From: Bacteroidetes bacterium HGW-Bacteroidetes-8
GTDB taxonomy: Bacteria > Bacteroidota > Bacteroidia > Bacteroidales > UBA932
DNA length: 64,000 nucleotides
Reading direction: 5' to 3'
NCBI GenBank assembly: GCA_002840895.1
Contig: PHCZ01000003.1
Span: 1 to 64,000 of the forward strand
Numbering within the stretch: position 1 is the stretch's first letter; every line of letters starts with the position of its first letter. Of this stretch, positions 1 through 64,000 are shown piece after piece. The notes below the pieces were generated by a model. The model saw only the letters and a program-made list of their open reading frames with translations, made no database searches and was not told the DNA's origin. The position numbers and the translations under genes are program-made.

Positions 1-101
1 CAATAAATATAAAATATTATAATTTAAATTTGGAAAAGTCTTAGAATACGGGAGCCAATGTTTTCCTTTACTGACACCGATATCCGTTTTTATTGACAAC
101 A

Positions 102-137
102 AAAATAAAAAAAGAGGCTGCCAGTTAAGACAGCCTC
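102..137 (-). terminator. Rho-independent terminator of the TonB-dependent receptor gene
   Basis: Read on the minus strand, a 7-bp G/C-rich stem (GAGGCTG at 114-120 paired with CAGCCTC at 131-137) closes a 10-nt loop and is followed by a T-rich tract. It lies 25 bp past the stop codon of the receptor gene, the expected place for an intrinsic terminator. The remaining bases 1-101 show no gene that I can support. Confidence 0.85.
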
Positions 138-161
138 CTTAAAATTATTTGTTCTATAAAA

Positions 162-3100
162 TTAGAATAGTAATCTAACTCCCAGTAACATTCCCCAAGT
201 ACTTCCTGTAGTAACAGATTTGATCATTCTGTTTTTAGAGTCAAAGTTTGCAATATCTGTTGCATTAAGAGTATAGGTTGGTGCACCAAGGTGGTTAACG
301 CCCTTATATGTCAGAGGCATAATTACATCATAACTATTTGCCAAACCACTTCTTGAGAACGCTCCCCAATCTTTGTTAAGCAGGTTTGCAGCATTTACTA
401 TATCCAGACTTAGTTGAAGTGTGTACTTCCTGTCTGAACCAAATTTAGCAAATACATCCTGGATAACTTTAACATCCCAACGATTTCTCCAAGGGTTAAC
501 AGAACCAAATCTCTCTGCATACTGACCTTTTCTCGCTTTTAGATATGGTGTGTTATCAATAAACTCCTGGAATTTTGCACTCTGCTCTGCTGCTGTCATC
601 TTACCGACAACATCTACGAATGTAAGTTCACTTGCGCTGTTAGGAATATAGAGAATATCTGAAGAAGCACCATCTCCTGTCATATCATTAGAGTATGCAT
701 AGGTTGAACGACCCATAGATGATCCGTTATAATAGAGAGAGATTGAGGTAGCAAGATGTTTCAGGTACTCAACTCTATAGCTTAATGAACCCACAACTCT
801 GTGAGGAACAGAGAAGCTGGAGTAGCTTAACTGAGGGTCATTCAGATTGTAAACATCCAGATTACTTGTCCAGGCCGAATATGCTGTAGAACCAGGGTTT
901 GCAGATACATCTTTAGAGATATTGTATGTGTATGCAACCATACCGGATAGACCGTATGAGAAGTTTTTAGTCAGCTGGGCAGTAAAGAATGATTGGTAAC
1001 CTTCGCTTGAGTTGTCCAGAATCATCGCAGATGAAACTGTGCTTACAACTTTATTCCCAACCCAATATCCCCTTCTGTCAGATCCTGAGAATACTCTGTT
1101 GGCTTCCGGAAGGTTCATATTCTTCTGAACAACTGCATTGATATCCTTTGTAAAGAGAGCCTCTAGGGTTAGAATCATATTTCCAGGTAACTCAATGTCT
1201 CCTGCAAGATTTGATCTCCATACTCTTGGCATTTTGAAGTCTTTACTAACCTCAGCCAGAGCAGCTCCGGAAGCAAGGGTAGTGCTCACTGCCTGTGGGA
1301 AGAGAGCAGGGTATTTTGCAACCTGAGCTTTGAAGTCTTTATTAAAACGGAAATCTGCAGGAAGATTTGCTCCTGTTATTCCGAGCTCAGGACTCTGAAC
1401 TGTACCAGATGCGTTCGGCTGGTTTGTAAACCATACAAAAGGGAGTACACCTGCAAATAGACCTGTACCTCCACGAACCTGTATACTTCTGTCACCCTTA
1501 ACATCCCAGTTGAAACCTACTCTTGGGTTAACCTGTATTTTTGAATTCGGCCAGGTAGAGATATCCATTTTATAGTTATCCTTAAATGTAAGAGCGGAGA
1601 TTGCAGGATTATCCATCAGCTTGTTGTGATACATAGGGAGCTCTGCACGAAAACCGTAAGTTAGTTTTAGATTTTTGTTAACCTGCCACTCATCCTGAAG
1701 ATACAAGCTACCAAGTCCGAAACTCATCTCAACACCTTTTGGATCTGCACCGTTGTAACCGTAAGTTACTCCAAAGCCTGCCGGTTTTACATTGTTAATG
1801 AAGTCATCAAGTGATGCATATCTGTAGTAGCTGGTTCCCTCACGAATATATGAGTTGTTTACATATATGTTGTCATATGATATACCTGCTGTAATAGCGT
1901 GGTTGTTAAGGTTTAAGGTGAGGTTGTTAACAACAGAGAATGTGTTGTTTTCTACCTGATTACGATATGTAAAGAGTTCGTATCCAAATGACATATATGG
2001 GTTACCATCCTTATAGATATCTACAAACGGGAAGAAGTCACTATTACTTGTTCTTTTAGGGTCAGTTGTTGCTGTATAAGATACAAGAAGCTTATTGGAA
2101 ATCTTGTTTCCGAAAGTTGAGTTTAACTCAGCAGCAAAAGCATCAATTGCATTTTCGTTTCCGTAGAAAGAGTTTGAGAATGCTATTGAATAATCTGATA
2201 CCCTTGAAATATTTGATCTTGGCACATTAGGTGGGCCTGATGTTCCGTTAGTAAGAGAGGTGCTGGTGTTTCTAAGACGGTTGTAGCGGAATGCAAATTT
2301 GTGGTTTTTAGCAATATTCCAGTCCAAACGCGCAAGAATCTTGTAGTTGGTAGATGGGAATGCACCAAAATTTTGATAGTCACCCGGGTCGTAGTTATAG
2401 GTAGATAACAGGTGATTTTTTGCTCTTTCAAGATCTGCAACTGTTGTGCGTGAAATTCTGTTTGTCAAGTCTACAACACCATTTGTACTAGGCTCCCAAC
2501 CGCTGCTTGGGCTGTTCTCCTTCTCTGTTTCGTAACTTGCAAAGATGAATAGTTTATCTTTAATGATTGGACCACCAACAGTAACGCCCCACATCTGTGA
2601 GTCTCTGTCACGTGCACCTTTAACAATTGATTCCCCAACCTTCTCTCCTGTGAATGATTTAGGCCTTTGATAAGTATATACCGATGCTTTCCATCTGTTG
2701 TCTCCGGATTTTGTTACAGCATTGATAGATGCACCTGTAAACTGAGAGAGACGAACATCAAATGGGGCAAGGTTAACAGACACCTGCTCTATAGCATCCA
2801 GCGAAATTGGCTGAGAAGAACCACCGGGCATAGCACTGCTTGATAGACCGAAGTTATTGTTAAACGCAGCACCGTCAATGGTAACTGTGTTAAAACGACC
2901 GTCACGTCCGGCAAATGATGTGCCGTTTGACTGAGGTGTCAACTTTGTAAAGTCTGTTATACTTCTGCTGATAGATGGAAGAGTGTTTATCTCTCTTGAA
3001 CTTACGTTCATAGATGCTCCGGTTCTGTCGGCATTAAGAATAGGATTTCTGATACCTGCAGATACCACAACCTCAGAAAGAGTCAAAGCCTCCTCCACAA

Positions 3101-3428
3101 GTTGAGCATTATAGACAAAGTTTTCTCCCAGGCGAAGGTTCATATTGTCCGCCTTGATTGTTCCAAAGCCAAGATATGTTACCTCAACGGCATAAGGACC
3201 GCCGACACGCATATTCTGGATACGATAGTTCCCGGAATTGTCGGTAATTGAGTAATACTTGGATCCGGAAGGTGTGTGGACTGCTACTACGGCAGCTCCG
3301 ATAACCGGAGTTCCATTTGCCTCCGTAATGCGACCACTCATAGAGGATGTTGTAACCTGTGCTATTGCAGCAAAAGCTACAAACAAACTCAAAGCCGTAA
3401 GGGCAAATTGCTTAATTGTTTGTTTCAT
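162..3428 (-). CDS. TonB-dependent receptor, Oar-like, with N-terminal carboxypeptidase-regulatory-like domain
   Basis: A 1088-residue outer-membrane protein. A cleavable signal peptide ends near residue 23 (AIAQ). It is followed by a carboxypeptidase-regulatory-like beta-sandwich (about 28-112: GRITEANGTPVIGAAVVA, then DNSGNYRIQNM). A plug-like segment (about 118-240) contains TVTIDGAAFNNNFG and GASINAVTKSGDN, and a long aromatic-rich beta-barrel ends in phenylalanine (GVRLLF), as outer-membrane barrels do. This layout fits the Oar/TonB-dependent receptor group of Bacteroidota, which imports large or unknown ligands using energy from TonB. No SusD-type lipoprotein gene adjoins it, so it is not a standard polysaccharide-utilisation pair and the substrate cannot be inferred. 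It is a single-gene unit with its own -7 box and terminator. The family call is secure, the ligand is unknown. Confidence 0.9.
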   Translation of the reverse strand: MKQTIKQFALTALSLFVAFAAIAQVTTSSMSGRITEANGTPVIGAAVVAVHTPSGSKYYSITDNSGNYRIQNMRVGGPYAVEVTYLGFGTIKADNMNLRLGENFVYNAQLVEEALTLSEVVVSAGIRNPILNADRTGASMNVSSREINTLPSISRSITDFTKLTPQSNGTSFAGRDGRFNTVTIDGAAFNNNFGLSSSAMPGGSSQPISLDAIEQVSVNLAPFDVRLSQFTGASINAVTKSGDNRWKASVYTYQRPKSFTGEKVGESIVKGARDRDSQMWGVTVGGPIIKDKLFIFASYETEKENSPSSGWEPSTNGVVDLTNRISRTTVADLERAKNHLLSTYNYDPGDYQNFGAFPSTNYKILARLDWNIAKNHKFAFRYNRLRNTSTSLTNGTSGPPNVPRSNISRVSDYSIAFSNSFYGNENAIDAFAAELNSTFGNKISNKLLVSYTATTDPKRTSNSDFFPFVDIYKDGNPYMSFGYELFTYRNQVENNTFSVVNNLTLNLNNHAITAGISYDNIYVNNSYIREGTSYYRYASLDDFINNVKPAGFGVTYGYNGADPKGVEMSFGLGSLYLQDEWQVNKNLKLTYGFRAELPMYHNKLMDNPAISALTFKDNYKMDISTWPNSKIQVNPRVGFNWDVKGDRSIQVRGGTGLFAGVLPFVWFTNQPNASGTVQSPELGITGANLPADFRFNKDFKAQVAKYPALFPQAVSTTLASGAALAEVSKDFKMPRVWRSNLAGDIELPGNMILTLEALFTKDINAVVQKNMNLPEANRVFSGSDRRGYWVGNKVVSTVSSAMILDNSSEGYQSFFTAQLTKNFSYGLSGMVAYTYNISKDVSANPGSTAYSAWTSNLDVYNLNDPQLSYSSFSVPHRVVGSLSYRVEYLKHLATSISLYYNGSSMGRSTYAYSNDMTGDGASSDILYIPNSASELTFVDVVGKMTAAEQSAKFQEFIDNTPYLKARKGQYAERFGSVNPWRNRWDVKVIQDVFAKFGSDRKYTLQLSLDIVNAANLLNKDWGAFSRSGLANSYDVIMPLTYKGVNHLGAPTYTLNATDIANFDSKNRMIKSVTTGSTWGMLLGVRLLF

Positions 3429-3461
3429 AAATATTTAAATAATTTGTTAGGTATTCTTGGA

Positions 3462-3469
3462 CAAAAATA
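3462..3469 (-). promoter_or_regulatory. Bacteroidota -7 promoter element of the receptor gene
   Basis: On the minus strand the bases read TATTTTTG, an exact match to the Bacteroidota -7 consensus TAnnTTTG, 33 bp before the receptor start codon. A TTG lies 22 bp further upstream (3492-3494), slightly wider than the preferred 19 bp, so the -33 element is only approximate. Confidence 0.55.
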
Positions 3470-3592
3470 GCAATTTCTCAGCGATTACTGACAATTAATT
3501 CTAATTATTTAACAAATTCTTAAATAATGTTAAAGTTTAGTATCTATCATTAATTCAGCCATATAGTATTATGAAATTTTAAATTGTCAATA

Positions 3593-3623
3593 TTTGGTTA
3601 ATAAGTTTTTTTTCATAACTTTG
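3593..3623 (+). promoter_or_regulatory. Promoter of metK (Bacteroidota type)
   Basis: TTTG at 3593-3596, a 19-bp spacer, and TAACTTTG at 3616-3623 fit the sigma-ABfr consensus exactly. Transcription should start near 3630, immediately before the SAM-II aptamer, giving metK a 5' leader of roughly 180 nt. Confidence 0.8.
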
Positions 3624-3631
3624 CAGCCGAA

Positions 3632-3686
3632 TTATGTGGAGAGATTTGACTGCTTGCAACCACTTTAAAAAAATGCTAAAACGTTC
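3632..3686 (+). ncRNA. SAM-II riboswitch aptamer in the metK leader
   Basis: The segment has the SAM-II layout. P1 is GTGG (3636-3639) paired with CCAC (3660-3663). Loop 1 holds the conserved GATTTG and CTTGCAA, an A-rich linker follows, and the conserved TGCTAAAA (3674-3681) can pair back into loop 1 as the H-type pseudoknot. The family binds S-adenosylmethionine and is known from alphaproteobacteria and some Bacteroidota. Placement directly before the SAM synthetase gene supports feedback control by the product. The start codon is about 125 nt downstream, farther than in the classic translational SAM-II arrangement. I see no obvious terminator between them, only a weak AAGCCC/GGGC hairpin (3693-3726). 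Confidence 0.88.
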
Positions 3687-3808
3687 CATATTAAGCCCTT
3701 ATATACATTATTTTTTCTATTTGGGCCTTTCGGTAACATTTTAGTATAATTTATGCTGTTGAACTCTTACATTGAGTAAAGTGTTTAATAACTCTAATTA
3801 TTTATATT

Positions 3809-5080
3809 ATGTCTTATCTATTTACTTCGGAATCTGTTTCAGAGGGGCATCCCGATAAAGTTGCCGATCAGATTTCGGACGCTGTTCTTGACCAGTTTCT
3901 TTGTCAGGACTCAGAGTCAAAAGTTGCGTGCGAAACGTTTGTCAGTACAGGTCTTGTGGTTATAGGCGGCGAGGTTAAGTCTGACGCCTATGTAGATATC
4001 CAGCAGGTGGCCCGCAGGGTCATAAACCGCATTGGGTATACAAAAGCAGAGTATATGTTTGACGGAAACTCGTGCGGTATCCTCTCTGCGATACACGAAC
4101 AATCTGCAGATATAAACCGCGGTGTAGAGGTTGCAGATCCTCAGGAGCAGGGTGCAGGAGATCAGGGGATGATGTTTGGTTACGCCTGCAGGGATACTCA
4201 GGAGTTTATGCCTCTTCCTCTCACACTCTCTCATATTGCTCTTTTAGAGCTTGCAAAAATTCGCAGAGAGGGCAATCTTATGCCCTATCTTCGTCCCGAT
4301 GCAAAGTCACAATTTACAATCGAGTACAACGACGATAACACCCCTAACAGGGTGCACACCATAGTGATATCTACTCAGCACGATGAGTTTGACACCGACG
4401 ACTCGATGCAGGTGAGAATCAAGAGCGATGTAAAAAATATCCTCATACCCAGAATCCTAGACCGGCTTCCTCAAGAGACCAAAGCTCTCTTCAAAGATGA
4501 CTATATTCTGCACGTAAACCCTACCGGCAAATTTGTGATTGGAGGGCCACACGGAGATACCGGCCTCACGGGAAGAAAGATTATCGTGGATACATACGGA
4601 GGTAAAGGGGCACACGGCGGGGGAGCATTCTCCGGCAAAGATCCCAGCAAAGTAGACCGCTCAGCCGCCTACGCAGCCAGATACATTGCAAAAAACCTGG
4701 TTGCAGCCGGAGTTGCAGATGAGGTTCTGGTTCAGCTGGCCTATGCAATTGGGGTTGCTCGTCCGGTGAGCATCTTCGTAAACACCTACGGAACAGCCTT
4801 TAGAGACAAACCAAAACAGTTTGTTAACGACAGCGTAATTGCAGATAGGGTTCAAGAGCTGTTTGACCTTCGTCCTGCCAGCATTATCAAACGTTTTTCC
4901 CTCAAAAAACCTATCTATGAGGTGACTGCCGCTTATGGCCATATGGGAAGAGACCCGTATAAAAAAGAGGTTGAACTTTGTGTTAACGGAGAGCTTGTAA
5001 AGGAGGAGATCCAGTTTTTCGGCTGGGAGTTGCTGGATTCAGTAGATCTTATAAAAAAGGAGTTTGGCCTAAATAGCTGA
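3809..5080 (+). CDS. metK: S-adenosylmethionine synthase
   Basis: This cytosolic enzyme makes SAM from methionine and ATP in an unusual tripolyphosphate-forming reaction. The 423 residues carry the family signatures: [16 protein letters not shown] near residue 14 (ATP site), the flexible-loop region, and [19 protein letters not shown] near 271. The length is somewhat greater than E. coli MetK (384), as usual in Bacteroidota. The ATG at 3809 follows an AT-rich leader without a Shine-Dalgarno, and the protein begins [17 protein letters not shown] as expected. Transcription comes from the promoter at 3593 through the SAM-II riboswitch. The product feeds methylation. The rest of the cycle (metH, metF, ahcY) lies at the far end of the window. 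It is convergent with the YhbP-like gene, with only 2 bp between stops. Confidence 0.98.
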
Positions 5081-5082
5081 TT

Positions 5083-5643
5083 TTAAACAAAGCCCCACGA
5101 CCCTTGGCAAGGTTCTCCCCGCTTCCAGAGAATTTTCTTGCCAAATCCAAGGCGGTTATCTGTAAATTTTAGTTCGCAAACTTTTAGCAGCCACAAATCG
5201 CCCCCTTTAAGGATGGCGTATGGAAACCGCTTCAGGTAACTGAGGCGGTAGTTGTTTAAGAAGGGTCCGTCGCACTGCTCCATTGTTGCACGAAACTGAA
5301 CCCCGCGAATGAGCCCGATGGTCTCTGTCTCAAGCCCTATTGCTCCGGAAACAATATTCGAGGCTCCTCTTCTAAAGATTTGTATATGTCTTGTTTTATC
5401 TTCCGACGTTATAACAAAGAGCATCTCCTGCGGGGAGAAGTGGTAGAAGGCGTGCCAGCTCCACATATCTTTACCGTCGCTCACAGTTAAGGTTGCCAGA
5501 TGGTGCTCCTGTATGAACTCAGTTACCCGTTTATCGGGCGGCACTAAGTTACCATTCTCCTGCATTACCGGGCTGCTATTATCCTGCGGCACCTGGATAT
5601 CATCCTCCTGTGGTATTGGGTTGCTACTCTCTTTAATCTCCAT
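5083..5643 (-). CDS. YhbP-like (UPF0306) split-barrel FMN-binding family protein
   Basis: About 186 residues. The C-terminal 130 resemble E. coli YhbP: KTRHIQIFR, IGLIRGVQFRA and KFTDNRLGFGKKILWKRG are hallmarks of this pyridoxamine-phosphate-oxidase-like split-barrel family. Its biochemical role is not established. The N-terminal 40 residues are a low-complexity, Q/P/N-rich extension (repeated IPQED, VPQDN, VPPDK) not expected in the E. coli protein. I chose the ATG at 5643 because it sits 4 bp after the stop of the U32 gene. A longer reading frame to 5739 would overlap that gene by 92 bp. Tight coupling to a U32 protein mirrors the E. coli yhbP-yhbU-yhbV neighbourhood. Confidence 0.8.
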   Translation of the reverse strand: MEIKESSNPIPQEDDIQVPQDNSSPVMQENGNLVPPDKRVTEFIQEHHLATLTVSDGKDMWSWHAFYHFSPQEMLFVITSEDKTRHIQIFRRGASNIVSGAIGLETETIGLIRGVQFRATMEQCDGPFLNNYRLSYLKRFPYAILKGGDLWLLKVCELKFTDNRLGFGKKILWKRGEPCQGSWGFV

Positions 5644-5647
5644 AATA

Positions 5648-6913
5648 TTATCTCCAGATGTAGATTTTATCTGAGCGGCGCAAACGGATACCTTGCTCAA
5701 CCGGAATTGAGCAGTACTCCCCTTTGAGAGCTCTCTCAACCGGGTTGAGCTCTACTCTTATCTCATCTACCTTATGTTCGTATACTCCTGTAGATGGGCC
5801 TATTATCAATAGGTCATCTCCAACGGAGAGTTCGCCTGTCTCAATAAGCACCTCGGCAACAGAGAGGTTAGAGAAGAAGTTTGTCACCTTCCCAACATAG
5901 GTTTTTTTCTTAGTCGCTTTGTTACCGTATACGTCGCTCCACTCTCCCATTTTTGCACCCTGATAGTATCCGTCCCAGAATCCTCGGTTAAATACCATCG
6001 AGAGGTTCTGTTCCAGTTGTGTTTTAAGCTCCGGAGTGTAACTCCCGTCACAAACTGCATCTGCAGCTTTGCGATAGGAGGCTGTTACTGCTTTTACATA
6101 CTCTGCTGCTCTGGCCCTCCCCTCAATTTTAAGAACCCTCACTCCGGACTCAATTATCTTATCTACAAAGGCAATTGTAGAGAGATCTTTAGGTGACATA
6201 ATATATTTGTTATCTACTTCAAGGGAGGTGCCGGTCTCGATATCGGTAACCTCATACCCCCTGCGGCACAGTTGGTAGCAGGAGCCTCTGTTTGCAGATG
6301 CGTTGTACTCGTGAAGGCTCAGGTAGCATTTACCGGAAACGGCCATACACAGGGCTCCGTGACAGAAGAGCTCCAGCCTTACCAGCTCTCCAGAAGGGCC
6401 GGTTATCTTCTCTCTTACAATAGCGTCATAGATATCCCTCACCTGGAAAAGGGTAAGCTCCCTTGCCAGCACTATCACATCTGCAAACCGTGCGTGATAG
6501 CGGACGCTCTCTATGTTTGAGACATTGAGCTGAGTGGAGATATGCACCTCTACACCAAGCTCTCTTGCATAGAGAATTGCAGCCATATCGGAGGCGATAA
6601 TTGCAGATATTCCCGCCTTTTTTACCTCAGCTATAGTTTGGCGCATAGGCTCAAGGTCGTTGTCGTACAGTACTATATTGAGGGTGAGATAGGACTTGAC
6701 ACCCGCATTTGAGCAGATGGTTGCAATCTCCTGAAGAGATTCTGTGGTAAAGTTGTTTGCCGAGTGGGAGCGCATATTGAGGTTGCCTACACCAAAATAG
6801 ACAGAGTCTGCTCCGCCCTGTATTGCAGCAGCAAGAGACTCAAAGTTGCCGGCCGGAGCCATTATCTCAATATCTTTTGCACAAATTTCCGAACTAATTC
6901 TCTCTTCAATCAT
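5648..6913 (-). CDS. Peptidase U32 family protein, probably TrhP-like tRNA hydroxylation factor
   Basis: A 421-residue U32-family protein. The N-terminal TIM-barrel-like half begins IMAPAGNFESLAAAIQGGAD (18-37), the U32 opening. A cysteine cluster at residues 184, 189, 196, 212 and 216 (FCHGALCMAVSGKC, then GSCYQLCRRGY) matches the iron-sulfur ligands of this family. A C-terminal beta domain (about 330-415, starting KKKTYVGKVTNFF) is the U32_C domain seen in TrhP rather than in the shorter UbiU/UbiV. In E. coli, TrhP (YegQ) takes part in 5-hydroxyuridine formation at tRNA position 34. UbiU/UbiV act in anaerobic ubiquinone synthesis, which is unlikely here because Bacteroidota use menaquinone. 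The TrhP assignment is inference from domain layout, while the U32 family call is secure. It is probably co-transcribed with the YhbP-like gene. Confidence 0.85.
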   Translation of the reverse strand: MIEERISSEICAKDIEIMAPAGNFESLAAAIQGGADSVYFGVGNLNMRSHSANNFTTESLQEIATICSNAGVKSYLTLNIVLYDNDLEPMRQTIAEVKKAGISAIIASDMAAILYARELGVEVHISTQLNVSNIESVRYHARFADVIVLARELTLFQVRDIYDAIVREKITGPSGELVRLELFCHGALCMAVSGKCYLSLHEYNASANRGSCYQLCRRGYEVTDIETGTSLEVDNKYIMSPKDLSTIAFVDKIIESGVRVLKIEGRARAAEYVKAVTASYRKAADAVCDGSYTPELKTQLEQNLSMVFNRGFWDGYYQGAKMGEWSDVYGNKATKKKTYVGKVTNFFSNLSVAEVLIETGELSVGDDLLIIGPSTGVYEHKVDEIRVELNPVERALKGEYCSIPVEQGIRLRRSDKIYIWR

Positions 6914-6992
6914 CTTCTAAAAATTCTATTCAATTTCCCGGACAAAGCCTTTCTCCAATCATCTTCTTGAAACTCGCCGGTCTCCACAAATA

Positions 6993-8072
6993 CTACAATC
7001 TCTGCTCAAAAAAGTTGAGAATTTTATTAAATACCATATCGGGAGTTATCTCGTTAAGGCAGGCGTAGTCTCCTCTAAAGCACTCTTTTTTACCTGAAGA
7101 TGAGCAGGGTCGGCACTCTATTGAGCTCTGCAGTGCCATCTCACTATCCTGCCCCCATCCGTAGAATCCAAGGTAGGGGTGGGTTGCTCCCCAGATTGAT
7201 ATAACCGGCACCCTCATACAGCAGGCAAAGTGCATATTGGCAGAGTCCATAGTGAGCATAAGGTCTCTCCCGGCAATTTCATCCAGCTCCTGAGAGAAGG
7301 TGAGCTCTCCTGCAACAGATTTAACCCCGGAGTATTTGAGCTCCCAGGACTTTAAGGTTGCAATCTCCTTTTTACCTCCGCCAAAAAGGGTAACCGAGAA
7401 TCGCCCATCTTCACTGAGCATCTCAATGAGTCTCTCCATAAGCTCCTGTGGCCAAATCTTCCCTCTGTGGTTGGCAAACGGTGCAACTCCTATTTTGTAA
7501 ATAGCCCTTTGGCTTATAGAATCGGGGTGAGGTGGTGTAGGTTCGGGGTGTGGCAGTTGTATAAGCTCTAGGTGCGGTGGCTGTGTGGCTGGTGCAGATG
7601 CAAAGTTGAGATCTTTGAGACCCAGTGAAATCAAAACAAGTTCGTATCTTCGGAGGGTTGTCATCAACGGTCTCAATTTTTTGAAATATCTCCTGGTGAG
7701 CTTTTTCTTCTCTACTCTCCCCTTTCTCAGAAACGAGAGTGGGGTAAAGGAGATAAAGAATAGCACTCTCAAAATGAAGGTTCTAAGCACTGAGTTTATA
7801 TCTGCAACTGCGGTGGGCTTAAGCTCCATAAGCTCTTTGTGAAGCTTGAGCAGCCCTTTAAACCCTTTGTGTCTCCCTTTGAAATCTGTCGGGAAAAATA
7901 TTATGTTGGGAGCACCTTCAAACAGGGGCTTTAGCATTGGTAAAGAGACCATTGTGAATTTGGTCCCGGGATTATCTGCGGCATAGGCCTTTAATAGCGG
8001 TGAGGCTATTGCCACATCTCCAAGTGCAGAGAAGCGAAGAACAAGAATATGGTCAGGACTTTTTTCCCGCAT
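6993..8072 (-). CDS. Glycosyltransferase family 9 (heptosyltransferase-like)
   Basis: A 359-residue GT9 enzyme of the ADP-heptose:LPS heptosyltransferase superfamily. Such enzymes add a sugar to the inner core of lipopolysaccharide on the cytoplasmic face of the inner membrane. The N-terminus ILVLRFSALGDVAIASPLLKA (9-29) is the GT9 acceptor-side motif. GVAPFANHRGKIWP near residue 193 and LTMDSANMHFACCMRVPVISIWGATHP near 275 form the nucleotide-sugar donor site. There is a short proline/histidine-rich linker (about 167-185) between the two Rossmann halves. The start codon overlaps the end of the DUF4254 gene by 20 bp, so translation is probably coupled. This pairing is common in Bacteroidota. 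The exact sugar donor cannot be told from sequence. Confidence 0.88.
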   Translation of the reverse strand: MREKSPDHILVLRFSALGDVAIASPLLKAYAADNPGTKFTMVSLPMLKPLFEGAPNIIFFPTDFKGRHKGFKGLLKLHKELMELKPTAVADINSVLRTFILRVLFFISFTPLSFLRKGRVEKKKLTRRYFKKLRPLMTTLRRYELVLISLGLKDLNFASAPATQPPHLELIQLPHPEPTPPHPDSISQRAIYKIGVAPFANHRGKIWPQELMERLIEMLSEDGRFSVTLFGGGKKEIATLKSWELKYSGVKSVAGELTFSQELDEIAGRDLMLTMDSANMHFACCMRVPVISIWGATHPYLGFYGWGQDSEMALQSSIECRPCSSSGKKECFRGDYACLNEITPDMVFNKILNFFEQRL

Positions 8073-8664
8073 AGAGTACAGGATTTAGTGAGGGGTCGTT
8101 GTACATCTTCATCTGCTTATAGAATTTCATATATTTTCTCCCGCTCTCTATATCGCTAAGCAGATTATCTATTGCAGTAGAGAGATCTTCTCTTTGGGTG
8201 AGCAGAGTATCGAGTTTGGTTTTGCAACCGGTGCGATGGCTCTCGGTGGCATCTGAGCGGAGCGCCTCTGCACGCATATGGTAAATCTTGAGAGCAAGAA
8301 TTGAGAGTCTGTCTATTGCCCAGGCAGGGGTCTCGGTGTTGATGGTGGCACCGGAATCAACTTTTACAGTTGAGAACCTCTCCATAAAGTAGCTGTCTAT
8401 CATCTCCACCATATCTGTACGCTCCTGATTTGAACTGTCGATTCTTCTTTTGATTGCAAGTGCATCTACAGGGTCTATCCCCGGCTCACGGATAATATCT
8501 TCAAGGTGCCACTGCACTGCGTCAATCCAGTTTTTTGAATAGAGGTACCAATCTACAGTTCCCTGTGTAAAGGGGTTTGAGACCGGAGTATCTACATTAT
8601 CGGTTTTGTGGTAATCATTGACGCATCTGTCAAAAATGGTATTGCAATTGCTGCTGAAAGACAT
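8053..8664 (-). CDS. DUF4254 domain protein
   Basis: A 203-residue soluble, mostly helical protein of the DUF4254 family, typical of Bacteroidota and usually found just upstream of a GT9 glycosyltransferase, as here. Recognisable parts are the segment with WYLYSKNWIDAVQWHLEDIIR (58-78), the central D-rich helix with DPVDALAIKRRID, and an end in PVLYAGKKS. There is no signal peptide or membrane segment. The molecular function is unknown. The 20-bp overlap with the heptosyltransferase suggests that both act in LPS or glycan assembly. No Shine-Dalgarno is evident. Confidence 0.85.
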   Translation of the reverse strand: MSFSSNCNTIFDRCVNDYHKTDNVDTPVSNPFTQGTVDWYLYSKNWIDAVQWHLEDIIREPGIDPVDALAIKRRIDSSNQERTDMVEMIDSYFMERFSTVKVDSGATINTETPAWAIDRLSILALKIYHMRAEALRSDATESHRTGCKTKLDTLLTQREDLSTAIDNLLSDIESGRKYMKFYKQMKMYNDPSLNPVLYAGKKS

Positions 8665-8705
8665 ATCTTATATTAAAAATTGGTTGTTGATAATCAAACT
8701 AAAAA

Positions 8706-9683
8706 TTACTTTTCTCTGTTAATGATAGAGTCTGCAAACTCAAGTAGACGATCTCTCTGCTCGGTGTTGAGAGAAGAGTTGTTCAAAGCCTCAATAGCTT
8801 TGTTGTGATAAAACTCCATTGCCTGCTCGGCTGCCTCTTTTATTCCCAGCTGATTGTAGATTGAGAGTACCCTCTCAATCTTCTCGTTATCTGTAATAGT
8901 TTTATTCTTGAGCAGGTCCTGAAGCTCCTTTCTTTTGTTAAGGTCGCCTCTTTTGAGTGACTCTGCTAAAAGCCAGCTCTTTTTGCCGCAAAGTATATCT
9001 CCTCCAATTTTTTTACCGAAGAGAGCACTATCGCCAAAGCTGTCAAAATAGTCGTCCTTGATTTGGAATGCAAGCCCAAGCTGGTAACCATAGTTGTAAA
9101 TTGCATCAGAGACACTTTGCGGCGCCCCGGCAATTATTGCCCCAATCTTTGCCGATGCTGCAATGAGAACTGCAGTTTTGAGCCCAATCATTGATATATA
9201 ATCTTCCATTGTTATAAATGTAAGATTCTCAAAATTCATATCATATTGCTGCCCTTCGCAAACCTGTGCTGCGGTTAGGGAGAAGAGATCCAGCACAATT
9301 TTTAGCTTTGGGGCCGGAGCCTCGGAGATATATTGATAGGACTTAATGCACATAACATCCCCGGAGAGGATGGCTATGTTGTCGTTCCACTTTTTGTGTA
9401 CTGTGGCTCTGTTGCGTCTGAGGTCTGCCTTATCCATAATATCGTCGTGGATAAGAGTGAAGCCGTGAAAAATTTCGAGACCCATTGCGGGGTGGATTAT
9501 AGATCTGTCAATTTTATCACTAAAGAGGTTGTATGTAAGGATTGCAATTTTTGGCCTTAATCTCTTCCCTCCTATTGATATAAGGTACTTTATGGGGTCA
9601 TAAAGTTCATCGGGTTCTCCCTTGAGTTCCAGGGATAAGATACCTTTTTCAACTATAGAATCTATCTCACTAATGGTAAACAT
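8706..9683 (-). CDS. Polyprenyl diphosphate synthase (trans-isoprenyl family)
   Basis: A 325-residue all-helical trans-prenyltransferase that condenses isopentenyl diphosphate with allylic diphosphates. It has the conserved GGKRLRPK (33-40), the first aspartate-rich motif within LIHDDIMDKADLRRNRATVH (77-96) and the second within FQIKDDYFD (about 212-220). Together these bind the magnesium-diphosphate. The residues before the first Asp motif (GLEIFHGFTLIHDD) include aromatic positions that limit chain length, so a farnesyl or geranylgeranyl product is possible, but I cannot fix it. The product could feed menaquinone or undecaprenyl carrier synthesis. The gene is divergent from rsgA across 60 bp and lies upstream of the DUF4254/GT9 pair. 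Confidence 0.9.
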   Translation of the reverse strand: MFTISEIDSIVEKGILSLELKGEPDELYDPIKYLISIGGKRLRPKIAILTYNLFSDKIDRSIIHPAMGLEIFHGFTLIHDDIMDKADLRRNRATVHKKWNDNIAILSGDVMCIKSYQYISEAPAPKLKIVLDLFSLTAAQVCEGQQYDMNFENLTFITMEDYISMIGLKTAVLIAASAKIGAIIAGAPQSVSDAIYNYGYQLGLAFQIKDDYFDSFGDSALFGKKIGGDILCGKKSWLLAESLKRGDLNKRKELQDLLKNKTITDNEKIERVLSIYNQLGIKEAAEQAMEFYHNKAIEALNNSSLNTEQRDRLLEFADSIINREK

Positions 9684-9743
9684 ATAAAAGATTTATTTTA
9701 GGCAAAGCTAACCCTTTTTCAACAATTTCGTATATTCGCGGCC

Positions 9744-10685
9744 GTGGAAATTAAAAAAACAGGTCAGGCAACAGTGGTTAAACACACCGGCAGTCACTAT
9801 TTGGTGAGCAACCTCCCCGAATGGAGCGTAATCACCTGTGTGTTAAGGGGTAAACTTCGTCTTAAAGAGGGTGTAACAACCAACCCTGTGGCTGTAGGAG
9901 ACCGCGTTCTCTACGAAACTGAGGGTGATGGCAGGGGGGTAATAACAGAGATCTTACCCAGAAAGAACTATATTATTCGCAAATCTACAAACCTATCCCG
10001 CCAGGCACACATTATAGCCTCAAATCTGGATCAGGTTTTTCTTATTGTAACCCTAAACTTTCCTCAGACAAAGTTTGAGTTCATAGATCGTTTCCTTGTT
10101 ACCTGCGAGGCCTATAAGGTTCCGGTGAAGATTATAATCAATAAGATTGACCTCTTAACCCCGGAATATGACAACTCCCTGGAGGCCTTCCGTCATATTT
10201 ATAACGAGAGTGCAGGTTACCAGATAATTGAGGTGTCGGGATTAAAGGGTATCAACATTGAGAGTGTAAGAGGTGAGTGTCGTGGAAAGCTCTCTCTCTT
10301 CTCAGGAATTTCGGGTGTTGGGAAATCCTCTTTGATAAACTCTCTCGACCCAATGCTTGCTCTCAAGACCGGAGAGATCTCGGACTACCATAAACAGGGA
10401 AAACACACTACAACTTTTTATGAGATTCACCCTCTCACCGGGGGTGGATTTATCATTGATACTCCGGGCATAAAGGGTTTCGGGTTGATTGAGATGGCAA
10501 AGGAGGAGCTGAGTCACTACTTCCCGGAGATGTTCCGGCTGCTGGACCACTGCCGTTTTGCCCCTTGTACTCATACTCACGAGCCCGGTTGTGCTGTAAA
10601 AGCTGCAGTTGAGGATGGTTCAATAACCGAAGAGAGATATGTTTCATACCTGAGTATGCTGGAGGGGGAGGATAAATACCGATGA
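9744..10685 (+). CDS. rsgA: Ribosome small-subunit-dependent GTPase A
   Basis: A 313-residue circularly permuted GTPase that assists late maturation of the 30S subunit. An OB-fold (about 8-70) is followed by the permuted G motifs: G4 NKID (about 134-137) before G1 SGISGVGKSSL (near 189) and G3 DTPG (near 238). A C-terminal zinc-knuckle region has CRFAPCTHTHEPGC. The start is GTG at 9744, and no in-frame ATG lies close by. A TATATTCG box at 9731-9738, similar to the -7 consensus, leaves almost no room for a 5' leader, so the mRNA may be leaderless or nearly so. The stop overlaps the MATE gene start in ATGA, so the two are co-transcribed. Confidence 0.95.
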   Translation: MEIKKTGQATVVKHTGSHYLVSNLPEWSVITCVLRGKLRLKEGVTTNPVAVGDRVLYETEGDGRGVITEILPRKNYIIRKSTNLSRQAHIIASNLDQVFLIVTLNFPQTKFEFIDRFLVTCEAYKVPVKIIINKIDLLTPEYDNSLEAFRHIYNESAGYQIIEVSGLKGINIESVRGECRGKLSLFSGISGVGKSSLINSLDPMLALKTGEISDYHKQGKHTTTFYEIHPLTGGGFIIDTPGIKGFGLIEMAKEELSHYFPEMFRLLDHCRFAPCTHTHEPGCAVKAAVEDGSITEERYVSYLSMLEGEDKYR

Positions 10686-11983
10686 ACATACGAATTCTTA
10701 AGCTGGCCGGACCGAGCATCCTTGCAAATATTACTGTACCCTTGGTTGGGATGGTAGATCTTGCCATCGCCGGCAGGCTGGGTGACGCCGCAAGTATCGG
10801 CGGAATAGCTATCTCTACAATGCTCTTTGACCTGCTCTATTGGAATATGGGTTTTTTAAGGGTGGGGACAGGAGGTTATGCTGCACAGGCATACGGTAGA
10901 AGAGATTTTTCTGATGCATTCAGAGTTCTTGTTCAGGCTGTGGGGACCGCTGTTTTATCTGCAATGGTTATTTGGGCAATCCAGTTGGTATATCTCGAGA
11001 CAGCATTTCTTGTTGTAGATTGTACTCCTCAGGTGGAGTCGCTTGCACGGGAGTATTTCTTTATAAGAATCTGGGCAGCCCCTGCAACACTTTCGCTATT
11101 TGCCTTCAAGGGTTGGTTTATCGGTATGCAAAACACCATCAGCCCTATGGTGGTAGATGTAACTGTTAATGTTCTAAATCTCATCCTGAGTGTTATTTTC
11201 GGTATCGGACTAAAGATGGGTATCCCCGGAATTGCTCTGGGCACACTGTTGTCTCAGTACATAGGGCTAATTGTTGCTATGACACTAATGTATATCTACT
11301 ATAAAAAGCTTTTCCACTACATTAATGTGAAGGCGAGTCTAAAGCTCAAGGAGATGAAGAAGTTCTTTGTGCTTAACGGAAATCTCTTCCTTCGCTCTAC
11401 CTCTCTGCTTCTGGTCTACTCCGGATTCACAAGCATAGCGGCAAGATATGGCGATAACTTGCTTGCAGTTAGCACAATAATGATGAAACTGATGCTCCTC
11501 TACTCCTATTTCATAGATGGATTTGCCTATGCAGGTGAGGCTATTACAGGGAGATTAGTTGGGGCAAAGGAGTTGAATATGTTAAAAAAGGCTATAAGGG
11601 TACTGTTTATCTGGACATTTATCATTGCCTTTATCTCAACCATAGCATACGCCTTTGCAGGAGAGCCTATTTTCCGTCTGATGACTAATAATAGCGATGT
11701 TCTGCTTGCCGCCAAAACCTATCTGCCCTGGCTATTGGTAGTTCCGGTATTGAGTTGTGTCGCTTTTATTCTGGATGGTATATTTATCGGAGCTACTGCC
11801 TCTGTGGCAATAAGAGATACAATGCTACTCTCTGCAGCATCATTTTTTATCTCCTACTTTATGATGGAGAGCTTTCTGGGACTTCACGCTCTCTACCTCG
11901 CCTATATGGTTCACCTGGTTGTACGAACAGTTATGATGTCGCTTCAGATGAAAAGTAAGGTTCTCAGTAAAGCAACTCGCTAA
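10682..11983 (+). CDS. MATE-family efflux transporter (DinF-like)
   Basis: A 433-residue inner-membrane protein with about 12 hydrophobic segments arranged as two six-helix halves. It starts RILKLAGPSILANITVPLVG and has GRLGDAASIGGIAISTMLFD in the first repeat, typical of the DinF branch of MATE exporters. These exchange drugs or metabolites for sodium ions or protons. The start ATG at 10682 overlaps the rsgA stop by 4 bp. The gene converges with sodB, 31 bp away. The substrate is unknown. A flippase-like role is possible in the wider superfamily, but the motifs favour MATE. Confidence 0.9.
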   Translation: MNIRILKLAGPSILANITVPLVGMVDLAIAGRLGDAASIGGIAISTMLFDLLYWNMGFLRVGTGGYAAQAYGRRDFSDAFRVLVQAVGTAVLSAMVIWAIQLVYLETAFLVVDCTPQVESLAREYFFIRIWAAPATLSLFAFKGWFIGMQNTISPMVVDVTVNVLNLILSVIFGIGLKMGIPGIALGTLLSQYIGLIVAMTLMYIYYKKLFHYINVKASLKLKEMKKFFVLNGNLFLRSTSLLLVYSGFTSIAARYGDNLLAVSTIMMKLMLLYSYFIDGFAYAGEAITGRLVGAKELNMLKKAIRVLFIWTFIIAFISTIAYAFAGEPIFRLMTNNSDVLLAAKTYLPWLLVVPVLSCVAFILDGIFIGATASVAIRDTMLLSAASFFISYFMMESFLGLHALYLAYMVHLVVRTVMMSLQMKSKVLSKATR

Positions 11984-12014
11984 AGTAAACTAACCTGCTA
12001 AAAGATAGCACCTG

Positions 12015-12593
12015 CTAGTACCTTGCAGATACAGCGTCCCAGTCAACTATTGTCCACAGAGCGTTTATGTAGTCTGCCCTTCTGTTTTGATAATCCAGAT
12101 AGTATGCGTGTTCCCATACATCAAAGGTTAAGATTGGGGTGAGCCCTTTAGTGAGAGGGTTGCCTGCATTGCTCTCTTTAACAATTGAGAGTTTACCTGT
12201 AGAGTCCTTAACCAACCAGCCCCATCCGGAACCGAAAACGGAAACAGTAGCTGCAGAGAACTCGCTTTTAAAGTTATCGAATGAACCCCACTCGGCATCT
12301 ATTGCTCCAGCGAGTGCCCCTTTAGGTACTCCGGGATGTGTGCTTTTTTTAAAGGAGTAGAAGTAGAAGGTGTGGTTCCAAACCTGAGCTGCGTTGTTAA
12401 ATATTGCTCCGTCCGACTTGAGGATAATCTCCTCAAGGGACATATTCTCAAAGGTTGTCCCCTTGATAAGGTTGTTTAGGTTTGTAACGTAGGTCTGGTG
12501 GTGTTTCCCGTGGTGAAACTCAATTGTTCCAGCGGCAATTACTGGCTCCAGTGCATCTTTGGCATAAGGTAAAACCGGCAGTTGAAAATTCAT
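12015..12593 (-). CDS. sodB: Superoxide dismutase, iron type
   Basis: A 192-residue cytosolic enzyme that dismutates superoxide to hydrogen peroxide and oxygen. The metal ligands are visible: His27 (EFHHGKHH), His74 (WNHTFYF), Asp158 and His162 (DVWEHAYYLDYQNRR). Gln70 in NNAAQVWNH is the active-site glutamine placement typical of iron-type enzymes. Some Bacteroides enzymes are active with either Fe or Mn, so cambialism is possible. The length equals E. coli SodB. It is divergent from fbp, with 50 bp between start codons, so the two promoters share this space. Confidence 0.97.
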   Translation of the reverse strand: MNFQLPVLPYAKDALEPVIAAGTIEFHHGKHHQTYVTNLNNLIKGTTFENMSLEEIILKSDGAIFNNAAQVWNHTFYFYSFKKSTHPGVPKGALAGAIDAEWGSFDNFKSEFSAATVSVFGSGWGWLVKDSTGKLSIVKESNAGNPLTKGLTPILTFDVWEHAYYLDYQNRRADYINALWTIVDWDAVSARY

Positions 12594-12610
12594 AATTTTT
12601 ATTATCTTTG
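12582..12610 (+). promoter_or_regulatory. Promoter of fbp
   Basis: TTG at 12582-12584 lies 18 bp before TATCTTTG at 12603-12610, an exact match to the -7 consensus. Transcription would begin near 12617, which rules out a TTG codon at 12608 as the fbp start and supports the ATG at 12644. The -33 part overlaps the first codons of sodB on the other strand. Confidence 0.7.
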
Positions 12611-12643
12611 GTTACTGCTAATATAGGCAAAAAAATCTTAAAG

Positions 12644-14605
12644 ATGAAAGACCTCAAATACCTGAAGCTCCTCTCCAGAAGCTTCCCTACAATATCTGAT
12701 GCTACAACAGAGATTATAAACCTGGAAGCGATACTGAATCTGCCTAAAGGGACAGAGCATTTTCTTACCGATATTCACGGAGAGCACGAAGCTTTCCGAC
12801 ACGTTCTTAAGAATGCGTCGGGGGTAATCCGCAAAAAGGTTGAGATGATTTTTGGACACAGACTACGGGAGCAGGAGAAGAAGGAGATATGCTCCCTTAT
12901 CTACTATCCGCAGGAGAAACTTGATGTTATCAAGCAGAGGGAGGGCAAAGACATTGACGATTGGTACAAGGTGATACTTGTTCAGCTGATAAGTGTATGC
13001 AGCAATGTATCCTCTAAGTACACCCGCTCTAAGGTGAGAAAGGCTCTTCCAAAAGAGTACTCATACATTATTCAGGAGCTGCTACACGAATCTTTTGCAG
13101 AGCCCAACAAACAGGAGTATATATCCTCAATAATTTCTACAATTGTATCTACCGGCCGTGCAGAGCACTTTATTACAGCAATCTGCAACCTCATCCAGAG
13201 ACTTACCATAGACTCCCTTCACGTAATCGGGGATGTTTACGACAGGGGTCCCGGGGCACATATTATTATGGATCTGCTTTGCAACTATCACAATTTTGAC
13301 ATTCAGTGGGGGAATCACGACATTGTTTGGATGGGTGCTGCCTCAGGAAGCGAGGCGTGTATGGCAAATGTGGTAAGGATGTCGCTTAGGTATGCAAATC
13401 TAAAGACGCTGGAGGAGGGTTATGGAATTAACCTGATGCCTCTGGCATCTTTTGCAATGGAGTGCTATAGCGATGACCCGTGCTCATTATTCAAACCGAA
13501 ATTAAATGAAGATGAGCCGGTTAAAAACAAAGATATCAAGATTATATCCCAGATGCATAAAGCTATAACCGTTATTCAGTTTAAGCTGGAGGGGGCAGTT
13601 ATAGAGCGTAACAAGGAGTTCGGGATGGAAGATCGCAGGCAGCTGCATATGATAGATCACAAAAAGGGGACAGTAAAGATAAACGGGGTGGATTACCCTC
13701 TTAAGGATACCAACTTTCCCACCATCGATCCCGAACACCCTTATAAACTTTCAGAAGAGGAGCAGGATGTCGTGGATAAGTTAATGCACTACTTCCTCTC
13801 CAGCGGAAAGCTCAAAAAACATATGAGGTGTATGTACAATAACGGCTCTCTCTATCTGGTGAGAAACTCCAACCTACTATATCACGGTTCGGTTCCTCTC
13901 AACGAAGATGGTTCGCTCAAGAGGGTAAGAATTGGCAGCGAAGAGCTCTGTGGAAAAGCTCTTTTCGACAAAATCGACAAACTGGTTAGACAGGCATTCT
14001 TTGAGGAGCGGGGTAAACCGGGAAAGACAACCGGCAGAGATCTTATCTGGTATCTCTGGTGCGGCCCCTATTCCCCTCCGTTCGACAAGGAGAAGATGGC
14101 CACTTTTGAGAGGTATTTTATTGCAGATAAAGAGACCCACAAAGAGAAGAAGGGTCACTACTACTACCTTAAAGACAACAAAGAGATTTGCGAAATGATT
14201 CTAAAGGAGTTTGGAATTGAAGATGCTCAATCTCATATTATTAATGGTCATATTCCTGTAAAAACATCCAAAGGGGAGTCCCCGATAAAGGCGGGCGGAA
14301 AGCTTCTGGTAATAGACGGAGGATATTCCAAAGCCTATCAGTCGGAGACCGGAATTGCCGGATATACATTAATTTACAATTCACACGGGCTTCAGCTGGC
14401 GCAGCATCAGCCTTTTGTAACAACAGCCAAGGCTATAAGGGATGGAGATGATATAATCTCTGAGACAACCGTAGTAGAGTTTAGTAACAAACGTAAACTT
14501 GTAAGAGATACCGATATTGGCGCCGAACTCCAGAAGCAGATTGACGATCTTTTGCACCTTGTGAGCGCATATAGAAACGGACTTATTAAAGAGGCTCTAT
14601 TATAG
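12644..14605 (+). CDS. fbp: Fructose-1,6-bisphosphatase, class III
   Basis: A 653-residue gluconeogenic phosphatase of the class III type found in Firmicutes and Bacteroidota, unrelated to the E. coli class I enzyme. The N-terminus MKDLKYLKLLSRSFPTISDA is characteristic. Calcineurin-like metal motifs are visible: TDIHGEHEAF (near 43), GDVYDRGPGAHIIMDLL (near 197) and WGNHDIVWMGA (near 222). The C-terminal part has GHIPVKTSKGESPIKAGGK and a second acidic/histidine cluster. I set the start at the ATG at 12644 because the -7 box ends at 12610. Upstream in-frame TTG codons would fall in the promoter. It converges with ctlX across 12 bp. Confidence 0.95.
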   Translation: MKDLKYLKLLSRSFPTISDATTEIINLEAILNLPKGTEHFLTDIHGEHEAFRHVLKNASGVIRKKVEMIFGHRLREQEKKEICSLIYYPQEKLDVIKQREGKDIDDWYKVILVQLISVCSNVSSKYTRSKVRKALPKEYSYIIQELLHESFAEPNKQEYISSIISTIVSTGRAEHFITAICNLIQRLTIDSLHVIGDVYDRGPGAHIIMDLLCNYHNFDIQWGNHDIVWMGAASGSEACMANVVRMSLRYANLKTLEEGYGINLMPLASFAMECYSDDPCSLFKPKLNEDEPVKNKDIKIISQMHKAITVIQFKLEGAVIERNKEFGMEDRRQLHMIDHKKGTVKINGVDYPLKDTNFPTIDPEHPYKLSEEEQDVVDKLMHYFLSSGKLKKHMRCMYNNGSLYLVRNSNLLYHGSVPLNEDGSLKRVRIGSEELCGKALFDKIDKLVRQAFFEERGKPGKTTGRDLIWYLWCGPYSPPFDKEKMATFERYFIADKETHKEKKGHYYYLKDNKEICEMILKEFGIEDAQSHIINGHIPVKTSKGESPIKAGGKLLVIDGGYSKAYQSETGIAGYTLIYNSHGLQLAQHQPFVTTAKAIRDGDDIISETTVVEFSNKRKLVRDTDIGAELQKQIDDLLHLVSAYRNGLIKEALL

Positions 14606-14617
14606 CCCTCTCCCGAT

Positions 14618-15532
14618 CTACTTAACAGGGGTTAGAAACAGCTCTGCCATCATACATCTGGCAGATCCTCCTCCATTGTTCTCTATGGTTGTGAGGTTTG
14701 GTGCAACAATTTTACAGTGCTGCCCTATTCTTTCTACCTGATCCTGGTTTAAAGAGTTGTAGGCTGTTTTTGACATTACTAAAATAGACTCTGCTGTTTT
14801 ACTCTCTACCTCAAGCATATTTCCGGCAAATTTCTCCATCTGCTCCAGAGATATCTCAATAATCTCCTTATCGCTCTCCTCAATAAGTGCAATAAGGTTT
14901 TGCCTCTCATCTATATCTTTAACCGCATCCAGACAAACAACGGCAAAGCCGGAGGCAATGCACATCATAACATTTGTGTGGTAGATAGGATTACCGGCAG
15001 AGTCACTGGCATTGAAAAGAAAGTAGTCGTAGTCCAGTTCATCGCAGAAAGCCTCAAGCACTCTCTCATCTGTACGTACAGAGCGGCAGGCAAAGAGAAG
15101 GTTGTGATCTCTGTCAAATATCATACTGCCGGTACCTTCCAGATAAAGAGACTTTTCTTCATAATTTGTAAGGTCTACAACTCTCTTTACCCGGAAGCTC
15201 TCTTTTATAAAATTTATCACAGCGGGTTTTCTTTCCAGGCGTCTGTTTTGAGCGAACATAGGGTAAAGCACCAGTGTGCCCCCCTCGTGAGTAGAGAACC
15301 AGTTGTTGGGGAAAACGGAGTCCGGGGTGTGTGGTTCGGGGGTGTCCTCAATAACGAAAACCACAACTCCTGCCGAGCGGAGCAGTTGAACAAACTCGTC
15401 AAACTCCTTTATTGCTCCCTCTCGGGCATTGCTCTCGTGCCCTCTCTGCTGAAAAGCATTATTGACAGATGTCTGTTCATTAAACCCGAAATTCACGGGC
15501 CTAACCATTAATATTCTGGATGTAGATTGCAT
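14618..15532 (-). CDS. ctlX: Citrulline hydrolase / arginine-deiminase-fold protein (CtlX-like)
   Basis: A 304-residue guanidino-group-modifying enzyme. The expected active-site pieces of the fold are present: PDSVFPNNWFSTH (about 70-82), the acidic YLEGTGSMIFDR (near 130), a histidine in NPIYHTNVMM (near 182) and the C-terminal nucleophile cysteine in NNGGGSARCMMAELF (near 293). This is the family annotated CtlX, a citrulline ureidase that forms ornithine, carbon dioxide and ammonia. It sits 19 bp behind the ornithine aminotransferase gene on the same strand, which makes ornithine-producing activity plausible. Alternative substrates (agmatine, dimethylarginine, arginine) cannot be excluded from sequence. 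Family call high, exact substrate inferred. Confidence 0.85.
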   Translation of the reverse strand: MQSTSRILMVRPVNFGFNEQTSVNNAFQQRGHESNAREGAIKEFDEFVQLLRSAGVVVFVIEDTPEPHTPDSVFPNNWFSTHEGGTLVLYPMFAQNRRLERKPAVINFIKESFRVKRVVDLTNYEEKSLYLEGTGSMIFDRDHNLLFACRSVRTDERVLEAFCDELDYDYFLFNASDSAGNPIYHTNVMMCIASGFAVVCLDAVKDIDERQNLIALIEESDKEIIEISLEQMEKFAGNMLEVESKTAESILVMSKTAYNSLNQDQVERIGQHCKIVAPNLTTIENNGGGSARCMMAELFLTPVK

Positions 15533-15551
15533 TTAAGTCTCTCGTTTTAAT

Positions 15552-16781
15552 TTATTCCAGCGACCTGAAAGATTTTTTAATAATCTCTATCGCCTCCATA
15601 AGCTCCTCTTCTGTAATTACCAAAGGAGGTGCAAATCTTATAATGTGTTTGTGGGTTGGTTTTGCGATAAGTCCGTTCTCTGCCATTGCAACACATACAT
15701 CCCACGCCTCTTTTCCGTTGTATGGTTTCACAACAACAGCGTTGAGGAGCCCTTTCCCTCTAACCAACTCTATAAACGGTGATTCAAAATTTCTCATCTC
15801 CCTGCGGAAGATCTCTCCAAGAGCGGCCGCTCTCTCTGTCAGTTTCTCCTCTTTGACCACCTCAAGGGCTGCCATAGCCACTCGGTTTGCAAGAGGAAAT
15901 CCTCCGAAAGTAGAGCCGTGCTCTCCCGGTTTTATGGTAAGCATTATCTCGTCATCTGCAAGCACTGCAGATATCGGAAGGACACCTCCGGAGATAGCTT
16001 TTCCCAGAATAACAATATCCGGTCTTATCTCTTCGTGGTCACAGCATAGCATCTTGCCGGTACGGGCGATTCCTGTCTGAACCTCATCTGCAACAAACAG
16101 AACATTGTGCTTTTTGCACAGGTCGTAACATTTTTTTAGATAGCCGTCGTCCGGAACAAAGACCCCTGCTTCTCCCTGAATAGGCTCAACCAAAAATGCT
16201 GCTATGCTCTTTCCGTAATTTGTAAGCACCTCTTCCAGAGCAGATACGTCATTATATGGAATTTTTATTAGCCCGGGAGTAAATGGACCATAACCTGCAT
16301 ATGAATCCGGGTCTGTGGAGAGGGAGACAATGGATATTGTGCGACCGTGAAAATTTCCCTCACACCCTACAATCATCGCCATATTCTCGTGTATCCCTTT
16401 TTTTGCATATCCCCACCTTCTGGAGAGCTTAAGGGCTGTCTCAACGGCCTCTGCTCCTGAGTTCATCGGTAGGACCTTGTCGTACCCGAAATAGTTGTGA
16501 ATAAACTCTTCATAAGGGCCAAGTGTGTCGTTGTAAAAGGCTCTTGATGTGAGGCATAGCTTTTGTGCCTGGTCTGTTAGTGCTTTTACGATTTTAGGGT
16601 GACAGTGGCCCTGATTCACTGCGGAGTAGGCAGAGAGAAAATCGAAGTATCTTTTATTGTCGACGTCCCATACATACGCCCCCTCTCCTCTTGACAATAC
16701 AACCTCTAAAGGGTGATAGTTATGAGCTCCGAAATGCTCCTCCTGTGTAATAAAAGTCTGAGATTTTGGTGAAATTTTCAT
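15552..16781 (-). CDS. rocD: Ornithine--oxo-acid aminotransferase
   Basis: A 409-residue class III PLP-dependent aminotransferase that converts ornithine and 2-oxoglutarate to glutamate 5-semialdehyde and glutamate. The start region [21 protein letters not shown] is typical of ornithine aminotransferase. [17 protein letters not shown] binds the phosphate, [13 protein letters not shown] (231-243) carries the PLP-pyridine aspartate, and Lys261 in ILGKAISGG is the Schiff-base lysine. Arginine- and ornithine-specific positions match the general OAT pattern, but acetylornithine aminotransferase is a close relative. Co-transcription with ctlX gives a two-step citrulline-to-glutamate-semialdehyde route. 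It is divergent from rpsL. Confidence 0.93.
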
Positions 16782-16862
16782 TACTTTGTTTTATGAAATG
16801 AGTAAACTTGTCTTCTAGCGCAAATTTAGCTCATATTTTGGTCGTAAAATGTTAATAAGTTG

Positions 16863-16893
16863 TTTGTAATTACGGAAAATAGTCTTACCTTTG
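16863..16893 (+). promoter_or_regulatory. Promoter of the str operon
   Basis: TTTG (16863-16866), exactly 19 bp, then TACCTTTG (16886-16893) is a textbook Bacteroidota promoter. Predicted transcription starts near 16900, about 45 nt before the rpsL ATG. It is the clearest promoter in the window and supports the phylum assignment. Confidence 0.85.
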
Positions 16894-16944
16894 CAACCCG
16901 TTTTGTATAACGAAAATAGTTAAAGCTAAGAATAACAAGTAATT

Positions 16945-17349
16945 ATGCCAACAATTCAACAGTTAGTTCGCAAGGGACGTGAGGTTATCGTAGAGAAAAG
17001 TAAATCTCGCGCACTTGACTCTTGTCCTCAGAGACGCGGAGTATGTGTACGTGTTTACACTACAACTCCTAAAAAACCAAACTCAGCTATGCGTAAAGTA
17101 GCTCGTGTACGCCTTACAAACCAAAAAGAGGTGAACGCATATATCCCGGGTGAAGGTCACAACCTTCAGGAGCACTCAATTGTGCTTGTACGCGGTGGTC
17201 GTGTGAAAGATCTTCCAGGTGTTCGTTATCACATCCTTCGCGGTGCTCTTGATACTGCAGGTGTAGACGGACGTAAGCAAAGCCGCTCACTTTATGGCAC
17301 GAAGAGGCCTAAGAAAGGCGCAGTTAAAGCTGCGGTAAAGAAAAAGTAA
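16945..17349 (+). CDS. rpsL: 30S ribosomal protein S12
   Basis: A 134-residue decoding-centre protein of the small subunit. The conserved [20 protein letters not shown] (40-59) and [19 protein letters not shown] surround the tRNA decoding site. The lysines at the classical streptomycin-resistance positions are unchanged, so the gene itself shows no resistance allele. The C-terminal tail is lysine-rich, as usual. It is the first gene of the str operon and is followed 22 bp later by rpsG. Confidence 0.99.
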
Positions 17350-17371
17350 TAACAAAATCAAATTTAAGTAA

Positions 17372-17848
17372 ATGAGAAAAACGAAGCCTAAAAAGAGGAT
17401 TCTGCTTCCCGACCCAAAATTTCACGACTCTTATGTAACAAGATTTGTGAATAACCTTATGATTCAGGGAAAGAAGAGTATCGCCTATCGCATCTTCTAT
17501 GATGCGCTTGACATCATCGGCGAAAAGATGAAAGATTCTGACAAGGCTCCTTTAGAGATCTGGAAAAAAGCATTAGAGAATGTAACACCACAAGTTGAGG
17601 TAAAAAGCCGCAGGGTTGGTGGAGCAAACTTCCAGGTTCCTACAGAGGTGCGTCCCGAAAGGAAAATTTCAATCTCGATGAAAAACCTTATTATGTACGC
17701 ACGTAAACGTTCGGGCCACACTATGGCCGACAAACTTGCCGCAGAGATAATGGCAGCCTTTAACAACGAGGGTGCTTCTTATAAGAGAAAAGAGGATATG
17801 CACAAAATGGCGGAGGCTAACAAGGCGTTTGCACATTTCCGTTTTTAA
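17372..17848 (+). CDS. rpsG: 30S ribosomal protein S7
   Basis: A 158-residue protein that nucleates folding of the 16S rRNA 3' domain and contacts E-site tRNA. Family signatures include [20 protein letters not shown] at the start, [27 protein letters not shown] (about 70-96) and [15 protein letters not shown] at the end. It lies between rpsL and fusA with short gaps (22 and 28 bp), in the standard str-operon order. Confidence 0.99.
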
Positions 17849-17876
17849 GCACCAAATAGTACCACTATCCAAATAA

Positions 17877-19997
17877 ATGGCAAGAGATTTAAAATATACA
17901 AGAAATATCGGCATAATGGCTCACATTGATGCCGGTAAAACTACTACATCCGAACGAATTCTTTTTTACACAGGTAAGACTCACAAAATCGGCGAAGTTC
18001 ACGACGGAGCCGCAACTATGGACTGGATGGTTCAGGAGCAGGAGAGAGGAATAACAATCACCTCTGCAGCTACAACAGCATTCTGGGACTACAATGGAGA
18101 CCTGTATCAGATAAACCTTATAGATACCCCGGGACACGTAGATTTTACAGTTGAGGTCGAGAGATCTCTTCGTGTACTTGATGGCACTGTTGCCACATTC
18201 TGCGCCGTTGGTCGCGTTCAGCCTCAATCTGAGACTGTATGGCGTCAGGCAGATAAGTATCACGTTCCCAAAATGGCTTACGTAAACAAAATGGACCGTA
18301 CCGGTGCCGATTTCTATGCTGTTGTCGAAGAGATAAACAGTAAGTTGGGTGCCAATGCAGTTCCGATTGCACTACCTATCGGGGCTGAAGATAAATTCGA
18401 GGGGATAATTGACCTTATTACAAATAAAGCATACTATTACGACCAGGACAATAAAGAGCTTATAAACTATGTCGTAAAAGAGGTGCCTGCAAATATGGTT
18501 GCAGAGGCAGCTGAGTGGAGAGGTAAACTGGTTGAGTCAATTGCAGAGTACAACGACGCAATACTTGAGAAGTTCTTCGACGATCCTGACTCTATATCCG
18601 ACACCGAAATTATAGATGCACTTCGCAAAGCTACCATAGATATGGCAGTTGTACCTGTGACGTGCGGCTCATCATTCAAAAATAAAGGTGTTCAGTATCT
18701 GCTGGATTCTGTGATGCGCTACCTGCCATCACCACTCGACATCGGTGACATTAAGGGTATCAACCCGGACACAGAAAAAGAGGAGATTCGCAAAACAGAT
18801 ATTAAAGAGCCTTTCTGCGGTCTTGTTTTCAAGATTGCAACCGACCCTTATGTGGGACGTCTGGCATATATCAGAGCTTACTCCGGAAAACTTGATTCAG
18901 GATCTTATGTCCTAAATACACGTTCCGGCAAGAAAGAGAGAGTTGCCCGTCTTTACCAGATGCACTCAAACAAACAGAATCCAATCGACTTTGTAGAGGC
19001 AGGTGATATCTGCGCTGCTGTTGGCTTCAAGGAGCTTCGCACAGGAGATACCGTTTGTCTTGAGAGCAAACCAATCGTTCTTGAATCTATGTCTTTCCCG
19101 GATCCTGTTATAGGTCTTGCAGTTGAGCCAAAAACTCAGAAAGATCTAGACAAATTGGGAATGGCACTCTCTAAACTATCCGAAGAGGATCCTACATTTA
19201 CAGTTCGCACCGACCACGAGACCGGGCAGACAGTAATCAGCGGAATGGGTGAACTCCACCTGGAGATTATCGTAGACCGTCTAAAGAGGGAGTTTGGAGT
19301 GGAGATAAACCAAGGTGCTCCTCAGGTTAACTACAAAGAGGCTATCCGCTCAACCGTTCAGCATCGCGAGGTGTTCAAGAAGCAGACCGGTGGTAGAGGT
19401 AAGTTTGCAGATATTATTTTTGAAATAGGCCCTGCAGATGAAGGTATTTCGGGACTTCAGTTCATAGATGAGGTAAAAGGCGGTAATATCCCAAGAGAGT
19501 ATGTACCATCTGTTGAGAAGGGCTTCAAAGCTGCTCTCTCAAATGGTGTTCTTGCAGGGTATGAAGTTACATCTCTTAAGGTTGTTCTTAAGGATGGTTC
19601 ATTCCACGCTGTTGACTCAGATGCTCTTTCGTTTGAAATATGTGCAAGACAGGCATTCCGTAAAGCTTGCCCTAAAGCACACCCTTACATTCAGGAGCCT
19701 ATTATGTCTCTTGAAGTTGTTACACCGGAAGATTATCTTGGAGATGTTATCGGTGACCTTAACAAACGCAGGGGCCAGATAAACAATATGGACTCAAAAG
19801 GTAATGCAAGGATAGTGAAGGCTAAAGTGCCTCTCTCGGAGCAGTTCGGTTATGTAACCATACTGCGTACCCTATCATCCGGACGCGCTACCAGCACAAT
19901 GGAGTTCTCTCACTATACCGAACTTCCTGCTAATCTTGCAAAAGAGGTTATTGAGAAAGCCGGCGGAAAGAAATTTGATAACGACCAAGACGAATAA
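17877..19997 (+). CDS. fusA: Elongation factor G
   Basis: A 706-residue translational GTPase that drives ribosomal translocation and, with RRF, recycling. The G domain has [19 protein letters not shown] (15-33), the switch region [25 protein letters not shown] and [10 protein letters not shown]. Domains II to V follow at normal length: [12 protein letters not shown], the domain IV tip region and a C-terminal SFGYV-like sequence in the form [17 protein letters not shown]. It sits between rpsG and rpsJ in the str operon. Confidence 0.99.
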
Positions 19998-20017
19998 AAA
20001 GAGAAAAAATTAAAGAT

Positions 20018-20323
20018 ATGAGCCAAAAAATAAGAATTAAGCTAAAATCTTACGATCATATGCTCGTTGATAAATCGGCAGACAAGATCGTTAAAACAGT
20101 TAAAGCTACCGGTGCTGTTGTAAGTGGTCCTATTCCACTCCCTACAGACAAGAAGATCTTCACCGTAAACCGCTCAACTTTCGTTAACAAGAAAGCCCGC
20201 GAGCAGTTCGAACTGAACTCTTTCCGCCGTCTGCTGGATATCTACAGCTCTACTCCAAAAACAGTTGACGCATTGATGAAACTTGAACTTCCTAGCGGAG
20301 TTGAAGTAGAGATCAAAGTCTGA
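20018..20323 (+). CDS. rpsJ: 30S ribosomal protein S10
   Basis: A 101-residue ribosomal protein that also acts in transcription antitermination as NusE. The starts [24 protein letters not shown] and [29 protein letters not shown] are standard. It follows fusA by 20 bp, as in many bacteria. The odd feature is what comes next: instead of rplC and the rest of the S10 operon there is a tRNA-like gene and an efflux operon, so the ribosomal cluster ends here. Confidence 0.99.
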
Positions 20324-20406
20324 TAGAGAAAATTGAAATAATTGAGATAGAGACTGCATTTAATAATAGGAGTTAATAGATTTTTATTATTTTTGCAGTC
20401 CGTTTC

Positions 20407-20480
20407 GGGCCCATAGCTCAGTTGGTTAGTAGCACCTGACTCATAATCAGGGGGTCGCTGGTTCAAGCCCAGCTGGGTGT
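20407..20480 (+). tRNA. tRNA with CAU anticodon (Ile2- or Met-like), with irregular D-stem and acceptor
   Basis: The cloverleaf is clear in part. The 5' acceptor is GGGCCCA (20407-20413). The anticodon arm has stem CCTGA/TCAGG and anticodon CAT at 20442-20444. The T arm is GCTGG-TTCAAGC-CCAGC (20457-20473). GGTCGCTGGTTCAAG recalls tRNA-Ile2, whose C34 is modified to lysidine, but elongator Met is possible. Two defects are visible. An extra T in TTAGTAGC bulges or breaks the D-stem, and the 3' acceptor strand TGGGTGT pairs poorly with GGGCCCA beyond the first four pairs. It may therefore be a decayed or chimeric copy. A -7-like TATTTTTG lies at 20388-20395. Confidence 0.65.
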
Positions 20481-20503
20481 TCACTTCCTCCGGTCGGTGC
20501 TCT

Positions 20504-20542
20504 CGCCCATAAAGGGCTCGGGTCAAGCCCAGTTTTGGGCAC
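20504..20542 (+). repeat. Second tRNA-like 3' fragment, duplicated T-arm/acceptor
   Basis: The motif TCAAGCCCAG of the tRNA T arm (20463-20472) recurs at 20523-20532, exactly 60 bp later. There it is followed by TTTTGGGCAC, which pairs with the 5' acceptor GGGCCCA better than the first copy's 3' strand does. A GCCCATA block (20505-20511) echoes the start of the tRNA. The segment looks like a partial tandem duplication or an insertion in the 3' part of the tRNA. The remaining 20543-20792 holds no gene that I can support. Confidence 0.5.
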
Positions 20543-20792
20543 AAATCTAGATATTGCATACGATTTGGATAAAAAGAGCAGTTTACAACAATAATTGCTA
20601 ATTTTGAATTTAATAATCCAAATCTGCAGAAAATATAGTGTAAAAATTTCTGTTATGGTTCCAAAAATAGGTATTGATCTTAGCTTCTCTACCGATGTGC
20701 AGATAGAACAATTGGATTGGGACAGCATAGAATGTAAATAGAAAATAAAAATCAGGTAATCCCTAAATAATGAGAAATCATATCAGAATCTA

Positions 20793-22274
20793 ATGAAGAA
20801 AACACTTATAGTCAGCGGCATAATATTAGTCGCAGCAATCATTACACTAGTTGTAATAAACAAGATTGTATCAAAAAAGGATGCATCAATCCTTTATGTT
20901 GAATCCATCAGAGGCCAATTTGACATTATTGTCACTACTACAGGAGAGTTACAGGCAAAACAGTCGACCGAAATTTATGGTCCGGAGATGGCACAAGGCA
21001 GAAATTTCAGGTCTATGGAGATTAAAATAACCGATCTGGTTCCGGAAGGGACAGAGGTTAAACAAGGTGATTATGTTGCTACTCTTGACAGAACTTCCTT
21101 TGATAACAGCCTCAAGGAAGAGCTTGAAAAGTTGAGGTCAGTAGAAACTAATATGGAGATGAAGCTCCTTGACACAACTGTAACCCTAAGCAACTTAAGG
21201 GATAATGTAAAGAATCTCACATATACAGTTGAAGAGGCAGAAATTACGCTGCAGCAGTCGAAATACGAACCTCCAACAACAATACGTCAGGCAGAACTTT
21301 CTCTCGATAAAGCAAAGCGGTCACTGGAACAGTCTCAAAGAAGCTATAGCTTAAAGGTAGAACAGGCAAAATCAGATATAAGATCCTTAAAAGCCAACCT
21401 TGTAGATCAGCGTATAAAAGTAAGTGACCTTCAGGAGGTCTTGTCAAATTTCGTTATTAAAGCACCATCGGCAGGAATGATTATCTATAAAAGAGACAGA
21501 GGAGGGTCAAAAAGAAAAATTGGTTCTTCAATAAATCCGTGGGATAATGTAGTTGCCACACTTCCAGATATGACCTCTATGATATCTAAGACCTATGTGA
21601 ACGAAATTGATGTAAGCAAAGTTAAACTGGACCAAAAAGTTGAGATAATAGTAGATGCATTTCCCGATAAATCATATTCCGGATTTGTAAGAAGTGTTGC
21701 TAACATTGGTGAGCAATTACCAAATGCCGATGCTAAAGTGTTTGAGGTAACTATAGAGGTAGAAGGATCCGACCCGATTTTAAGACCGTCAATGACAACT
21801 GGTAACAAGATAATTACCAAAACTATTCCAGATGTTATCTATATTCCTATGGAGTGTGTTCAGGCCGGGACAGACAGTATCCCGTTTGTTTATATGAAAA
21901 ACAGGAAAAAACAGATTGTAGTTTTGGGAGACTCTAATGAAAACGATGTCATTATAGAACAGGGCCTTAATGTAGGAGAAAAAATTTATCTAAGCATTCC
22001 TGAAGATGCCGAAAGGTTTAATTTAGTTGGGCAGGAGTTAATATCTGCAATAAAAGATAAGGCGAAAGCATTGAAGGAAGAGGAGAAGCGTATTAGGATG
22101 GAGGCAGAAAAAGCCAAAGTAAAAAGAGGAGGAACAATGCACATTACGCCAGAAATGATAAATCAATTCCAAAACAACAGAAACAGACAGCCAAGAGGAG
22201 AGGTTAATACCAGAGACACCTCCTCTGCCAGACCTAGAAGAAACCTACAGCAAAGTCCTCAAAACAGAAATTAA
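20793..22274 (+). CDS. Periplasmic adaptor (membrane fusion protein), MacA/HlyD-like
   Basis: A 493-residue inner-membrane-anchored adaptor linking a transporter to an outer-membrane channel. One N-terminal transmembrane segment (about 4-24) is followed by a barrel-sandwich/lipoyl region (TTTGELQAKQSTEIYGPE, VPEGTEVKQGDYVATLD) and a long coiled-coil hairpin (about 105-220, heptad-like with many K/E/L). The returning lipoyl half and beta-barrel follow. The C-terminus (about 425-493) is an unusual charged, then N/Q/R-rich tail that looks disordered. The permease gene begins 2 bp after the stop, and TolC follows. No promoter is strongly evident in the preceding gap. The substrate is unknown. Confidence 0.88.
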   Translation: MKKTLIVSGIILVAAIITLVVINKIVSKKDASILYVESIRGQFDIIVTTTGELQAKQSTEIYGPEMAQGRNFRSMEIKITDLVPEGTEVKQGDYVATLDRTSFDNSLKEELEKLRSVETNMEMKLLDTTVTLSNLRDNVKNLTYTVEEAEITLQQSKYEPPTTIRQAELSLDKAKRSLEQSQRSYSLKVEQAKSDIRSLKANLVDQRIKVSDLQEVLSNFVIKAPSAGMIIYKRDRGGSKRKIGSSINPWDNVVATLPDMTSMISKTYVNEIDVSKVKLDQKVEIIVDAFPDKSYSGFVRSVANIGEQLPNADAKVFEVTIEVEGSDPILRPSMTTGNKIITKTIPDVIYIPMECVQAGTDSIPFVYMKNRKKQIVVLGDSNENDVIIEQGLNVGEKIYLSIPEDAERFNLVGQELISAIKDKAKALKEEEKRIRMEAEKAKVKRGGTMHITPEMINQFQNNRNRQPRGEVNTRDTSSARPRRNLQQSPQNRN

Positions 22275-22275
22275 A

Positions 22276-23649
22276 ATGTTTAAATTTATATACAGGTACT
22301 TTCATGATATTGAAATTGCTATAGAATCACTCGTTTCCAATAAACTAAAGTCGGTTCTGACAGCTCTTGGAATTATATTTGGTGTTGCTGCAGTAATAGC
22401 TATGCTTGCCATTGGAAAGGGGGCAAAGCAGGAGATTATGGAACAGATGAAAATGGTTGGGGTCAACAATATTATTATTAATCCAATAATTGCAGACAAA
22501 TCCTCTTCAAGCGAAGAGGGAGAAAAACAGCAGAAGAAATTCTCAAGAGGATTGAATATGCTCGACGTAGATGCCATAAAGGAGACACTCCCATCGGTTA
22601 AGAGAATTAGCCCCGAAATATCATTCACGTCAAACGCAATGCTCAATGGCGTAAAATATAGCGCCAAACTAGTCGGGGTATCAAATGACTATTTTTATTT
22701 ATATAATCTTCCTTTGGTAGAGGGAGCTTTTTTTAATGAGTATCAGGAGAAGAATGGCATACAAGTCTGTATTATAGGTGCTAACATACGGGCGAAATTC
22801 TTTAGTAAAATCAATCCACTCAACCAGTATATAAAATTTAACGGTATCTGGCTTAAGGTAATAGGCGTACTCCAGAAAACAAATGTCACCCTCACCGGAT
22901 TTGAGGAGAAGGGTGTGAACGTCTACAACGACAACATCTATATTCCAATTCAGACGTTGTTGTTAAGATATCAGAACAGAGCACTCCTGAATACAAAAAT
23001 GGTTTCGGAGGTAAGCACGGTAAGTTTTTTCGGAGGTGGTGGTATGGGCCGAATTGTTATAAACACTTCCGATGCAACAAGCAAAACAGAAACAAATTAC
23101 AATCAGTTGGACAGAATAGTGGTGCAGGTAAATGAGACAGAACAGCTTGCCACAACTACCGAAGTTTTGAGCCGGATGTTGACAAGACGCCATACAGGAG
23201 TGAAGGATTTTGAGATAACCGTGCCTGAATTACTGCTCAAGCAACAACAACGGACAAAGGACGTTTTCAATATTGTTTTAGGAGCGATAGCAAGTATCTC
23301 TCTTATTGTTGGAGGTATCGGAATTATGAACATAATGTTCGCCTCTGTTATGGAAAGGATTAAGGAGATAGGTACAAGAATGGCTCTTGGAGCGAAGAAG
23401 ATGGACATTGTAGTACAATTTCTTGCAGAAGCTGTTCTTATCAGTGTCAGTGGAGGTTTTATAGGAGTGTTTATTGGGGTTATAATGGCTAAGCTGATTG
23501 AACAGGTGGCGGGAATAATGACTATAGTATCGTTTTTTTCTGTTTTTATTGCTTTCGGAGTCTCTGTGAGCATAGGAATAATATTTGGCTATTCACCGGC
23601 AAAGAGAGCGTCAGAAAGAGACCCAATTGAATCATTGAGATATGAATAA
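22276..23649 (+). CDS. MacB-type ABC transporter permease (FtsX/MacB_PCD family)
   Basis: A 457-residue permease. The first transmembrane helix in SNKLKSVLTALGIIFGVAAVIAML (about 20-43) and the following KGAKQEIMEQMKMVGVNNIII are the MacB permease signature. A large periplasmic domain (about 60-315) comes next, then three C-terminal helices (about 330-450), including GGIGIMNIMFASVMERIKEIGTRMALGA. There is no nucleotide-binding domain in the protein, so an ATPase must be supplied by another gene, and none is present in this operon. The adaptor precedes it by 2 bp, and the TolC gene overlaps its end by 8 bp. MacB-type systems work by mechanotransmission to push periplasmic substrates through TolC. 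Confidence 0.9.
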   Translation: MFKFIYRYFHDIEIAIESLVSNKLKSVLTALGIIFGVAAVIAMLAIGKGAKQEIMEQMKMVGVNNIIINPIIADKSSSSEEGEKQQKKFSRGLNMLDVDAIKETLPSVKRISPEISFTSNAMLNGVKYSAKLVGVSNDYFYLYNLPLVEGAFFNEYQEKNGIQVCIIGANIRAKFFSKINPLNQYIKFNGIWLKVIGVLQKTNVTLTGFEEKGVNVYNDNIYIPIQTLLLRYQNRALLNTKMVSEVSTVSFFGGGGMGRIVINTSDATSKTETNYNQLDRIVVQVNETEQLATTTEVLSRMLTRRHTGVKDFEITVPELLLKQQQRTKDVFNIVLGAIASISLIVGGIGIMNIMFASVMERIKEIGTRMALGAKKMDIVVQFLAEAVLISVSGGFIGVFIGVIMAKLIEQVAGIMTIVSFFSVFIAFGVSVSIGIIFGYSPAKRASERDPIESLRYE

Positions 23650-25141
23650 ATTATTAAAAATGAATAAATTACTTTTATTTTCGATAGTAACATTGCTTCT
23701 CTTCTCCACAAAGAAAATCAATGCACAGGAGGTTATAAAACTCACTTTCCAGGAGGTCATAAAACTCTCCGAAGAACAATCACCTAATGCACTTATGGCC
23801 AAGCACACATACCGTGCGAGTTACTGGAACTACAGGACATTTGTTGCACAGTACCGGCCCTCTCTCACGCTTACCGGAACTACTCCGGACTATAGTACTG
23901 CCTATGATAAAGTGTGGAATTCACAATTTGAAAGGTGGGATTATAAAGCAACAAATATAATAAGTAACTATTCATCACTCGTCCTTTCTCAAAACATCGG
24001 TTTTACAGGCGGATCAATCTCTCTCTCTTCCGATCTTACACTATATAATGATATTGAGAACAATTCACACAGGTTTATATCCTCTCCAATAAATATTGGC
24101 TTAACACAACCTTTGTTTCGATACAATGCCCTTAAGTGGCAAAAGAAGATAGAACCCCTACGGTATCAAGCTGCAAAAAAAACCTTCATTACAAGCATAG
24201 AATCTGTGCATCAACAAGCCGTTTCGTTTTTTTTCTCGCTTGCACTTGCACAGATCAATAAGCAGATTGCCGATATAAACTATTCTAATGCAGATACTCT
24301 CTGGAGGATATCCAAGGGACGATATGAACTTGGAACAATTGCAGAAGATGAGCTATTACAGATGCAGCTATCGTGGCTCAATGCTGAGACATCAAGAAAA
24401 GAGGCAGAAATAAATCTCAGGGACAGGGAGATAAGAATGAGGTCGTTTTTAGGATTTAATGAAAATGTCCGGTTGGAACTTACACTCCCTACAGAGATTC
24501 CATCCTTGCAGGTTAGTATCCAGGAGGTCTTTGATCTTGCAATGGCAAATAACCCGGAGATACTAACCCAGCAACTTAAGTTACTTGCAGCCCAAAGCAA
24601 TGTTGCACAAGCAAAAGCAGAAAGTGGATTTAATGCGAACCTTATTGCTTCATTTGGATTACGCGATCAGGACCCCAATTTTAGACTTGCGTATTCTGAT
24701 CCGAATCAACAACAGAGAATAAGAATAGGTTTTTCTTTTCCGATTCTGGACTGGGGCCTTGGCAAGGGTAAATATAAAATGGCCAAATCTAGTCTGGAGC
24801 TTGCACAGGTTCAGTCAGAACAGACGATTGCCGACTTCCAGCAAAATCTTTATCTTGATGTAGAGAAGTTCAATCTCCAGGCAGCTCAGGTAGGGATTGC
24901 CGCAAAGTCCGATACTGTAGCTCAAAAAATGTTTGAGGTAACAAAACAGAGATTTCTTATCGGGAAGATTTCAGTACTTGAACTTAATAACGCTGATTCA
25001 AAAAAAGACCAGAATAAGCGGGCATATGTACAATCCCTACAGAACTACTGGAACTTTTTCTATAATCTCCGTAGCCTTACTTTATATGATTTTGTCAACA
25101 AGAGGCCACTCGAAACAGATTATGACAATCTGATCAAATAA
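23642..25141 (+). CDS. TolC-family outer membrane efflux protein
   Basis: A 499-residue outer-membrane channel of the OEP/TolC family. A signal peptide ends near residue 28 (KINAQE). Two long helical-hairpin repeats are visible: helix-rich stretches with ALMAKHTYRASYWNYR near 50 and NPEILTQQLKLLAAQSNVAQAKAE near 300, with beta-strand segments between. Two in-frame ATGs stand close together (23642 and 23660). The first overlaps the permease stop by 8 bp and is kept because such overlap suits translational coupling. The gene completes an adaptor-permease-channel set. Confidence 0.9.
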   Translation: MNKLLKMNKLLLFSIVTLLLFSTKKINAQEVIKLTFQEVIKLSEEQSPNALMAKHTYRASYWNYRTFVAQYRPSLTLTGTTPDYSTAYDKVWNSQFERWDYKATNIISNYSSLVLSQNIGFTGGSISLSSDLTLYNDIENNSHRFISSPINIGLTQPLFRYNALKWQKKIEPLRYQAAKKTFITSIESVHQQAVSFFFSLALAQINKQIADINYSNADTLWRISKGRYELGTIAEDELLQMQLSWLNAETSRKEAEINLRDREIRMRSFLGFNENVRLELTLPTEIPSLQVSIQEVFDLAMANNPEILTQQLKLLAAQSNVAQAKAESGFNANLIASFGLRDQDPNFRLAYSDPNQQQRIRIGFSFPILDWGLGKGKYKMAKSSLELAQVQSEQTIADFQQNLYLDVEKFNLQAAQVGIAAKSDTVAQKMFEVTKQRFLIGKISVLELNNADSKKDQNKRAYVQSLQNYWNFFYNLRSLTLYDFVNKRPLETDYDNLIK

Positions 25142-25190
25142 TATTTTCCACACCGGATACGTCAATTTTTCGCTCTATCCTTATCCAATG

Positions 25191-25234
25191 AATACTAGTA
25201 TTGAATCTATGAGAACCAACAATTCATAGAGTTC
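25191..25234. repeat. Palindrome and hairpin after the efflux operon
   Basis: A perfect 12-bp palindrome AATACTAGTATT (25191-25202) is followed by a hairpin with arms TCTATGA (25206-25212) and TCATAGA (25224-25230). They sit 50-90 bp past the TolC stop and before the convergent cupin remnant. They may help end transcription, but there is no T-run, so this is only a structural observation. I see nothing else in 25142-25280. Confidence 0.35.
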
Positions 25235-25280
25235 ATTATGAGGTGTATCCCACTAGGGTAAAGCCCGGCTGGAGATAATG

Positions 25281-25555
25281 TTACGGTTGATTTTTCAGGA
25301 AATCTCCGTCAATAATTAAAAGCTTTACTCCGTTTTCGGTAGTGGAGCGATGCGAACTCAAATCATCTGTTAAAGGCAATGGACAATATGACCTTTGGTA
25401 CACCAGTGGTCGGCAACATATCCTTTTGAGTACTCAACCAGCCTTACACGGAGTCCTTCAAACTGTATAGTTTGCCACCATGCTGTTCCGGTTTCTCCTT
25501 TATGTTCGCTTCTAGGCACATCTGTCCAGTCAATGGTCATAAATGGTATATTCAT
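25281..25555 (-). pseudogene. DHCW-motif cupin-fold protein, internally deleted
   Basis: The first 61 codons (25555 down to 25370) encode the beginning of a DHCW-motif cupin protein: PRSEHKGETGTAWWQTIQFE, then the naming motif in VADHWCTKGHIVHCL, then an immediate TAA. Just beyond the stop, in another frame, the characteristic end of the same family continues: DDLSSHRSTTENGVKLLIIDG and a stop at 25281-25283. An intact member runs about 100 residues, so roughly 25 central codons are missing at the junction near 25365-25372, together with a frame change. Both remaining halves are otherwise uncorrupted, so the deletion looks recent (or is an assembly error). These small proteins have no established function. 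Confidence 0.8.
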
Positions 25556-25732
25556 ATTCCTAAAAAATTAAATTAGTTTTGTAGGTAAATATGCGAATTA
25601 TATCTATAAATGCCTTAAAATATAGCAAATTAGTTTTCTCAAGTACTTTGGCAAGGCTACCCAACCTTGTGGAAAACTTTAGGTGACGTACATTTTATGT
25701 AACTTGCGTTTAAATAAACCCAAACGAATAGT

Positions 25733-26881
25733 ATGAAAAGATTTTTTACAACTCTTCTAGCCACTGCTGCTCTGGTTTTACCTATACAATCTCAAGGGCA
25801 GATTCCCGCAAAGTGTCCTGTTTATCAGTTTGAATATATCAAAATGCTGCCTGCTTCTCCTGTTAAGAATCAGGCTGTGACGGGTACTTGCTGGTCTTTT
25901 GCAACAACCTCATTTTTTGAATCGGAACTTATAAGGATGGGCAAAGGTGAGTTTGACCTCTCGGAGATGCACACTGTAAGATACAATTATGTAAATCGTG
26001 TTAAAGACAATTTTTTAAAGGGTGGCAAAGGGAATCTTCAGGAGGGGAGTCTTTCAAATATGATGTTTGATGTGGTAAATGATCTGGGCATTGTCCCTGA
26101 GGAGGCCTATAATGGTATAAATTATAAATCTGCAACACACGATCACACATTGCTCAATGAGTATGTAAATGTAATAGCTCAAGTACCTGTAAAACACAAG
26201 ATAGTCACTGCTGAGTTTGACAAACTGCTTAACTCTCTGCTGGATATATACCTGGGAGTGGTACCTAAAGAGTTTAGCTACAAAGGAAAAGAGTATACTC
26301 CAGTGAGCTTTTATCAAAGTTTGGGGTTAAATACTAATGACTACATCTTTCTTACAAGCTTCACCCACCACCCCTATTACAAAGAGTTTATGCTGGAGAT
26401 TCCGGATAACTGGAACGGCGGCCGTTACTATAATCTGCCACTGGAGGAGTTTATGCAGGTAATAGACAACTCTATTGAGAAGGGTTTTACCGTATGCTGG
26501 GATGGTGATATGAGTGAGAAGAGCTATTCAGATAAAGCCGGCCTGGCAGTAATGGCCGATGCACAGGAGCTGGCCTCTGAGGAGGGCTCTAAACTCAATT
26601 TTAACAAAATCTACAAAGAGGTTAAAACAGATGCCTCATCCCGCCAATTAGGTTTTGATACTAAAGCCACCACAGATGACCATCTGATGCATCTGATTGG
26701 AAAGGCAAAGGATAAAAACGGTACAATTTACTATGTTGTAAAGAACTCCTGGAAGCCCGAAATCAACCGTTTTGGCGGGTATAACCACCTCTCGCTCGAA
26801 TATGTTAGAGCAAAAACCATCTCAATATTGGTTCACAAAAGTGCTGTTCCCGTTGAGATTTTAAGAAAATTTCACGAATAA
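25733..26881 (+). CDS. Secreted C1-family peptidase (bleomycin-hydrolase/PepC-like)
   Basis: A 382-residue papain-like cysteine peptidase with a Sec signal peptide (about 1-22, ending QSQGQ). Catalytic residues are readable: oxyanion Gln47 and Cys53 in VKNQAVTGTCWSFATTSF, the His in DDHLMHLIGKAKD (near 311) and the Asn in YVVKNSWKP (near 335). In bleomycin hydrolases and PepC the same order occurs with an aminopeptidase activity. Those are usually cytoplasmic, while this one is exported, probably to the periplasm. It stands alone on the plus strand, convergent with the TlpA-like gene. A weak TAACTTG box is seen near 25700. Confidence 0.9.
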   Translation: MKRFFTTLLATAALVLPIQSQGQIPAKCPVYQFEYIKMLPASPVKNQAVTGTCWSFATTSFFESELIRMGKGEFDLSEMHTVRYNYVNRVKDNFLKGGKGNLQEGSLSNMMFDVVNDLGIVPEEAYNGINYKSATHDHTLLNEYVNVIAQVPVKHKIVTAEFDKLLNSLLDIYLGVVPKEFSYKGKEYTPVSFYQSLGLNTNDYIFLTSFTHHPYYKEFMLEIPDNWNGGRYYNLPLEEFMQVIDNSIEKGFTVCWDGDMSEKSYSDKAGLAVMADAQELASEEGSKLNFNKIYKEVKTDASSRQLGFDTKATTDDHLMHLIGKAKDKNGTIYYVVKNSWKPEINRFGGYNHLSLEYVRAKTISILVHKSAVPVEILRKFHE

Positions 26882-26916
26882 AAAAGAGAGGGAAAAATAA
26901 ATACCCTTTAAGCTCT

Positions 26917-28170
26917 CTAAAGAAACTCAACTACTTCTTTGCCAAAAATCTGGTCAAGTCGTTTAAAAATATCATAACCATCAATAGGTTCGGCTGTTCC
27001 TTCGGGAGTGATCAAAACATATGTAGGATATTCAGTGATGTTGTATTGTTTAGAAACCGAGTTGTCTATGTCAAATACATTTATAAACTCCTCCATTTTG
27101 AATTTACTTACGGTATTACGCCATTTATCCTCTTTATCGCTGCAGGCAATAGCAACAACAACTATGTTATTCCGATATTTTTGATGGTATTCGAGCAACT
27201 TTGGCATTGACTCAAGGCACCAACCGCACCAACTTCCCCAAAATTTAAGCACTAAATATCTGCCTTTGAGCGAGGATAGCCTCAACTCTTTTCCATCAAT
27301 TGTTCTAAGGCTAAAATCCGGAGCAGTTTTGCCATTAAGAGCCCGGAATGCATCCTCTTTTATCTTAGCCTCTCTTTTGTATTTGTCACTGTTTTGCGCG
27401 TAATTCAGATATCTTTTATATTCAAATGCCAATGGAGATTCAAGAGCTTCTCTTCCCAGCTTAATACTATATGCAACAATCGCTTCAGTGTCATTATAAT
27501 AATTTGTGTAAATCAGATGTGGAGTGATTGGTGAATTTAAATTGTTTTCGATAAAGTCAGAGGTAATTCTTCTGATGGGATCCATCGCAGCTTTGAGCAT
27601 TGACTGTCCTTCAATAATTGGTTCTTTGGCTTCTCTTAATTTTGCTATCTCTTTAAGGGCATCGAATCTTTTTCTTTGATATTCAAAAAGTTGATTTCTA
27701 TAATCTGAATACATTTCAACAAGTGGCGATCCCTTAAGAGTGTATTGAATGACTTTGCCATCATAGTTTGCGTCAACAGTAATCTTCTCCCCTTTATCCA
27801 CGAACAGTTCAATAAAATCGGACAAATATGCACTAAATATTCCGCTGCGGGATATCTTAGCCGTGCCTCCCGCCGGAATGATGTTGACACTTGTGAAGTA
27901 GTCGTTCTCTATCTCAAACGAAAACCAGCCTTCCTTCATAACTAGTGTGTCTGAAATTAAGGACTCGTAAACAGCTTTACCATTGGAATCAAATGCACTT
28001 AAGGAGATAAACAGAGTATCATTCGTTAGCCCTTTTATTCTGCCGGAAACGATAGAATTAGCTGCAAAAGATTTAATTGGAAAGAGGAATAATAGCAGAA
28101 GTGAAAACAAAAGTATACTCTTAAATATTACTCTTGCACCGTTCTCATTGCTTGCATTTATTGTCTTCAT
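26917..28170 (-). CDS. TlpA-like thioredoxin-fold protein
   Basis: A 417-residue exported thiol-disulfide protein. After a hydrophobic signal (about 16-36, ending SFAAN) comes a DUF4369-like beta domain (about 40-150), then a helical linker, and a C-terminal AhpC/TSA-redoxin domain (about 285-417). The redox motif is WCGWC at 314-318 within FWGSWCGWCLESMPK, and the cis-proline is in TEYPTYVLI. Both cysteines of the CxxC core are present, so redox activity is likely. The Trp-rich WCGWC form is common in Bacteroidota periplasmic reductases. The substrate is unknown. The gene lies apart from its neighbours, with 80 bp to the next gene upstream. Confidence 0.88.
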   Translation of the reverse strand: MKTINASNENGARVIFKSILLFSLLLLFLFPIKSFAANSIVSGRIKGLTNDTLFISLSAFDSNGKAVYESLISDTLVMKEGWFSFEIENDYFTSVNIIPAGGTAKISRSGIFSAYLSDFIELFVDKGEKITVDANYDGKVIQYTLKGSPLVEMYSDYRNQLFEYQRKRFDALKEIAKLREAKEPIIEGQSMLKAAMDPIRRITSDFIENNLNSPITPHLIYTNYYNDTEAIVAYSIKLGREALESPLAFEYKRYLNYAQNSDKYKREAKIKEDAFRALNGKTAPDFSLRTIDGKELRLSSLKGRYLVLKFWGSWCGWCLESMPKLLEYHQKYRNNIVVVAIACSDKEDKWRNTVSKFKMEEFINVFDIDNSVSKQYNITEYPTYVLITPEGTAEPIDGYDIFKRLDQIFGKEVVEFL

Positions 28171-28251
28171 AAAAAATAGATTATATAAAACAGATTTTTA
28201 TCCAAAGATAAGACCATTAGCGATAATCCTGTTTGAATATTCTTATAATTA

Positions 28252-29325
28252 TTAAAAAATAAGAGGAAAGAGGAATGTGACAATTGCTGTCCAGATCACA
28301 TATATAGGCAGATATCGGGAGATGGTCTCTCCTACTGTGTTTATCTCAGATTTGTGTGAAATCACTTTGTAGAGTTGGATTGTTACAATTATCAGGTTTA
28401 TCAGGATGAGAAGATTTGCCCCAAGAACTGCTGCTCTGTTTGGGGTTATCCCCCATTCCGATATTCGGAACACTATTGCAGATAGAGCCACTCCGTTTAC
28501 AATTATGGTTACTGCAGATAGCAGGAACAGAATCCAATTTTGGAAATTAGTTTTGGGTCTGTCCGTTGTATCTGCAGCAGAGAAGAAGATTAGGGCCATT
28601 ACTCCAATGAGCAAAATATTGAAGATGAGCAGAAATTCCCTGTTATTGTATGGGTCTTTACCGGAGAAAATAATTGCTGTAAGATATACTACAAGCATAA
28701 CCAGTACAAGTGGGCTAAAGATTTTGGCAATCAGCGGAGATACCTTCCCTATCAATTGAGGGTTTGTTTGGATTAGATATGTCCCGACAATAGGGGCTGC
28801 GACTAACCCGAATATTCCGATATTTTGAAAGTAGAAGTCTGCAATCTTCAAATCTATCAGCTCAAACAGGGCTATTGTAATTGCAGATAATAGCCCTCCC
28901 GAGATAAGAATGAGTGTGGTTATAACCGCAAGGTCTCCGCTGTATTTTAAGTAGCCGAGGCGCTTTTGAAGAGCATTTTTTATCTCGCCGGTAAATGCGA
29001 ATCCAAGGATTGACCACATTAGTAGAATCAAGTGAATACAAGCTAAAATAAGGGTGTCGTTCTCTACGTTGGGGAGTAAGTTTATATAAACTGCACTAAC
29101 AATAAAAATTGCGGCAATGGATGCTATTTTTGTTGCAGATAGTTGGTTCTTCCAACTAAAATAGAGTGCCAATACCGGGAAAATTATGAATCCGATATTT
29201 CTTGGATAGAAGAACTCCTCGTCGAGTGAAAAAATTACGGGTAGTTTTGCTATGAAACCGGCAATTATTGATGCGAAAACAATAAAGAGAATCTCTTTGT
29301 GTTTAGTAAGCTCTTTTTTAATCAT
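28252..29325 (-). CDS. DUF4153-like integral membrane protein
   Basis: A 357-residue polytopic membrane protein with about 10 hydrophobic segments and short loops. The segment EWGITPNRAAVLGANLLILIN near residue 290 resembles the conserved end of DUF4153 proteins. No catalytic motif is visible, and the function is unknown. It is the last gene of a four-gene minus-strand cassette (membrane protein, winged-helix regulator, small membrane protein, this gene) with modest gaps of about 50-70 bp, which suggests a shared role in the envelope. Confidence 0.6.
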   Translation of the reverse strand: MIKKELTKHKEILFIVFASIIAGFIAKLPVIFSLDEEFFYPRNIGFIIFPVLALYFSWKNQLSATKIASIAAIFIVSAVYINLLPNVENDTLILACIHLILLMWSILGFAFTGEIKNALQKRLGYLKYSGDLAVITTLILISGGLLSAITIALFELIDLKIADFYFQNIGIFGLVAAPIVGTYLIQTNPQLIGKVSPLIAKIFSPLVLVMLVVYLTAIIFSGKDPYNNREFLLIFNILLIGVMALIFFSAADTTDRPKTNFQNWILFLLSAVTIIVNGVALSAIVFRISEWGITPNRAAVLGANLLILINLIIVTIQLYKVISHKSEINTVGETISRYLPIYVIWTAIVTFLFPLIF

Positions 29326-29374
29326 TTTTTTATTTTTTAATTATTATCGGTACTGAGAATTTTAACAACTCTTA

Positions 29375-29710
29375 TTAGTTCCACAGTGTTCCGTCAAGAC
29401 CCAGAACTGTTCCCATCCACACTGCGACAAGATATGCAAGCACGCTGATGAGATTTGCAAATATCTTACTCCATAGCCCCTGATTTCTCATAAAATCCAT
29501 AAAGTAATAGAATACTCCGCCCATTGCACCGGCTATGGGAACCACGACAAGTGGCCTTACCATCCAGAACTTTGGCCACTCCGGATTTGGATCATCTACT
29601 CCGGCTAAAAAAAGTGCTATAAGAATTAGGGCTATCCCTCCCCCCTGAAGCATTCTTTTGTATACCGATCCTGTGTGAAATTGATTTGATTTTGTGATGT
29701 TCGTTCTCAT
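29375..29710 (-). CDS. Small membrane protein of unknown function
   Basis: A 111-residue protein with a polar N-terminus and three hydrophobic segments (about 25-42, 52-72 and 82-104). A conserved-looking centre contains DPNPEWPKFWMVRPLVVVPIAGAMG. Similar Bacteroidota proteins are often labelled KefB-like in databases, but it lacks the cation-antiporter fold by length, so I do not adopt that function. It is in the cassette with the winged-helix regulator. Confidence 0.65.
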   Translation of the reverse strand: MRTNITKSNQFHTGSVYKRMLQGGGIALILIALFLAGVDDPNPEWPKFWMVRPLVVVPIAGAMGGVFYYFMDFMRNQGLWSKIFANLISVLAYLVAVWMGTVLGLDGTLWN

Positions 29711-29779
29711 TTTTGTTAGTATTTAATTAATCAAAGTGCTTTGTTTTTCAAAGTATAAATGTAAAAAAATAGGTTGTAT

Positions 29780-30085
29780 CTATATTGATCTGCTTGATTT
29801 TATGTAATTCTCCAACGCTTCAAGGTGTTCATTGAAAGCTCTCTTTCCAAGGTTGGTTATAAAGTATCTGGTGTTTGGCTTTTTACCTATAAACGATTTT
29901 TCTACACCAATAAACTCCTCTTTCTCGAGAGCTTTTATATGGCTTGCAAGATTTCCGTCGGTAACTTCAAGGTAATCCTTAAGGGAGTTGAAGTCTAACG
30001 AATCATTTACTGCAAGTGCCGACATAATTCCCAGACGGATCCTGCTTTCGAATGCTTTATGTAGTTTGTTTATAGAAATATTCAC
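29780..30085 (-). CDS. Winged-helix transcriptional regulator
   Basis: A 101-residue single-domain DNA-binding protein of the MarR/ArsR-like winged-helix type (HTH_34). The order is helix (KLHKAFESRIRLGIMSALAV), helix-turn-helix (SLDFNSLKDYLEVTDGNLASHIKALEKEEFI) and beta-wing (VEKSFIGKKPNTRYFITNLGKRAF). No ligand-binding or metal-binding cysteines are present. Its start overlaps the end of the upstream membrane-protein gene by 4 bp, so it is translationally coupled and likely controls its own cassette. Confidence 0.85.
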   Translation of the reverse strand: MNISINKLHKAFESRIRLGIMSALAVNDSLDFNSLKDYLEVTDGNLASHIKALEKEEFIGVEKSFIGKKPNTRYFITNLGKRAFNEHLEALENYIKSSRSI

Positions 30086-30705
30086 CTTTCGTATTTATAA
30101 TACATATAGATTCCGTAAATAATGTGGGCAACTCCAAAACCCAAAGCCCATAAAAGTAATCCGTATTCAACGAAGAAGACACCGGCCAAACCTAATAAGA
30201 TTTGAACATAGCCCAATATCTCAACCTCTTTGATCGTTAACCGGCTTGCATTAAAAAGGGCCAGTCCGTAAAAGAGAAGAGAGAAGGGTGCAATCAGTCC
30301 TGTTAGGCCGTTTAAGATGAGCATTATAATTAGAACTCCTCCGGCAACCATTGGAACTGACATCCCTATCAGGAGCCTTTTGGTTGTGGGGTTCCATAAC
30401 TTCTCGCCCCTTTTGTCAGATTTTTTATAAGTGAAATAGAGTGCTGTTACCAGAGCAAGAGTTAAAACCATAATAGCTAATAAAATAATATTCATATAGA
30501 TAGCTAAATAACCATCCTCGCCTGTGAAATTAAATATTACCTTATCCGGATTAAAATTAAAAACCTTATAAGCTATCAAAGCTCCGGCAAGAGCATAGAT
30601 TCCGGCCATTATGCCGGCCCAGCCGGAAAGCGATAAAAACTTTGAAGAGCGCTCCATCATCGAGCGAATCTCTGTTATCTCCTGTTTAAAATCTTTCTCT
30701 TTCAT
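30082..30705 (-). CDS. Membrane protein of unknown function, first gene of the winged-helix cassette
   Basis: A 207-residue protein with a short acidic/basic N-terminal helix (KEKDFKQEITEIRSMMERSS) followed by six hydrophobic segments. The ATG at 30705 is preferred over an upstream TTG (30726) because a CTTTG-containing -7-like box lies right there. No enzymatic motif is seen. The 4-bp overlap with the regulator gene suggests a membrane partner for it, a layout seen in many Bacteroidota small regulatory cassettes. Function unknown. Confidence 0.7.
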   Translation of the reverse strand: MKEKDFKQEITEIRSMMERSSKFLSLSGWAGIMAGIYALAGALIAYKVFNFNPDKVIFNFTGEDGYLAIYMNIILLAIMVLTLALVTALYFTYKKSDKRGEKLWNPTTKRLLIGMSVPMVAGGVLIIMLILNGLTGLIAPFSLLFYGLALFNASRLTIKEVEILGYVQILLGLAGVFFVEYGLLLWALGFGVAHIIYGIYMYYKYER

Positions 30706-30818
30706 TGAAAGTACTTTTTTTTGCAAAGTAAAATTAAATTTTTCAAACTACCAAATGAATGGCTAAAGATTATATCTACTCTGCCAAATCTTATAAATAT
30801 TTGGAAAATGTAAAGAAT

Positions 30819-33704
30819 CTAGTTTTTAACACACCTTACAGAAAAACCGCTTGTCTTGAAAGCTTGTGGATTTGTGGCTTTACTGTATCCGCTAAAAATA
30901 CTTCTCGACCAGGCTTTTGTTGCATCTTGCACGGTAGATGTCCACCAATAAGTAGATAACCCAATCTCTTGATCATAAAAATATCCCTGATAATGACGCC
31001 ATCCTGCTGGAATGGCGGAGAATCCACTTTGGTTGTTTGAAGTCTGGTTATTCCCTACAGTCCCGGGTGTTACGCTTGCATTCCATCCCGATTTTTCCGA
31101 TAGTGATTTTGCAGTATCATCCCCACTACCCAGGTAACCATATCCGTTGTTAGTCAGATATGTCTCTAGGACATTCCAATCATCATTTGTGGAGACTCTC
31201 CATCCTGTAGGACATAGTTTCCCCGTAGCAACTGCATAGTAATTATATAACCTACCATTTGCTACAGAATTTACAGGGATATTATTATAGTCGCAGTAGC
31301 CTGGTGTTGTTGCGTTTTCCCAAATTGTCTTGTCTGATATATTTTGAATTGGGGCATTGTCATTATATCTTGTTGTCTTAAGGTTTTCTGCCATCCACGT
31401 CTGGGTCCCGATTGTGACAATATTATAAACATTCCCAGCTATGTCTGTAATTGTTGTATTGACTGAAATGTAGTTGTTTTTCGTCTCTGTAGATGAACCG
31501 TGCTCGTTGGTTGCTGTAAGTGAAACGGTATAACTTCCAACTGCGGTATAAACGTGTGATGGATTCTGTAGTGTGCTTGTACCTCCGTCTCCAAAATTCC
31601 AGCTCCAGCTTATAGGGTTGTTTGTAGATTGATCTGTGAACTGCACAGCTCCTCCGGGCAGTATTGCAGTAGGAGATGCAATGAATGCAGCAATCGGAGG
31701 AGTAGTGGTTGTAAAACTCACCTGCTCTCCGTATGCAGTGCCAATGTAATTTGTAGCATATGCTCTGGCATAATATTTTGTTCCTGGCTGCAGTCCTGTT
31801 ATTGTTGAGTTGAAGGTTGCAATTGCAGATCCATTATTTGTTTTTGAATCGCTTATTGTTGGATTTTGATTAATACTCCAGCAAACTCCCTTCAGAGTTA
31901 ATGGAATAATTCCATCTGTAGTAACATTATTCCCCTGAATTGCGGCAGTAGATGATGTTACATTTTCCGGCAATCCTGTTGTAACAGTAGGTAATTGAGG
32001 ATGAGTATAGTCCATAGAATATCTGGAGTATGAGGTTCCAGAGCTGTTGATGGCAAAAGCCCTGAACTTATATGTTGTACCAGATACCAGATTATCCAAT
32101 CTAACAGTAAATTTGCCATTTCCGGTGCCCGAAGTTTTGTATTGATGATTAAGTGTTGGTTGCTCATTGGTTGTAGACCAACAAACTCCTCTCATTGTTA
32201 CCGGTGCTCCTCCGTCGTGCCTTACATCTCCCTCTATTTCATAGACACCGGATGCCAAGATTCCGACCTCATCAAAAATGACATAAGGTGATGAAACTAC
32301 CGCAGGATAAATGTCATTTAATATCTCAACATCATACTTGGAGAGGGAATCCCTCTGTACATCATATACAGAATTATCTTTTTTAACAATTGTAGGCTTC
32401 TCGTTCTTCGAGAAGGCATTTGGAGAGTAGAGCATTATTGAATTAAAGTCCAAAGCATCCGATGGATTTACCTTCCCATTGGATAATTTATTAAAATTAT
32501 TCTCGTATCCTTTTATTATATTGGTATCTATAATTATAAGATAGTCATCCCTGTCCGGTCTACTGTGCTCGTGTTTTATTCCCAAAGAGTGACAAATTTC
32601 GTGAATAATAGTTCCTTTTGTACCCCAATCGGCTAGCCAAATACTCTGTTTACCTCCTATTCTGCCTACGTATGAAGAACATCCATCCTTGTCCCATATG
32701 AATTCAATATAGTTGGCATCGTAAAATGTGGGGATAAAAATAAGATTTGTTCTCTGTGTTATTTCAAGAATAGCCGACTCGATTAAAGATTTATTAACCT
32801 TGCTACCAATTTTGTAAAAAACTCTGTTTTCCGGCCAATAATTTATTGTAGAAGTAATTGCAGTTCCCTTTGTTGCTTGATTTTCAGGCGATGAAATTAT
32901 AATATCTCCCTGAAAAATTTTAAAGCCATTAATATCTAAACAGTTTACAGTAAGTCCATCAAAAATTGCAGTTGCAGGAGTCCCTGCCGATCCGGGAAAC
33001 ATCATCTCTGTCTTAACCAGCGACTCTACGCCCTTTGTGGTAAAAGAGAGTTCGCTTCCGTAAGAGGTTCCGGCACTGTTTACTGCATATGCCCTCACAT
33101 AATATTTTGTGTTGGGATCTAACCCCGAAATATTGCTTGAATAGGCTTGAGATCCTGTGCCATTGCTAGTTTTACTTCCGTCAAAAGTTGGGTTTTGAGC
33201 TGTGCCCCAGCACACTCCCTTTTGAGTAATCTCTCCTCCTCCGTTTGTTGGAATTGACCCTCCACTGCTTGCAGATGCCGTTGTAATTGATGAAACTGTT
33301 GCTGTTAAAACAGTTGGTGCAGTGGCAGATGTCGCAGTTGAAACCTGACTTCCATAGGCTGTACCAACACTGTTAGTTGCATACGCCCTTACATAATAGG
33401 TTGTTCCGGGTTGAAGATTTGTAAGAGTGCTGCTAAAAGAGCCTGTACCAGATCCATCGGTGGTATGAGCATCAGATGTTGTTGGGTTTTGATTTGCGCT
33501 CCAGCAGACACCTCTGGCTGTTACTGCAGCCCCTCCGTCATCTGTAACATTTCCCCCGGAGCCTGCCCCGGACGAAGTAACATTAGTGATTGCAGATGTT
33601 GAAACTATAGGGATTGTTTTAGGGGGATCTTTTTTGCAATTAACTACGGCTGTTAGAAACACCAAAGTGGCCACTAACATAAAAATATTAGCTGATTTTT
33701 TCAT
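30819..33704 (-). CDS. Astacin-like (M12A) metalloprotease lipoprotein with PKD and FISUMP domains
   Basis: A 961-residue predicted surface lipoprotein, with hydrophobic leader and Cys23. Two modules of the GVCWS type (about 33-127 and 130-224; RGVCWSANQNP, QKGVCWGTAQNP) precede a metalloprotease domain. That domain has the astacin zinc signature HEICHSLGIKHEHSRPDRDDY (368-388) and a Met-turn SIMLYSP (422-428). Two more GVCWS modules follow, then a PKD domain (WSWNFGDGGTSTLQNPSHVY) and a C-terminal FISUMP domain (IGTQTWMAENLKTTRYND, CPTGWRVST). All catalytic zinc ligands (His368, His372, His378) and Glu369 are present. The GVCWS and PKD modules probably serve display or substrate adhesion. 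Target unknown. It is divergent from the ECF sigma gene. Confidence 0.88.
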   Translation of the reverse strand: MKKSANIFMLVATLVFLTAVVNCKKDPPKTIPIVSTSAITNVTSSGAGSGGNVTDDGGAAVTARGVCWSANQNPTTSDAHTTDGSGTGSFSSTLTNLQPGTTYYVRAYATNSVGTAYGSQVSTATSATAPTVLTATVSSITTASASSGGSIPTNGGGEITQKGVCWGTAQNPTFDGSKTSNGTGSQAYSSNISGLDPNTKYYVRAYAVNSAGTSYGSELSFTTKGVESLVKTEMMFPGSAGTPATAIFDGLTVNCLDINGFKIFQGDIIISSPENQATKGTAITSTINYWPENRVFYKIGSKVNKSLIESAILEITQRTNLIFIPTFYDANYIEFIWDKDGCSSYVGRIGGKQSIWLADWGTKGTIIHEICHSLGIKHEHSRPDRDDYLIIIDTNIIKGYENNFNKLSNGKVNPSDALDFNSIMLYSPNAFSKNEKPTIVKKDNSVYDVQRDSLSKYDVEILNDIYPAVVSSPYVIFDEVGILASGVYEIEGDVRHDGGAPVTMRGVCWSTTNEQPTLNHQYKTSGTGNGKFTVRLDNLVSGTTYKFRAFAINSSGTSYSRYSMDYTHPQLPTVTTGLPENVTSSTAAIQGNNVTTDGIIPLTLKGVCWSINQNPTISDSKTNNGSAIATFNSTITGLQPGTKYYARAYATNYIGTAYGEQVSFTTTTPPIAAFIASPTAILPGGAVQFTDQSTNNPISWSWNFGDGGTSTLQNPSHVYTAVGSYTVSLTATNEHGSSTETKNNYISVNTTITDIAGNVYNIVTIGTQTWMAENLKTTRYNDNAPIQNISDKTIWENATTPGYCDYNNIPVNSVANGRLYNYYAVATGKLCPTGWRVSTNDDWNVLETYLTNNGYGYLGSGDDTAKSLSEKSGWNASVTPGTVGNNQTSNNQSGFSAIPAGWRHYQGYFYDQEIGLSTYWWTSTVQDATKAWSRSIFSGYSKATNPQAFKTSGFSVRCVKN

Positions 33705-33912
33705 AGTTACTATTTTAGGTGGCTACAATATATTGTGGTACAAGGTTCTCCTTTTGATTATAACCCTCACAAAATCTTTCACGAATACATATTAGCGTTT
33801 TGATGTCTCTAAATAAGCCGTTTCTAAGATAGAGTAATTATTCAAAAAAAACAACACTTTTGTAATATCTTGCCGTTTCTTGCGACTAATATGGGTGAAA
33901 AGAAAAAGTATT

Positions 33913-34398
33913 ATGGATATTAAAAGAGAACAGGAGTTTATCGGTTTTATAGAGGAGAACCAAAACATTATCTATAAAATCTGTTTTCTCTATTCAGATG
34001 AGACACAGAGTCACGAAGATCTCTTTCAGGAGGTGGTAATCAACTTGTGGAACGCCTGGCCAAGGTTTCGCGGGGAGTGTAAAGTCCAGACGTGGGTTTA
34101 CAGGATTGCCCTAAACACTTGCGTTAGCTTTCTTAGAAAAAAGAGCTCCAGACCTTCACACGTGCCTCTGGCAGCTAATATTGAGTTAGTAGCCGAGGAG
34201 TCCGGTATTGCAATGGTAAGAGAGCTCTACAGAATGATAAATACCCTTGACAAGATTGAGAAGGCTATAGTGCTGCTTTATATTGAAGAGAGGTCTCACG
34301 ACGAAATTGCCCAGATTATAGGAATCTCCCGCTCCAATGTTGCCGTAAAGCTTTTTCGCATCAAAGAGAAGCTAAAATTAATGTCAAAAAATGATTAA
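33913..34398 (+). CDS. ECF-type RNA polymerase sigma factor
   Basis: A 161-residue sigma-70-family factor. Region 2 includes IIYKICFLYSDETQSHEDLFQEVVINLWNAWPRF-type sequence (DLFQEV being the region 2 core) and VQTWVYRIALNTC. Region 4 includes LYIEERSHDEIAQIIGISRSNVAVKLFRIKEKLK, a helix-turn-helix for the -35 element. There is no region 1 or 3, as in all ECF factors. I set the start at the ATG at 33913, because the upstream TTG-initiated frame adds a short basic peptide with no conservation. The following gene starts 2 bp after the stop and may encode its regulator. Confidence 0.92.
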   Translation: MDIKREQEFIGFIEENQNIIYKICFLYSDETQSHEDLFQEVVINLWNAWPRFRGECKVQTWVYRIALNTCVSFLRKKSSRPSHVPLAANIELVAEESGIAMVRELYRMINTLDKIEKAIVLLYIEERSHDEIAQIIGISRSNVAVKLFRIKEKLKLMSKND

Positions 34399-34400
34399 AA

Positions 34401-34988
34401 ATGGAATTAGATGAGATAAAAACAAACTGGCAGGAGCTCTCCAGGAGAGTTGAAAAGTCAGAAATATTCAATAGAAAAGTTATAATGAATATGCTCCGCA
34501 GAAACGCAGACTCTTCATTAGGCAGGATAGAGAGGTATGAGTACTTCTTTCTTATCATCTCTGCACTGGTCTCTGTTTTGTTTGCTGTGCTACTTTCACT
34601 GAACGATCAAAGAATCGTTAAAAACGAGAGTATTGTTGTATGTCTATCAATTATGGTAATTGCTGCAATCTGGCAGGGATACAAGATTTGGATGCTCAAT
34701 AAACTCAATTATGAAACCTGTACTACTCTTGAGCTGATTGAGAGAGGCACCCGATTCAGGGTTGCCACCCTTATGAGGCTCATTGTTGGTATGTTACTAC
34801 TCATACCCTCCGTTGGTTTGATAATATATTTCCAGAGAGATCTCTTCCCGCCTGAGATGTTTGCAGGTGTAGCTTTTGGAGGTGTATTGGGACTTATTAT
34901 AGGATTAAAAGCTTTTTTCTTTCACTGGAAAAGTATTAACTCTCTTATCTCAGATCTTAAAGAGATGAAGAGTTATGAAAAAGAGTGA
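34401..34988 (+). CDS. Membrane protein paired with the ECF sigma factor (possible anti-sigma role)
   Basis: A 195-residue protein with a cytoplasmic N-terminal helix (ELDEIKTNWQELSRRVEKSE) and four hydrophobic segments (about 50-68, 78-96, 123-143 and 153-170). It directly follows the sigma gene (2-bp gap). This position and the short charged N-terminal helix are typical of membrane proteins coupled to Bacteroidota ECF factors. No zinc-binding anti-sigma motif is seen. A role in holding or releasing the sigma factor is inference from context only. Confidence 0.65.
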   Translation: MELDEIKTNWQELSRRVEKSEIFNRKVIMNMLRRNADSSLGRIERYEYFFLIISALVSVLFAVLLSLNDQRIVKNESIVVCLSIMVIAAIWQGYKIWMLNKLNYETCTTLELIERGTRFRVATLMRLIVGMLLLIPSVGLIIYFQRDLFPPEMFAGVAFGGVLGLIIGLKAFFFHWKSINSLISDLKEMKSYEKE

Positions 34989-35096
34989 TGTGTGAATAAT
35001 ACAACAATAATACGTTTCTGTATAACAAATTATGGTGATTAAAAGTGAACCTTTGTTTATCAACCGATTTGATTGATAAATATAAATAACAAGAAA

Positions 35097-35732
35097 ATGA
35101 AAAAAACACTTTTAATTTTAGCAATGGTAGCCTTAACTACGGTAACCGTATTTGGACAGTATAACCAAGATTCAAGGAAGAGGGTTTCTGTTGGTTTAAA
35201 AGCCGGTATCAATTTATCAAATGTATATGATTCGGAGGGTGAACAATTCAATGCAGATGCCAAGTTAGGTTTGGCTGCAGGTCTTTTTGTCTCTATTCCA
35301 TTGGGCTCTCTTTTTGGCATCCAACCGGAGATCCTTTTTTCACAAAAAGGTTACAGCGGTTCCGGTTCAATTTTAGGAAGCAACTACAGTTACAAATACA
35401 CCAGTAATTTTGTAGATGTTCCTCTTTTGATTGCATTTAAGCCGGTCTCATTAATAACAATACTTGCAGGTCCTCAGTACTCTTTTCTGGTTAGTGATAA
35501 GTATGTATTTAACAGTGATGTTATAAATATAGATCAGCAAAATGAATTTGAAAACGATAATATCAGAAAAAACATTCTCTGTTTTATTGGAGGTGCAGAT
35601 ATAAATTTCAGTAAAATTGTAATAGGCGCAAGAGTCGGCTGGGATATTCAGGACAATAAAGGAGACGGGACATCTGAAACCCCACGTTACAAAAACGTTT
35701 GGTATCAGGCAACAATCGGGTTTAGGTTCTAG
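35097..35732 (+). CDS. Outer-membrane beta-barrel protein (porin/PorT-like)
   Basis: A 211-residue protein with a signal peptide (about 1-19, ending TVFGQ), followed by a beta-barrel with glycine/aromatic alternation: VGLKAGINLSNVYD, KLGLAAGLFVSIPLGSLFGIQPEILFSQKGY, and a terminal phenylalanine in ATIGFRF. This is the outer-membrane beta-barrel family common in Bacteroidota (opacity/PorT-like). The ATG at 35097 is chosen over an upstream TTG at 35073, which would place polar residues before the signal peptide. It is 108 bp after the sigma-associated membrane gene, so linkage with the ECF system is possible but unproven. Confidence 0.8.
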   Translation: MKKTLLILAMVALTTVTVFGQYNQDSRKRVSVGLKAGINLSNVYDSEGEQFNADAKLGLAAGLFVSIPLGSLFGIQPEILFSQKGYSGSGSILGSNYSYKYTSNFVDVPLLIAFKPVSLITILAGPQYSFLVSDKYVFNSDVINIDQQNEFENDNIRKNILCFIGGADINFSKIVIGARVGWDIQDNKGDGTSETPRYKNVWYQATIGFRF

Positions 35733-35753
35733 CCATTGATTTTTTAAGTTCTT

Positions 35754-35785
35754 AAGAGGGTGACCAAAAATTTGGTCACCCTCTT
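35754..35785 (+). terminator. Strong hairpin after the beta-barrel gene
   Basis: A perfect inverted repeat, AAGAGGGTGACCAAA (35754-35768) with TTTGGTCACCCTCTT (35771-35785), sits 22 bp past the beta-barrel stop. No T-run of the classical kind follows, so termination efficiency is uncertain, but the stem is very stable. A third, imperfect copy of the left arm (AAGAGAGTAACCAAA) is at 35803-35817. Confidence 0.6.
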
Positions 35786-35866
35786 CCTACATATAAAAAG
35801 CTTAAGAGAGTAACCAAATTGTGTTTGAATATTTTTAAACATTGGTGAGGTTGAGAAAAAAAGTGA

Positions 35867-35874
35867 TAAGTTTG
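35867..35874 (+). promoter_or_regulatory. -7 promoter element of the symporter gene
   Basis: TAAGTTTG matches TAnnTTTG exactly, 18 bp before the symporter ATG. A TTGG about 21 bp upstream could serve as the -33 element. The spacing is slightly long. Confidence 0.6.
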
Positions 35875-35892
35875 TACAAACTTCACTTTTAA

Positions 35893-37125
35893 ATGAGAAA
35901 AACCTTTAAACTTACCCTGCCTTGGCAAATTCTAATAGGAATTACACTTGGCGCTCTTTTTGGTATTTTTGGTCACGAATATACCCAATACACTAACTGG
36001 CTCGGTGAGATCTTTTTAAGGGGGTTGCAGATGGTAGTCATTCCTCTGGTCTTTAGTGCATTGATTATGGGGGTATCGAGTATTGGAGAGAGCACAGATC
36101 TTGGTCGCATTGCAGGAAAGACATTTGCCTACTATATAGTCACTACTCTAATTGCTTGTATCATTGGATTGCTGCTGGTTAATATTTTTCAACCCGGTAT
36201 TGGGGTAGACCTTAATCTTAAAGAGAGTGTAACAAGTTTGGCAGCAACAGAGGTCTCATTTGTAGATCAGCTTTTGTCAATCGTGCCGAAAAACATTGTA
36301 AAGGCGATGGCAGACGGGCAGATGCTTCCGGTTATATTCTTTGCAATTTTGTTTGGATATTTCATAACTGTCACATCTGCAAAATCAAAGACAATCCTGA
36401 CAGATTTCTTTAATGCTATGTACGAGGTAATGATTAAAATTACATTTCTTGTTATACGCTTTGCTCCGCTTGGGCTATTTGGTGTAGTCTCAAAAATGGT
36501 AGGCTCACACGCCGGTAACACAGAAACTCTCAAAACTATGTTCGGCAGTCTGGGTATTTATGCAGCAGTTATTGCGGGAGGTTGTCTTATTCACGGCCTT
36601 GGAATTCTACCGGCAATCTTTGCACTCTTTACCCGAAAAAACCCATTTAAGTTTATGCAGCAGATGGGGACAGGGCTTTTAACCACCTTCTGGACAGCAT
36701 CATCTGCAGCATCACTCCCAATTACAATTCCGGACATTCAAACCAAGACAGGCGTCTCCCGTAAAATTGCAAGTTTTTGTCTCCCTTTAGGAAACACGGT
36801 CAATATGAACGGAACTGCACTTTATGAAAGCGTAACCGCGATCTTCATAGCACAGGTATATGGGATAGACCTTACAGTAGGGCAGCAGATTGTAATTATC
36901 CTTACCAGCCTGCTTGCCGCAATAGGGTCTGCCGGCATACCACTTGCAGGTCTGGTAATGCTTGCAGTTGTACTAAATGCTGTTGGTCTCCCTCTGGAGG
37001 GGATAGGGCTTGTGCTTGTTGTACAACAGCCACTGGATATGATTCGCTCCGCAGTCAATGTCTGGGGCGATTTGACAGGTGCAGTTATAGTAGCAAAGAG
37101 CGAAGGAGAAAAAATAACAATCTGA
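35893..37125 (+). CDS. Dicarboxylate/glutamate:cation symporter (DAACS family)
   Basis: A 410-residue inner-membrane secondary transporter (GltP/DctA-type) that brings in glutamate, aspartate or C4-dicarboxylates with protons or sodium ions. The TM3-like VVIPLVFSALIMGV appears early. Later come the two re-entrant hairpins (WTASSAASLPITIPD and AAIGSAGIPLAGLVML), the cation/substrate motif NMNGTALYE and the substrate-binding aspartate/asparagine helix LDMIRSAVNVWGD near the end. Length is standard. A single-gene unit with its own promoter. The exact substrate is not resolved. Confidence 0.93.
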   Translation: MRKTFKLTLPWQILIGITLGALFGIFGHEYTQYTNWLGEIFLRGLQMVVIPLVFSALIMGVSSIGESTDLGRIAGKTFAYYIVTTLIACIIGLLLVNIFQPGIGVDLNLKESVTSLAATEVSFVDQLLSIVPKNIVKAMADGQMLPVIFFAILFGYFITVTSAKSKTILTDFFNAMYEVMIKITFLVIRFAPLGLFGVVSKMVGSHAGNTETLKTMFGSLGIYAAVIAGGCLIHGLGILPAIFALFTRKNPFKFMQQMGTGLLTTFWTASSAASLPITIPDIQTKTGVSRKIASFCLPLGNTVNMNGTALYESVTAIFIAQVYGIDLTVGQQIVIILTSLLAAIGSAGIPLAGLVMLAVVLNAVGLPLEGIGLVLVVQQPLDMIRSAVNVWGDLTGAVIVAKSEGEKITI

Positions 37126-37145
37126 CGTTTAAATGGGTCTGCTTT

Positions 37146-39110
37146 TTATTTCACAGCTTTAGTATATTTTTCTCCATTAATAATCAGCGTCTTCCCTTCA
37201 AACCTGAATTCAAGTACAGCGTTTGTTCCCATTTTATTAGACAACCAGATTCTTCCGTCTATCAAATCGTATGTGTTGTAACCGCCACCATCCGGTATCA
37301 CCTGGCCGGAAACAGTCATTGATTTGCTGTAACTCCAGTCGGCGTTGAAAACTACCTTGTTGGTGACGTCGTAACTTTTGTGTTCGTGGGGAGCATCTAC
37401 CTTTTGGGAGTTAGTCCAGGTGCCAACAATTCCAGCTTTAATGTTTGATTTGTCGGTTGCCCTGTCATATTTCATAGCAGGATTGGCTCCTTTTGCCAAT
37501 AGCAGTTCGGCAGATTTAGTGCGGCCGAAGCGTTGCGCCCAATATAAAGCAGTATGCCCTTCTTTATCTACAGTTTCAAGCTTAGCTCCTTTTTCTAGAA
37601 GAATCTCTAGCATCTCGGTATAGGTGCTGTATTTATCACCCTGGGCATTAACGCCACCCGCAGCGTGCATCAAAGCCGTTTTACCCCATTTATCCTGCAA
37701 GTTTATATCGGCGCCTTTTTCAATCAATAATTTTGCAGCATCTGTAAAGCTACCTGTTACCGGCATTTTTAAAAGTGACAATTTTAAAAAACCACCTTTA
37801 ACCGCATACATCAAAGCGGTCTCTCCATTGCTATTTTGAAGATCTAGTTTCGCCCCTTTCTCTATCAATATTTTTGTTGGATCAATTTTTTCTACTGAAC
37901 CCATCAATGGGGTGACTCCACCAACAACCGGGAAATCTATATTTGCACCCTTCTCCAAAAGCAGGTTTAATATTTTTTCGTTATCCTTCGTTTTTAAATT
38001 AGGTTTTCTGAAGTTCGCGACAGCTTGATATAAAGGCGTATACATATTATTGGCATTTGCGTTTACGTTTGCGCCACGGTCAATGAGCAACTGCACCATT
38101 TCAAACATAGAAGTTTCCATCAGCGGTGTCATTTTTTGCTGAGCGCTGTATGTTTCTGTTTTCGCACCTTCATCTATCAGGTACCTGGCCATCTCCACCT
38201 GATTCCCAACCACCGCGTAGTGCAGCGCGCAACGTATAATCTCCTCCCTTATACCAAGGGTTGTGGCTCTGGCTAAAATCAACTTTGCAGATTCAATATT
38301 TCCGTGTTGCGCAGCTACATCCAAAGCATTTGGTGTAAAGTCAAATTTTGGATTCTGTCTCACCTTAATGTTTGCACCTTTATCTATCAATAGCTTTACA
38401 ACATCAGAATTTATTGGAGCAGCAAGCATTAGGGCTGTTTCGCCGCTTAGATTTACTACATCCAATTTGGCTCCTTTGTCTATCAGCATCTTAGCAATCT
38501 CGGTATTGTGCACGCCTATCATCAATGCGTTATTACCATACCAGTTCAAAAGCTCAATATTGGTTCCTCGTTCAATTAAAATTCTTGCTGACTCGGTGAA
38601 TGCATCCTCTTTAGTATGAGCAGCTGCAAGCATAAGCGCTGTATTTCCATTATCTACTACTTTCCCTTGCCAGTCGGTCCAGGAGTCCTGCATATTAACT
38701 AATGCTCCTTTGTCCAGCAATAGCTTCACAAGTTCGGGAGAAGATACAGATGTCATCAATGCTGTAAAATGCCAGGAACGTTCCGGCTGCAACAAAATAT
38801 TCCACGCATTAACCTTTATACCTTTGGCATTTATAAGCAATAACGCTAGTTCAAGGTCCTGATTTGCATTACCATTGTAATAATTCGGCAGTACACTTCC
38901 CAACCAGGTCATCTCACCATCTTTACGGTTAGGATTTGCAGCGCCGGAGGCTAAATCGGCTGCAGTTTTTTCAATAAAAGCTTTATGCTCAATCTCTTGT
39001 TTTTGTTCATACTTAGATTTTTTTTTATTCTGACCATTAAGAGTGTTGTAACTTCCCAACAAAACTATGGCAACTACAATTATAAAACTATAACCAACTG
39101 ATCTTCTCAT
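37146..39110 (-). CDS. Ankyrin-repeat protein, exported or membrane-anchored
   Basis: A 654-residue protein with an N-terminal hydrophobic segment (about 8-22, signal or anchor; sequence ends NTLNGQ). Roughly ten to twelve ankyrin repeats follow (about 50-545), each with the G-TALM-AA and LL-KGA pattern, such as NGNTALMLAAAHTKEDAF and LLEKGAKLETVDKEGHTAL. A C-terminal beta-rich domain (about 560-654, starting GIVGTWTNSQKVD) has no clear family. Ankyrin arrays bind other proteins. The partner here is unknown. The gene is convergent with the symporter (20 bp) and has its own promoter at 39133-39164. Confidence 0.9.
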   Translation of the reverse strand: MRRSVGYSFIIVVAIVLLGSYNTLNGQNKKKSKYEQKQEIEHKAFIEKTAADLASGAANPNRKDGEMTWLGSVLPNYYNGNANQDLELALLLINAKGIKVNAWNILLQPERSWHFTALMTSVSSPELVKLLLDKGALVNMQDSWTDWQGKVVDNGNTALMLAAAHTKEDAFTESARILIERGTNIELLNWYGNNALMIGVHNTEIAKMLIDKGAKLDVVNLSGETALMLAAPINSDVVKLLIDKGANIKVRQNPKFDFTPNALDVAAQHGNIESAKLILARATTLGIREEIIRCALHYAVVGNQVEMARYLIDEGAKTETYSAQQKMTPLMETSMFEMVQLLIDRGANVNANANNMYTPLYQAVANFRKPNLKTKDNEKILNLLLEKGANIDFPVVGGVTPLMGSVEKIDPTKILIEKGAKLDLQNSNGETALMYAVKGGFLKLSLLKMPVTGSFTDAAKLLIEKGADINLQDKWGKTALMHAAGGVNAQGDKYSTYTEMLEILLEKGAKLETVDKEGHTALYWAQRFGRTKSAELLLAKGANPAMKYDRATDKSNIKAGIVGTWTNSQKVDAPHEHKSYDVTNKVVFNADWSYSKSMTVSGQVIPDGGGYNTYDLIDGRIWLSNKMGTNAVLEFRFEGKTLIINGEKYTKAVK

Positions 39111-39132
39111 TTTAATTAAATTATTTAGCTCA

Positions 39133-39164
39133 TAAAGCTATGCTAATTTTTTTTGCACACCAAA
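39133..39164 (-). promoter_or_regulatory. Promoter of the ankyrin-repeat gene
   Basis: On the minus strand, TTTG (39161-39164), a 20-bp spacer and TAGCTTTA (39133-39140, one mismatch to TAnnTTTG) lie 22 bp before the start codon. Confidence 0.5.
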
Positions 39165-39267
39165 AAAAAACATAATAACTTTACTATGAAAATTATATAG
39201 TATAATAATCGCGGTTATTTTACTGATATTATGACATATGCCCACATAACATTCAAATTTTAAAGCT

Positions 39268-40410
39268 ATGATAAAATTTAAATCCGTAATCAAAATGAGT
39301 ATCTGTGTTTTATTACTGATTACATTGTTATTCTCTTGTTCAAAGGAGCCTTCAAGCACAGGAGATGATTCAGAAACTAAAAAAGCCCCTTCAGTTAAAA
39401 CTCTGGAAATTAAAAACATCCTGTACAACAGTGCCAGGATCTCGGCTCAAATTACCTCAACCGGAGGTTCATCAGTCACAGAGAGAGGTATCTGCTGGTC
39501 AACAACTGTAAACCCGGTAAAAACGGATAACGCCTCTAAATCCGAAGATTTTACTGCAAGCTTTACTTGTGTTGCTACCGGCCTTGCAATCAATACAACC
39601 TATCACGCAAGAGCATATGCAGTAAACGTAAAAGGTACAAGTTACGGAGAGGATTTAACATTTAAAACTCTTGCAGAGAATGAACTTCCTGCATCAATTG
39701 ATCCACTTTTGAGCACTAAGTGGAGTGTCTTTACCTGGCCTTATAATGCTTTTTATCCTGCCTATTCCGGCAGTAACAGCATAAACGGGAAGCTCCCGGC
39801 CCCTTGCGGTCCCACAACTCTATCAAGAGTTCTTGCATTTTGGAAAGGGCAGATATTTGCATCAGGAACGATAGATGCCCTGGATTCAAAAGGGGAGACA
39901 AGGTTTAAAGTAAATCTGGATACAATTAAGATTAACTATAATAATCTCCCTGTAACCTTCGGGGCAACACCAACATTTGACCAGTATAAAGATGTGGCAA
40001 AATTATTTCTCACATCCGGAGCTGTGGGTCTTACAAATCTAATGGATGTGGCTACTCCGGGAGATGCATATATAAACGCACTAAAAACATATTTCAATGT
40101 TGATCCACAGGTAAAATTTGCAAAAAGATGGGAGTATACCAGAGAGGAGTGGATAAATTTACTTAAAACCGAACTTGCAAAAGGGCATCCACTTATGGTT
40201 GTTGCAAGAACTTCAGACTCTCCAAAACCTTGGGAACCTGGCCACGTTTACGCCCATTGGTTTAATATTGAAGGGTACGACTCCGGAAATAGGTTTTATA
40301 TTGACTATAATTTTGACCCCAGACAACCTTTTAACGGATATTATGATGTGGATGACTTTGGCGTTTATAAAGCATATCCAATGGTAATTATAAACTTCAA
40401 ACCCAGATAA
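39268..40410 (+). CDS. Streptopain-like (C10-type) cysteine protease lipoprotein, candidate
   Basis: A 380-residue predicted lipoprotein (leader then lipobox LLFSCSKE, Cys24). One GVCWS-type module (about 42-134; ERGICWSTTVNPV) precedes the enzyme-like domain, which begins IDPLLSTKWSVFTWPYNAFYP. This closely fits the C10 opening pattern PLL-T-W-Q-PYN-CP. A candidate nucleophile is Cys180 in PAPCGPTTLSRVLAFWKG, and His330 in HVYAHWFNIEGYDSGNRFYIDYNF fits the catalytic histidine. The usual Q and the second conserved Cys in the opening are replaced, so activity is not certain. C10 proteases of Bacteroides include secreted virulence-associated enzymes. A lipoprotein gene and a beta-barrel gene follow on the same strand. 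Confidence 0.7.
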   Translation: MIKFKSVIKMSICVLLLITLLFSCSKEPSSTGDDSETKKAPSVKTLEIKNILYNSARISAQITSTGGSSVTERGICWSTTVNPVKTDNASKSEDFTASFTCVATGLAINTTYHARAYAVNVKGTSYGEDLTFKTLAENELPASIDPLLSTKWSVFTWPYNAFYPAYSGSNSINGKLPAPCGPTTLSRVLAFWKGQIFASGTIDALDSKGETRFKVNLDTIKINYNNLPVTFGATPTFDQYKDVAKLFLTSGAVGLTNLMDVATPGDAYINALKTYFNVDPQVKFAKRWEYTREEWINLLKTELAKGHPLMVVARTSDSPKPWEPGHVYAHWFNIEGYDSGNRFYIDYNFDPRQPFNGYYDVDDFGVYKAYPMVIINFKPR

Positions 40411-40519
40411 TTGCCTGAATATTCCTGTTTTATTTCAAAAATAATTATTAAATTTGGCTGAATATGTAACAATATAAGTGTGTTTCTCGTATTGTAAGAA
40501 GAGTATAATTGTATTTGCT

Positions 40520-41080
40520 ATGAAAACAGGTAAATTTTTGTTGCTTATAATTACGGGAACACTTCTTCTTCACAGTTGTAGTAAGGAGATTAATTTAGAG
40601 CAGCTTAATCAGTTCAACCAAAAGGTTCTTTTTCAGTATGAGTACATCAACTACGCCTGGGGGCGTCAGCACAACGGTTGGTTTGCAGACTCTACAGGGG
40701 TTATATACACATATAATCTGCCCACGGGATGGAATTTTTGCAATGTTAACGAGACATTAACCGAAGAGCAGATGGAGAGCAATATTTCAAAATGTGTAAA
40801 TACCGGAGTTTACTACTCTCAAAACGATCTTTTTTCTGCTTATACGCTTTTTAAAGCTGCAGAGAGTGGCTCAGTATCGGACCCCGTTCACGAGATGTGT
40901 GATGCTGGTGCAAGAATTTACTCCTGTTTTATCTATAACCCAACTGACAAAACCTATAAAAAGGTGCTTCTAAAGGAGATTGGTGACTGGAAGATTGAGA
41001 ACAACAGCAATGCAGCCAAAAACATTGTGAAGGTGATGGAGTCTATATCAAATGAACTAATTACACATCAAAAACTTTGA
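40520..41080 (+). CDS. Lipoprotein of unknown function
   Basis: A 186-residue protein with a lipoprotein leader (MKTGKFLLLIITGTLLLHSC; Cys20 as acylation site). The ATG at 40520 gives a proper leader. A longer frame to 40478 would add an unlikely cysteine-rich peptide. The mature part has four further cysteines (in WNFCNVN, ISKCVNTG, HEMCDAG and YSCFIY) that could form two disulfides. No family is recognised. It lies 109 bp after the C10-like protease gene, and the next gene overlaps its stop. It could be an inhibitor or partner of that protease, but this is only positional. Confidence 0.65.
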   Translation: MKTGKFLLLIITGTLLLHSCSKEINLEQLNQFNQKVLFQYEYINYAWGRQHNGWFADSTGVIYTYNLPTGWNFCNVNETLTEEQMESNISKCVNTGVYYSQNDLFSAYTLFKAAESGSVSDPVHEMCDAGARIYSCFIYNPTDKTYKKVLLKEIGDWKIENNSNAAKNIVKVMESISNELITHQKL

Positions 41081-41577
41081 GGAAAATTCTCTTTTTTTTA
41101 TTAACTTATCTTTTAGCATCTTCGGCTGTTTACACTCAGGAGATAAAAGTCCATGAGGCATCTTACAACTACTTTCACGATATTCAACTTGGAGTTACTC
41201 TTGCATTTACCGAAATAGGCCCAATTCCACTTGCCGAACTCTCAACATCACACGGAATCTGTTTCACCGAACGTTTTTCGGCCGGGATAGGGGTATCAAC
41301 CATCTACTTTATGACAATCACCCCATATGTAGTTGGGAGAGTTAATCTCAAGGCCAAAGATAGGTTATCAAAAAACACCCCCTACCTCTCCCTAAAAGCC
41401 GGGTATATGGTATATCTCGTTAAGGGTGACAGCGATTATAACTCTCTTAATCTTGAGCCCCGCTTAGGATTCTCTCACCTTCGAAAAAACGGTAAAAGCT
41501 CCTGGTCGTACTTTATATCTGCAAACGCATTCCAAGGCAGAGTATTCCCCAAAATTGGAGTCGGATTTGAGCTCTAA
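41077..41577 (+). CDS. Outer-membrane beta-barrel-like protein of unknown function
   Basis: A 166-residue exported protein with a signal peptide ending near SAVYTQE. The rest has alternating strands (IQLGVTLAFTEIGPIPLAEL, FSAGIGVSTIYFMTITPYVVG, PYLSLKAGYMVYLV) and ends GVGFEL, which suits a small beta-barrel. The start is a TTG at 41077 that overlaps the stop of the preceding lipoprotein (TTGA), so translational coupling is likely. An ATG start is not available nearby. Function unknown. Confidence 0.65.
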   Translation: MRKILFFLLTYLLASSAVYTQEIKVHEASYNYFHDIQLGVTLAFTEIGPIPLAELSTSHGICFTERFSAGIGVSTIYFMTITPYVVGRVNLKAKDRLSKNTPYLSLKAGYMVYLVKGDSDYNSLNLEPRLGFSHLRKNGKSSWSYFISANAFQGRVFPKIGVGFEL

Positions 41578-41685
41578 TCCCTCAGAGTTGGATTCGCTCT
41601 TTGTACTTTCTGGAGATCTCTATTGCTTTGCCTTCTTCATAAAAATTTAATGGTAACTTCGTTTTGAATTTAAAATGCAAATACT

Positions 41686-42003
41686 ATGGATATAGTCAGA
41701 CTATTTCTTGAAGGGGGGTCTCTTCTTATGACCGTCCTAACTATAGAGTTTATCCTGTTGATTCTCGCTGCCTGGAAAGCCCCTGCCTGGGTAAAGGAGA
41801 TTGGAATTATTGCTTTGATTACAGGTATCTTTTCGATTTTACTTACATTCCACGCACTGTTTGAAGGTGTTCAAAAAGCCGGTATGATTTCAACAGAAGT
41901 CATATTCGGCGGGTTCAAAGTTGCAATGATTCCTCTGTTTTACGGGATGATAATTTATTTTTTATCATTGATAATCCGAATCATTCAAAAGCCCAGAATT
42001 TAA
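41686..42003 (+). CDS. Small MotA/TolQ/ExbB-like membrane protein
   Basis: A 105-residue protein with three hydrophobic helices. The order EGGSLLMTVLTIEFILLILAA, ITGIFSILLTFHALFEGVQKAG and GGFKVAMIPLFYGMIIYFLSLIIR resembles the compact MotA/TolQ/ExbB-type channel proteins found singly in Bacteroidota. It lacks the longer cytoplasmic domain of full ExbB and has no ExbD partner next to it. Function unknown. It converges with the hybrid kinase gene 11 bp away. Confidence 0.55.
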   Translation: MDIVRLFLEGGSLLMTVLTIEFILLILAAWKAPAWVKEIGIIALITGIFSILLTFHALFEGVQKAGMISTEVIFGGFKVAMIPLFYGMIIYFLSLIIRIIQKPRI

Positions 42004-42014
42004 CCCCAAATTAA

Positions 42015-44318
42015 CTAATTGGAGGTATTAAGATTCTTTTTGATTAGAGCGAGCAGGTCACTAATGCAGATAGGTTTTGATATGTAGTCGTTGCATCCGG
42101 CCTCTATTGCTTTCTCCCGGTCACCGGACAACCCGTATGCAGTCTGAGCAATGATAACAACGTTTTTATTAAAGGATCTTATCTGCCTTGTGGCCTCGTA
42201 GCCGTTTAATCCCGGCATCTGAATATCCATAAAGATTAGATCTATGTCCGGATTAGCCCTGCAAATATTTATAGCATCTATCCCCGACCTGGTTTTAAGC
42301 ATCTCTTTGCAGATTTTTCTAACTCCAACCTCAATAAGAAGCTCCGATGTTTCATCATCTTCGGCTAATAATATTTTAAGTTTATCAATGCTCTCTTCCA
42401 TATTGTTATCTATTTTAAGATTTTTGGAATTTCCTTTAGAATTTTTCTTGCACAACGGTAGTGTAAAGAAAAATGTTGACCCCTTACCCTCTGTGCTCTC
42501 TACCCATATTTTCCCCCCAAGCATCTCAACATACGCTTTGGAGATGGATAGCCCTAGCCCGGCCCCCTGTGATGCTTTTATATTGAGAATATCTGCCTGA
42601 ACAAAACGTTCAAAAATAGCCTTCTGCCGATTAACAGGAATTCCCACTCCTGTGTCTTTTACAAAAAACTCCAGAAACTCCTCCCCTTTTGTGTATCCAA
42701 ACTCAATTGACCCCTTTGAGGTAAATTTAATAGCGTTCTTTACCAGGTTGGAGAGAATCGCATATAGTTTTTCTCTATCTGTATTGATAATTGAATCTTT
42801 TACAAAGAGGGGCTTTTTGCATAGGAGTAAAACCCTCTTTGCCTCTGCATCGGGACTAAGCAGATTGTAAATATAATCTACTTGCTCGTTTATACTCGTC
42901 TGACTAATAGTGACATTCATCAGTCCCGATTCAATCTTGGCTATCTCTGTGATGTCATTTATTATGTTAAGCATTCGCGCCCCGCTTTTCTCAATTATCA
43001 GAATATACTCTTGCTGCTGGTCTCCCGTAAGTCCTTGCTCTTTAAGTAAATTAGAAAATCCCAGGATTCCGTTCATCGGGGTTCGTATTTCGTGACTCAT
43101 ATTGGCAAGAAATGCAGATTTTAACCTATCACTCTCTTCTGCTCTCTCCTTAGCCTCAGTAAGCTCGGCCGCCATTCTCTTCTCTTGGGTTACATCTTTT
43201 TTAATGGCCAGGTAGTTAACAATCTCTCCTCTCTCATTTATTATGGGAGAAATTGTTGTTGCCTGCCAGTAAAGCTCTCCGTCCTTTCTTCTGTTATGCA
43301 TCTCACCTACCCACTTGTTTCCGGAGCTGATTGTACTCCATAAATGTGTATAGAACTCTTTTGTGTGCTCTCCGGAATTAAGTAGCCTTGTATTACTGCC
43401 TGTGAGCTCCTCATTTGGATACCCTGTAAGTTCCGATGCTGCGGGATTTGCATACTCAATTACTCCTTTAACATCTGTAATCATTATGGCGTTTGAACTT
43501 TGCTCCACAGCACGAGAGAGTTTAAACAGCTGCTCCTGCGAATTTTTTGTTGTGGTTATATTAACATTAAACCCATACCAGGTTACACTCCCATCCGGCA
43601 ATCTTTCGGGTGTAGATCTAGATAAGATCCACTGAACCGGCTTCCCGGGCAAAAGAACCCTAAACTCACAAGTGAAGTAGCTGATATGTTTAGCAGAATT
43701 CTCAATATCATCAATAACTCTTGCTGCGTCATCCGGGTGAATCACTTTGGCAATAGGAGCAAAATCATCCAGAACATCTTCCGGAGAGCAGCCAAAGATA
43801 TTTTTAATTCCTTCAGATGCTATTGGAACTGTATATTTCCCCTCGGGGCTGCGTGTAAATTGATAAATCATGTCCGGTACATTAGCCGATAACTTCCTGA
43901 ATTGAATATCCTTCTCCCTCAACTTCTCCTGAGCAAGTTTACGATCTGTGATATCCTGAGCCGTGAAGGTTACCCCTTTGCTGTTATCTTTGGAATCAAA
44001 TGGGGTAGAAGATAAGAGGATGTCAATTATTATCCCATCCTTTCTACGCCATTTAGTCACGACGCTACCGGTTCCTCTCTCCCGGATCTGCCTGTATTTC
44101 TCTTCACCTACAAAGTCATACTCCTCTTTGGAAGGGTAAACCATTATTGAATTTTTACCTATTACCTCATCTCTTGAGTAGCCTGTTATCTCAGAAAATT
44201 TGGGATTGACTTCGGCAAAAACTCTGTCGACTAAAAATCCTATTCCAATAGGTGCGGCAAGAAAGATGCTTTGAAGCCTATCAAATGCCTCCCCGCTGGC
44301 TTCTTCCTTTATATTCAT
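42015..44318 (-). CDS. Cytosolic PAS-domain hybrid histidine kinase with receiver
   Basis: A 767-residue sensor without transmembrane segments. Three PAS domains (about 12-127, 138-258 and 268-380, each with a PAC-like end such as VNYLAIKKDVTQEKR) precede HisKA with the phosphorylatable His409 in SHEIRTPMNGILGF. HATPase_c follows (N, G1 and G2 boxes: NAIKFTSKGSIEF, FVKDTGVGIP, GAGLGLSISKAYVEMLGG). A C-terminal receiver domain (about 648-767) has the acceptor Asp698 in DLIFMDIQMPG. The output is unknown, since no HPt or DNA-binding partner lies next to it. PAS domains suggest a small-molecule, redox or gas signal. Confidence 0.95.
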   Translation of the reverse strand: MNIKEEASGEAFDRLQSIFLAAPIGIGFLVDRVFAEVNPKFSEITGYSRDEVIGKNSIMVYPSKEEYDFVGEEKYRQIRERGTGSVVTKWRRKDGIIIDILLSSTPFDSKDNSKGVTFTAQDITDRKLAQEKLREKDIQFRKLSANVPDMIYQFTRSPEGKYTVPIASEGIKNIFGCSPEDVLDDFAPIAKVIHPDDAARVIDDIENSAKHISYFTCEFRVLLPGKPVQWILSRSTPERLPDGSVTWYGFNVNITTTKNSQEQLFKLSRAVEQSSNAIMITDVKGVIEYANPAASELTGYPNEELTGSNTRLLNSGEHTKEFYTHLWSTISSGNKWVGEMHNRRKDGELYWQATTISPIINERGEIVNYLAIKKDVTQEKRMAAELTEAKERAEESDRLKSAFLANMSHEIRTPMNGILGFSNLLKEQGLTGDQQQEYILIIEKSGARMLNIINDITEIAKIESGLMNVTISQTSINEQVDYIYNLLSPDAEAKRVLLLCKKPLFVKDSIINTDREKLYAILSNLVKNAIKFTSKGSIEFGYTKGEEFLEFFVKDTGVGIPVNRQKAIFERFVQADILNIKASQGAGLGLSISKAYVEMLGGKIWVESTEGKGSTFFFTLPLCKKNSKGNSKNLKIDNNMEESIDKLKILLAEDDETSELLIEVGVRKICKEMLKTRSGIDAINICRANPDIDLIFMDIQMPGLNGYEATRQIRSFNKNVVIIAQTAYGLSGDREKAIEAGCNDYISKPICISDLLALIKKNLNTSN

Positions 44319-44460
44319 AATTTTATCTGTTGTAAAATTCAGTCGTTGACTTCTGTCTTGATTTCAATAATCACTAAATATAAGAAATGCTTTAGTTATT
44401 AACAATTATTTATCATTTACAACTTGAACTTTTTGTATCTTTCACTAAAACAATTGAGAG

Positions 44461-45144
44461 ATGAAAAAGGTAATAAACTATTTAAATAGTCTTAATAGCA
44501 ACAATAATAAAGGTTGGTTTGACGCTCATAAAAAAGAGTTTCTGGAGGCTCAGGCTGTCTTCAATGATTTCATAGACAGGCTTATAAAAGGGATATCTGA
44601 ATTTGACCCTCAGGTTAAAAATCTTTCGGTTAAAGATTGCACCTATAGAATCTACCGCGATGTCCGTTTCTCTAACGATAAAACTCCATACAAGAGCCAT
44701 ATGGGGGCCTTTATCTCTCCTCACGGGAAAAATTCCGGCTACTCCGGCTACTATTTTCATATAGAGGCCTCCAGCGCAAATTACATCGGCGGACATATAC
44801 TCAGCACCGGTATTTATCGCCCTGCTCCAAAAGTTCTTAAAAGTATCCGTGAAGAGATTATGCTTAACGGAGAGAGGTTTTTAGAGGCTATATCTGTTGC
44901 AAAGGGATTCAACCTGGATAGTGGCGATGTGTTAAAAAGAGTCCCTACCGGCTTCCCGGCAGAGTCTCAATTTGCAGATCTCTTTAAATTGAGAAACTAC
45001 TTTCTAGTTCAGTACCTTAATGACAACTTTATTTTAAGTGACAAATTGCTGGAAAACACAATTTGTGAGTATAAGAAAACAGTTATATTTAATAATCTGC
45101 TAAACCTCTCTGTTGATTATGCCAACCAAAGTTGCAATATGTAG
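44461..45144 (+). CDS. DUF2461 domain protein
   Basis: A 227-residue soluble protein of the DUF2461 (TIGR02453) family. The segment YRIYRDVRFSNDKTPYKSHMGAF (61-83) and GYYFHIEASSANYIGGHI are the family hallmarks. The function is not established. A -7-like TATCTTTC (44436-44443) lies 17 bp before the ATG, and the 5' flank faces the divergent kinase gene. Confidence 0.9.
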   Translation: MKKVINYLNSLNSNNNKGWFDAHKKEFLEAQAVFNDFIDRLIKGISEFDPQVKNLSVKDCTYRIYRDVRFSNDKTPYKSHMGAFISPHGKNSGYSGYYFHIEASSANYIGGHILSTGIYRPAPKVLKSIREEIMLNGERFLEAISVAKGFNLDSGDVLKRVPTGFPAESQFADLFKLRNYFLVQYLNDNFILSDKLLENTICEYKKTVIFNNLLNLSVDYANQSCNM

Positions 45145-45180
45145 TCGTTTTGGTTGATAATTATAAGATAAATGGCCTTT

Positions 45181-45244
45181 TTTAAGGAGAAAAGAAAGTT
45201 TTTAATTTATAATCTAAAATATTCACTAATTTTGTCTCCTTAAA
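45181..45244. repeat. 10-bp perfect inverted repeat flanking a promoter
   Basis: TTTAAGGAGA (45181-45190) and its exact reverse complement TCTCCTTAAA (45235-45244) enclose 44 bp. A -7 box TAATTTTG (45227-45234) directly abuts the right arm, which would overlap the start point of transcription for the aminotransferase gene at 45256. The layout suits a regulator site with looping, but this is inference. Confidence 0.45.
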
Positions 45245-45255
45245 CGATAATCAAG

Positions 45256-46722
45256 ATGAGCTTAGAAAAACACTTCACCTCTTTCCGTGAAAACACAATC
45301 GGATGGGACGCCACCTTAATTACACCTTATGGCGAAAAACCACTTGTTTATGCAGACTGGATTGCCAGCGGCAGGCTTTATACTCCAATTGAAGAGCTCA
45401 TTCAGAAGAAAATAGGTCCAATGGTTGCAAATACTCACTCCGAATCAAGTGATACAGGAATGATTATGACCAACATTTACAAGATGTCTCACAAGATTAT
45501 CAAGAATCACGTTAATGCATCGGCAGAAGATATCATTATGACCTATGGTTTTGGGATGACAACAGCAATTAATAAGCTGCAGCGAATCCTGGGTCTGAGA
45601 ATTCCTGAGAGATCCAAGCAGTTTTGCGGAATGAAGCCGGAAGAGCGTCCGGTTGTTTTTCTTACACATATGGAGCACCACTCCAATCACACATCCTGGC
45701 TTGAGACAATTGCAGAGGTTGTGGTTTTAGAGCCGAACCTAGATTTGATGGTAGATCCGGATACTCTTCGCCGTGAAATAGTTAAATATAAAGATCGGCC
45801 GCTTAAGATAGGCTCATTCTCTGCCTGCTCTAATGTTACAGGAATCAAGCCGCCATATTATGAACTCGCGAGAATTATGCACGAAAACGAAGGCATCTGC
45901 TTTGTAGACTTTGCTGCATCTGCGCCATATACAGAGATAGATATGCACCCTGCAGATCCTATGGAACGGCTGGATGCCATATTCTTCTCTCCTCATAAAT
46001 TTCTTGGCGGCCCGGGCAGCTCAGGAGTTTTGATAATGAACTCTTCACTCAATACGAACAATGCACCCGACACATCAGGAGGGGGCACAGTTGACTGGAC
46101 AAACCGATGGGGCAAATATAAATATGTAGATGATATTGAGGCTCGCGAAGATGGTGGAACACCGGGATTTCTCCAGTCAATAAGGGCAGCACTCTCAATT
46201 AAGGTTAAGGAGCAGATGGGCTGCAAAAACATCAAAGAGAGAGAAGATGAGATGCTCAAAAAGGTGTTTGAGGCATTCCGGAAGATTCCTGGCATAAACA
46301 TTCTTGCAGATAATGGCGAGGAGAGAATCGGGGTTATCTCATTCTACCTCACCGGTGTTCATTTTAATCTGGTTGTAAGACTTCTCAACGACCATTTCGG
46401 TGTTCAGGTGAGAGGTGGTTGCTCCTGTGCTGGAACCTATGGCCACTACCTTCTGCACGTAGATTACGCAACATCGTGTGCAATCACAAGTAAAATTGAC
46501 CACGGCGACCTCTCGGAGAAACCGGGCTGGATAAGATTATCGCTTCACCCTACAATGACCGATAAAGAGGTAGATTATATGATAGATGCAGTAAGAGAGG
46601 TCGCTGCAAACGCAGGGGAGTGGAGCAAAGATTATCGCTACGATGCACATATCAACGATTATGTTCACGTTTCCTTTCCAAGAAAGGCTCCGGAAGATTA
46701 TCACACTTGGTTTGTAGTGTGA
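45256..46722 (+). CDS. Class V aminotransferase-fold PLP enzyme
   Basis: A 488-residue PLP-dependent enzyme of the class V (NifS/SufS-like) fold. NTHSESSDTGMIM and the histidines in HMEHHSNHTSWLE line the cofactor pocket. The PLP Lys is in FFSPHKFLGGPGSSGVLIM (near residue 250), with the aspartate in CFVDFAASAPY. A C-terminal loop has cysteines in VQVRGGCSCAGTYGHYLLHVD, reminiscent of the cysteine-desulfurase region, but it is longer than SufS and no Suf genes are adjacent. The true activity (desulfurase, selenocysteine lyase-like, or other) is open. It has a long C-terminal extension (about 435-488). It is followed by cstA. Confidence 0.85.
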   Translation: MSLEKHFTSFRENTIGWDATLITPYGEKPLVYADWIASGRLYTPIEELIQKKIGPMVANTHSESSDTGMIMTNIYKMSHKIIKNHVNASAEDIIMTYGFGMTTAINKLQRILGLRIPERSKQFCGMKPEERPVVFLTHMEHHSNHTSWLETIAEVVVLEPNLDLMVDPDTLRREIVKYKDRPLKIGSFSACSNVTGIKPPYYELARIMHENEGICFVDFAASAPYTEIDMHPADPMERLDAIFFSPHKFLGGPGSSGVLIMNSSLNTNNAPDTSGGGTVDWTNRWGKYKYVDDIEAREDGGTPGFLQSIRAALSIKVKEQMGCKNIKEREDEMLKKVFEAFRKIPGINILADNGEERIGVISFYLTGVHFNLVVRLLNDHFGVQVRGGCSCAGTYGHYLLHVDYATSCAITSKIDHGDLSEKPGWIRLSLHPTMTDKEVDYMIDAVREVAANAGEWSKDYRYDAHINDYVHVSFPRKAPEDYHTWFVV

Positions 46723-46738
46723 TTATTTATTATCTTTG
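46707..46738 (+). promoter_or_regulatory. Promoter of cstA
   Basis: TTGG (46707-46710), a 20-bp spacer, and TATCTTTG (46731-46738), an exact -7 match. The upstream part overlaps the last codons of the aminotransferase gene. The start codon of cstA is 48 bp downstream. Confidence 0.65.
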
Positions 46739-46785
46739 GAATCAGTTTCAAAAGATCCCTAGGTAATATCTAAATTTATTTCATA

Positions 46786-48486
46786 ATGAGTGTCCTGATT
46801 GTTGTGATTGGTGCAGGAGTTATCCTGTTTATCTCCTATTTGACATACGGAAGATTTTTAAGTAAAAAAGTATTTGCACTGGATGATACAAAGGTTACCC
46901 CTTCGGTAGAGCTTAATGACGGATGTGACTATGTGCCGGCAAAAAAGAGTATGCTTCTGGGGCAGCACTTCTCTGCTATTGCGGCTGCCGGACCCATAAA
47001 CGGGCCTATTTTAGCCAGCGTAATGTTCGGTTGGCTACCTGCTATGCTTTGGGTACTTATAGGCTCTATTTTCATAGGAGGAGTGCACGATATGGGCTCG
47101 TTGATAGCATCTGTTCGCAACAAGGCCAGGTCAATTACCGAGGTGATGAAATTACACGTATCACCCAGAGCCTGGATTCTCTTTATGATCTTTATCTGGA
47201 TTGCTCTGGTCTATGTAATAATTGCATTTACAGATATAACTGCAAGCTCGTTTGTGGGAATTGTGACACTTGAATCCGGAGAGAGGGTAAGCGGTGGTGC
47301 GGTTGCATCTTCTTCTGTTATGTATCTTATTCTGCCAATAATTATGGCTCTGCTTATGAAGTTCGGAAGAATGAAGGAGTGGTTATCTCTTGTGGTCTTC
47401 CTCCCTCTGGTGGGTGTTGCTATTTGGGGTGGGCAGTTTATCCCCATAAATCTTCCAATAACAGATCCTGCTACCGCTCAAAAAGTGTGGGGTGTGATAA
47501 TTCTCATCTACTGTATGGCAGCCTCTCTGCTTCCTATGTGGCTTCTTCTTCAGCCGAGAGGCACTCTGGGAGGCTACTTCCTCTACGCATCTCTTCTTAT
47601 TGCAGCTGTCGGGCTAATCTTTGGCGGATACTCTATTAATTACCCTGCATTAATCGACTTTGGGGCAACCGGGGCATCTTTCTGGTTTCCTATGTTTCCA
47701 ATTCTCTTTATTACAATTGCCTGCGGTGCCTGCTCCGGGTTTCACGCGCTGGTATCTTCCGGCACTACCAGCAAGCAGTTAAGGAAAGAGAGTGATGCAA
47801 AGCCTGTGGGCTATGGGGCTATGCTGCTGGAGGGGATGGTTGCAGTTGTCTCCATAGCGTTTGTAATGATTCTTACTCAGGATTCCGATATGATAAAACG
47901 GGCCCCCAATTTTATCTACGCATCCGGCATAGGAAGATTTATGGAGATTCTTGGTATCTCCGCCACTTTTGGAATTACTTTCGGGCTGATGGCCTTCACA
48001 ACCTTTGTTTATGACACCCTGGATGTGTGCACTCGCCTTGGTAGATATATAGTAGAGGAGCTTACCGGGTTAAAAGGGTGGGCAGGTAAACTGATAGGGA
48101 CGCTCTTAACAGCAGGTGTTCCAGTATTCTTTATTTTTCAAACAATGACAGACTCAAAAGGGAATGCCGTGCCGGCCTGGAAGATATTCTGGAGTACATT
48201 TGGGGCATCTAATCAGCTTCTGGCCGCTCTGGCTCTGGTAGCTATAACTATTTGGCTTATGCACACAAGAAAAGGGTCAAGGGTATGGCTTGCGGCCTTT
48301 ATACCTGCAGTAATTATGTTTGCAATGTCAAACTGGGCGCTGGTGATTGCGGTCTATAACGGATGGGTATTAAAAACTACCCACCCATCTATTCCCTGGG
48401 TCTCTCTTTTCCTTATAATTTTATCGGTATTGGTAGCTCTTGAGACCTCCTTTTCATATATAAAAAGTAGGAAGAAAGCTATCTAA
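46786..48486 (+). CDS. cstA: Carbon starvation protein A
   Basis: A 566-residue polytopic inner-membrane transporter. The conserved CstA opening is present: NDGCDYVPAKKSMLLGQHFSAIAAAGPINGPILASVMFGWLPA, here within residues 45-87. HDMGSLIASVRNKARSITEVM and ACGACSGFHALVSSGTTSKQL are further family blocks, the last being the central conserved motif. In E. coli, CstA takes up pyruvate and peptides during carbon starvation, and BtsT is its close paralogue. The length is shorter than E. coli CstA (701) and fits the shorter form common in Bacteroidota. It has its own promoter and converges with the unknown 485-residue gene 17 bp away. Confidence 0.95.
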   Translation: MSVLIVVIGAGVILFISYLTYGRFLSKKVFALDDTKVTPSVELNDGCDYVPAKKSMLLGQHFSAIAAAGPINGPILASVMFGWLPAMLWVLIGSIFIGGVHDMGSLIASVRNKARSITEVMKLHVSPRAWILFMIFIWIALVYVIIAFTDITASSFVGIVTLESGERVSGGAVASSSVMYLILPIIMALLMKFGRMKEWLSLVVFLPLVGVAIWGGQFIPINLPITDPATAQKVWGVIILIYCMAASLLPMWLLLQPRGTLGGYFLYASLLIAAVGLIFGGYSINYPALIDFGATGASFWFPMFPILFITIACGACSGFHALVSSGTTSKQLRKESDAKPVGYGAMLLEGMVAVVSIAFVMILTQDSDMIKRAPNFIYASGIGRFMEILGISATFGITFGLMAFTTFVYDTLDVCTRLGRYIVEELTGLKGWAGKLIGTLLTAGVPVFFIFQTMTDSKGNAVPAWKIFWSTFGASNQLLAALALVAITIWLMHTRKGSRVWLAAFIPAVIMFAMSNWALVIAVYNGWVLKTTHPSIPWVSLFLIILSVLVALETSFSYIKSRKKAI

Positions 48487-48503
48487 AATAAGTTAGTTCA
48501 ATA

Positions 48504-49961
48504 TTAATCGGACTCTATCCTCTCAATACCATCTCTGTTGAGGACTAGTCGGTAGTGGCGAAACTCATTTTGGGTTTCGTTCTGTTTTTGTATAATCAGG
48601 TTGAGGTAATACAATTTTTTACCCTTGATTGTTTGATACCCCTCTTGATCATCCGGAAAGTAAAGGGTAAACTCCGGGTTATCCATATTCCTCAAAAAAT
48701 GGGAGGTGTTAAGACGAATGATTGAGTTTACACCGGAAAAGAAGTAGGGACTTGTGGAGTTAAGCTTCTCGCGGTCTATATGCATATGCATCCTGTAGAG
48801 AATAATCTTCTCACTGTCGGTTTTATATGTAGCGTCTATAATTGCAGCTCTGTTCCTTAGCTTAATAATCTCCTTAGGAATCTTTGAATCTTGTATAAAA
48901 TCCATACTCTCCTTTGCCCATCCGATATCTGTATTGTTAATGTTCATTGCTATTTTGTGGTCAAAGTATTTGGAGCCCATCTTATGGGCAAAATAGTATC
49001 TTGCCAGCTCTTTAATTCTGTCTTTTAACATATAGCTTACTACCAGAGCAACAAAAAGGGGCATTGTGTAATTACCGAACTGCTGCTGAACCGAAAAGGC
49101 TATTATTGTAGCAAATATCATTGATATACCTGCTGCTATACTATACAGGAACTGCTCTGTTAAGACTCCATCCCTTCGCTTTTTCACATTCAGATATAGA
49201 TGGCTCTCTGCATACTTTTTAAGCAAGCCAAGACGGTGAACAAAGTCACTGGAGATGTTCTTCTGCTCACTCTCCACTGCCTGGTACCCCCTGCTCTTTT
49301 TGAATTCGATAATCTCATTTACCATTGAGAGAATGGCTGTTTTATAATTCTCAAAAAGCTGTTTATCCCCTCCTTTAATCCCCTTCATTAGCAGGAAGCT
49401 GTACTTTTCTATTACATTACACATAAACTCCTCCCCATAACGGTAGTAGTCTACCAGTCCTGGTTCAATATTAGGGACATTGATTATTGGGTAGAGATCT
49501 CTGTATTTTTCAAAAATGCACTTTACATTTTTTATATAATTGCTTACGAGGTAGTTTAGGTCTTCTGCTTTTGCAGAGTTCATATGATTCACCTCATCTC
49601 TAAGAGAGCTTTTGAGTATAGAAAGAAACATCTTTATTTGATACTCGTACTCTTCTGAATTAGTTCTTGTAGGTTGTGAGGTGATTTTGCGAAAAGCCTT
49701 CTCCAGATATATAAAGGGCGAATTCTCTGCCCACACAATATTTCGCAGAAGATAGACAGGAGTTATTAGCCTTATGTTTGACCTAAGATCTCTGTAAAAA
49801 TCTTGTTTTGAATAATTGAATCTGTTAACATCCAAACTATTCGGCACAAAAAGCCAGATATTAAAGGCAAAATCATTCAATTTCAGCTTTTTTCTCGCTC
49901 CGAAACTCACCTTAATCTCTGCCGAAAATCTGTCGTGCAGTTTTACCTGTTCATCTATCAT
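48504..49961 (-). CDS. Protein of unknown function with two central membrane segments
   Basis: A 485-residue protein that I do not recognise. The N-terminal half (about 1-270) is charged and largely helical. Two hydrophobic segments (about 272-292 and 297-315; the first reads LYSIAAGISMIFATIIAFSV) cross the membrane, with a soluble C-terminal half (about 320-485) rich in charged residues. It begins 10 bp after the SLC13 transporter and is thus co-transcribed with it. It may regulate or assemble the transporter, but only the context suggests this. Confidence 0.6.
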   Translation of the reverse strand: MIDEQVKLHDRFSAEIKVSFGARKKLKLNDFAFNIWLFVPNSLDVNRFNYSKQDFYRDLRSNIRLITPVYLLRNIVWAENSPFIYLEKAFRKITSQPTRTNSEEYEYQIKMFLSILKSSLRDEVNHMNSAKAEDLNYLVSNYIKNVKCIFEKYRDLYPIINVPNIEPGLVDYYRYGEEFMCNVIEKYSFLLMKGIKGGDKQLFENYKTAILSMVNEIIEFKKSRGYQAVESEQKNISSDFVHRLGLLKKYAESHLYLNVKKRRDGVLTEQFLYSIAAGISMIFATIIAFSVQQQFGNYTMPLFVALVVSYMLKDRIKELARYYFAHKMGSKYFDHKIAMNINNTDIGWAKESMDFIQDSKIPKEIIKLRNRAAIIDATYKTDSEKIILYRMHMHIDREKLNSTSPYFFSGVNSIIRLNTSHFLRNMDNPEFTLYFPDDQEGYQTIKGKKLYYLNLIIQKQNETQNEFRHYRLVLNRDGIERIESD

Positions 49962-49971
49962 TTTTTATAGT

Positions 49972-51570
49972 TTAAAAAAATACTCCGTTTGGCGTATAAC
50001 CTAACCAGTGAAGAAGTGTCTCTCCCCAGACAATTATCATAAACCAGCTGATAACAAGCATTGTGACCCCGAATTTAAAAGTGTCGGTTATGCTGTATTG
50101 ATTTGTAGTGTAGAGCAGTGCTGCAGGTTTGCTGTTAAATGGTAATACATAAACGTGCTCAATCAAAAGGGCAATAGGGAAAGATAGACTCATTATTGGA
50201 TATCCGAATTTTTGTGAAATCCCTATGGCAATTGGCACAAAGATTAGAGCTCTCATAGTTTTGGACTGAAAAAATAGTCCGCTGAATATCATAACAAATG
50301 TGAGGCTTAAATAGAGAACCCAGAACGGGGTCTGCTCTGTAATACCAAAATGGCTAAAGAGAGAGTCAACCATTACGGCAGGAAGGTCTGTAACCTCCAG
50401 CCCCGAACCTAATGTGTATGCTCCGGCAGAGAATAGCATAAGGTGCCACGGGATATCTACGTCATTCCATTTTACTATCCCTATGCCGGGTAGCAGAGCT
50501 ACTACGGCCCCCATAAATGCAACTGCTGTCTGAGATATTCCGTGCTGTTTGTCTGTAGCCCAAAGTAAGAGAACTACAACAAAAATCGCAATTGCTTTAA
50601 ACTCGTCAAACCTCATCTTCCCTAAAAGATGGTACTCCTGCTTAAGTCGCTCCATTCCTCCCTCAATCTGAGGAACCCTCTCGCCGGGCTTCATAGGGAA
50701 AATTATTTTAGTACCCACGACCCATCCAATCAATATTAATATCATACATAGAGGAAAAGCTGCAAAAAACCAATCCTGAAATCCGAACATAGACATCCCC
50801 ATAGATCCTGCAATTAGAGAGCCTGCAAGCAGGTTTGCACCGGAGCCTGTAATGAAGCCGCTTGCACCCATATTGATCTGGAAGAGGTTTTGAAGTACAA
50901 TATTCCTTCCGAAGTTGTTTCTTTTATCGGGAGAGGCACCATAGATTGCAGCTATAACCATAAATATCGGGAGCAGTATTGTGGCCTTAGCTGTTGTTGC
51001 CGAAATAAATATAGAGAGTACAATGTTTATAACAATAAAACTGAAAAAGATCCAGGTAGCATTTTTACCAAACCGGATTACAAACCATAAAGCAAACCTC
51101 TTTGCTACTCTTGTCTTAACAAGCATACTTGCAAGTACAAACGAGAGTATATTGAGCCACATTACAGGGTGCCCCAGCTGGGCGTATGCCAGTTTCTCAG
51201 ATGTCACTCCGGTAAGAACCATTGTTATTATCACCAGAAGTGATGTGAGGTAGTTTGGAATTGCCTCCGTAATCCAAAGAACTATTGAAGCGGCAAAAAT
51301 TGCCAGCATCGCATAGTTTATTCTGGAGAAGCTCTCCGATCCTAAGTCGTTGAAGCGTTTGAGGGACTCTTTTCCAAGAAGGCCCGGGTCTATGTCGTTC
51401 AAGAAAGAGATATCCATAAAGTAATATATCCCCAGAAAGACAACGACTGCGAGAGGACCTCCCACAATCTCCATCCACTTTTCAACCCCTGTTTTTTGTG
51501 CTTTTTTTAACTTCTCGACACGATAATTATTCATATCAAGAATGTCGTGCGTACTCTCTATAGTGCTCAT
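49972..51570 (-). CDS. SLC13/DASS-family sodium-coupled transporter
   Basis: A 532-residue inner-membrane transporter of the divalent anion:sodium symporter family, which moves C4-dicarboxylates, citrate or sulfate. Two repeat motifs are visible: the first hairpin and SNT-like region (NIVLSIFISATTAKATILLPI, near 185) and the second half with FMGAVVALLPG and LPVMVDSLFSH-type sequence. The extended N-terminal tail (about 40 residues, polar) precedes the first helix. Substrate not assignable. It is the first gene of a two-gene unit with the 485-residue unknown protein. Confidence 0.9.
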   Translation of the reverse strand: MSTIESTHDILDMNNYRVEKLKKAQKTGVEKWMEIVGGPLAVVVFLGIYYFMDISFLNDIDPGLLGKESLKRFNDLGSESFSRINYAMLAIFAASIVLWITEAIPNYLTSLLVIITMVLTGVTSEKLAYAQLGHPVMWLNILSFVLASMLVKTRVAKRFALWFVIRFGKNATWIFFSFIVINIVLSIFISATTAKATILLPIFMVIAAIYGASPDKRNNFGRNIVLQNLFQINMGASGFITGSGANLLAGSLIAGSMGMSMFGFQDWFFAAFPLCMILILIGWVVGTKIIFPMKPGERVPQIEGGMERLKQEYHLLGKMRFDEFKAIAIFVVVLLLWATDKQHGISQTAVAFMGAVVALLPGIGIVKWNDVDIPWHLMLFSAGAYTLGSGLEVTDLPAVMVDSLFSHFGITEQTPFWVLYLSLTFVMIFSGLFFQSKTMRALIFVPIAIGISQKFGYPIMSLSFPIALLIEHVYVLPFNSKPAALLYTTNQYSITDTFKFGVTMLVISWFMIIVWGETLLHWLGYTPNGVFF

Positions 51571-51594
51571 TTTAAGTAAAGTTAAACATTATGG

Positions 51595-51632
51595 CAAAAA
51601 TAACCACCCGGAAAGCTACTCTCCCCGGGTGG
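51595..51632 (-). terminator. Rho-independent terminator of the phosphate operon
   Basis: On the minus strand an 8-bp G/C stem (CCACCCGG at 51625-51632 paired with CCGGGTGG at 51604-51611) is followed by TTATTTTTG. It lies 16 bp past the CYTH stop and just before the SLC13 gene, so it separates two minus-strand units and marks the 3' end of the phosphate operon. Confidence 0.85.
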
Positions 51633-51647
51633 GCTCTTATGCACGTT

Positions 51648-52118
51648 TCACCACTTGGTATAAGGGTTCTTCATAAGCATTGAGTTGTAATACTTAGAGT
51701 CCCCTGTCACCTCTTCTCCTACCCAATCTGGCTTGGTGAATGCCTGATCTTCGGTTTTCAGTTCTACTTCAGCTACTATCAAGCCACTATTCTCACCATA
51801 GAACTCATCTACCTCAAAAGTGTGGATTCCGGACTTTACCTCATAACGTGTTTTGTCAATAACTCCCGGTTCACAAATTTTGAGCAACTCCTCAACCTCG
51901 CTAACAGGAATCTCTTTCTCCCACTCATAACGGGAAGCTCCACTTTCATTACCGATTCCCTTTATGGTAATATAGCCGGATTTCCCCTTTATGCGCACCC
52001 TCACTGTACGCTCCGGCACAGATGAGAGATAGCCTTGTGTAATTCGAGTCTCCTTAGAGGCAACCTTTTTGAAATCTCCAGACTTCACCAGAAATTTTCT
52101 CTCTATCTCCTGTGCCAT
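51648..52118 (-). CDS. CYTH-domain protein (triphosphate tunnel metalloenzyme family)
   Basis: A 156-residue CYTH protein. The opening EIERKFLV (4-11) is the canonical ExExK motif that binds metal and triphosphate. Further tunnel-lining charges follow: TVRVRIKGKSGYITIKG (38-54), RYEWEKEIPVSEVEELL and an acidic strand with LIVAEVELKTEDQ. Members hydrolyse or bind triphosphate compounds such as inorganic tripolyphosphate, thiamine triphosphate or, in other lineages, ATP to cAMP. The length matches short bacterial tripolyphosphatases. It is the last gene of the phosphate operon, with 1 bp to the preceding gene, so a phosphate- or polyphosphate-linked role is reasonable. Confidence 0.9.
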   Translation of the reverse strand: MAQEIERKFLVKSGDFKKVASKETRITQGYLSSVPERTVRVRIKGKSGYITIKGIGNESGASRYEWEKEIPVSEVEELLKICEPGVIDKTRYEVKSGIHTFEVDEFYGENSGLIVAEVELKTEDQAFTKPDWVGEEVTGDSKYYNSMLMKNPYTKW

Positions 52119-52119
52119 A

Positions 52120-52764
52120 CTATTCGTTTGCTAAAGGTTTGTTAATCATTCCTATTACCCGTTTGATTGCCTGTAGATAGTTGATATTTTCAACCCCTTC
52201 AAGTCCTACATCCTTAACGGTTTTGAGGATATCTTCCACCTCAGTAGATTCGGAGTTTATTGTGAGCAGTTTTGCTCCATTAATGAGTACCACTCCGGTT
52301 TCGCAGATTGTGTTGTTTACCATATATCCGAATCTCTGTTTGTATACGCGTACAGCCTGAAGATCGGGGTGGTTAACAACCATCTCCATAAACTCATCGT
52401 ATGTGTAGATCTCCTTCTTTAGTTCCGCCATTTTCACCTGAAATGCGGGAAAGACCTCTTTTTTGAGAACATCTGCAGAGATTGGGAACTCCCCTTTCAT
52501 AAGAGGATTCCACTGCTCCAACCCCTCTACTGTCTGAACGTAGGTCTTAATATCCATCTTACCATCACGAATCTTGGTATTGTTTATATCATTCGTTCGT
52601 GAAACGATGTATATCTCTTCGCTGGTTCTCTCCCAAACCTTCTCCGGAATTGGAACACTCAGTCGTGCCATTCTCATAAAGGCCTTGTCAAAATTTTGAC
52701 CGAATGTTCTATACTCGAATCTAGGTTTTGATATCTCTCCTATTTTCAACTCTTCTTTACTCAT
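52120..52764 (-). CDS. Divergent CYTH-like protein of unknown function
   Basis: A 214-residue soluble protein, probably of the CYTH/triphosphate-tunnel superfamily. It has successive strands with alternating charges: RFEYRTFGQ, EEIYIVSRTNDINNTKIRDGKMDIKTY, then VRVYKQRFGYMVNNTICETGVVLING. The ending EGVENINYLQAIKRVIGM resembles the closing region of CYTH folds. The strict ExExK motif is absent, so a substrate-binding or regulatory role is as likely as catalysis. It is 1 bp from the canonical CYTH gene and 27 bp after the lipoprotein gene. The superfamily assignment is inference. Confidence 0.55.
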   Translation of the reverse strand: MSKEELKIGEISKPRFEYRTFGQNFDKAFMRMARLSVPIPEKVWERTSEEIYIVSRTNDINNTKIRDGKMDIKTYVQTVEGLEQWNPLMKGEFPISADVLKKEVFPAFQVKMAELKKEIYTYDEFMEMVVNHPDLQAVRVYKQRFGYMVNNTICETGVVLINGAKLLTINSESTEVEDILKTVKDVGLEGVENINYLQAIKRVIGMINKPLANE

Positions 52765-52791
52765 ATCAAAAAATATTAGAAAAAAGAGACT

Positions 52792-53616
52792 CTAATTTGC
52801 GTTGTTGTTAGAGCTCCCTTTTGTCGGGTTATTAAATATTAACAATGTAGATGATCCGTCCGGCTTACGACCGTAAGATTTCTTCCCTGCAAGTGCAATT
52901 GTGCCAAAGTCCAGTGATGCAACAAGCACTCCGGAAGGGTTCTCCAGATATACGGCATCGCCACCTGTACTCAATCCAAACTGAACAGTCTCTTCATTAT
53001 ACTCTGTTGAGATAACAAGGAAACCCTTTGCTGCAATAGTGAGATTACCTAATACCCTTTTTGGTTTTGTGGTTCCATATATTCCTCCGTCAGATACAAG
53101 ATAGCCTGCAAGATTTACAGGAATTTCTGAGTTATTATAGATTTCAAACCAGTCCGGATCGGTATTATCTTTTGTTCCGTCTGCAAAGACTTCATTTATA
53201 AACAAGCTTATTACTGTAGATGCTCCTACAGTATAGGTTGCTAATGCAGTGGGTGCTGTTGCCGGGTATTTTGATTTAAGACCATCCTGATTTGTCACCT
53301 CTACATAATATTGAACAGCGGTATTTAAAGGATGTACAGGAATTGTTCCGGTATAGATAAAATTCGCTCCGGCAGTCATTGCCACCGATGTAAATGTTGA
53401 TGCTGTTGATATCTTATACATAAGATTTACGGATGTTACCCCTTTAAGGTCTGTAACTTTTGCAGTTACGGTTACACTCTCTGTAGATTTAGGGGCAGCA
53501 GGGTTTGCTGCAACATTTGAAATAGAGGCCGGTCCTTCAAATACCAGGTCTTTCACGCAAGAGGTTGATAAAAGCAGTGATGCCAAAGGTATCAATATCA
53601 ATAATTTATTTTTCAT
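52792..53616 (-). CDS. Lipoprotein with lamin-tail (LTD) domain
   Basis: A 274-residue surface lipoprotein. The leader ends at the lipobox LLSTSC (Cys20). An Ig/FN3-like region (about 30-130) is followed by a lamin-tail domain (about 137-260) with LFINEVFADGTKDNTDPDWFEIYNNS and VNLAGYLVSDGG, the conserved LTD pattern. Bacterial LTD domains occur in secreted phosphatases, nucleases and adhesins and probably bind or orient partners. It lies directly after the OprP-type porin (19 bp), so it may be its surface partner. Confidence 0.8.
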   Translation of the reverse strand: MKNKLLILIPLASLLLSTSCVKDLVFEGPASISNVAANPAAPKSTESVTVTAKVTDLKGVTSVNLMYKISTASTFTSVAMTAGANFIYTGTIPVHPLNTAVQYYVEVTNQDGLKSKYPATAPTALATYTVGASTVISLFINEVFADGTKDNTDPDWFEIYNNSEIPVNLAGYLVSDGGIYGTTKPKRVLGNLTIAAKGFLVISTEYNEETVQFGLSTGGDAVYLENPSGVLVASLDFGTIALAGKKSYGRKPDGSSTLLIFNNPTKGSSNNNAN

Positions 53617-53635
53617 TGTAATTCATTTTTAAAAT

Positions 53636-55000
53636 TTAAAAAGCTATTTGGAATCTAACTCCAAGCATTCCGAAATCGTCACCTGCTTCACCAGCCGATG
53701 TCGCTACTTTAGTAGGGTCCTTTGTAAGATTACCCTCTACATCCTTTCCCACAAAGAGTTTTTTCTTTCCGCTTGCATATCTGTCGTGGTTTACATAACT
53801 GTAGTTAATCTGAAACTTGAAGTTATAACCTGTATAGATATTAAATCCTGCTGTTATACCCTCTGCAGAACCACCATATACATCTTTATCATTTAAGTTA
53901 ACGTAGTCGTAACGAAGAACAAACTCAATGTCTCCCCATTTACGGCCAAAATCCGGCTGGGTAAACTCTCCTTCACCCTTATTGTAGACCTGTCTTCCTC
54001 CTAAAAGCATATAACCTCCCTCAATATGGAATCCGCCAAAATTGAGAGTCTCAAGGTTGTTCTTTCTGATAAGATTGTTATTCATAATTTCACTCTGCAA
54101 AAAGAACCCTTTGTAGAATGTTGCCATCTCTATATTTGTAAAACTTTCGTGGTCCATATTTGGAATCAAGTCTGTATCCAGATACTTCTTTCTGTTAATA
54201 TTACTCAATGATCGTGAACTGTACCTTGCCATACCCCACTCACCCGGAGCGTAGCTGGTTTTGGGTGTTCTGTATGAGTATGCAAATCCAAGGTGTAATC
54301 CATAATCTTTTATATGGTTAAACGGTTGATAAATAAATTTTCCTGTTAATGAGATACCCTCATCACGGCCAAAATCTTTGTTGTTATCTTCTGTATAGAT
54401 AGCCTTCTCTGCATCCTCTATCTCCTGAAAGAAGATACCTCCTACAGCAAGAAATTTATTCCCTGAGTAAGATGTCTCCCATCCAATATGTCTGGATGGT
54501 GCAAAAGTCCCAACCTCCAGAGAGCGTTCCATAAACTTAATGTACCTAGAAGATGTGGTCTGAGTCATTGAGAAAGGCTCTTTGAAGTTACCTACTCTTG
54601 TGGAGAGTCCGTTTAGAAAATCATACTGCAGATAGGCATCATTAAGCTCCAGAACACCATTTGCAACATTAATATCCAACTCTCCGTATAGATGCTTGTT
54701 AAGGTTAGCCTTAACTGCAAATCTGGCCCTTCTTATCTTGGCTCCATCACCAATTTCATTAAGAGCATTTTTAGAAAACAGCTGTGCATCTGCCTGCAAT
54801 CTAATATCAAACCAGAATTTGTAATCCTGATCTTTAGATTCAAATACAAGGATGCCGTTACGAGCCTCTGCAGAGAGTGGTTTTCTCTCTTTGATCAGTT
54901 TGCCGTACTGGTCATAACGAACTTCGCTTTGAGGTGGTTCCTGCGCATTTGCTACTACAAAGAGAAGCAGCAGAGTTAGTGTCAATAATGATTTTTTCAT
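53636..55000 (-). CDS. Phosphate-selective porin, OprO/OprP family
   Basis: A 454-residue outer-membrane barrel (Porin_O_P family). A signal peptide ends near ANAQE. The family block GAKIRRARFAVKANLNKHLYGELDINVANG appears at about 83-112, with ELNDAYLQYDFLNGLSTRVGNFKEPFSM following and a terminal phenylalanine in VRFQIAF. OprP and OprO of Pseudomonas form channels for phosphate and pyrophosphate. Homologues in Bacteroidota are widespread, and their selectivity is not always tested. Its place behind a PiT transporter supports phosphate or polyphosphate uptake here. Confidence 0.9.
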   Translation of the reverse strand: MKKSLLTLTLLLLFVVANAQEPPQSEVRYDQYGKLIKERKPLSAEARNGILVFESKDQDYKFWFDIRLQADAQLFSKNALNEIGDGAKIRRARFAVKANLNKHLYGELDINVANGVLELNDAYLQYDFLNGLSTRVGNFKEPFSMTQTTSSRYIKFMERSLEVGTFAPSRHIGWETSYSGNKFLAVGGIFFQEIEDAEKAIYTEDNNKDFGRDEGISLTGKFIYQPFNHIKDYGLHLGFAYSYRTPKTSYAPGEWGMARYSSRSLSNINRKKYLDTDLIPNMDHESFTNIEMATFYKGFFLQSEIMNNNLIRKNNLETLNFGGFHIEGGYMLLGGRQVYNKGEGEFTQPDFGRKWGDIEFVLRYDYVNLNDKDVYGGSAEGITAGFNIYTGYNFKFQINYSYVNHDRYASGKKKLFVGKDVEGNLTKDPTKVATSAGEAGDDFGMLGVRFQIAF

Positions 55001-55067
55001 CTTAGATTTTTTATTAAGTGTTACATAAATTTTATTTAATAAATGGATAATATTTTAGTTTTGTTGT

Positions 55068-56816
55068 CTAAGCTGTCTTTACAAACTCTACAAGATTTTC
55101 ATCCTGAGAAAGATTTAATTTTTTACGAAGCCTGTGTCTGCTGATCTCAACACTTTTTACGGAAATATTTAATATTGGTGCTATCTCTTTTGACGAAAAG
55201 CCGATTCTGAGCAACATCATCAACCTTCTGTCCTGAACTGTAAGGTTTGGAAACTTCTGGATGAGTCTGTTAGAGAAATCAGAATAGACGTGCTCTGCCT
55301 GAGTATAGATTCGCTCTACCTCGTTTGTAAAGCTCATTTTTTGTTTTATCCTCCTTATCTCTGCCATAAGCAGCTCGTTTTTCTCCTTTGGATCCTGAGT
55401 ATTGATTGCAGATTCAAGCGTTCTGGAGATTGAGCTAAGAAGTTGCCTCTGCTCTCCAATGCTCAACGAGTAGGTTATAAGCTCTCTTTTTCTCTCTTCC
55501 AGCCTTGTTACCAAAGAGTCATTCTCCAGCTGAATAGTGCTCACCTCCATATCGCTTAAAGACTTCCTTATATCTGTATAGTTTACAAGTTCTGTCCAGC
55601 GCTTCTCATTCTCCCGGAGTTTTTGTCTGTTCCTCTGATATCTGTAAAAAAGAATTACTATAGTAATGAGCAGTAGAAAGAGAAGAACTATAATTAGAAT
55701 ATTAACCATCTCCAAAGGAATATTTATTGCAGATGATTTCACCGGTCCGGGTTCAAGCACACTTCCTGCAATATTTTTCTTTGTTACTGATATTCCAAAG
55801 ACACTCTGAATAAAAAAGAGGCTAAAGAAAGTAGTTATTCCGGAGAGTATCGGAGTTAATATCCACCCTGCAATTATATTTCGGATCATCTTGAACTTAA
55901 TCTCCTGCACACCTTTAACCAATCCTATTCCCAAAACCGAACCAACTACAACCTGAGTGCTTGATACCGGAACCAGAGGTATAGCCGGCAACCCTATGCT
56001 CACAAAAAGATTTGATAGAGATGTAGAGGAGAATATAAACAGAACAAGCGCCTGTGCCAGCACCACAACAATTGCACTCTCCGGAGTCATAGCCAGAATT
56101 CCCGTTCCGATAGTCTCCATAACCTTTTTGCTATAGGTTAAAATCCCGACTGCAATGGAGATGCCCCCTAGAAGGAATAAAACAGTTATTGAGTTTAAAG
56201 AAAAGCCTCCAATGTTGATATCAAATGAGACTGTCTTAACAAATACTCCCATAACATTGGCAATATTGTTTGCACCAAGGCTATATGCACCAAATGCTCC
56301 CGCAATAATTAGTCCGTAACGTATTACAGAGTCCAGTTTAAGGAGGTGAATATGGCTCCTTCTGATATATCTACGTAAAAGCATATAAAGGAGCGCCGAG
56401 AATATCGCTCCAAGAATAGGTCCGCTAATCCAGCTTCCCACAATAACGGTTAGTACAGTATAGTCTACCGGATTAGCAGTAAAATAACACCATCCCATAA
56501 TTGCCCCCACAATAGCCTGCCCGGTAGATACCGGAAGCTTAAACCTGGTCATAATTGCAACAATCAGCCCCGAACACAGCGCTACGGTAAAGGCTCCGCC
56601 AACAGCATCTACGGAACCCAGCTCCGACAATGTGTTGGTGGTTCCTGTACCTTGCAAAACAGCACCAAGTATTACAAAAATTCCGGCTATCAAAGCTGCC
56701 TTTGAGAATTTGATCATCCTTGATCCAACAGCTGTTCCAAAAATATTGGCAGCATCATTGGCACCAAGGGACCACCCCAAAAACAGACCACTCGATATAA
56801 AGATAAGTATCAGCAT
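55068..56816 (-). CDS. PiT phosphate transporter fused to a coiled linker and LuxR-type DNA-binding domain
   Basis: A single 582-residue reading frame. Residues 1-340 are an inorganic phosphate transporter of the PiT family, with both signature repeats (GANDAANIFG at 18-27 and GANNIANVMG at 181-190) and about ten helices. After a short extracytoplasmic stretch (about 342-368) one more helix (370-391) leads to basic YRYQRNRQK, placing the rest in the cytoplasm. A long coiled-coil-like linker (about 395-515) contains LITYSLSIGEQRQLLSSISRTLE, as in Bacteroidota LuxR-type regulators. A C-terminal LuxR HTH (about 525-572) reads GFSSKEIAPILNISVKSVEISRHRLRKKL. PiT proteins normally lack DNA-binding domains. 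A membrane-tethered transcription factor that senses phosphate flux is inferred. The DUF47 gene precedes it by 3 bp. Confidence 0.9.
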   Translation of the reverse strand: MLILIFISSGLFLGWSLGANDAANIFGTAVGSRMIKFSKAALIAGIFVILGAVLQGTGTTNTLSELGSVDAVGGAFTVALCSGLIVAIMTRFKLPVSTGQAIVGAIMGWCYFTANPVDYTVLTVIVGSWISGPILGAIFSALLYMLLRRYIRRSHIHLLKLDSVIRYGLIIAGAFGAYSLGANNIANVMGVFVKTVSFDINIGGFSLNSITVLFLLGGISIAVGILTYSKKVMETIGTGILAMTPESAIVVVLAQALVLFIFSSTSLSNLFVSIGLPAIPLVPVSSTQVVVGSVLGIGLVKGVQEIKFKMIRNIIAGWILTPILSGITTFFSLFFIQSVFGISVTKKNIAGSVLEPGPVKSSAINIPLEMVNILIIVLLFLLLITIVILFYRYQRNRQKLRENEKRWTELVNYTDIRKSLSDMEVSTIQLENDSLVTRLEERKRELITYSLSIGEQRQLLSSISRTLESAINTQDPKEKNELLMAEIRRIKQKMSFTNEVERIYTQAEHVYSDFSNRLIQKFPNLTVQDRRLMMLLRIGFSSKEIAPILNISVKSVEISRHRLRKKLNLSQDENLVEFVKTA

Positions 56817-56819
56817 AAC

Positions 56820-57467
56820 CTACACTACCCTTTTAATTGCCATTATAGAGAGTAGGTCGGCAACCTTCTCGGCTGTATCGGAAATCATCTCAATATGCAG
56901 AGTAAAGTAACGAAGATGAAATTTCTCACTTAATTTAAGCTCCGGCATCTCACGGAAAATTCTTCTGCGTATTATATCGGCCAAAAGATCTGCCTCTTTT
57001 TCATAGAAGTAGACTCTATGAATCTTCTCATTCACATTTACAGGATCTGTAAAGTAGGACTTTGCTGCAGGTATTACTGACTCAGCAGCAGAGACCGATA
57101 TTTGAGTGAGCCGAATGAAGTCCGGTATAAGCTCTGCAGGAATGTGCGGCTGCTCTACGTCAAACTGGAAAAGATTTTTTTTTGCCTGGTCAATAATGTT
57201 GTCCAGCTCCTCCAGCAATCTCATAAAATCTCCTCTTAATTCCGGCATTAAAGATTGAGAAAAGAGGGTATTCTCTATTTTTCTTCTCAGCTTATCTGAC
57301 TCCAGCTCAGAATTTGCCAGAGATTGAAGGTTGGAGTTGAAGTTTTCTGTACTGGCATAGAGGTAATTTTTTACACCCTCTTTAAAAAGCAGTAGACTTT
57401 GATCTACGCAATTAAGAAATTGATCGATCAGCTCAATAGATTTGTTCGCTTTTGCAAAAAGTAACAT
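56820..57467 (-). CDS. PhoU-like DUF47 protein (PiT accessory)
   Basis: A 215-residue all-helical cytosolic protein of the DUF47/PhoU-like family, which usually accompanies PiT transporters and tunes phosphate uptake. Two three-helix repeats are visible, with acidic metal-binding helices: SELESDKLRRKIENTLF and RLLEELDNIIDQAKKNLFQF, then EKEADLLADIIRRRIF and HIEMISDTAEKVADLLSIMA. The arrangement matches the E/DxxxD metal motifs. It is the first gene of the phosphate operon and is followed 3 bp later by the PiT fusion gene, so coupled translation is likely. Confidence 0.9.
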   Translation of the reverse strand: MLLFAKANKSIELIDQFLNCVDQSLLLFKEGVKNYLYASTENFNSNLQSLANSELESDKLRRKIENTLFSQSLMPELRGDFMRLLEELDNIIDQAKKNLFQFDVEQPHIPAELIPDFIRLTQISVSAAESVIPAAKSYFTDPVNVNEKIHRVYFYEKEADLLADIIRRRIFREMPELKLSEKFHLRYFTLHIEMISDTAEKVADLLSIMAIKRVV

Positions 57468-57630
57468 ACTCTCAATGTTTTTAGTAATACCCCACGCAAG
57501 TTACAATTTATTCAATCCTGAAATTCATCTCTCAATAAATATTCAAGAGGTAGCAATAGCTCTTCTGTAGAGGTATCAGTTATTATTATTCCGTTATTTA
57601 TAAATTATTTAAATATAGTAATATTATACT

Positions 57631-57721
57631 TTGTAGAGTTACTTTTTAATTTTAGACTATTTTTGTAGAGTTTATGTATAGGTGTAATCAGACTGTTTTA
57701 TTATGTCTGATAACTCTACAA
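57631..57721. promoter_or_regulatory. Three copies of TTGTAGAGTTA between the phosphate operon and the glycosyltransferase
   Basis: TTGTAGAGTTA occurs at 57631-57641, TTGTAGAGTTT at 57663-57673 (32 bp later, about three helical turns), and the inverse TAACTCTACAA at 57711-57721. The intergenic region is otherwise AT-rich. Repeated 11-mers in mixed orientation at a divergent promoter resemble operator sites. The rest of 57468-57813 holds no gene that I can support. Confidence 0.5.
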
Positions 57722-57787
57722 CAAAAAATAAATTTTGCTACAATTCCGTTTTTTTAACGGTTGAACGGGATGGCTCTAAAATATCAC

Positions 57788-57795
57788 TAACTTTG
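57788..57795 (+). promoter_or_regulatory. -7 promoter element before the glycosyltransferase start
   Basis: TAACTTTG is an exact TAnnTTTG match, 18 bp before the ATG at 57814. It lies inside the longer reading frame that begins at 57703, so the shorter start is favoured. A fitting -33 element at 19 bp is not evident. Confidence 0.5.
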
Positions 57796-57813
57796 CCCGT
57801 ATGTAGAAGAGAA

Positions 57814-58620
57814 ATGATTTTATCTATGGAAAGAGAGAAGATATTCAAACGATTATTCTATTTTTTAAAGACACGCTATATATATCTGAGAGGAGTCCGG
57901 GTTAAGGAGATATCTGACTCTAAAAGTATACCCATCATTATCAATAACTTTAACCGGGTAACTACCCTTATGGATTTAATCTCTTTTCTGGAGCGAAGGG
58001 GATATAAAAACATCTTCATAATTGATAACGCCTCCACCTATCCGCCTCTGCTGGAGTATTACCGGCAGACACCATATAAAGTATTTATGCTGGATAAGAA
58101 TATTGGCTATAAGGCGTTGTGGAGAACTCCAATCTACAAACAGTTTCAAAGTAATCTTTTTGTCTATACCGACTCCGATGTGGTACCCTGCGAGGAGTGT
58201 GGGGATGACTTTATGGATCTGTTTCGTTCAATTATGACCAGGCACCCTTTTGCCACAAAAGTCGGATTTGGTCTTAAAATAGACGATCTCCCGGACCATT
58301 TTCGCCAAAAACAATCTGTGATAGATTGGGAAAAAAAGCATTGGGAGATTGAGGCAGAGAGAGGGGTTTATCGTGCACCAATTGACACCACTTTTGCTCT
58401 GTACAGGCCCTATACCAGAGCCTATTCAAATTGGTATATAGAGAGCTACAGAACCGGGGGGAGATATGTTGCCAGACATATTCCCTGGTACACCAACTCC
58501 GAAAACCCATCCCAAGAGGAGCTCTACTATATAAAAAGTTGCGTAAGGTCATCTCACTGGACAGCAATGCAACAGAGTGAGCAGAGCACAGAGTTTGCCG
58601 GTTCCGAAAATCCCGAGTAA
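57814..58620 (+). CDS. Family 2-like glycosyltransferase
   Basis: A 268-residue GT-A fold enzyme without transmembrane segments. [26 protein letters not shown] begins the Rossmann-like domain, [15 protein letters not shown] follows, and VYTDSDVVP contains the DSD form of the DxD metal/nucleotide-sugar motif. The N-terminal 37 residues of the longer frame (from 57703) are not needed for the fold, and a -7 box lies within them. The end of the protein is hydrophilic. The acceptor is unknown. It could act in surface glycan synthesis. It is 32 bp upstream of metH on the same strand. Confidence 0.75.
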
Positions 58621-58652
58621 ATATCATAACTAAAAATTTAAAAAGCATCAAA

Positions 58653-61600
58653 ATGCAATACAGGGGGGAAGAGATAAAAAAGACAACAATAGAGGATCTG
58701 CTTAAAAAGAGAATCTTAGTTCTTGATGGAGCAATGGGGACGATGATTCAGAGGTATAGACTTAGCGAAGAGGATTTTCGCGGAGAGAGGTTTAAAGATC
58801 ACCCTATGCCTCAGAGAGGGAATAATGACCTGCTCTCATTAACAAGAGGAGATATAATAAAAAATATTCACCTTGAATACCTTAAATCCGGAGCAGATAT
58901 AATAACCACAAACAGTTTTAATTCAAACAGAATCTCACTGGCCGATTACGGAATGGAGAGTCTTGTCTATGACCTCAATTTTGCATCTGCATCACTTGCA
59001 AAAGAGGCTGTTAAGGAGTATGAATTATCAATTAACAAAGATAAGGCTCAATCCGTCATTGAAGAACCACATTTTGTTGCAGGAACTCTTGGCCCCACAA
59101 ACCGCACAGCATCTATGTCATCTGACGTTAATGACCCGGGTGCAAGGATGGTCTCTTTTGACCAATTAGTTGATGCCTATAGTGAGCAGGCTAGAGGTTT
59201 GATAGATGGTGGGGCAGATATTCTGCTTATTGAGACAATCTTTGATGTACTCAATGCAAAAGCTGCACTCTTTGCCCTGGATTCTCTTTTTGAGGAGAGG
59301 GGTCAAAGTTTACCGGTTATGGTCTCGGGTACAATAACCGATGCCAGCGGAAGAACTCTCACCGGTCAGACATTGGAGGCTTTCTTGGTTTCAATCTCTC
59401 ACTACCCTCTTTTGAGTGTAGGGCTTAATTGCGCTCTGGGCGCCGAACAGCTGAGACCGTTTATTGGAGAGCTATCTGCAAAATCTCCATTTTATGTCTC
59501 TGCCCACCCGAATGCCGGACTTCCTAACCAATTCGGCGAGTACGACCAGGCTGCACAATATATGGCCTCGGTTGCAGAGGAGTTTATGAGAGAGGGGTGG
59601 ATAAATATCATAGGAGGGTGCTGTGGAACAACGCCTGCTCACATAGAGAAGATTGCAGAGGCTGCAAGAAGACACTCCCCCAGAGTGATTCCTGTTTTAA
59701 AGCGCTATACAAAACTGAGCGGACTGGAGGCTCTCACAATCACTCCTGAAACAAATTTTGTAAACATCGGGGAGAGGACAAACGTCTCAGGATCAAAGAA
59801 ATTTGCGCGTCTTATTAAAGAGGAGAGATACTCCGATGCACTCGCAATTGCACGGGAGCAGGTAGATGGCGGGGCGCAAATCATTGATGTCTGTATGGAC
59901 GAAGCGATGCTGGATTCACAAAAAGCTATGGTCCGTTTTGTAAACCTTATAATGGCCGAGCCGGATATCTCCAAACTTCCCTTAATGATAGACTCATCTA
60001 AATGGGAGATTATTGTGAGCGCTCTTAAGTGCATCCAGGGGAAATCGGTTGTAAATTCAATAAGTCTTAAAGAGGGAGAGGAGGTTTTTCTGGAGCGAGC
60101 AAAAACAATCAGAAGGTTCGGAGCAGCAGCAGTTGTTATGCTCTTTGACGAGAAGGGACAGGCAGATACATATGACAGGAGGATTGAGGTTGCTGCCAGA
60201 TGTTACTCACTTTTGACTGAGAGACTCAGCTTTCCGCCGGAGGATATAATATTTGACCCTAATGTGCTCGCTGTTGCAACAGGAATTGAGGAGCACAACA
60301 ACTACGCAGTTGATTTTATTAAGACAACCTCTTGGATAAAGAAAAATCTACCATATGCCAAAGTAAGCGGTGGTATCAGTAATCTCTCTTTCTCTTTCCG
60401 GGGAATGGATACTGTCCGCGAGGCTATGCACTCCGTTTTTCTCTACCACGCCATAAAGGCCGGGCTGGATATGGGCATAGTAAACCCCGGGATGCTGCAG
60501 GTTTATAGTGAAATTCCACCGGATCTTCTCACACTTACAGAGGATGTTGTACTTAACAGACGAAAAGATGCAACCGACCGCCTGGTAGCTGTAGGGGAGA
60601 ACCTTGCCAAGGGTAGTGGGGCTTTGTTGATTTCCAGAGATTTAGACTGGCGACAACTTCCCGTAAAAGAGAGAATAAAACACGCCCTTATTCGCGGGCT
60701 GGATGAATTTATTGAAGAGGATGTAGAGGAGGCCCGCGCTCTCTATAAAAGATCAATTGAGCTTATTGAGGGGCCATTGATGGGGGGGATGAATGAGGTT
60801 GGAGACCTTTTTGGCTCAGGAAAGATGTTTCTTCCACAGGTGGTGAAGAGTGCCAGGGTTATGAAAAAGGCGGTCACCCGGTTGGCTCCCTATATAGAGC
60901 TTGAAAGCGATGGAGCGGAGAGTAAGAGCGCCGGTAAGCTACTTCTTGCAACTGTTAAAGGAGATGTTCACGACATTGGGAAAAACATTGTAAGTGTCGT
61001 CCTCTCCTGCAACAACTATGAGATTATTGACCTAGGTGTTATGGTTTCTGCAGATAAAATCATAGACACTGCAATAGATGAGGCTGTAGATTTTATCGGG
61101 TTAAGCGGGTTGATAACCCCATCCCTTGAGGAGATGGTTCACGTAGCCGCAGAGCTGGAGAGAAGAGGAGTAAATATTCCTCTCCTTGTTGGCGGTGCCA
61201 CAACATCGGAGATACACGCTGCAGTAAAAATTGCACCCAAATACTCCAATACAGTCATTCACGTTAAGGACGCATCAAAGGCTGCAGGGGTTCTCTCTGC
61301 CCTGCAGGGGGAGAATAGCTTAGACTATAAACAAGCCATCTTACGAAAATATGACTCTCTTCGAGAGGTTCATAACTCCCGTAAAGAGGCCAGGCAACTT
61401 ATCTCCTATGAAGAGGCAAAAAGAAATTCTCTAAAGATAAATTGGAGAGAAAGCTCTATCTACACTCCTGTTAAAGAGGGTCTTCACCAGATAGACAGTG
61501 TCGATTTGAACACCCTTTGCGATTACATCGACTGGACGTTCTTCTTCTTCGCCTGGAAAATGTCCGGCAGATATCCTGCTATTTTCAAAGATCCGGTAAA

Positions 61601-62378
61601 GGGAGAGGAGGCTAAAAAGCTGTTTGAAGATGCAAAGATTTATCTGAAAGAGATTACAGAAAAGAGACTAATCACAGTAAAGGCTGTTTACGGACTCTTC
61701 CCTGCCTCCTCGGTGGGAGATGATGTAATTCTTGCAAACGACGCCCAACAGATTGCTAAGTTGCATTTCCTTCGTAACCAAGAGTTTAAAGAGAGTGGTA
61801 CACCTAATCTATCTCTTGCAGATTTTATTAAACCGCTGGAAAAAAACTCTTTAAACAAAGAAATTTCAACCGTGGAGTTAAAAGATCATATAGGTGCTTT
61901 CGTGGTAACTGCAATAATTGATGATCATAAAATGAGCCTTTACAAAGAGGACGATTATGCAACAATTATGATAAGAATCCTTAGCGACAGGCTGGCCGAA
62001 GCCTCGGCCGAGTGGCTTCACGAAAAGATTCGTAAGCAATTCTGGGGATATGCTCTGGAGGAGAGTCTACCTCTGGAGATGATGCTCTTGTCAAAATATC
62101 AAGGAATCCGACCGGCACCCGGATACCCTGCCTGCCCCGAACATAGCGAAAAACAGACAATTTTTGACATTTTAGAGGCCGAAGAAAGAATCGGAGTAAA
62201 ACTCACCGAGAGCTTTACAATGGTGCCCGCTGCATCTGTCTGCGGATATATCTTCTCTCATCCGGCATCTTCATATTTCAATGTAGGGAAGATAGGAGTT
62301 GACCAACTTAGAGACTACGCAGCCAGAAAGGGGATCACCGTAGATGAAGCAACCCGCTGGCTGGCCCCTAACCTTTAA
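58653..62378 (+). CDS. metH: Cobalamin-dependent methionine synthase
   Basis: A 1241-residue multi-domain enzyme that transfers a methyl group from methyltetrahydrofolate to homocysteine through cobalamin. Domain 1 (homocysteine, about 12-340) has the zinc ligands Cys260, Cys323 and Cys324 ([20 protein letters not shown]). Domain 2 (folate, about 355-630) contains [14 protein letters not shown]. The B12 cap and B12 domains follow (about 650-890), with the cobalt-ligand His773 in [11 protein letters not shown]. The SAM-dependent reactivation domain (about 910-1235) has [12 protein letters not shown]. All parts are present at normal length. It is followed by metF (70-bp gap) and ahcY, forming a methionine-cycle cluster. 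No B12 riboswitch is seen before it. Confidence 0.98.
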
Positions 62379-62448
62379 TCCATTTTTGTTGACTTATCAA
62401 GGAAAATTTATATATTTAGATATTGAACCACTGTAACCAGATAACCTA

Positions 62449-63402
62449 ATGACTGTAATTGAAAAGATTAAAAACGCAAAAAGCCCCCTTTTTACATTTG
62501 AGCTGCTGCCCCCATTAAAGGGACACAGTATTGATAAAATATACTCCTCAATAGAGGGTCTGCTGGAGTTTGAGCCGGCATATATCAACTTTACATCACA
62601 TCGCAACGAGACTCTCTACAGGGAGAGGTCAGACGGTACGCTTGAGCGCAGGGTTGCGCGAATAAGACCGGGAACAATTGCTCTGGCTGCAGCAGTTAAA
62701 TACAAATACAATATTACCGTTGTACCACATTTGCTCTGCGGTGGCTTTACAAAGGAGGAGACCGAGAATGCACTTATCGAGATGAACTTTTTGGGTATCC
62801 ACGATGTTCTGGCTCTTAGAGGTGACCCTGTTAAAGGAACCCGGATGTTTATCCCGGAGAGGGATGGTCACCGTAATACAAACGAACTGATTGAGCAGGT
62901 GGTCAATCTAAACAAAGGAAGGTATCTGGACTCATCAATGGAGAGTGCCTCCCCAACCTCTTTCTGTATTGGGGTTGCAGGGTATCCGGAAAAACACTTT
63001 GAAGCCCCCAATCCGGAGATAGATATGGAGTACCTGAAAAAGAAGATAGATGCAGGGGCAGATTATATCGTTACACAGATGTTCTTTGATAACGAAAAGT
63101 TTTATCGTTTCCGGGATCTGTGCCAAAAAATCGGGATTACAGTTCCAATTATCCCCGGTATTAAACCGATATCTGCACTAAACGACATAAAGCTTCTTCC
63201 TCAAACCTTCCATATTGATGTCCCACAGGATCTCTTTAAAGCTGTGGTTAAATGTAAGGATGACAAAGAGGCCAGAGAGGCGGGTGTTGAGTGGGCAACT
63301 ATGCAGTCTAAGGATCTTATTAAAAACGGAGTTCCGGGGATTCACTTCTATACTCTGGGAAGGTCCGATAATGTTGCAAAAATTGTAAAATCTTCATACT
63401 AG
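62449..63402 (+). CDS. metF: Methylenetetrahydrofolate reductase
   Basis: A 317-residue FAD-dependent TIM-barrel enzyme that makes 5-methyl-THF, the methyl donor for MetH. Family signatures: FTFELLPPLKG near the start, HLLCGGFTKEETENAL, DVLALRGDPVKG (catalytic/FAD region) and DYIVTQMFFDNEKFYRF. The glutamate in FELLPP is the conserved proton donor/acceptor position. It lies between metH and ahcY and is most likely co-transcribed with both. Confidence 0.96.
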   Translation: MTVIEKIKNAKSPLFTFELLPPLKGHSIDKIYSSIEGLLEFEPAYINFTSHRNETLYRERSDGTLERRVARIRPGTIALAAAVKYKYNITVVPHLLCGGFTKEETENALIEMNFLGIHDVLALRGDPVKGTRMFIPERDGHRNTNELIEQVVNLNKGRYLDSSMESASPTSFCIGVAGYPEKHFEAPNPEIDMEYLKKKIDAGADYIVTQMFFDNEKFYRFRDLCQKIGITVPIIPGIKPISALNDIKLLPQTFHIDVPQDLFKAVVKCKDDKEAREAGVEWATMQSKDLIKNGVPGIHFYTLGRSDNVAKIVKSSY

Positions 63403-63429
63403 TAATTTTAAAAACGAGAATTATCATAA

Positions 63430-64000
63430 ATGAGTACAAATAATAATTTTAACGACTATAAGGTAGCAGATATAACACTGGCAGATTTTGGCAGGAGGGA
63501 GATAGAGATTGCCCAGAAGGAGATGCCCGGGTTGATGTCGCTGCGAAAAAAATATGGCTCATCTAAACCGCTTTCTGGAGCTAGGGTGATGGGGTCACTC
63601 CATATGACCATCCAGACAGCTGTATTGATTGAGACACTCAAAGAGCTTGGTGCAGATGTCCGCTGGTGCAGCTGTAATATATTCTCAACCCAGGACCACG
63701 CAGCTGCTGCTATAGCAGCATCCGGAGTTCCGGTATTTGCCTGGAAAGGTGAGAACCTTGCAGAGTACTGGTGGTGTACCGAAAGAGCGCTCGATTTCGG
63801 GAACGGATTGGGGCCTAACCTTATTGTAGATGATGGGGGTGATGCCACTATTATGATTCACCGGGGCTATATGGCAGAGAGTGATGCATCTGTACTCTCC
63901 GCTCCTGCTCAGGCACAGGATGAGATTGAACTTAATAATATCTTAAAAGAGCTCCTTGCTGCTGACCCCGGTCGCTGGCACAGGCAGGCTCCCGAGATTA
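63430..64000 (+). CDS. ahcY: Adenosylhomocysteinase, 5' part (runs off the window)
   Basis: The first 190 codons are present, and the gene continues past base 64000. It starts [21 protein letters not shown], followed by the conserved GREIEIA-type segment ([16 protein letters not shown]), [22 protein letters not shown] with the adenosine-contacting histidine, [20 protein letters not shown] and WWCTERAL. The enzyme splits S-adenosylhomocysteine into adenosine and homocysteine, the substrate of MetH, so its place after metH-metF is functionally coherent. The start ATG at 63430 is 27 bp after metF. The partial product is certain in family. Completeness cannot be judged. Confidence 0.95.

What the first reader, a model, noticed from the sequence alone, without database searches (positions are those of the whole stretch)
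55068..56816. A phosphate transporter fused to a DNA-binding domain
One uninterrupted 582-residue frame joins a complete PiT transporter (both GAN(D/N)xAN repeats) to a coiled linker and a LuxR-type HTH with the conserved SSKEIAPILNISVKSVEISRHRLRKKL core. The basic residues after the last helix place the HTH in the cytoplasm. PiT proteins normally carry no DNA-binding part. This looks like a transporter-receptor that could report phosphate flux straight to transcription, with no two-component relay. The linker resembles that of Bacteroidota LuxR-type regulators, so the HTH half was probably recruited from one.
Basis: partly seen in the sequence, partly recalled or inferred. Interest (0 to 1): 0.8.

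Follow-up and report, generated by a model that had tools for sequence, protein, structure and literature searches.

The report
Phosphate transporter fused to gene switch
In many Bacteroidales bacteria a phosphate-type membrane carrier ends in a DNA-binding domain and probably controls its own operon directly, and in some relatives the carrier half has decayed while the DNA-binding half remains.

Summary
The 582-residue ORF at 55068-56816 (-) is a complete PiT carrier plus an extra membrane helix, a long helical linker and an intact LuxR/GerE HTH. It is no assembly artefact: full-length homologues (42-97% identity) occur across the order (27 of the 41 genomes with a match, in a sample of 393, carry the tail). 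It sits in a conserved operon: DUF47/PhoU-like, PiT-HTH, OprP-type porin.

New evidence makes the regulatory reading concrete. CWCTACA sites, same-strand and helically phased, lie upstream of the operon: at least one in 26 of 32 HTH-intact loci (two or more in 17; 49 sites, 1.55 expected) and in 9 of 10 held-out loci, but in none of 25 HTH-less relatives, nor one with a decayed HTH. A scan of 393 genomes for the three-site array found it at PiT-HTH operons and beside TPR-LuxR regulators with a homologous tail. In two relatives both transport motifs are broken, yet HTH and sites persist.

Best reading: a membrane-tethered one-component regulator with a PiT carrier as sensor, controlling its own operon. 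DNA binding, ligand and sign of control are inferred. New variant of a known kind (transceptors).

The parts
55068..56816 (-). PiT-HTH fusion gene, 582 aa
55782..56816 (-). PiT carrier core, residues 1-345
56745..56765 (-). first PiT signature GANDAAN (residues 18-24)
   Evidence: alignment
56256..56276 (-). second PiT signature GANNIAN (residues 181-187)
   Evidence: alignment
55644..55709 (-). extra transmembrane helix after the PiT core (about residues 370-391)
   Evidence: hydropathy 3.45 at 373-391; helix from 368 in model
55257..55643 (-). long helical (coiled-coil-like) linker, residues 392-520
   Evidence: helices 368-472 and 476-521 in model; pLDDT is low around 409-415
55071..55256 (-). 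LuxR/GerE HTH, residues 521-582
   Evidence: GerE 524-577; 517-582 against DosR C-terminal domain
56820..57467 (-). DUF47/PhoU_div protein, first gene of the operon
   Evidence: Pfam E 5.6e-21; directly upstream in all 31 fused loci
57664..57670 (-). candidate operator site CTCTACA at -203 from the DUF47 start
57632..57638 (-). candidate operator site CTCTACA at -171
57566..57572 (-). candidate operator site CTCTACA at -105
57714..57720 (+). fourth copy, opposite strand (-253)
   Evidence: a copy at -253 also in L034, L058, L059
57496..57503 (-). TAACTTGC, candidate -7 promoter element (only a loose match to TAnnTTTG; consensus recalled)
53636..55000 (-). OprP/Porin_O_P porin, next gene
   Evidence: Pfam E 1.3e-39
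52792..53616 (-). lamin-tail-domain protein, lipoprotein-like start
   Evidence: Pfam LTD E 4e-15
52120..52764 (-). conserved 214-aa protein, no family above cut-off
51648..52118 (-). CYTH-domain protein (triphosphatase-like)
   Evidence: Pfam E 2.4e-17
49972..51570 (-). SLC13-type Na+/anion symporter
   Evidence: Pfam E 7.1e-52

Best explanation
A membrane-anchored one-component regulator whose sensor is a PiT carrier. The PiT core ends on the periplasmic side; the extra helix crosses back and continues as a long helix that carries, probably as a dimer, a LuxR-type HTH. The conformation of the PiT half (occupied or cycling versus empty) is passed down this helix and sets whether the HTHs bind a phased array of CWCTACA sites, in the window 69, 135 and 167 bp upstream of the likely -7 element of the operon that encodes the protein, its PhoU-like partner and the OprP porin. 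The upstream position suggests activation, most likely when phosphate is scarce. Shown: the fusion, its conservation and operon, the intact HTH fold (predicted), the array and its co-occurrence with the HTH module. Inferred: DNA binding itself, dimerisation, phosphate as ligand, and the direction of control.
For: Fusion conserved across the order. Both halves under purifying selection against L033 (dN/dS PiT 0.026, HTH 0.007). HTH-intact loci: 49 CWCTACA sites on the coding strand in 26 of 32, 8 on the other strand, 1.55 expected; HTH-less order loci 0 in 25 (one of them, L149, cut before the tail could be read); decayed-HTH locus 0 in 1; outside the order 1 site in 14 loci. Restricted to loci with at least 185 bp of upstream gap: 25 of 30 versus 0 of 8 (7 HTH-less, 1 decayed), Fisher p 2.6e-5. 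Held-out loci: 9 of 10 with strict sites, 20 sites, 0.55 expected, 1 on the other strand. Adjacent spacings 32/43/55/66/108 fit a 10.9-bp period, 0 of 2000 random placements as good. Whole-genome scan: of 8 non-repetitive arrays in 393 genomes, 3 lie at PiT-HTH operons and 3 beside TPR-LuxR genes with a homologous tail and a similar recognition helix. Carrier decays while HTH, sites and porin persist in L058/L059.
Against: No binding or expression data. The backward control pattern of the whole-genome array scan also hits: 14 genomes, 18 places (not inspected), so the weight lies on location, not number. The motif was first seen in the window and refined on the fused set; many loci are related, and the tree offers only 2-4 independent pairs of rows that differ in the HTH. 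Most HTH-less loci have short upstream gaps, so their 300 bp are largely coding. 40 of 40 other tail-bearing regulators examined have no phased pair in the flanks held, and L232 (tail intact, core unrecognisable) has no clear array. L134 has an HTH but another gene, not the porin, next. Six of 32 HTH-intact loci lack a strict site.
Confidence: 0.7

Rival explanations
1. The upstream array belongs to another regulator, such as a PhoB-like response regulator, and the HTH tail has other targets or none.
For: The genome has an OmpR-family regulator/kinase pair (best PhoB-model hit 199 bits, cut-off 296). Some sites form 11-bp direct repeats (CTATACATAAACTCTACA at -214), like Pho boxes as recalled.
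Against: Sites follow the HTH, not the porin: L150 keeps OprP, lacks HTH and has no site in an 823-bp gap. The paired pattern is not enriched elsewhere in 8 genomes (27 hits, control 37). Arrays occur beside three TPR-LuxR genes that share only the tail with the fusion.
Confidence: 0.17
2. The carrier moves sulfate or another oxyanion, so the switch senses that instead of phosphate.
For: NCBIfam CysP-type sulfate permease model hits at 70 bits, far below its cut-off of 400. Second signature is GANNIAN, without the His and Asp critical in human PiT2. An SLC13 gene ends the operon.
Against: DUF47/PhoU-like partner, OprP-type porin and CYTH protein in the operon; Pfam PHO4 and 6l85 match.
Confidence: 0.2
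3. The tail is a non-DNA-binding regulatory or assembly domain of an ordinary carrier.
For: Relatives with 399-412 aa lack it altogether and keep the carrier motifs; L127 keeps the carrier with a decayed HTH.
Against: Recognition helix kept in the other fused members whose HTH can be read, strong constraint, co-occurrence of sites, retention when the carrier decays.
Confidence: 0.08
4. Assembly or frameshift artefact joining two genes.
For: None found.
Against: Same-length fusions in many different assemblies.
Confidence: 0.01

Closest known systems
CbrA and other SLC5/STAC histidine kinases (transceptors)
   Same: Carrier domain fused to a signalling output in one polypeptide (PMC13022988, abstract read; PMC9100948, search listing)
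   Different: Output is a histidine kinase acting through a response regulator; here a DNA-binding domain directly; different carrier family
Ks-Amt5 ammonium sensor kinase
   Same: Uptake-transporter fold recruited as sensor; it binds but does not efficiently translocate ammonium (PMC5764959, abstract and section 7)
   Different: Amt fold and kinase output; most members here keep the carrier motifs
Bacteroidota TPR- or propeller/Y_Y_Y-type LuxR regulators
   Same: Homologous helix-HTH tail; three TPR types stand beside the same array
   Different: Sensor is TPR repeats or a beta-propeller, not a carrier
Membrane-tethered one-component regulators (ToxR, TcpP, CadC)
   Same: DNA-binding domain held at the membrane (PMC7496328, PMC8546550, PMC11856585: search listing only; CadC recalled)
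   Different: As recalled, single-pass proteins with periplasmic sensors and winged-helix rather than LuxR-type DNA binding
PiT phosphate transporters (6l85, human PiT1/2)
   Same: Fold and signatures
   Different: 6l85 has no DNA-binding tail and has Asp in the second signature

Membership tests
PiT (PHO4, PF01384) | Pfam PHO4 above gathering score | tested here: met
   185.8 bits, cut-off 33.7
PiT (PHO4, PF01384) | PiT fold | tested here: met
PiT (PHO4, PF01384) | two signatures with critical Asp in each | tested here: inconclusive
   GANDAAN has it; second is GANNIAN, Asp replaced by Asn; human PiT2 data in PMC3126765 (passages)
PiT (PHO4, PF01384) | phosphate transport | not testable with these tools
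   needs uptake assay
LuxR/GerE HTH | GerE profile above gathering score | tested here: met
   38 bits, cut-off 23.5
LuxR/GerE HTH | HTH fold | tested here: met
LuxR/GerE HTH | sequence-specific DNA binding | not testable with these tools
   candidate sites only
Transceptor (carrier plus signalling output) | both modules in one polypeptide | tested here: met
Transceptor (carrier plus signalling output) | substrate-dependent output | not testable with these tools
   needs expression data
SLC5/STAC histidine kinases | kinase domain | tested here: not met
   no kinase family in the Pfam and NCBIfam scans
PhoB regulon | sites shared by several operons of the genome | tested here: inconclusive
   paired CWCTACA pattern not above control in 8 genomes (27 against 37), but only that motif and spacing were tested

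The most novel reading that the evidence does not exclude
PiT carriers were converted into membrane transcription regulators in Bacteroidales: first a working carrier that reports its own state to DNA, then, one or more times, a pure receptor that no longer transports. The CWCTACA array is the operator code of a wider branch of this tail family, so targets of some Bacteroidota LuxR-type regulators could be read from the sequence.
Probability: 0.45. Interest if true: 0.88.

Novelty: new variant of a known kind. Interest (0 to 1): 0.78.

Why it matters
It would be a transporter that talks to the genome with no kinase, no second protein and no small messenger, and an order-wide, testable case of a carrier evolving into a receptor. 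The array gives a defined DNA target, so the claim can be tested with one purified tail and one promoter. It would also suggest how these Bacteroidales control phosphate uptake: the window's genome (95.7% complete) has no PstB above cut-off.

Tried and rejected
Frameshift/assembly join: rejected. First motif idea, an 11-bp direct repeat like a Pho box: not better than shuffled copies in many of the loci; the single 7-mer in a phased array fits better. Paired-site scan of 8 genomes: 27 hits, control 37, six of the 27 at the PiT-HTH operons themselves; no wider regulon seen with that spacing. OprP linkage: within the order 27 HTH+/porin+, 0 HTH+/porin-, 1 HTH-/porin+, 25 HTH-/porin-, as I coded them within the flanks held. 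L111, L149 and L134 were left out of that count; L134 is HTH+ with another gene next, so the zero is really one. L057, L128, L139, L058 and L059 were left out of that tree (L128, L058, L059 have the porin). Independent pairs on the tree were only 2 (4 with weak branches), so the linkage is not significant after phylogeny. Single or multiple origin of the fusion: not settled; the tail tree needs at least 3 changes by starred branches, but two rows counted as 'other' there (L115, L131) are broken or cut PiT fusions. Sites beside 40 other tail-bearing regulators: none phased, control motif also 0. Of the 25 HTH-less loci, L149 is cut by its contig end, so its HTH status is unknown; it is among the 8 of the gap-restricted test, as is the decayed-HTH locus L155 (without L149: p 7.7e-5). 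The gap measure is crude (ORFs of 90 aa or more): L146 counts with 483 bp, while its near-identical sister L145 has 40. One search printed that test with 29 instead of 30 HTH-intact loci; one search corrects it. Literature: no paper on a PiT-LuxR fusion among those listed by searches (10 of 40 papers listed), 75 and 76.

Full report

CONSERVATION. Same-length fusions occur at 97, 83, 75 and 60-64% identity in different records. In a sample of 393 genomes of the order, 41 have a match at E 1e-35 or better (only the three best candidates of a genome were scored). Of these, 27 carry the tail: 23 in matches from residue 1-3 to 578 or beyond (among them one gene broken by a stop, G503, and one with a decayed HTH, G719), G796 in pieces, G692 and G490 with longer linkers, and G010 with a decayed carrier. 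G683 is cut by its contig; 13 show no tail, one of them (G616) cut by its contig. In 395 genomes spread over the phylum, 12 genomes outside the order have a close PiT relative, and none of the 12 matches the tail. DUF47 stands directly upstream in all 31 fused loci. The porin stands directly downstream in those whose flank reaches it, except L127 (decayed HTH) and L134. LTD, the 214-aa protein, CYTH and SLC13 follow in L033, L035, L037, L038 and L039.

THE TAIL. Outside the fusion, residues 370-582 match C-termini of Bacteroidota regulators; the three of them scanned have Reg_prop/Y_Y_Y (L095) or TPR (L108, L072) sensors. Both halves are constrained: dN/dS against L033 is 0.026 for PiT, 0.031 for the linker and 0.007 for the HTH (synonymous changes are near saturation, dS 0.7-1.0, and beyond it against L034).

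A CANDIDATE OPERATOR. The gap upstream of DUF47 in the window holds three CTCTACA copies on the coding strand and one opposed. With the refined motif CWCTACA, 32 HTH-intact loci have 49 coding-strand sites in 26 loci (two or more in 17; 1.55 expected from Markov copies) and 8 on the other strand; 25 HTH-less loci of the order have none, the decayed-HTH locus none, and 14 loci outside the order one. Two of the 32 are near copies of others (L033, L039). A looser motif (CHHTACA) is in 32 of 32, against 5 of 25; six scrambled motifs reach at most 3 of 32. Because most HTH-less loci have short upstream gaps, I repeated the test on loci with at least 185 bp: 25 of 30 against 0 of 8 (caveats under Tried and rejected). 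The motif was refined on these loci, so I tested 10 further fused loci never used for it: strict sites in 9, loose in 10, 20 sites against 0.55 expected, 1 on the other strand, with mostly the same spacings. These ten come from two families already sampled, and three are 89-97% like a used locus. L234, also unused, has two sites 99 bp apart.

GEOMETRY. Neighbouring sites are 32-33, 41-43, 54-56, 66 or 108 bp apart, near multiples of 10.9 bp; none of 2000 random placements was as periodic (the loci are related, so this is not a clean probability). A strict TAnnTTTG element (the Bacteroidota -7 consensus, recalled) stands 25-42 bp before the start codon in 18 of 30 loci, 2.2 expected; a looser form, the only one that the window fits, is in 26 of 30, 8.5 expected. 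Measured from the looser element in 21 loci, sites cluster 66-69, 113-135 and 161-168 bp upstream, with outliers at 10, 58, 75, 151, 152 and 176. Such positions suit an activator; that is inference.

WHO BINDS. I scanned 393 genomes for the three-site array. Eleven genomes match; three are simple or internal repeats (G578, G594, G784). The other eight have one place each: G000, G726 and G742 at PiT-HTH operons; G592, G794 and G655 directly beside TPR-LuxR genes whose tails match the fusion's (E 8e-19 to 7e-23 in a very small database) with the helix KAVEMSRYRLRKK(L/F), against KSVEISRHRLRKKL in the window; and two inside other coding frames. The backward control pattern hits 14 genomes (18 places, not inspected), so number proves nothing; location does. 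At the three TPR loci the array stands between the regulator and the next gene, in the opposite orientation to that gene. Forty other tail-bearing regulators show no phased pair in the flanks held, so the array is not universal for the tail family.

DECAY OF THE CARRIER. In L058 (G010) and L059 (G021), of the window's own genus, a carrier profile still matches (64.5 and 78.9 bits; Pfam PHO4 only in L059), but the first signature is gone (LSVREMPVI, LSIREMPII) and the second broken (INNGSM, INNGSL), while HTH, porin and sites remain. Fragments of the same type are in G006. Their tails nest inside the fusion tails (SH-aLRT 95). L128, L130 and L132 have partly eroded first signatures with intact HTH and sites. 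In L232 (G054) the slot between DUF47 and OprP holds a polytopic protein with no detectable PiT similarity and the same tail; a clear array is missing there. Conversely L127 keeps the carrier, has a decayed recognition helix, no sites and no porin next. Modules thus decay independently, and the sites mostly go with the HTH.

LIMITS. No experiment shows binding, ligand or sign. Related loci inflate counts; the tree offers only 2-4 independent pairs that differ in the HTH. Phosphate is inferred from neighbours; the missing Asp and His of the second signature leave room for another oxyanion.

KNOWN RELATIVES. Carrier-kinase fusions such as CbrA (PMC13022988, abstract) and Ks-Amt5 (PMC5764959, abstract and section 7) show that carriers can serve as sensors. 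I found no paper on a PiT carrier fused to a LuxR-type HTH in searches; the library is open-access only and listings were partial.

Noticed in passing
L232:4075-5616 (G054; same as L015): Polytopic protein without recognisable sensor family plus the same helix-HTH tail, between a diverged DUF47 and an OprP porin: possibly a fully decayed carrier.
   Followed up: partly
L127:1501-3240 / L155: Fusion with intact carrier motifs but a decayed HTH recognition helix; its locus has no porin next and no sites.
   Followed up: partly
L241, L243, L244: CWCTACA arrays between TPR-LuxR regulator genes and the next gene (SusC-like by eye in L241; AhpC/TSA then DUF6029 in L243; L244 looks alike), candidate targets of those regulators.
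   Followed up: partly
L085-L093 (outside the order): Close PiT relatives (490-515 aa) with DUF47 upstream and OprP downstream carry a C-terminal extension of about 150 residues; the two scanned (L085, L091) have no further Pfam family above cut-off there.
   Followed up: no
window 52120-52764: 214-aa protein of the operon, no family above cut-off, 81-94% identical in five close relatives and in four of them more conserved than the porin.
   Followed up: no
G000:C17 (L002:1426-3645): Second PHO4-family protein, 739 aa, in the same genome.
   Followed up: no
L042-L053, L056: PiT relatives of 399-412 aa keep the extra helix and a short cytoplasmic stub, then stop; looks like a truncated fusion, or the state before it.
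   Followed up: partly
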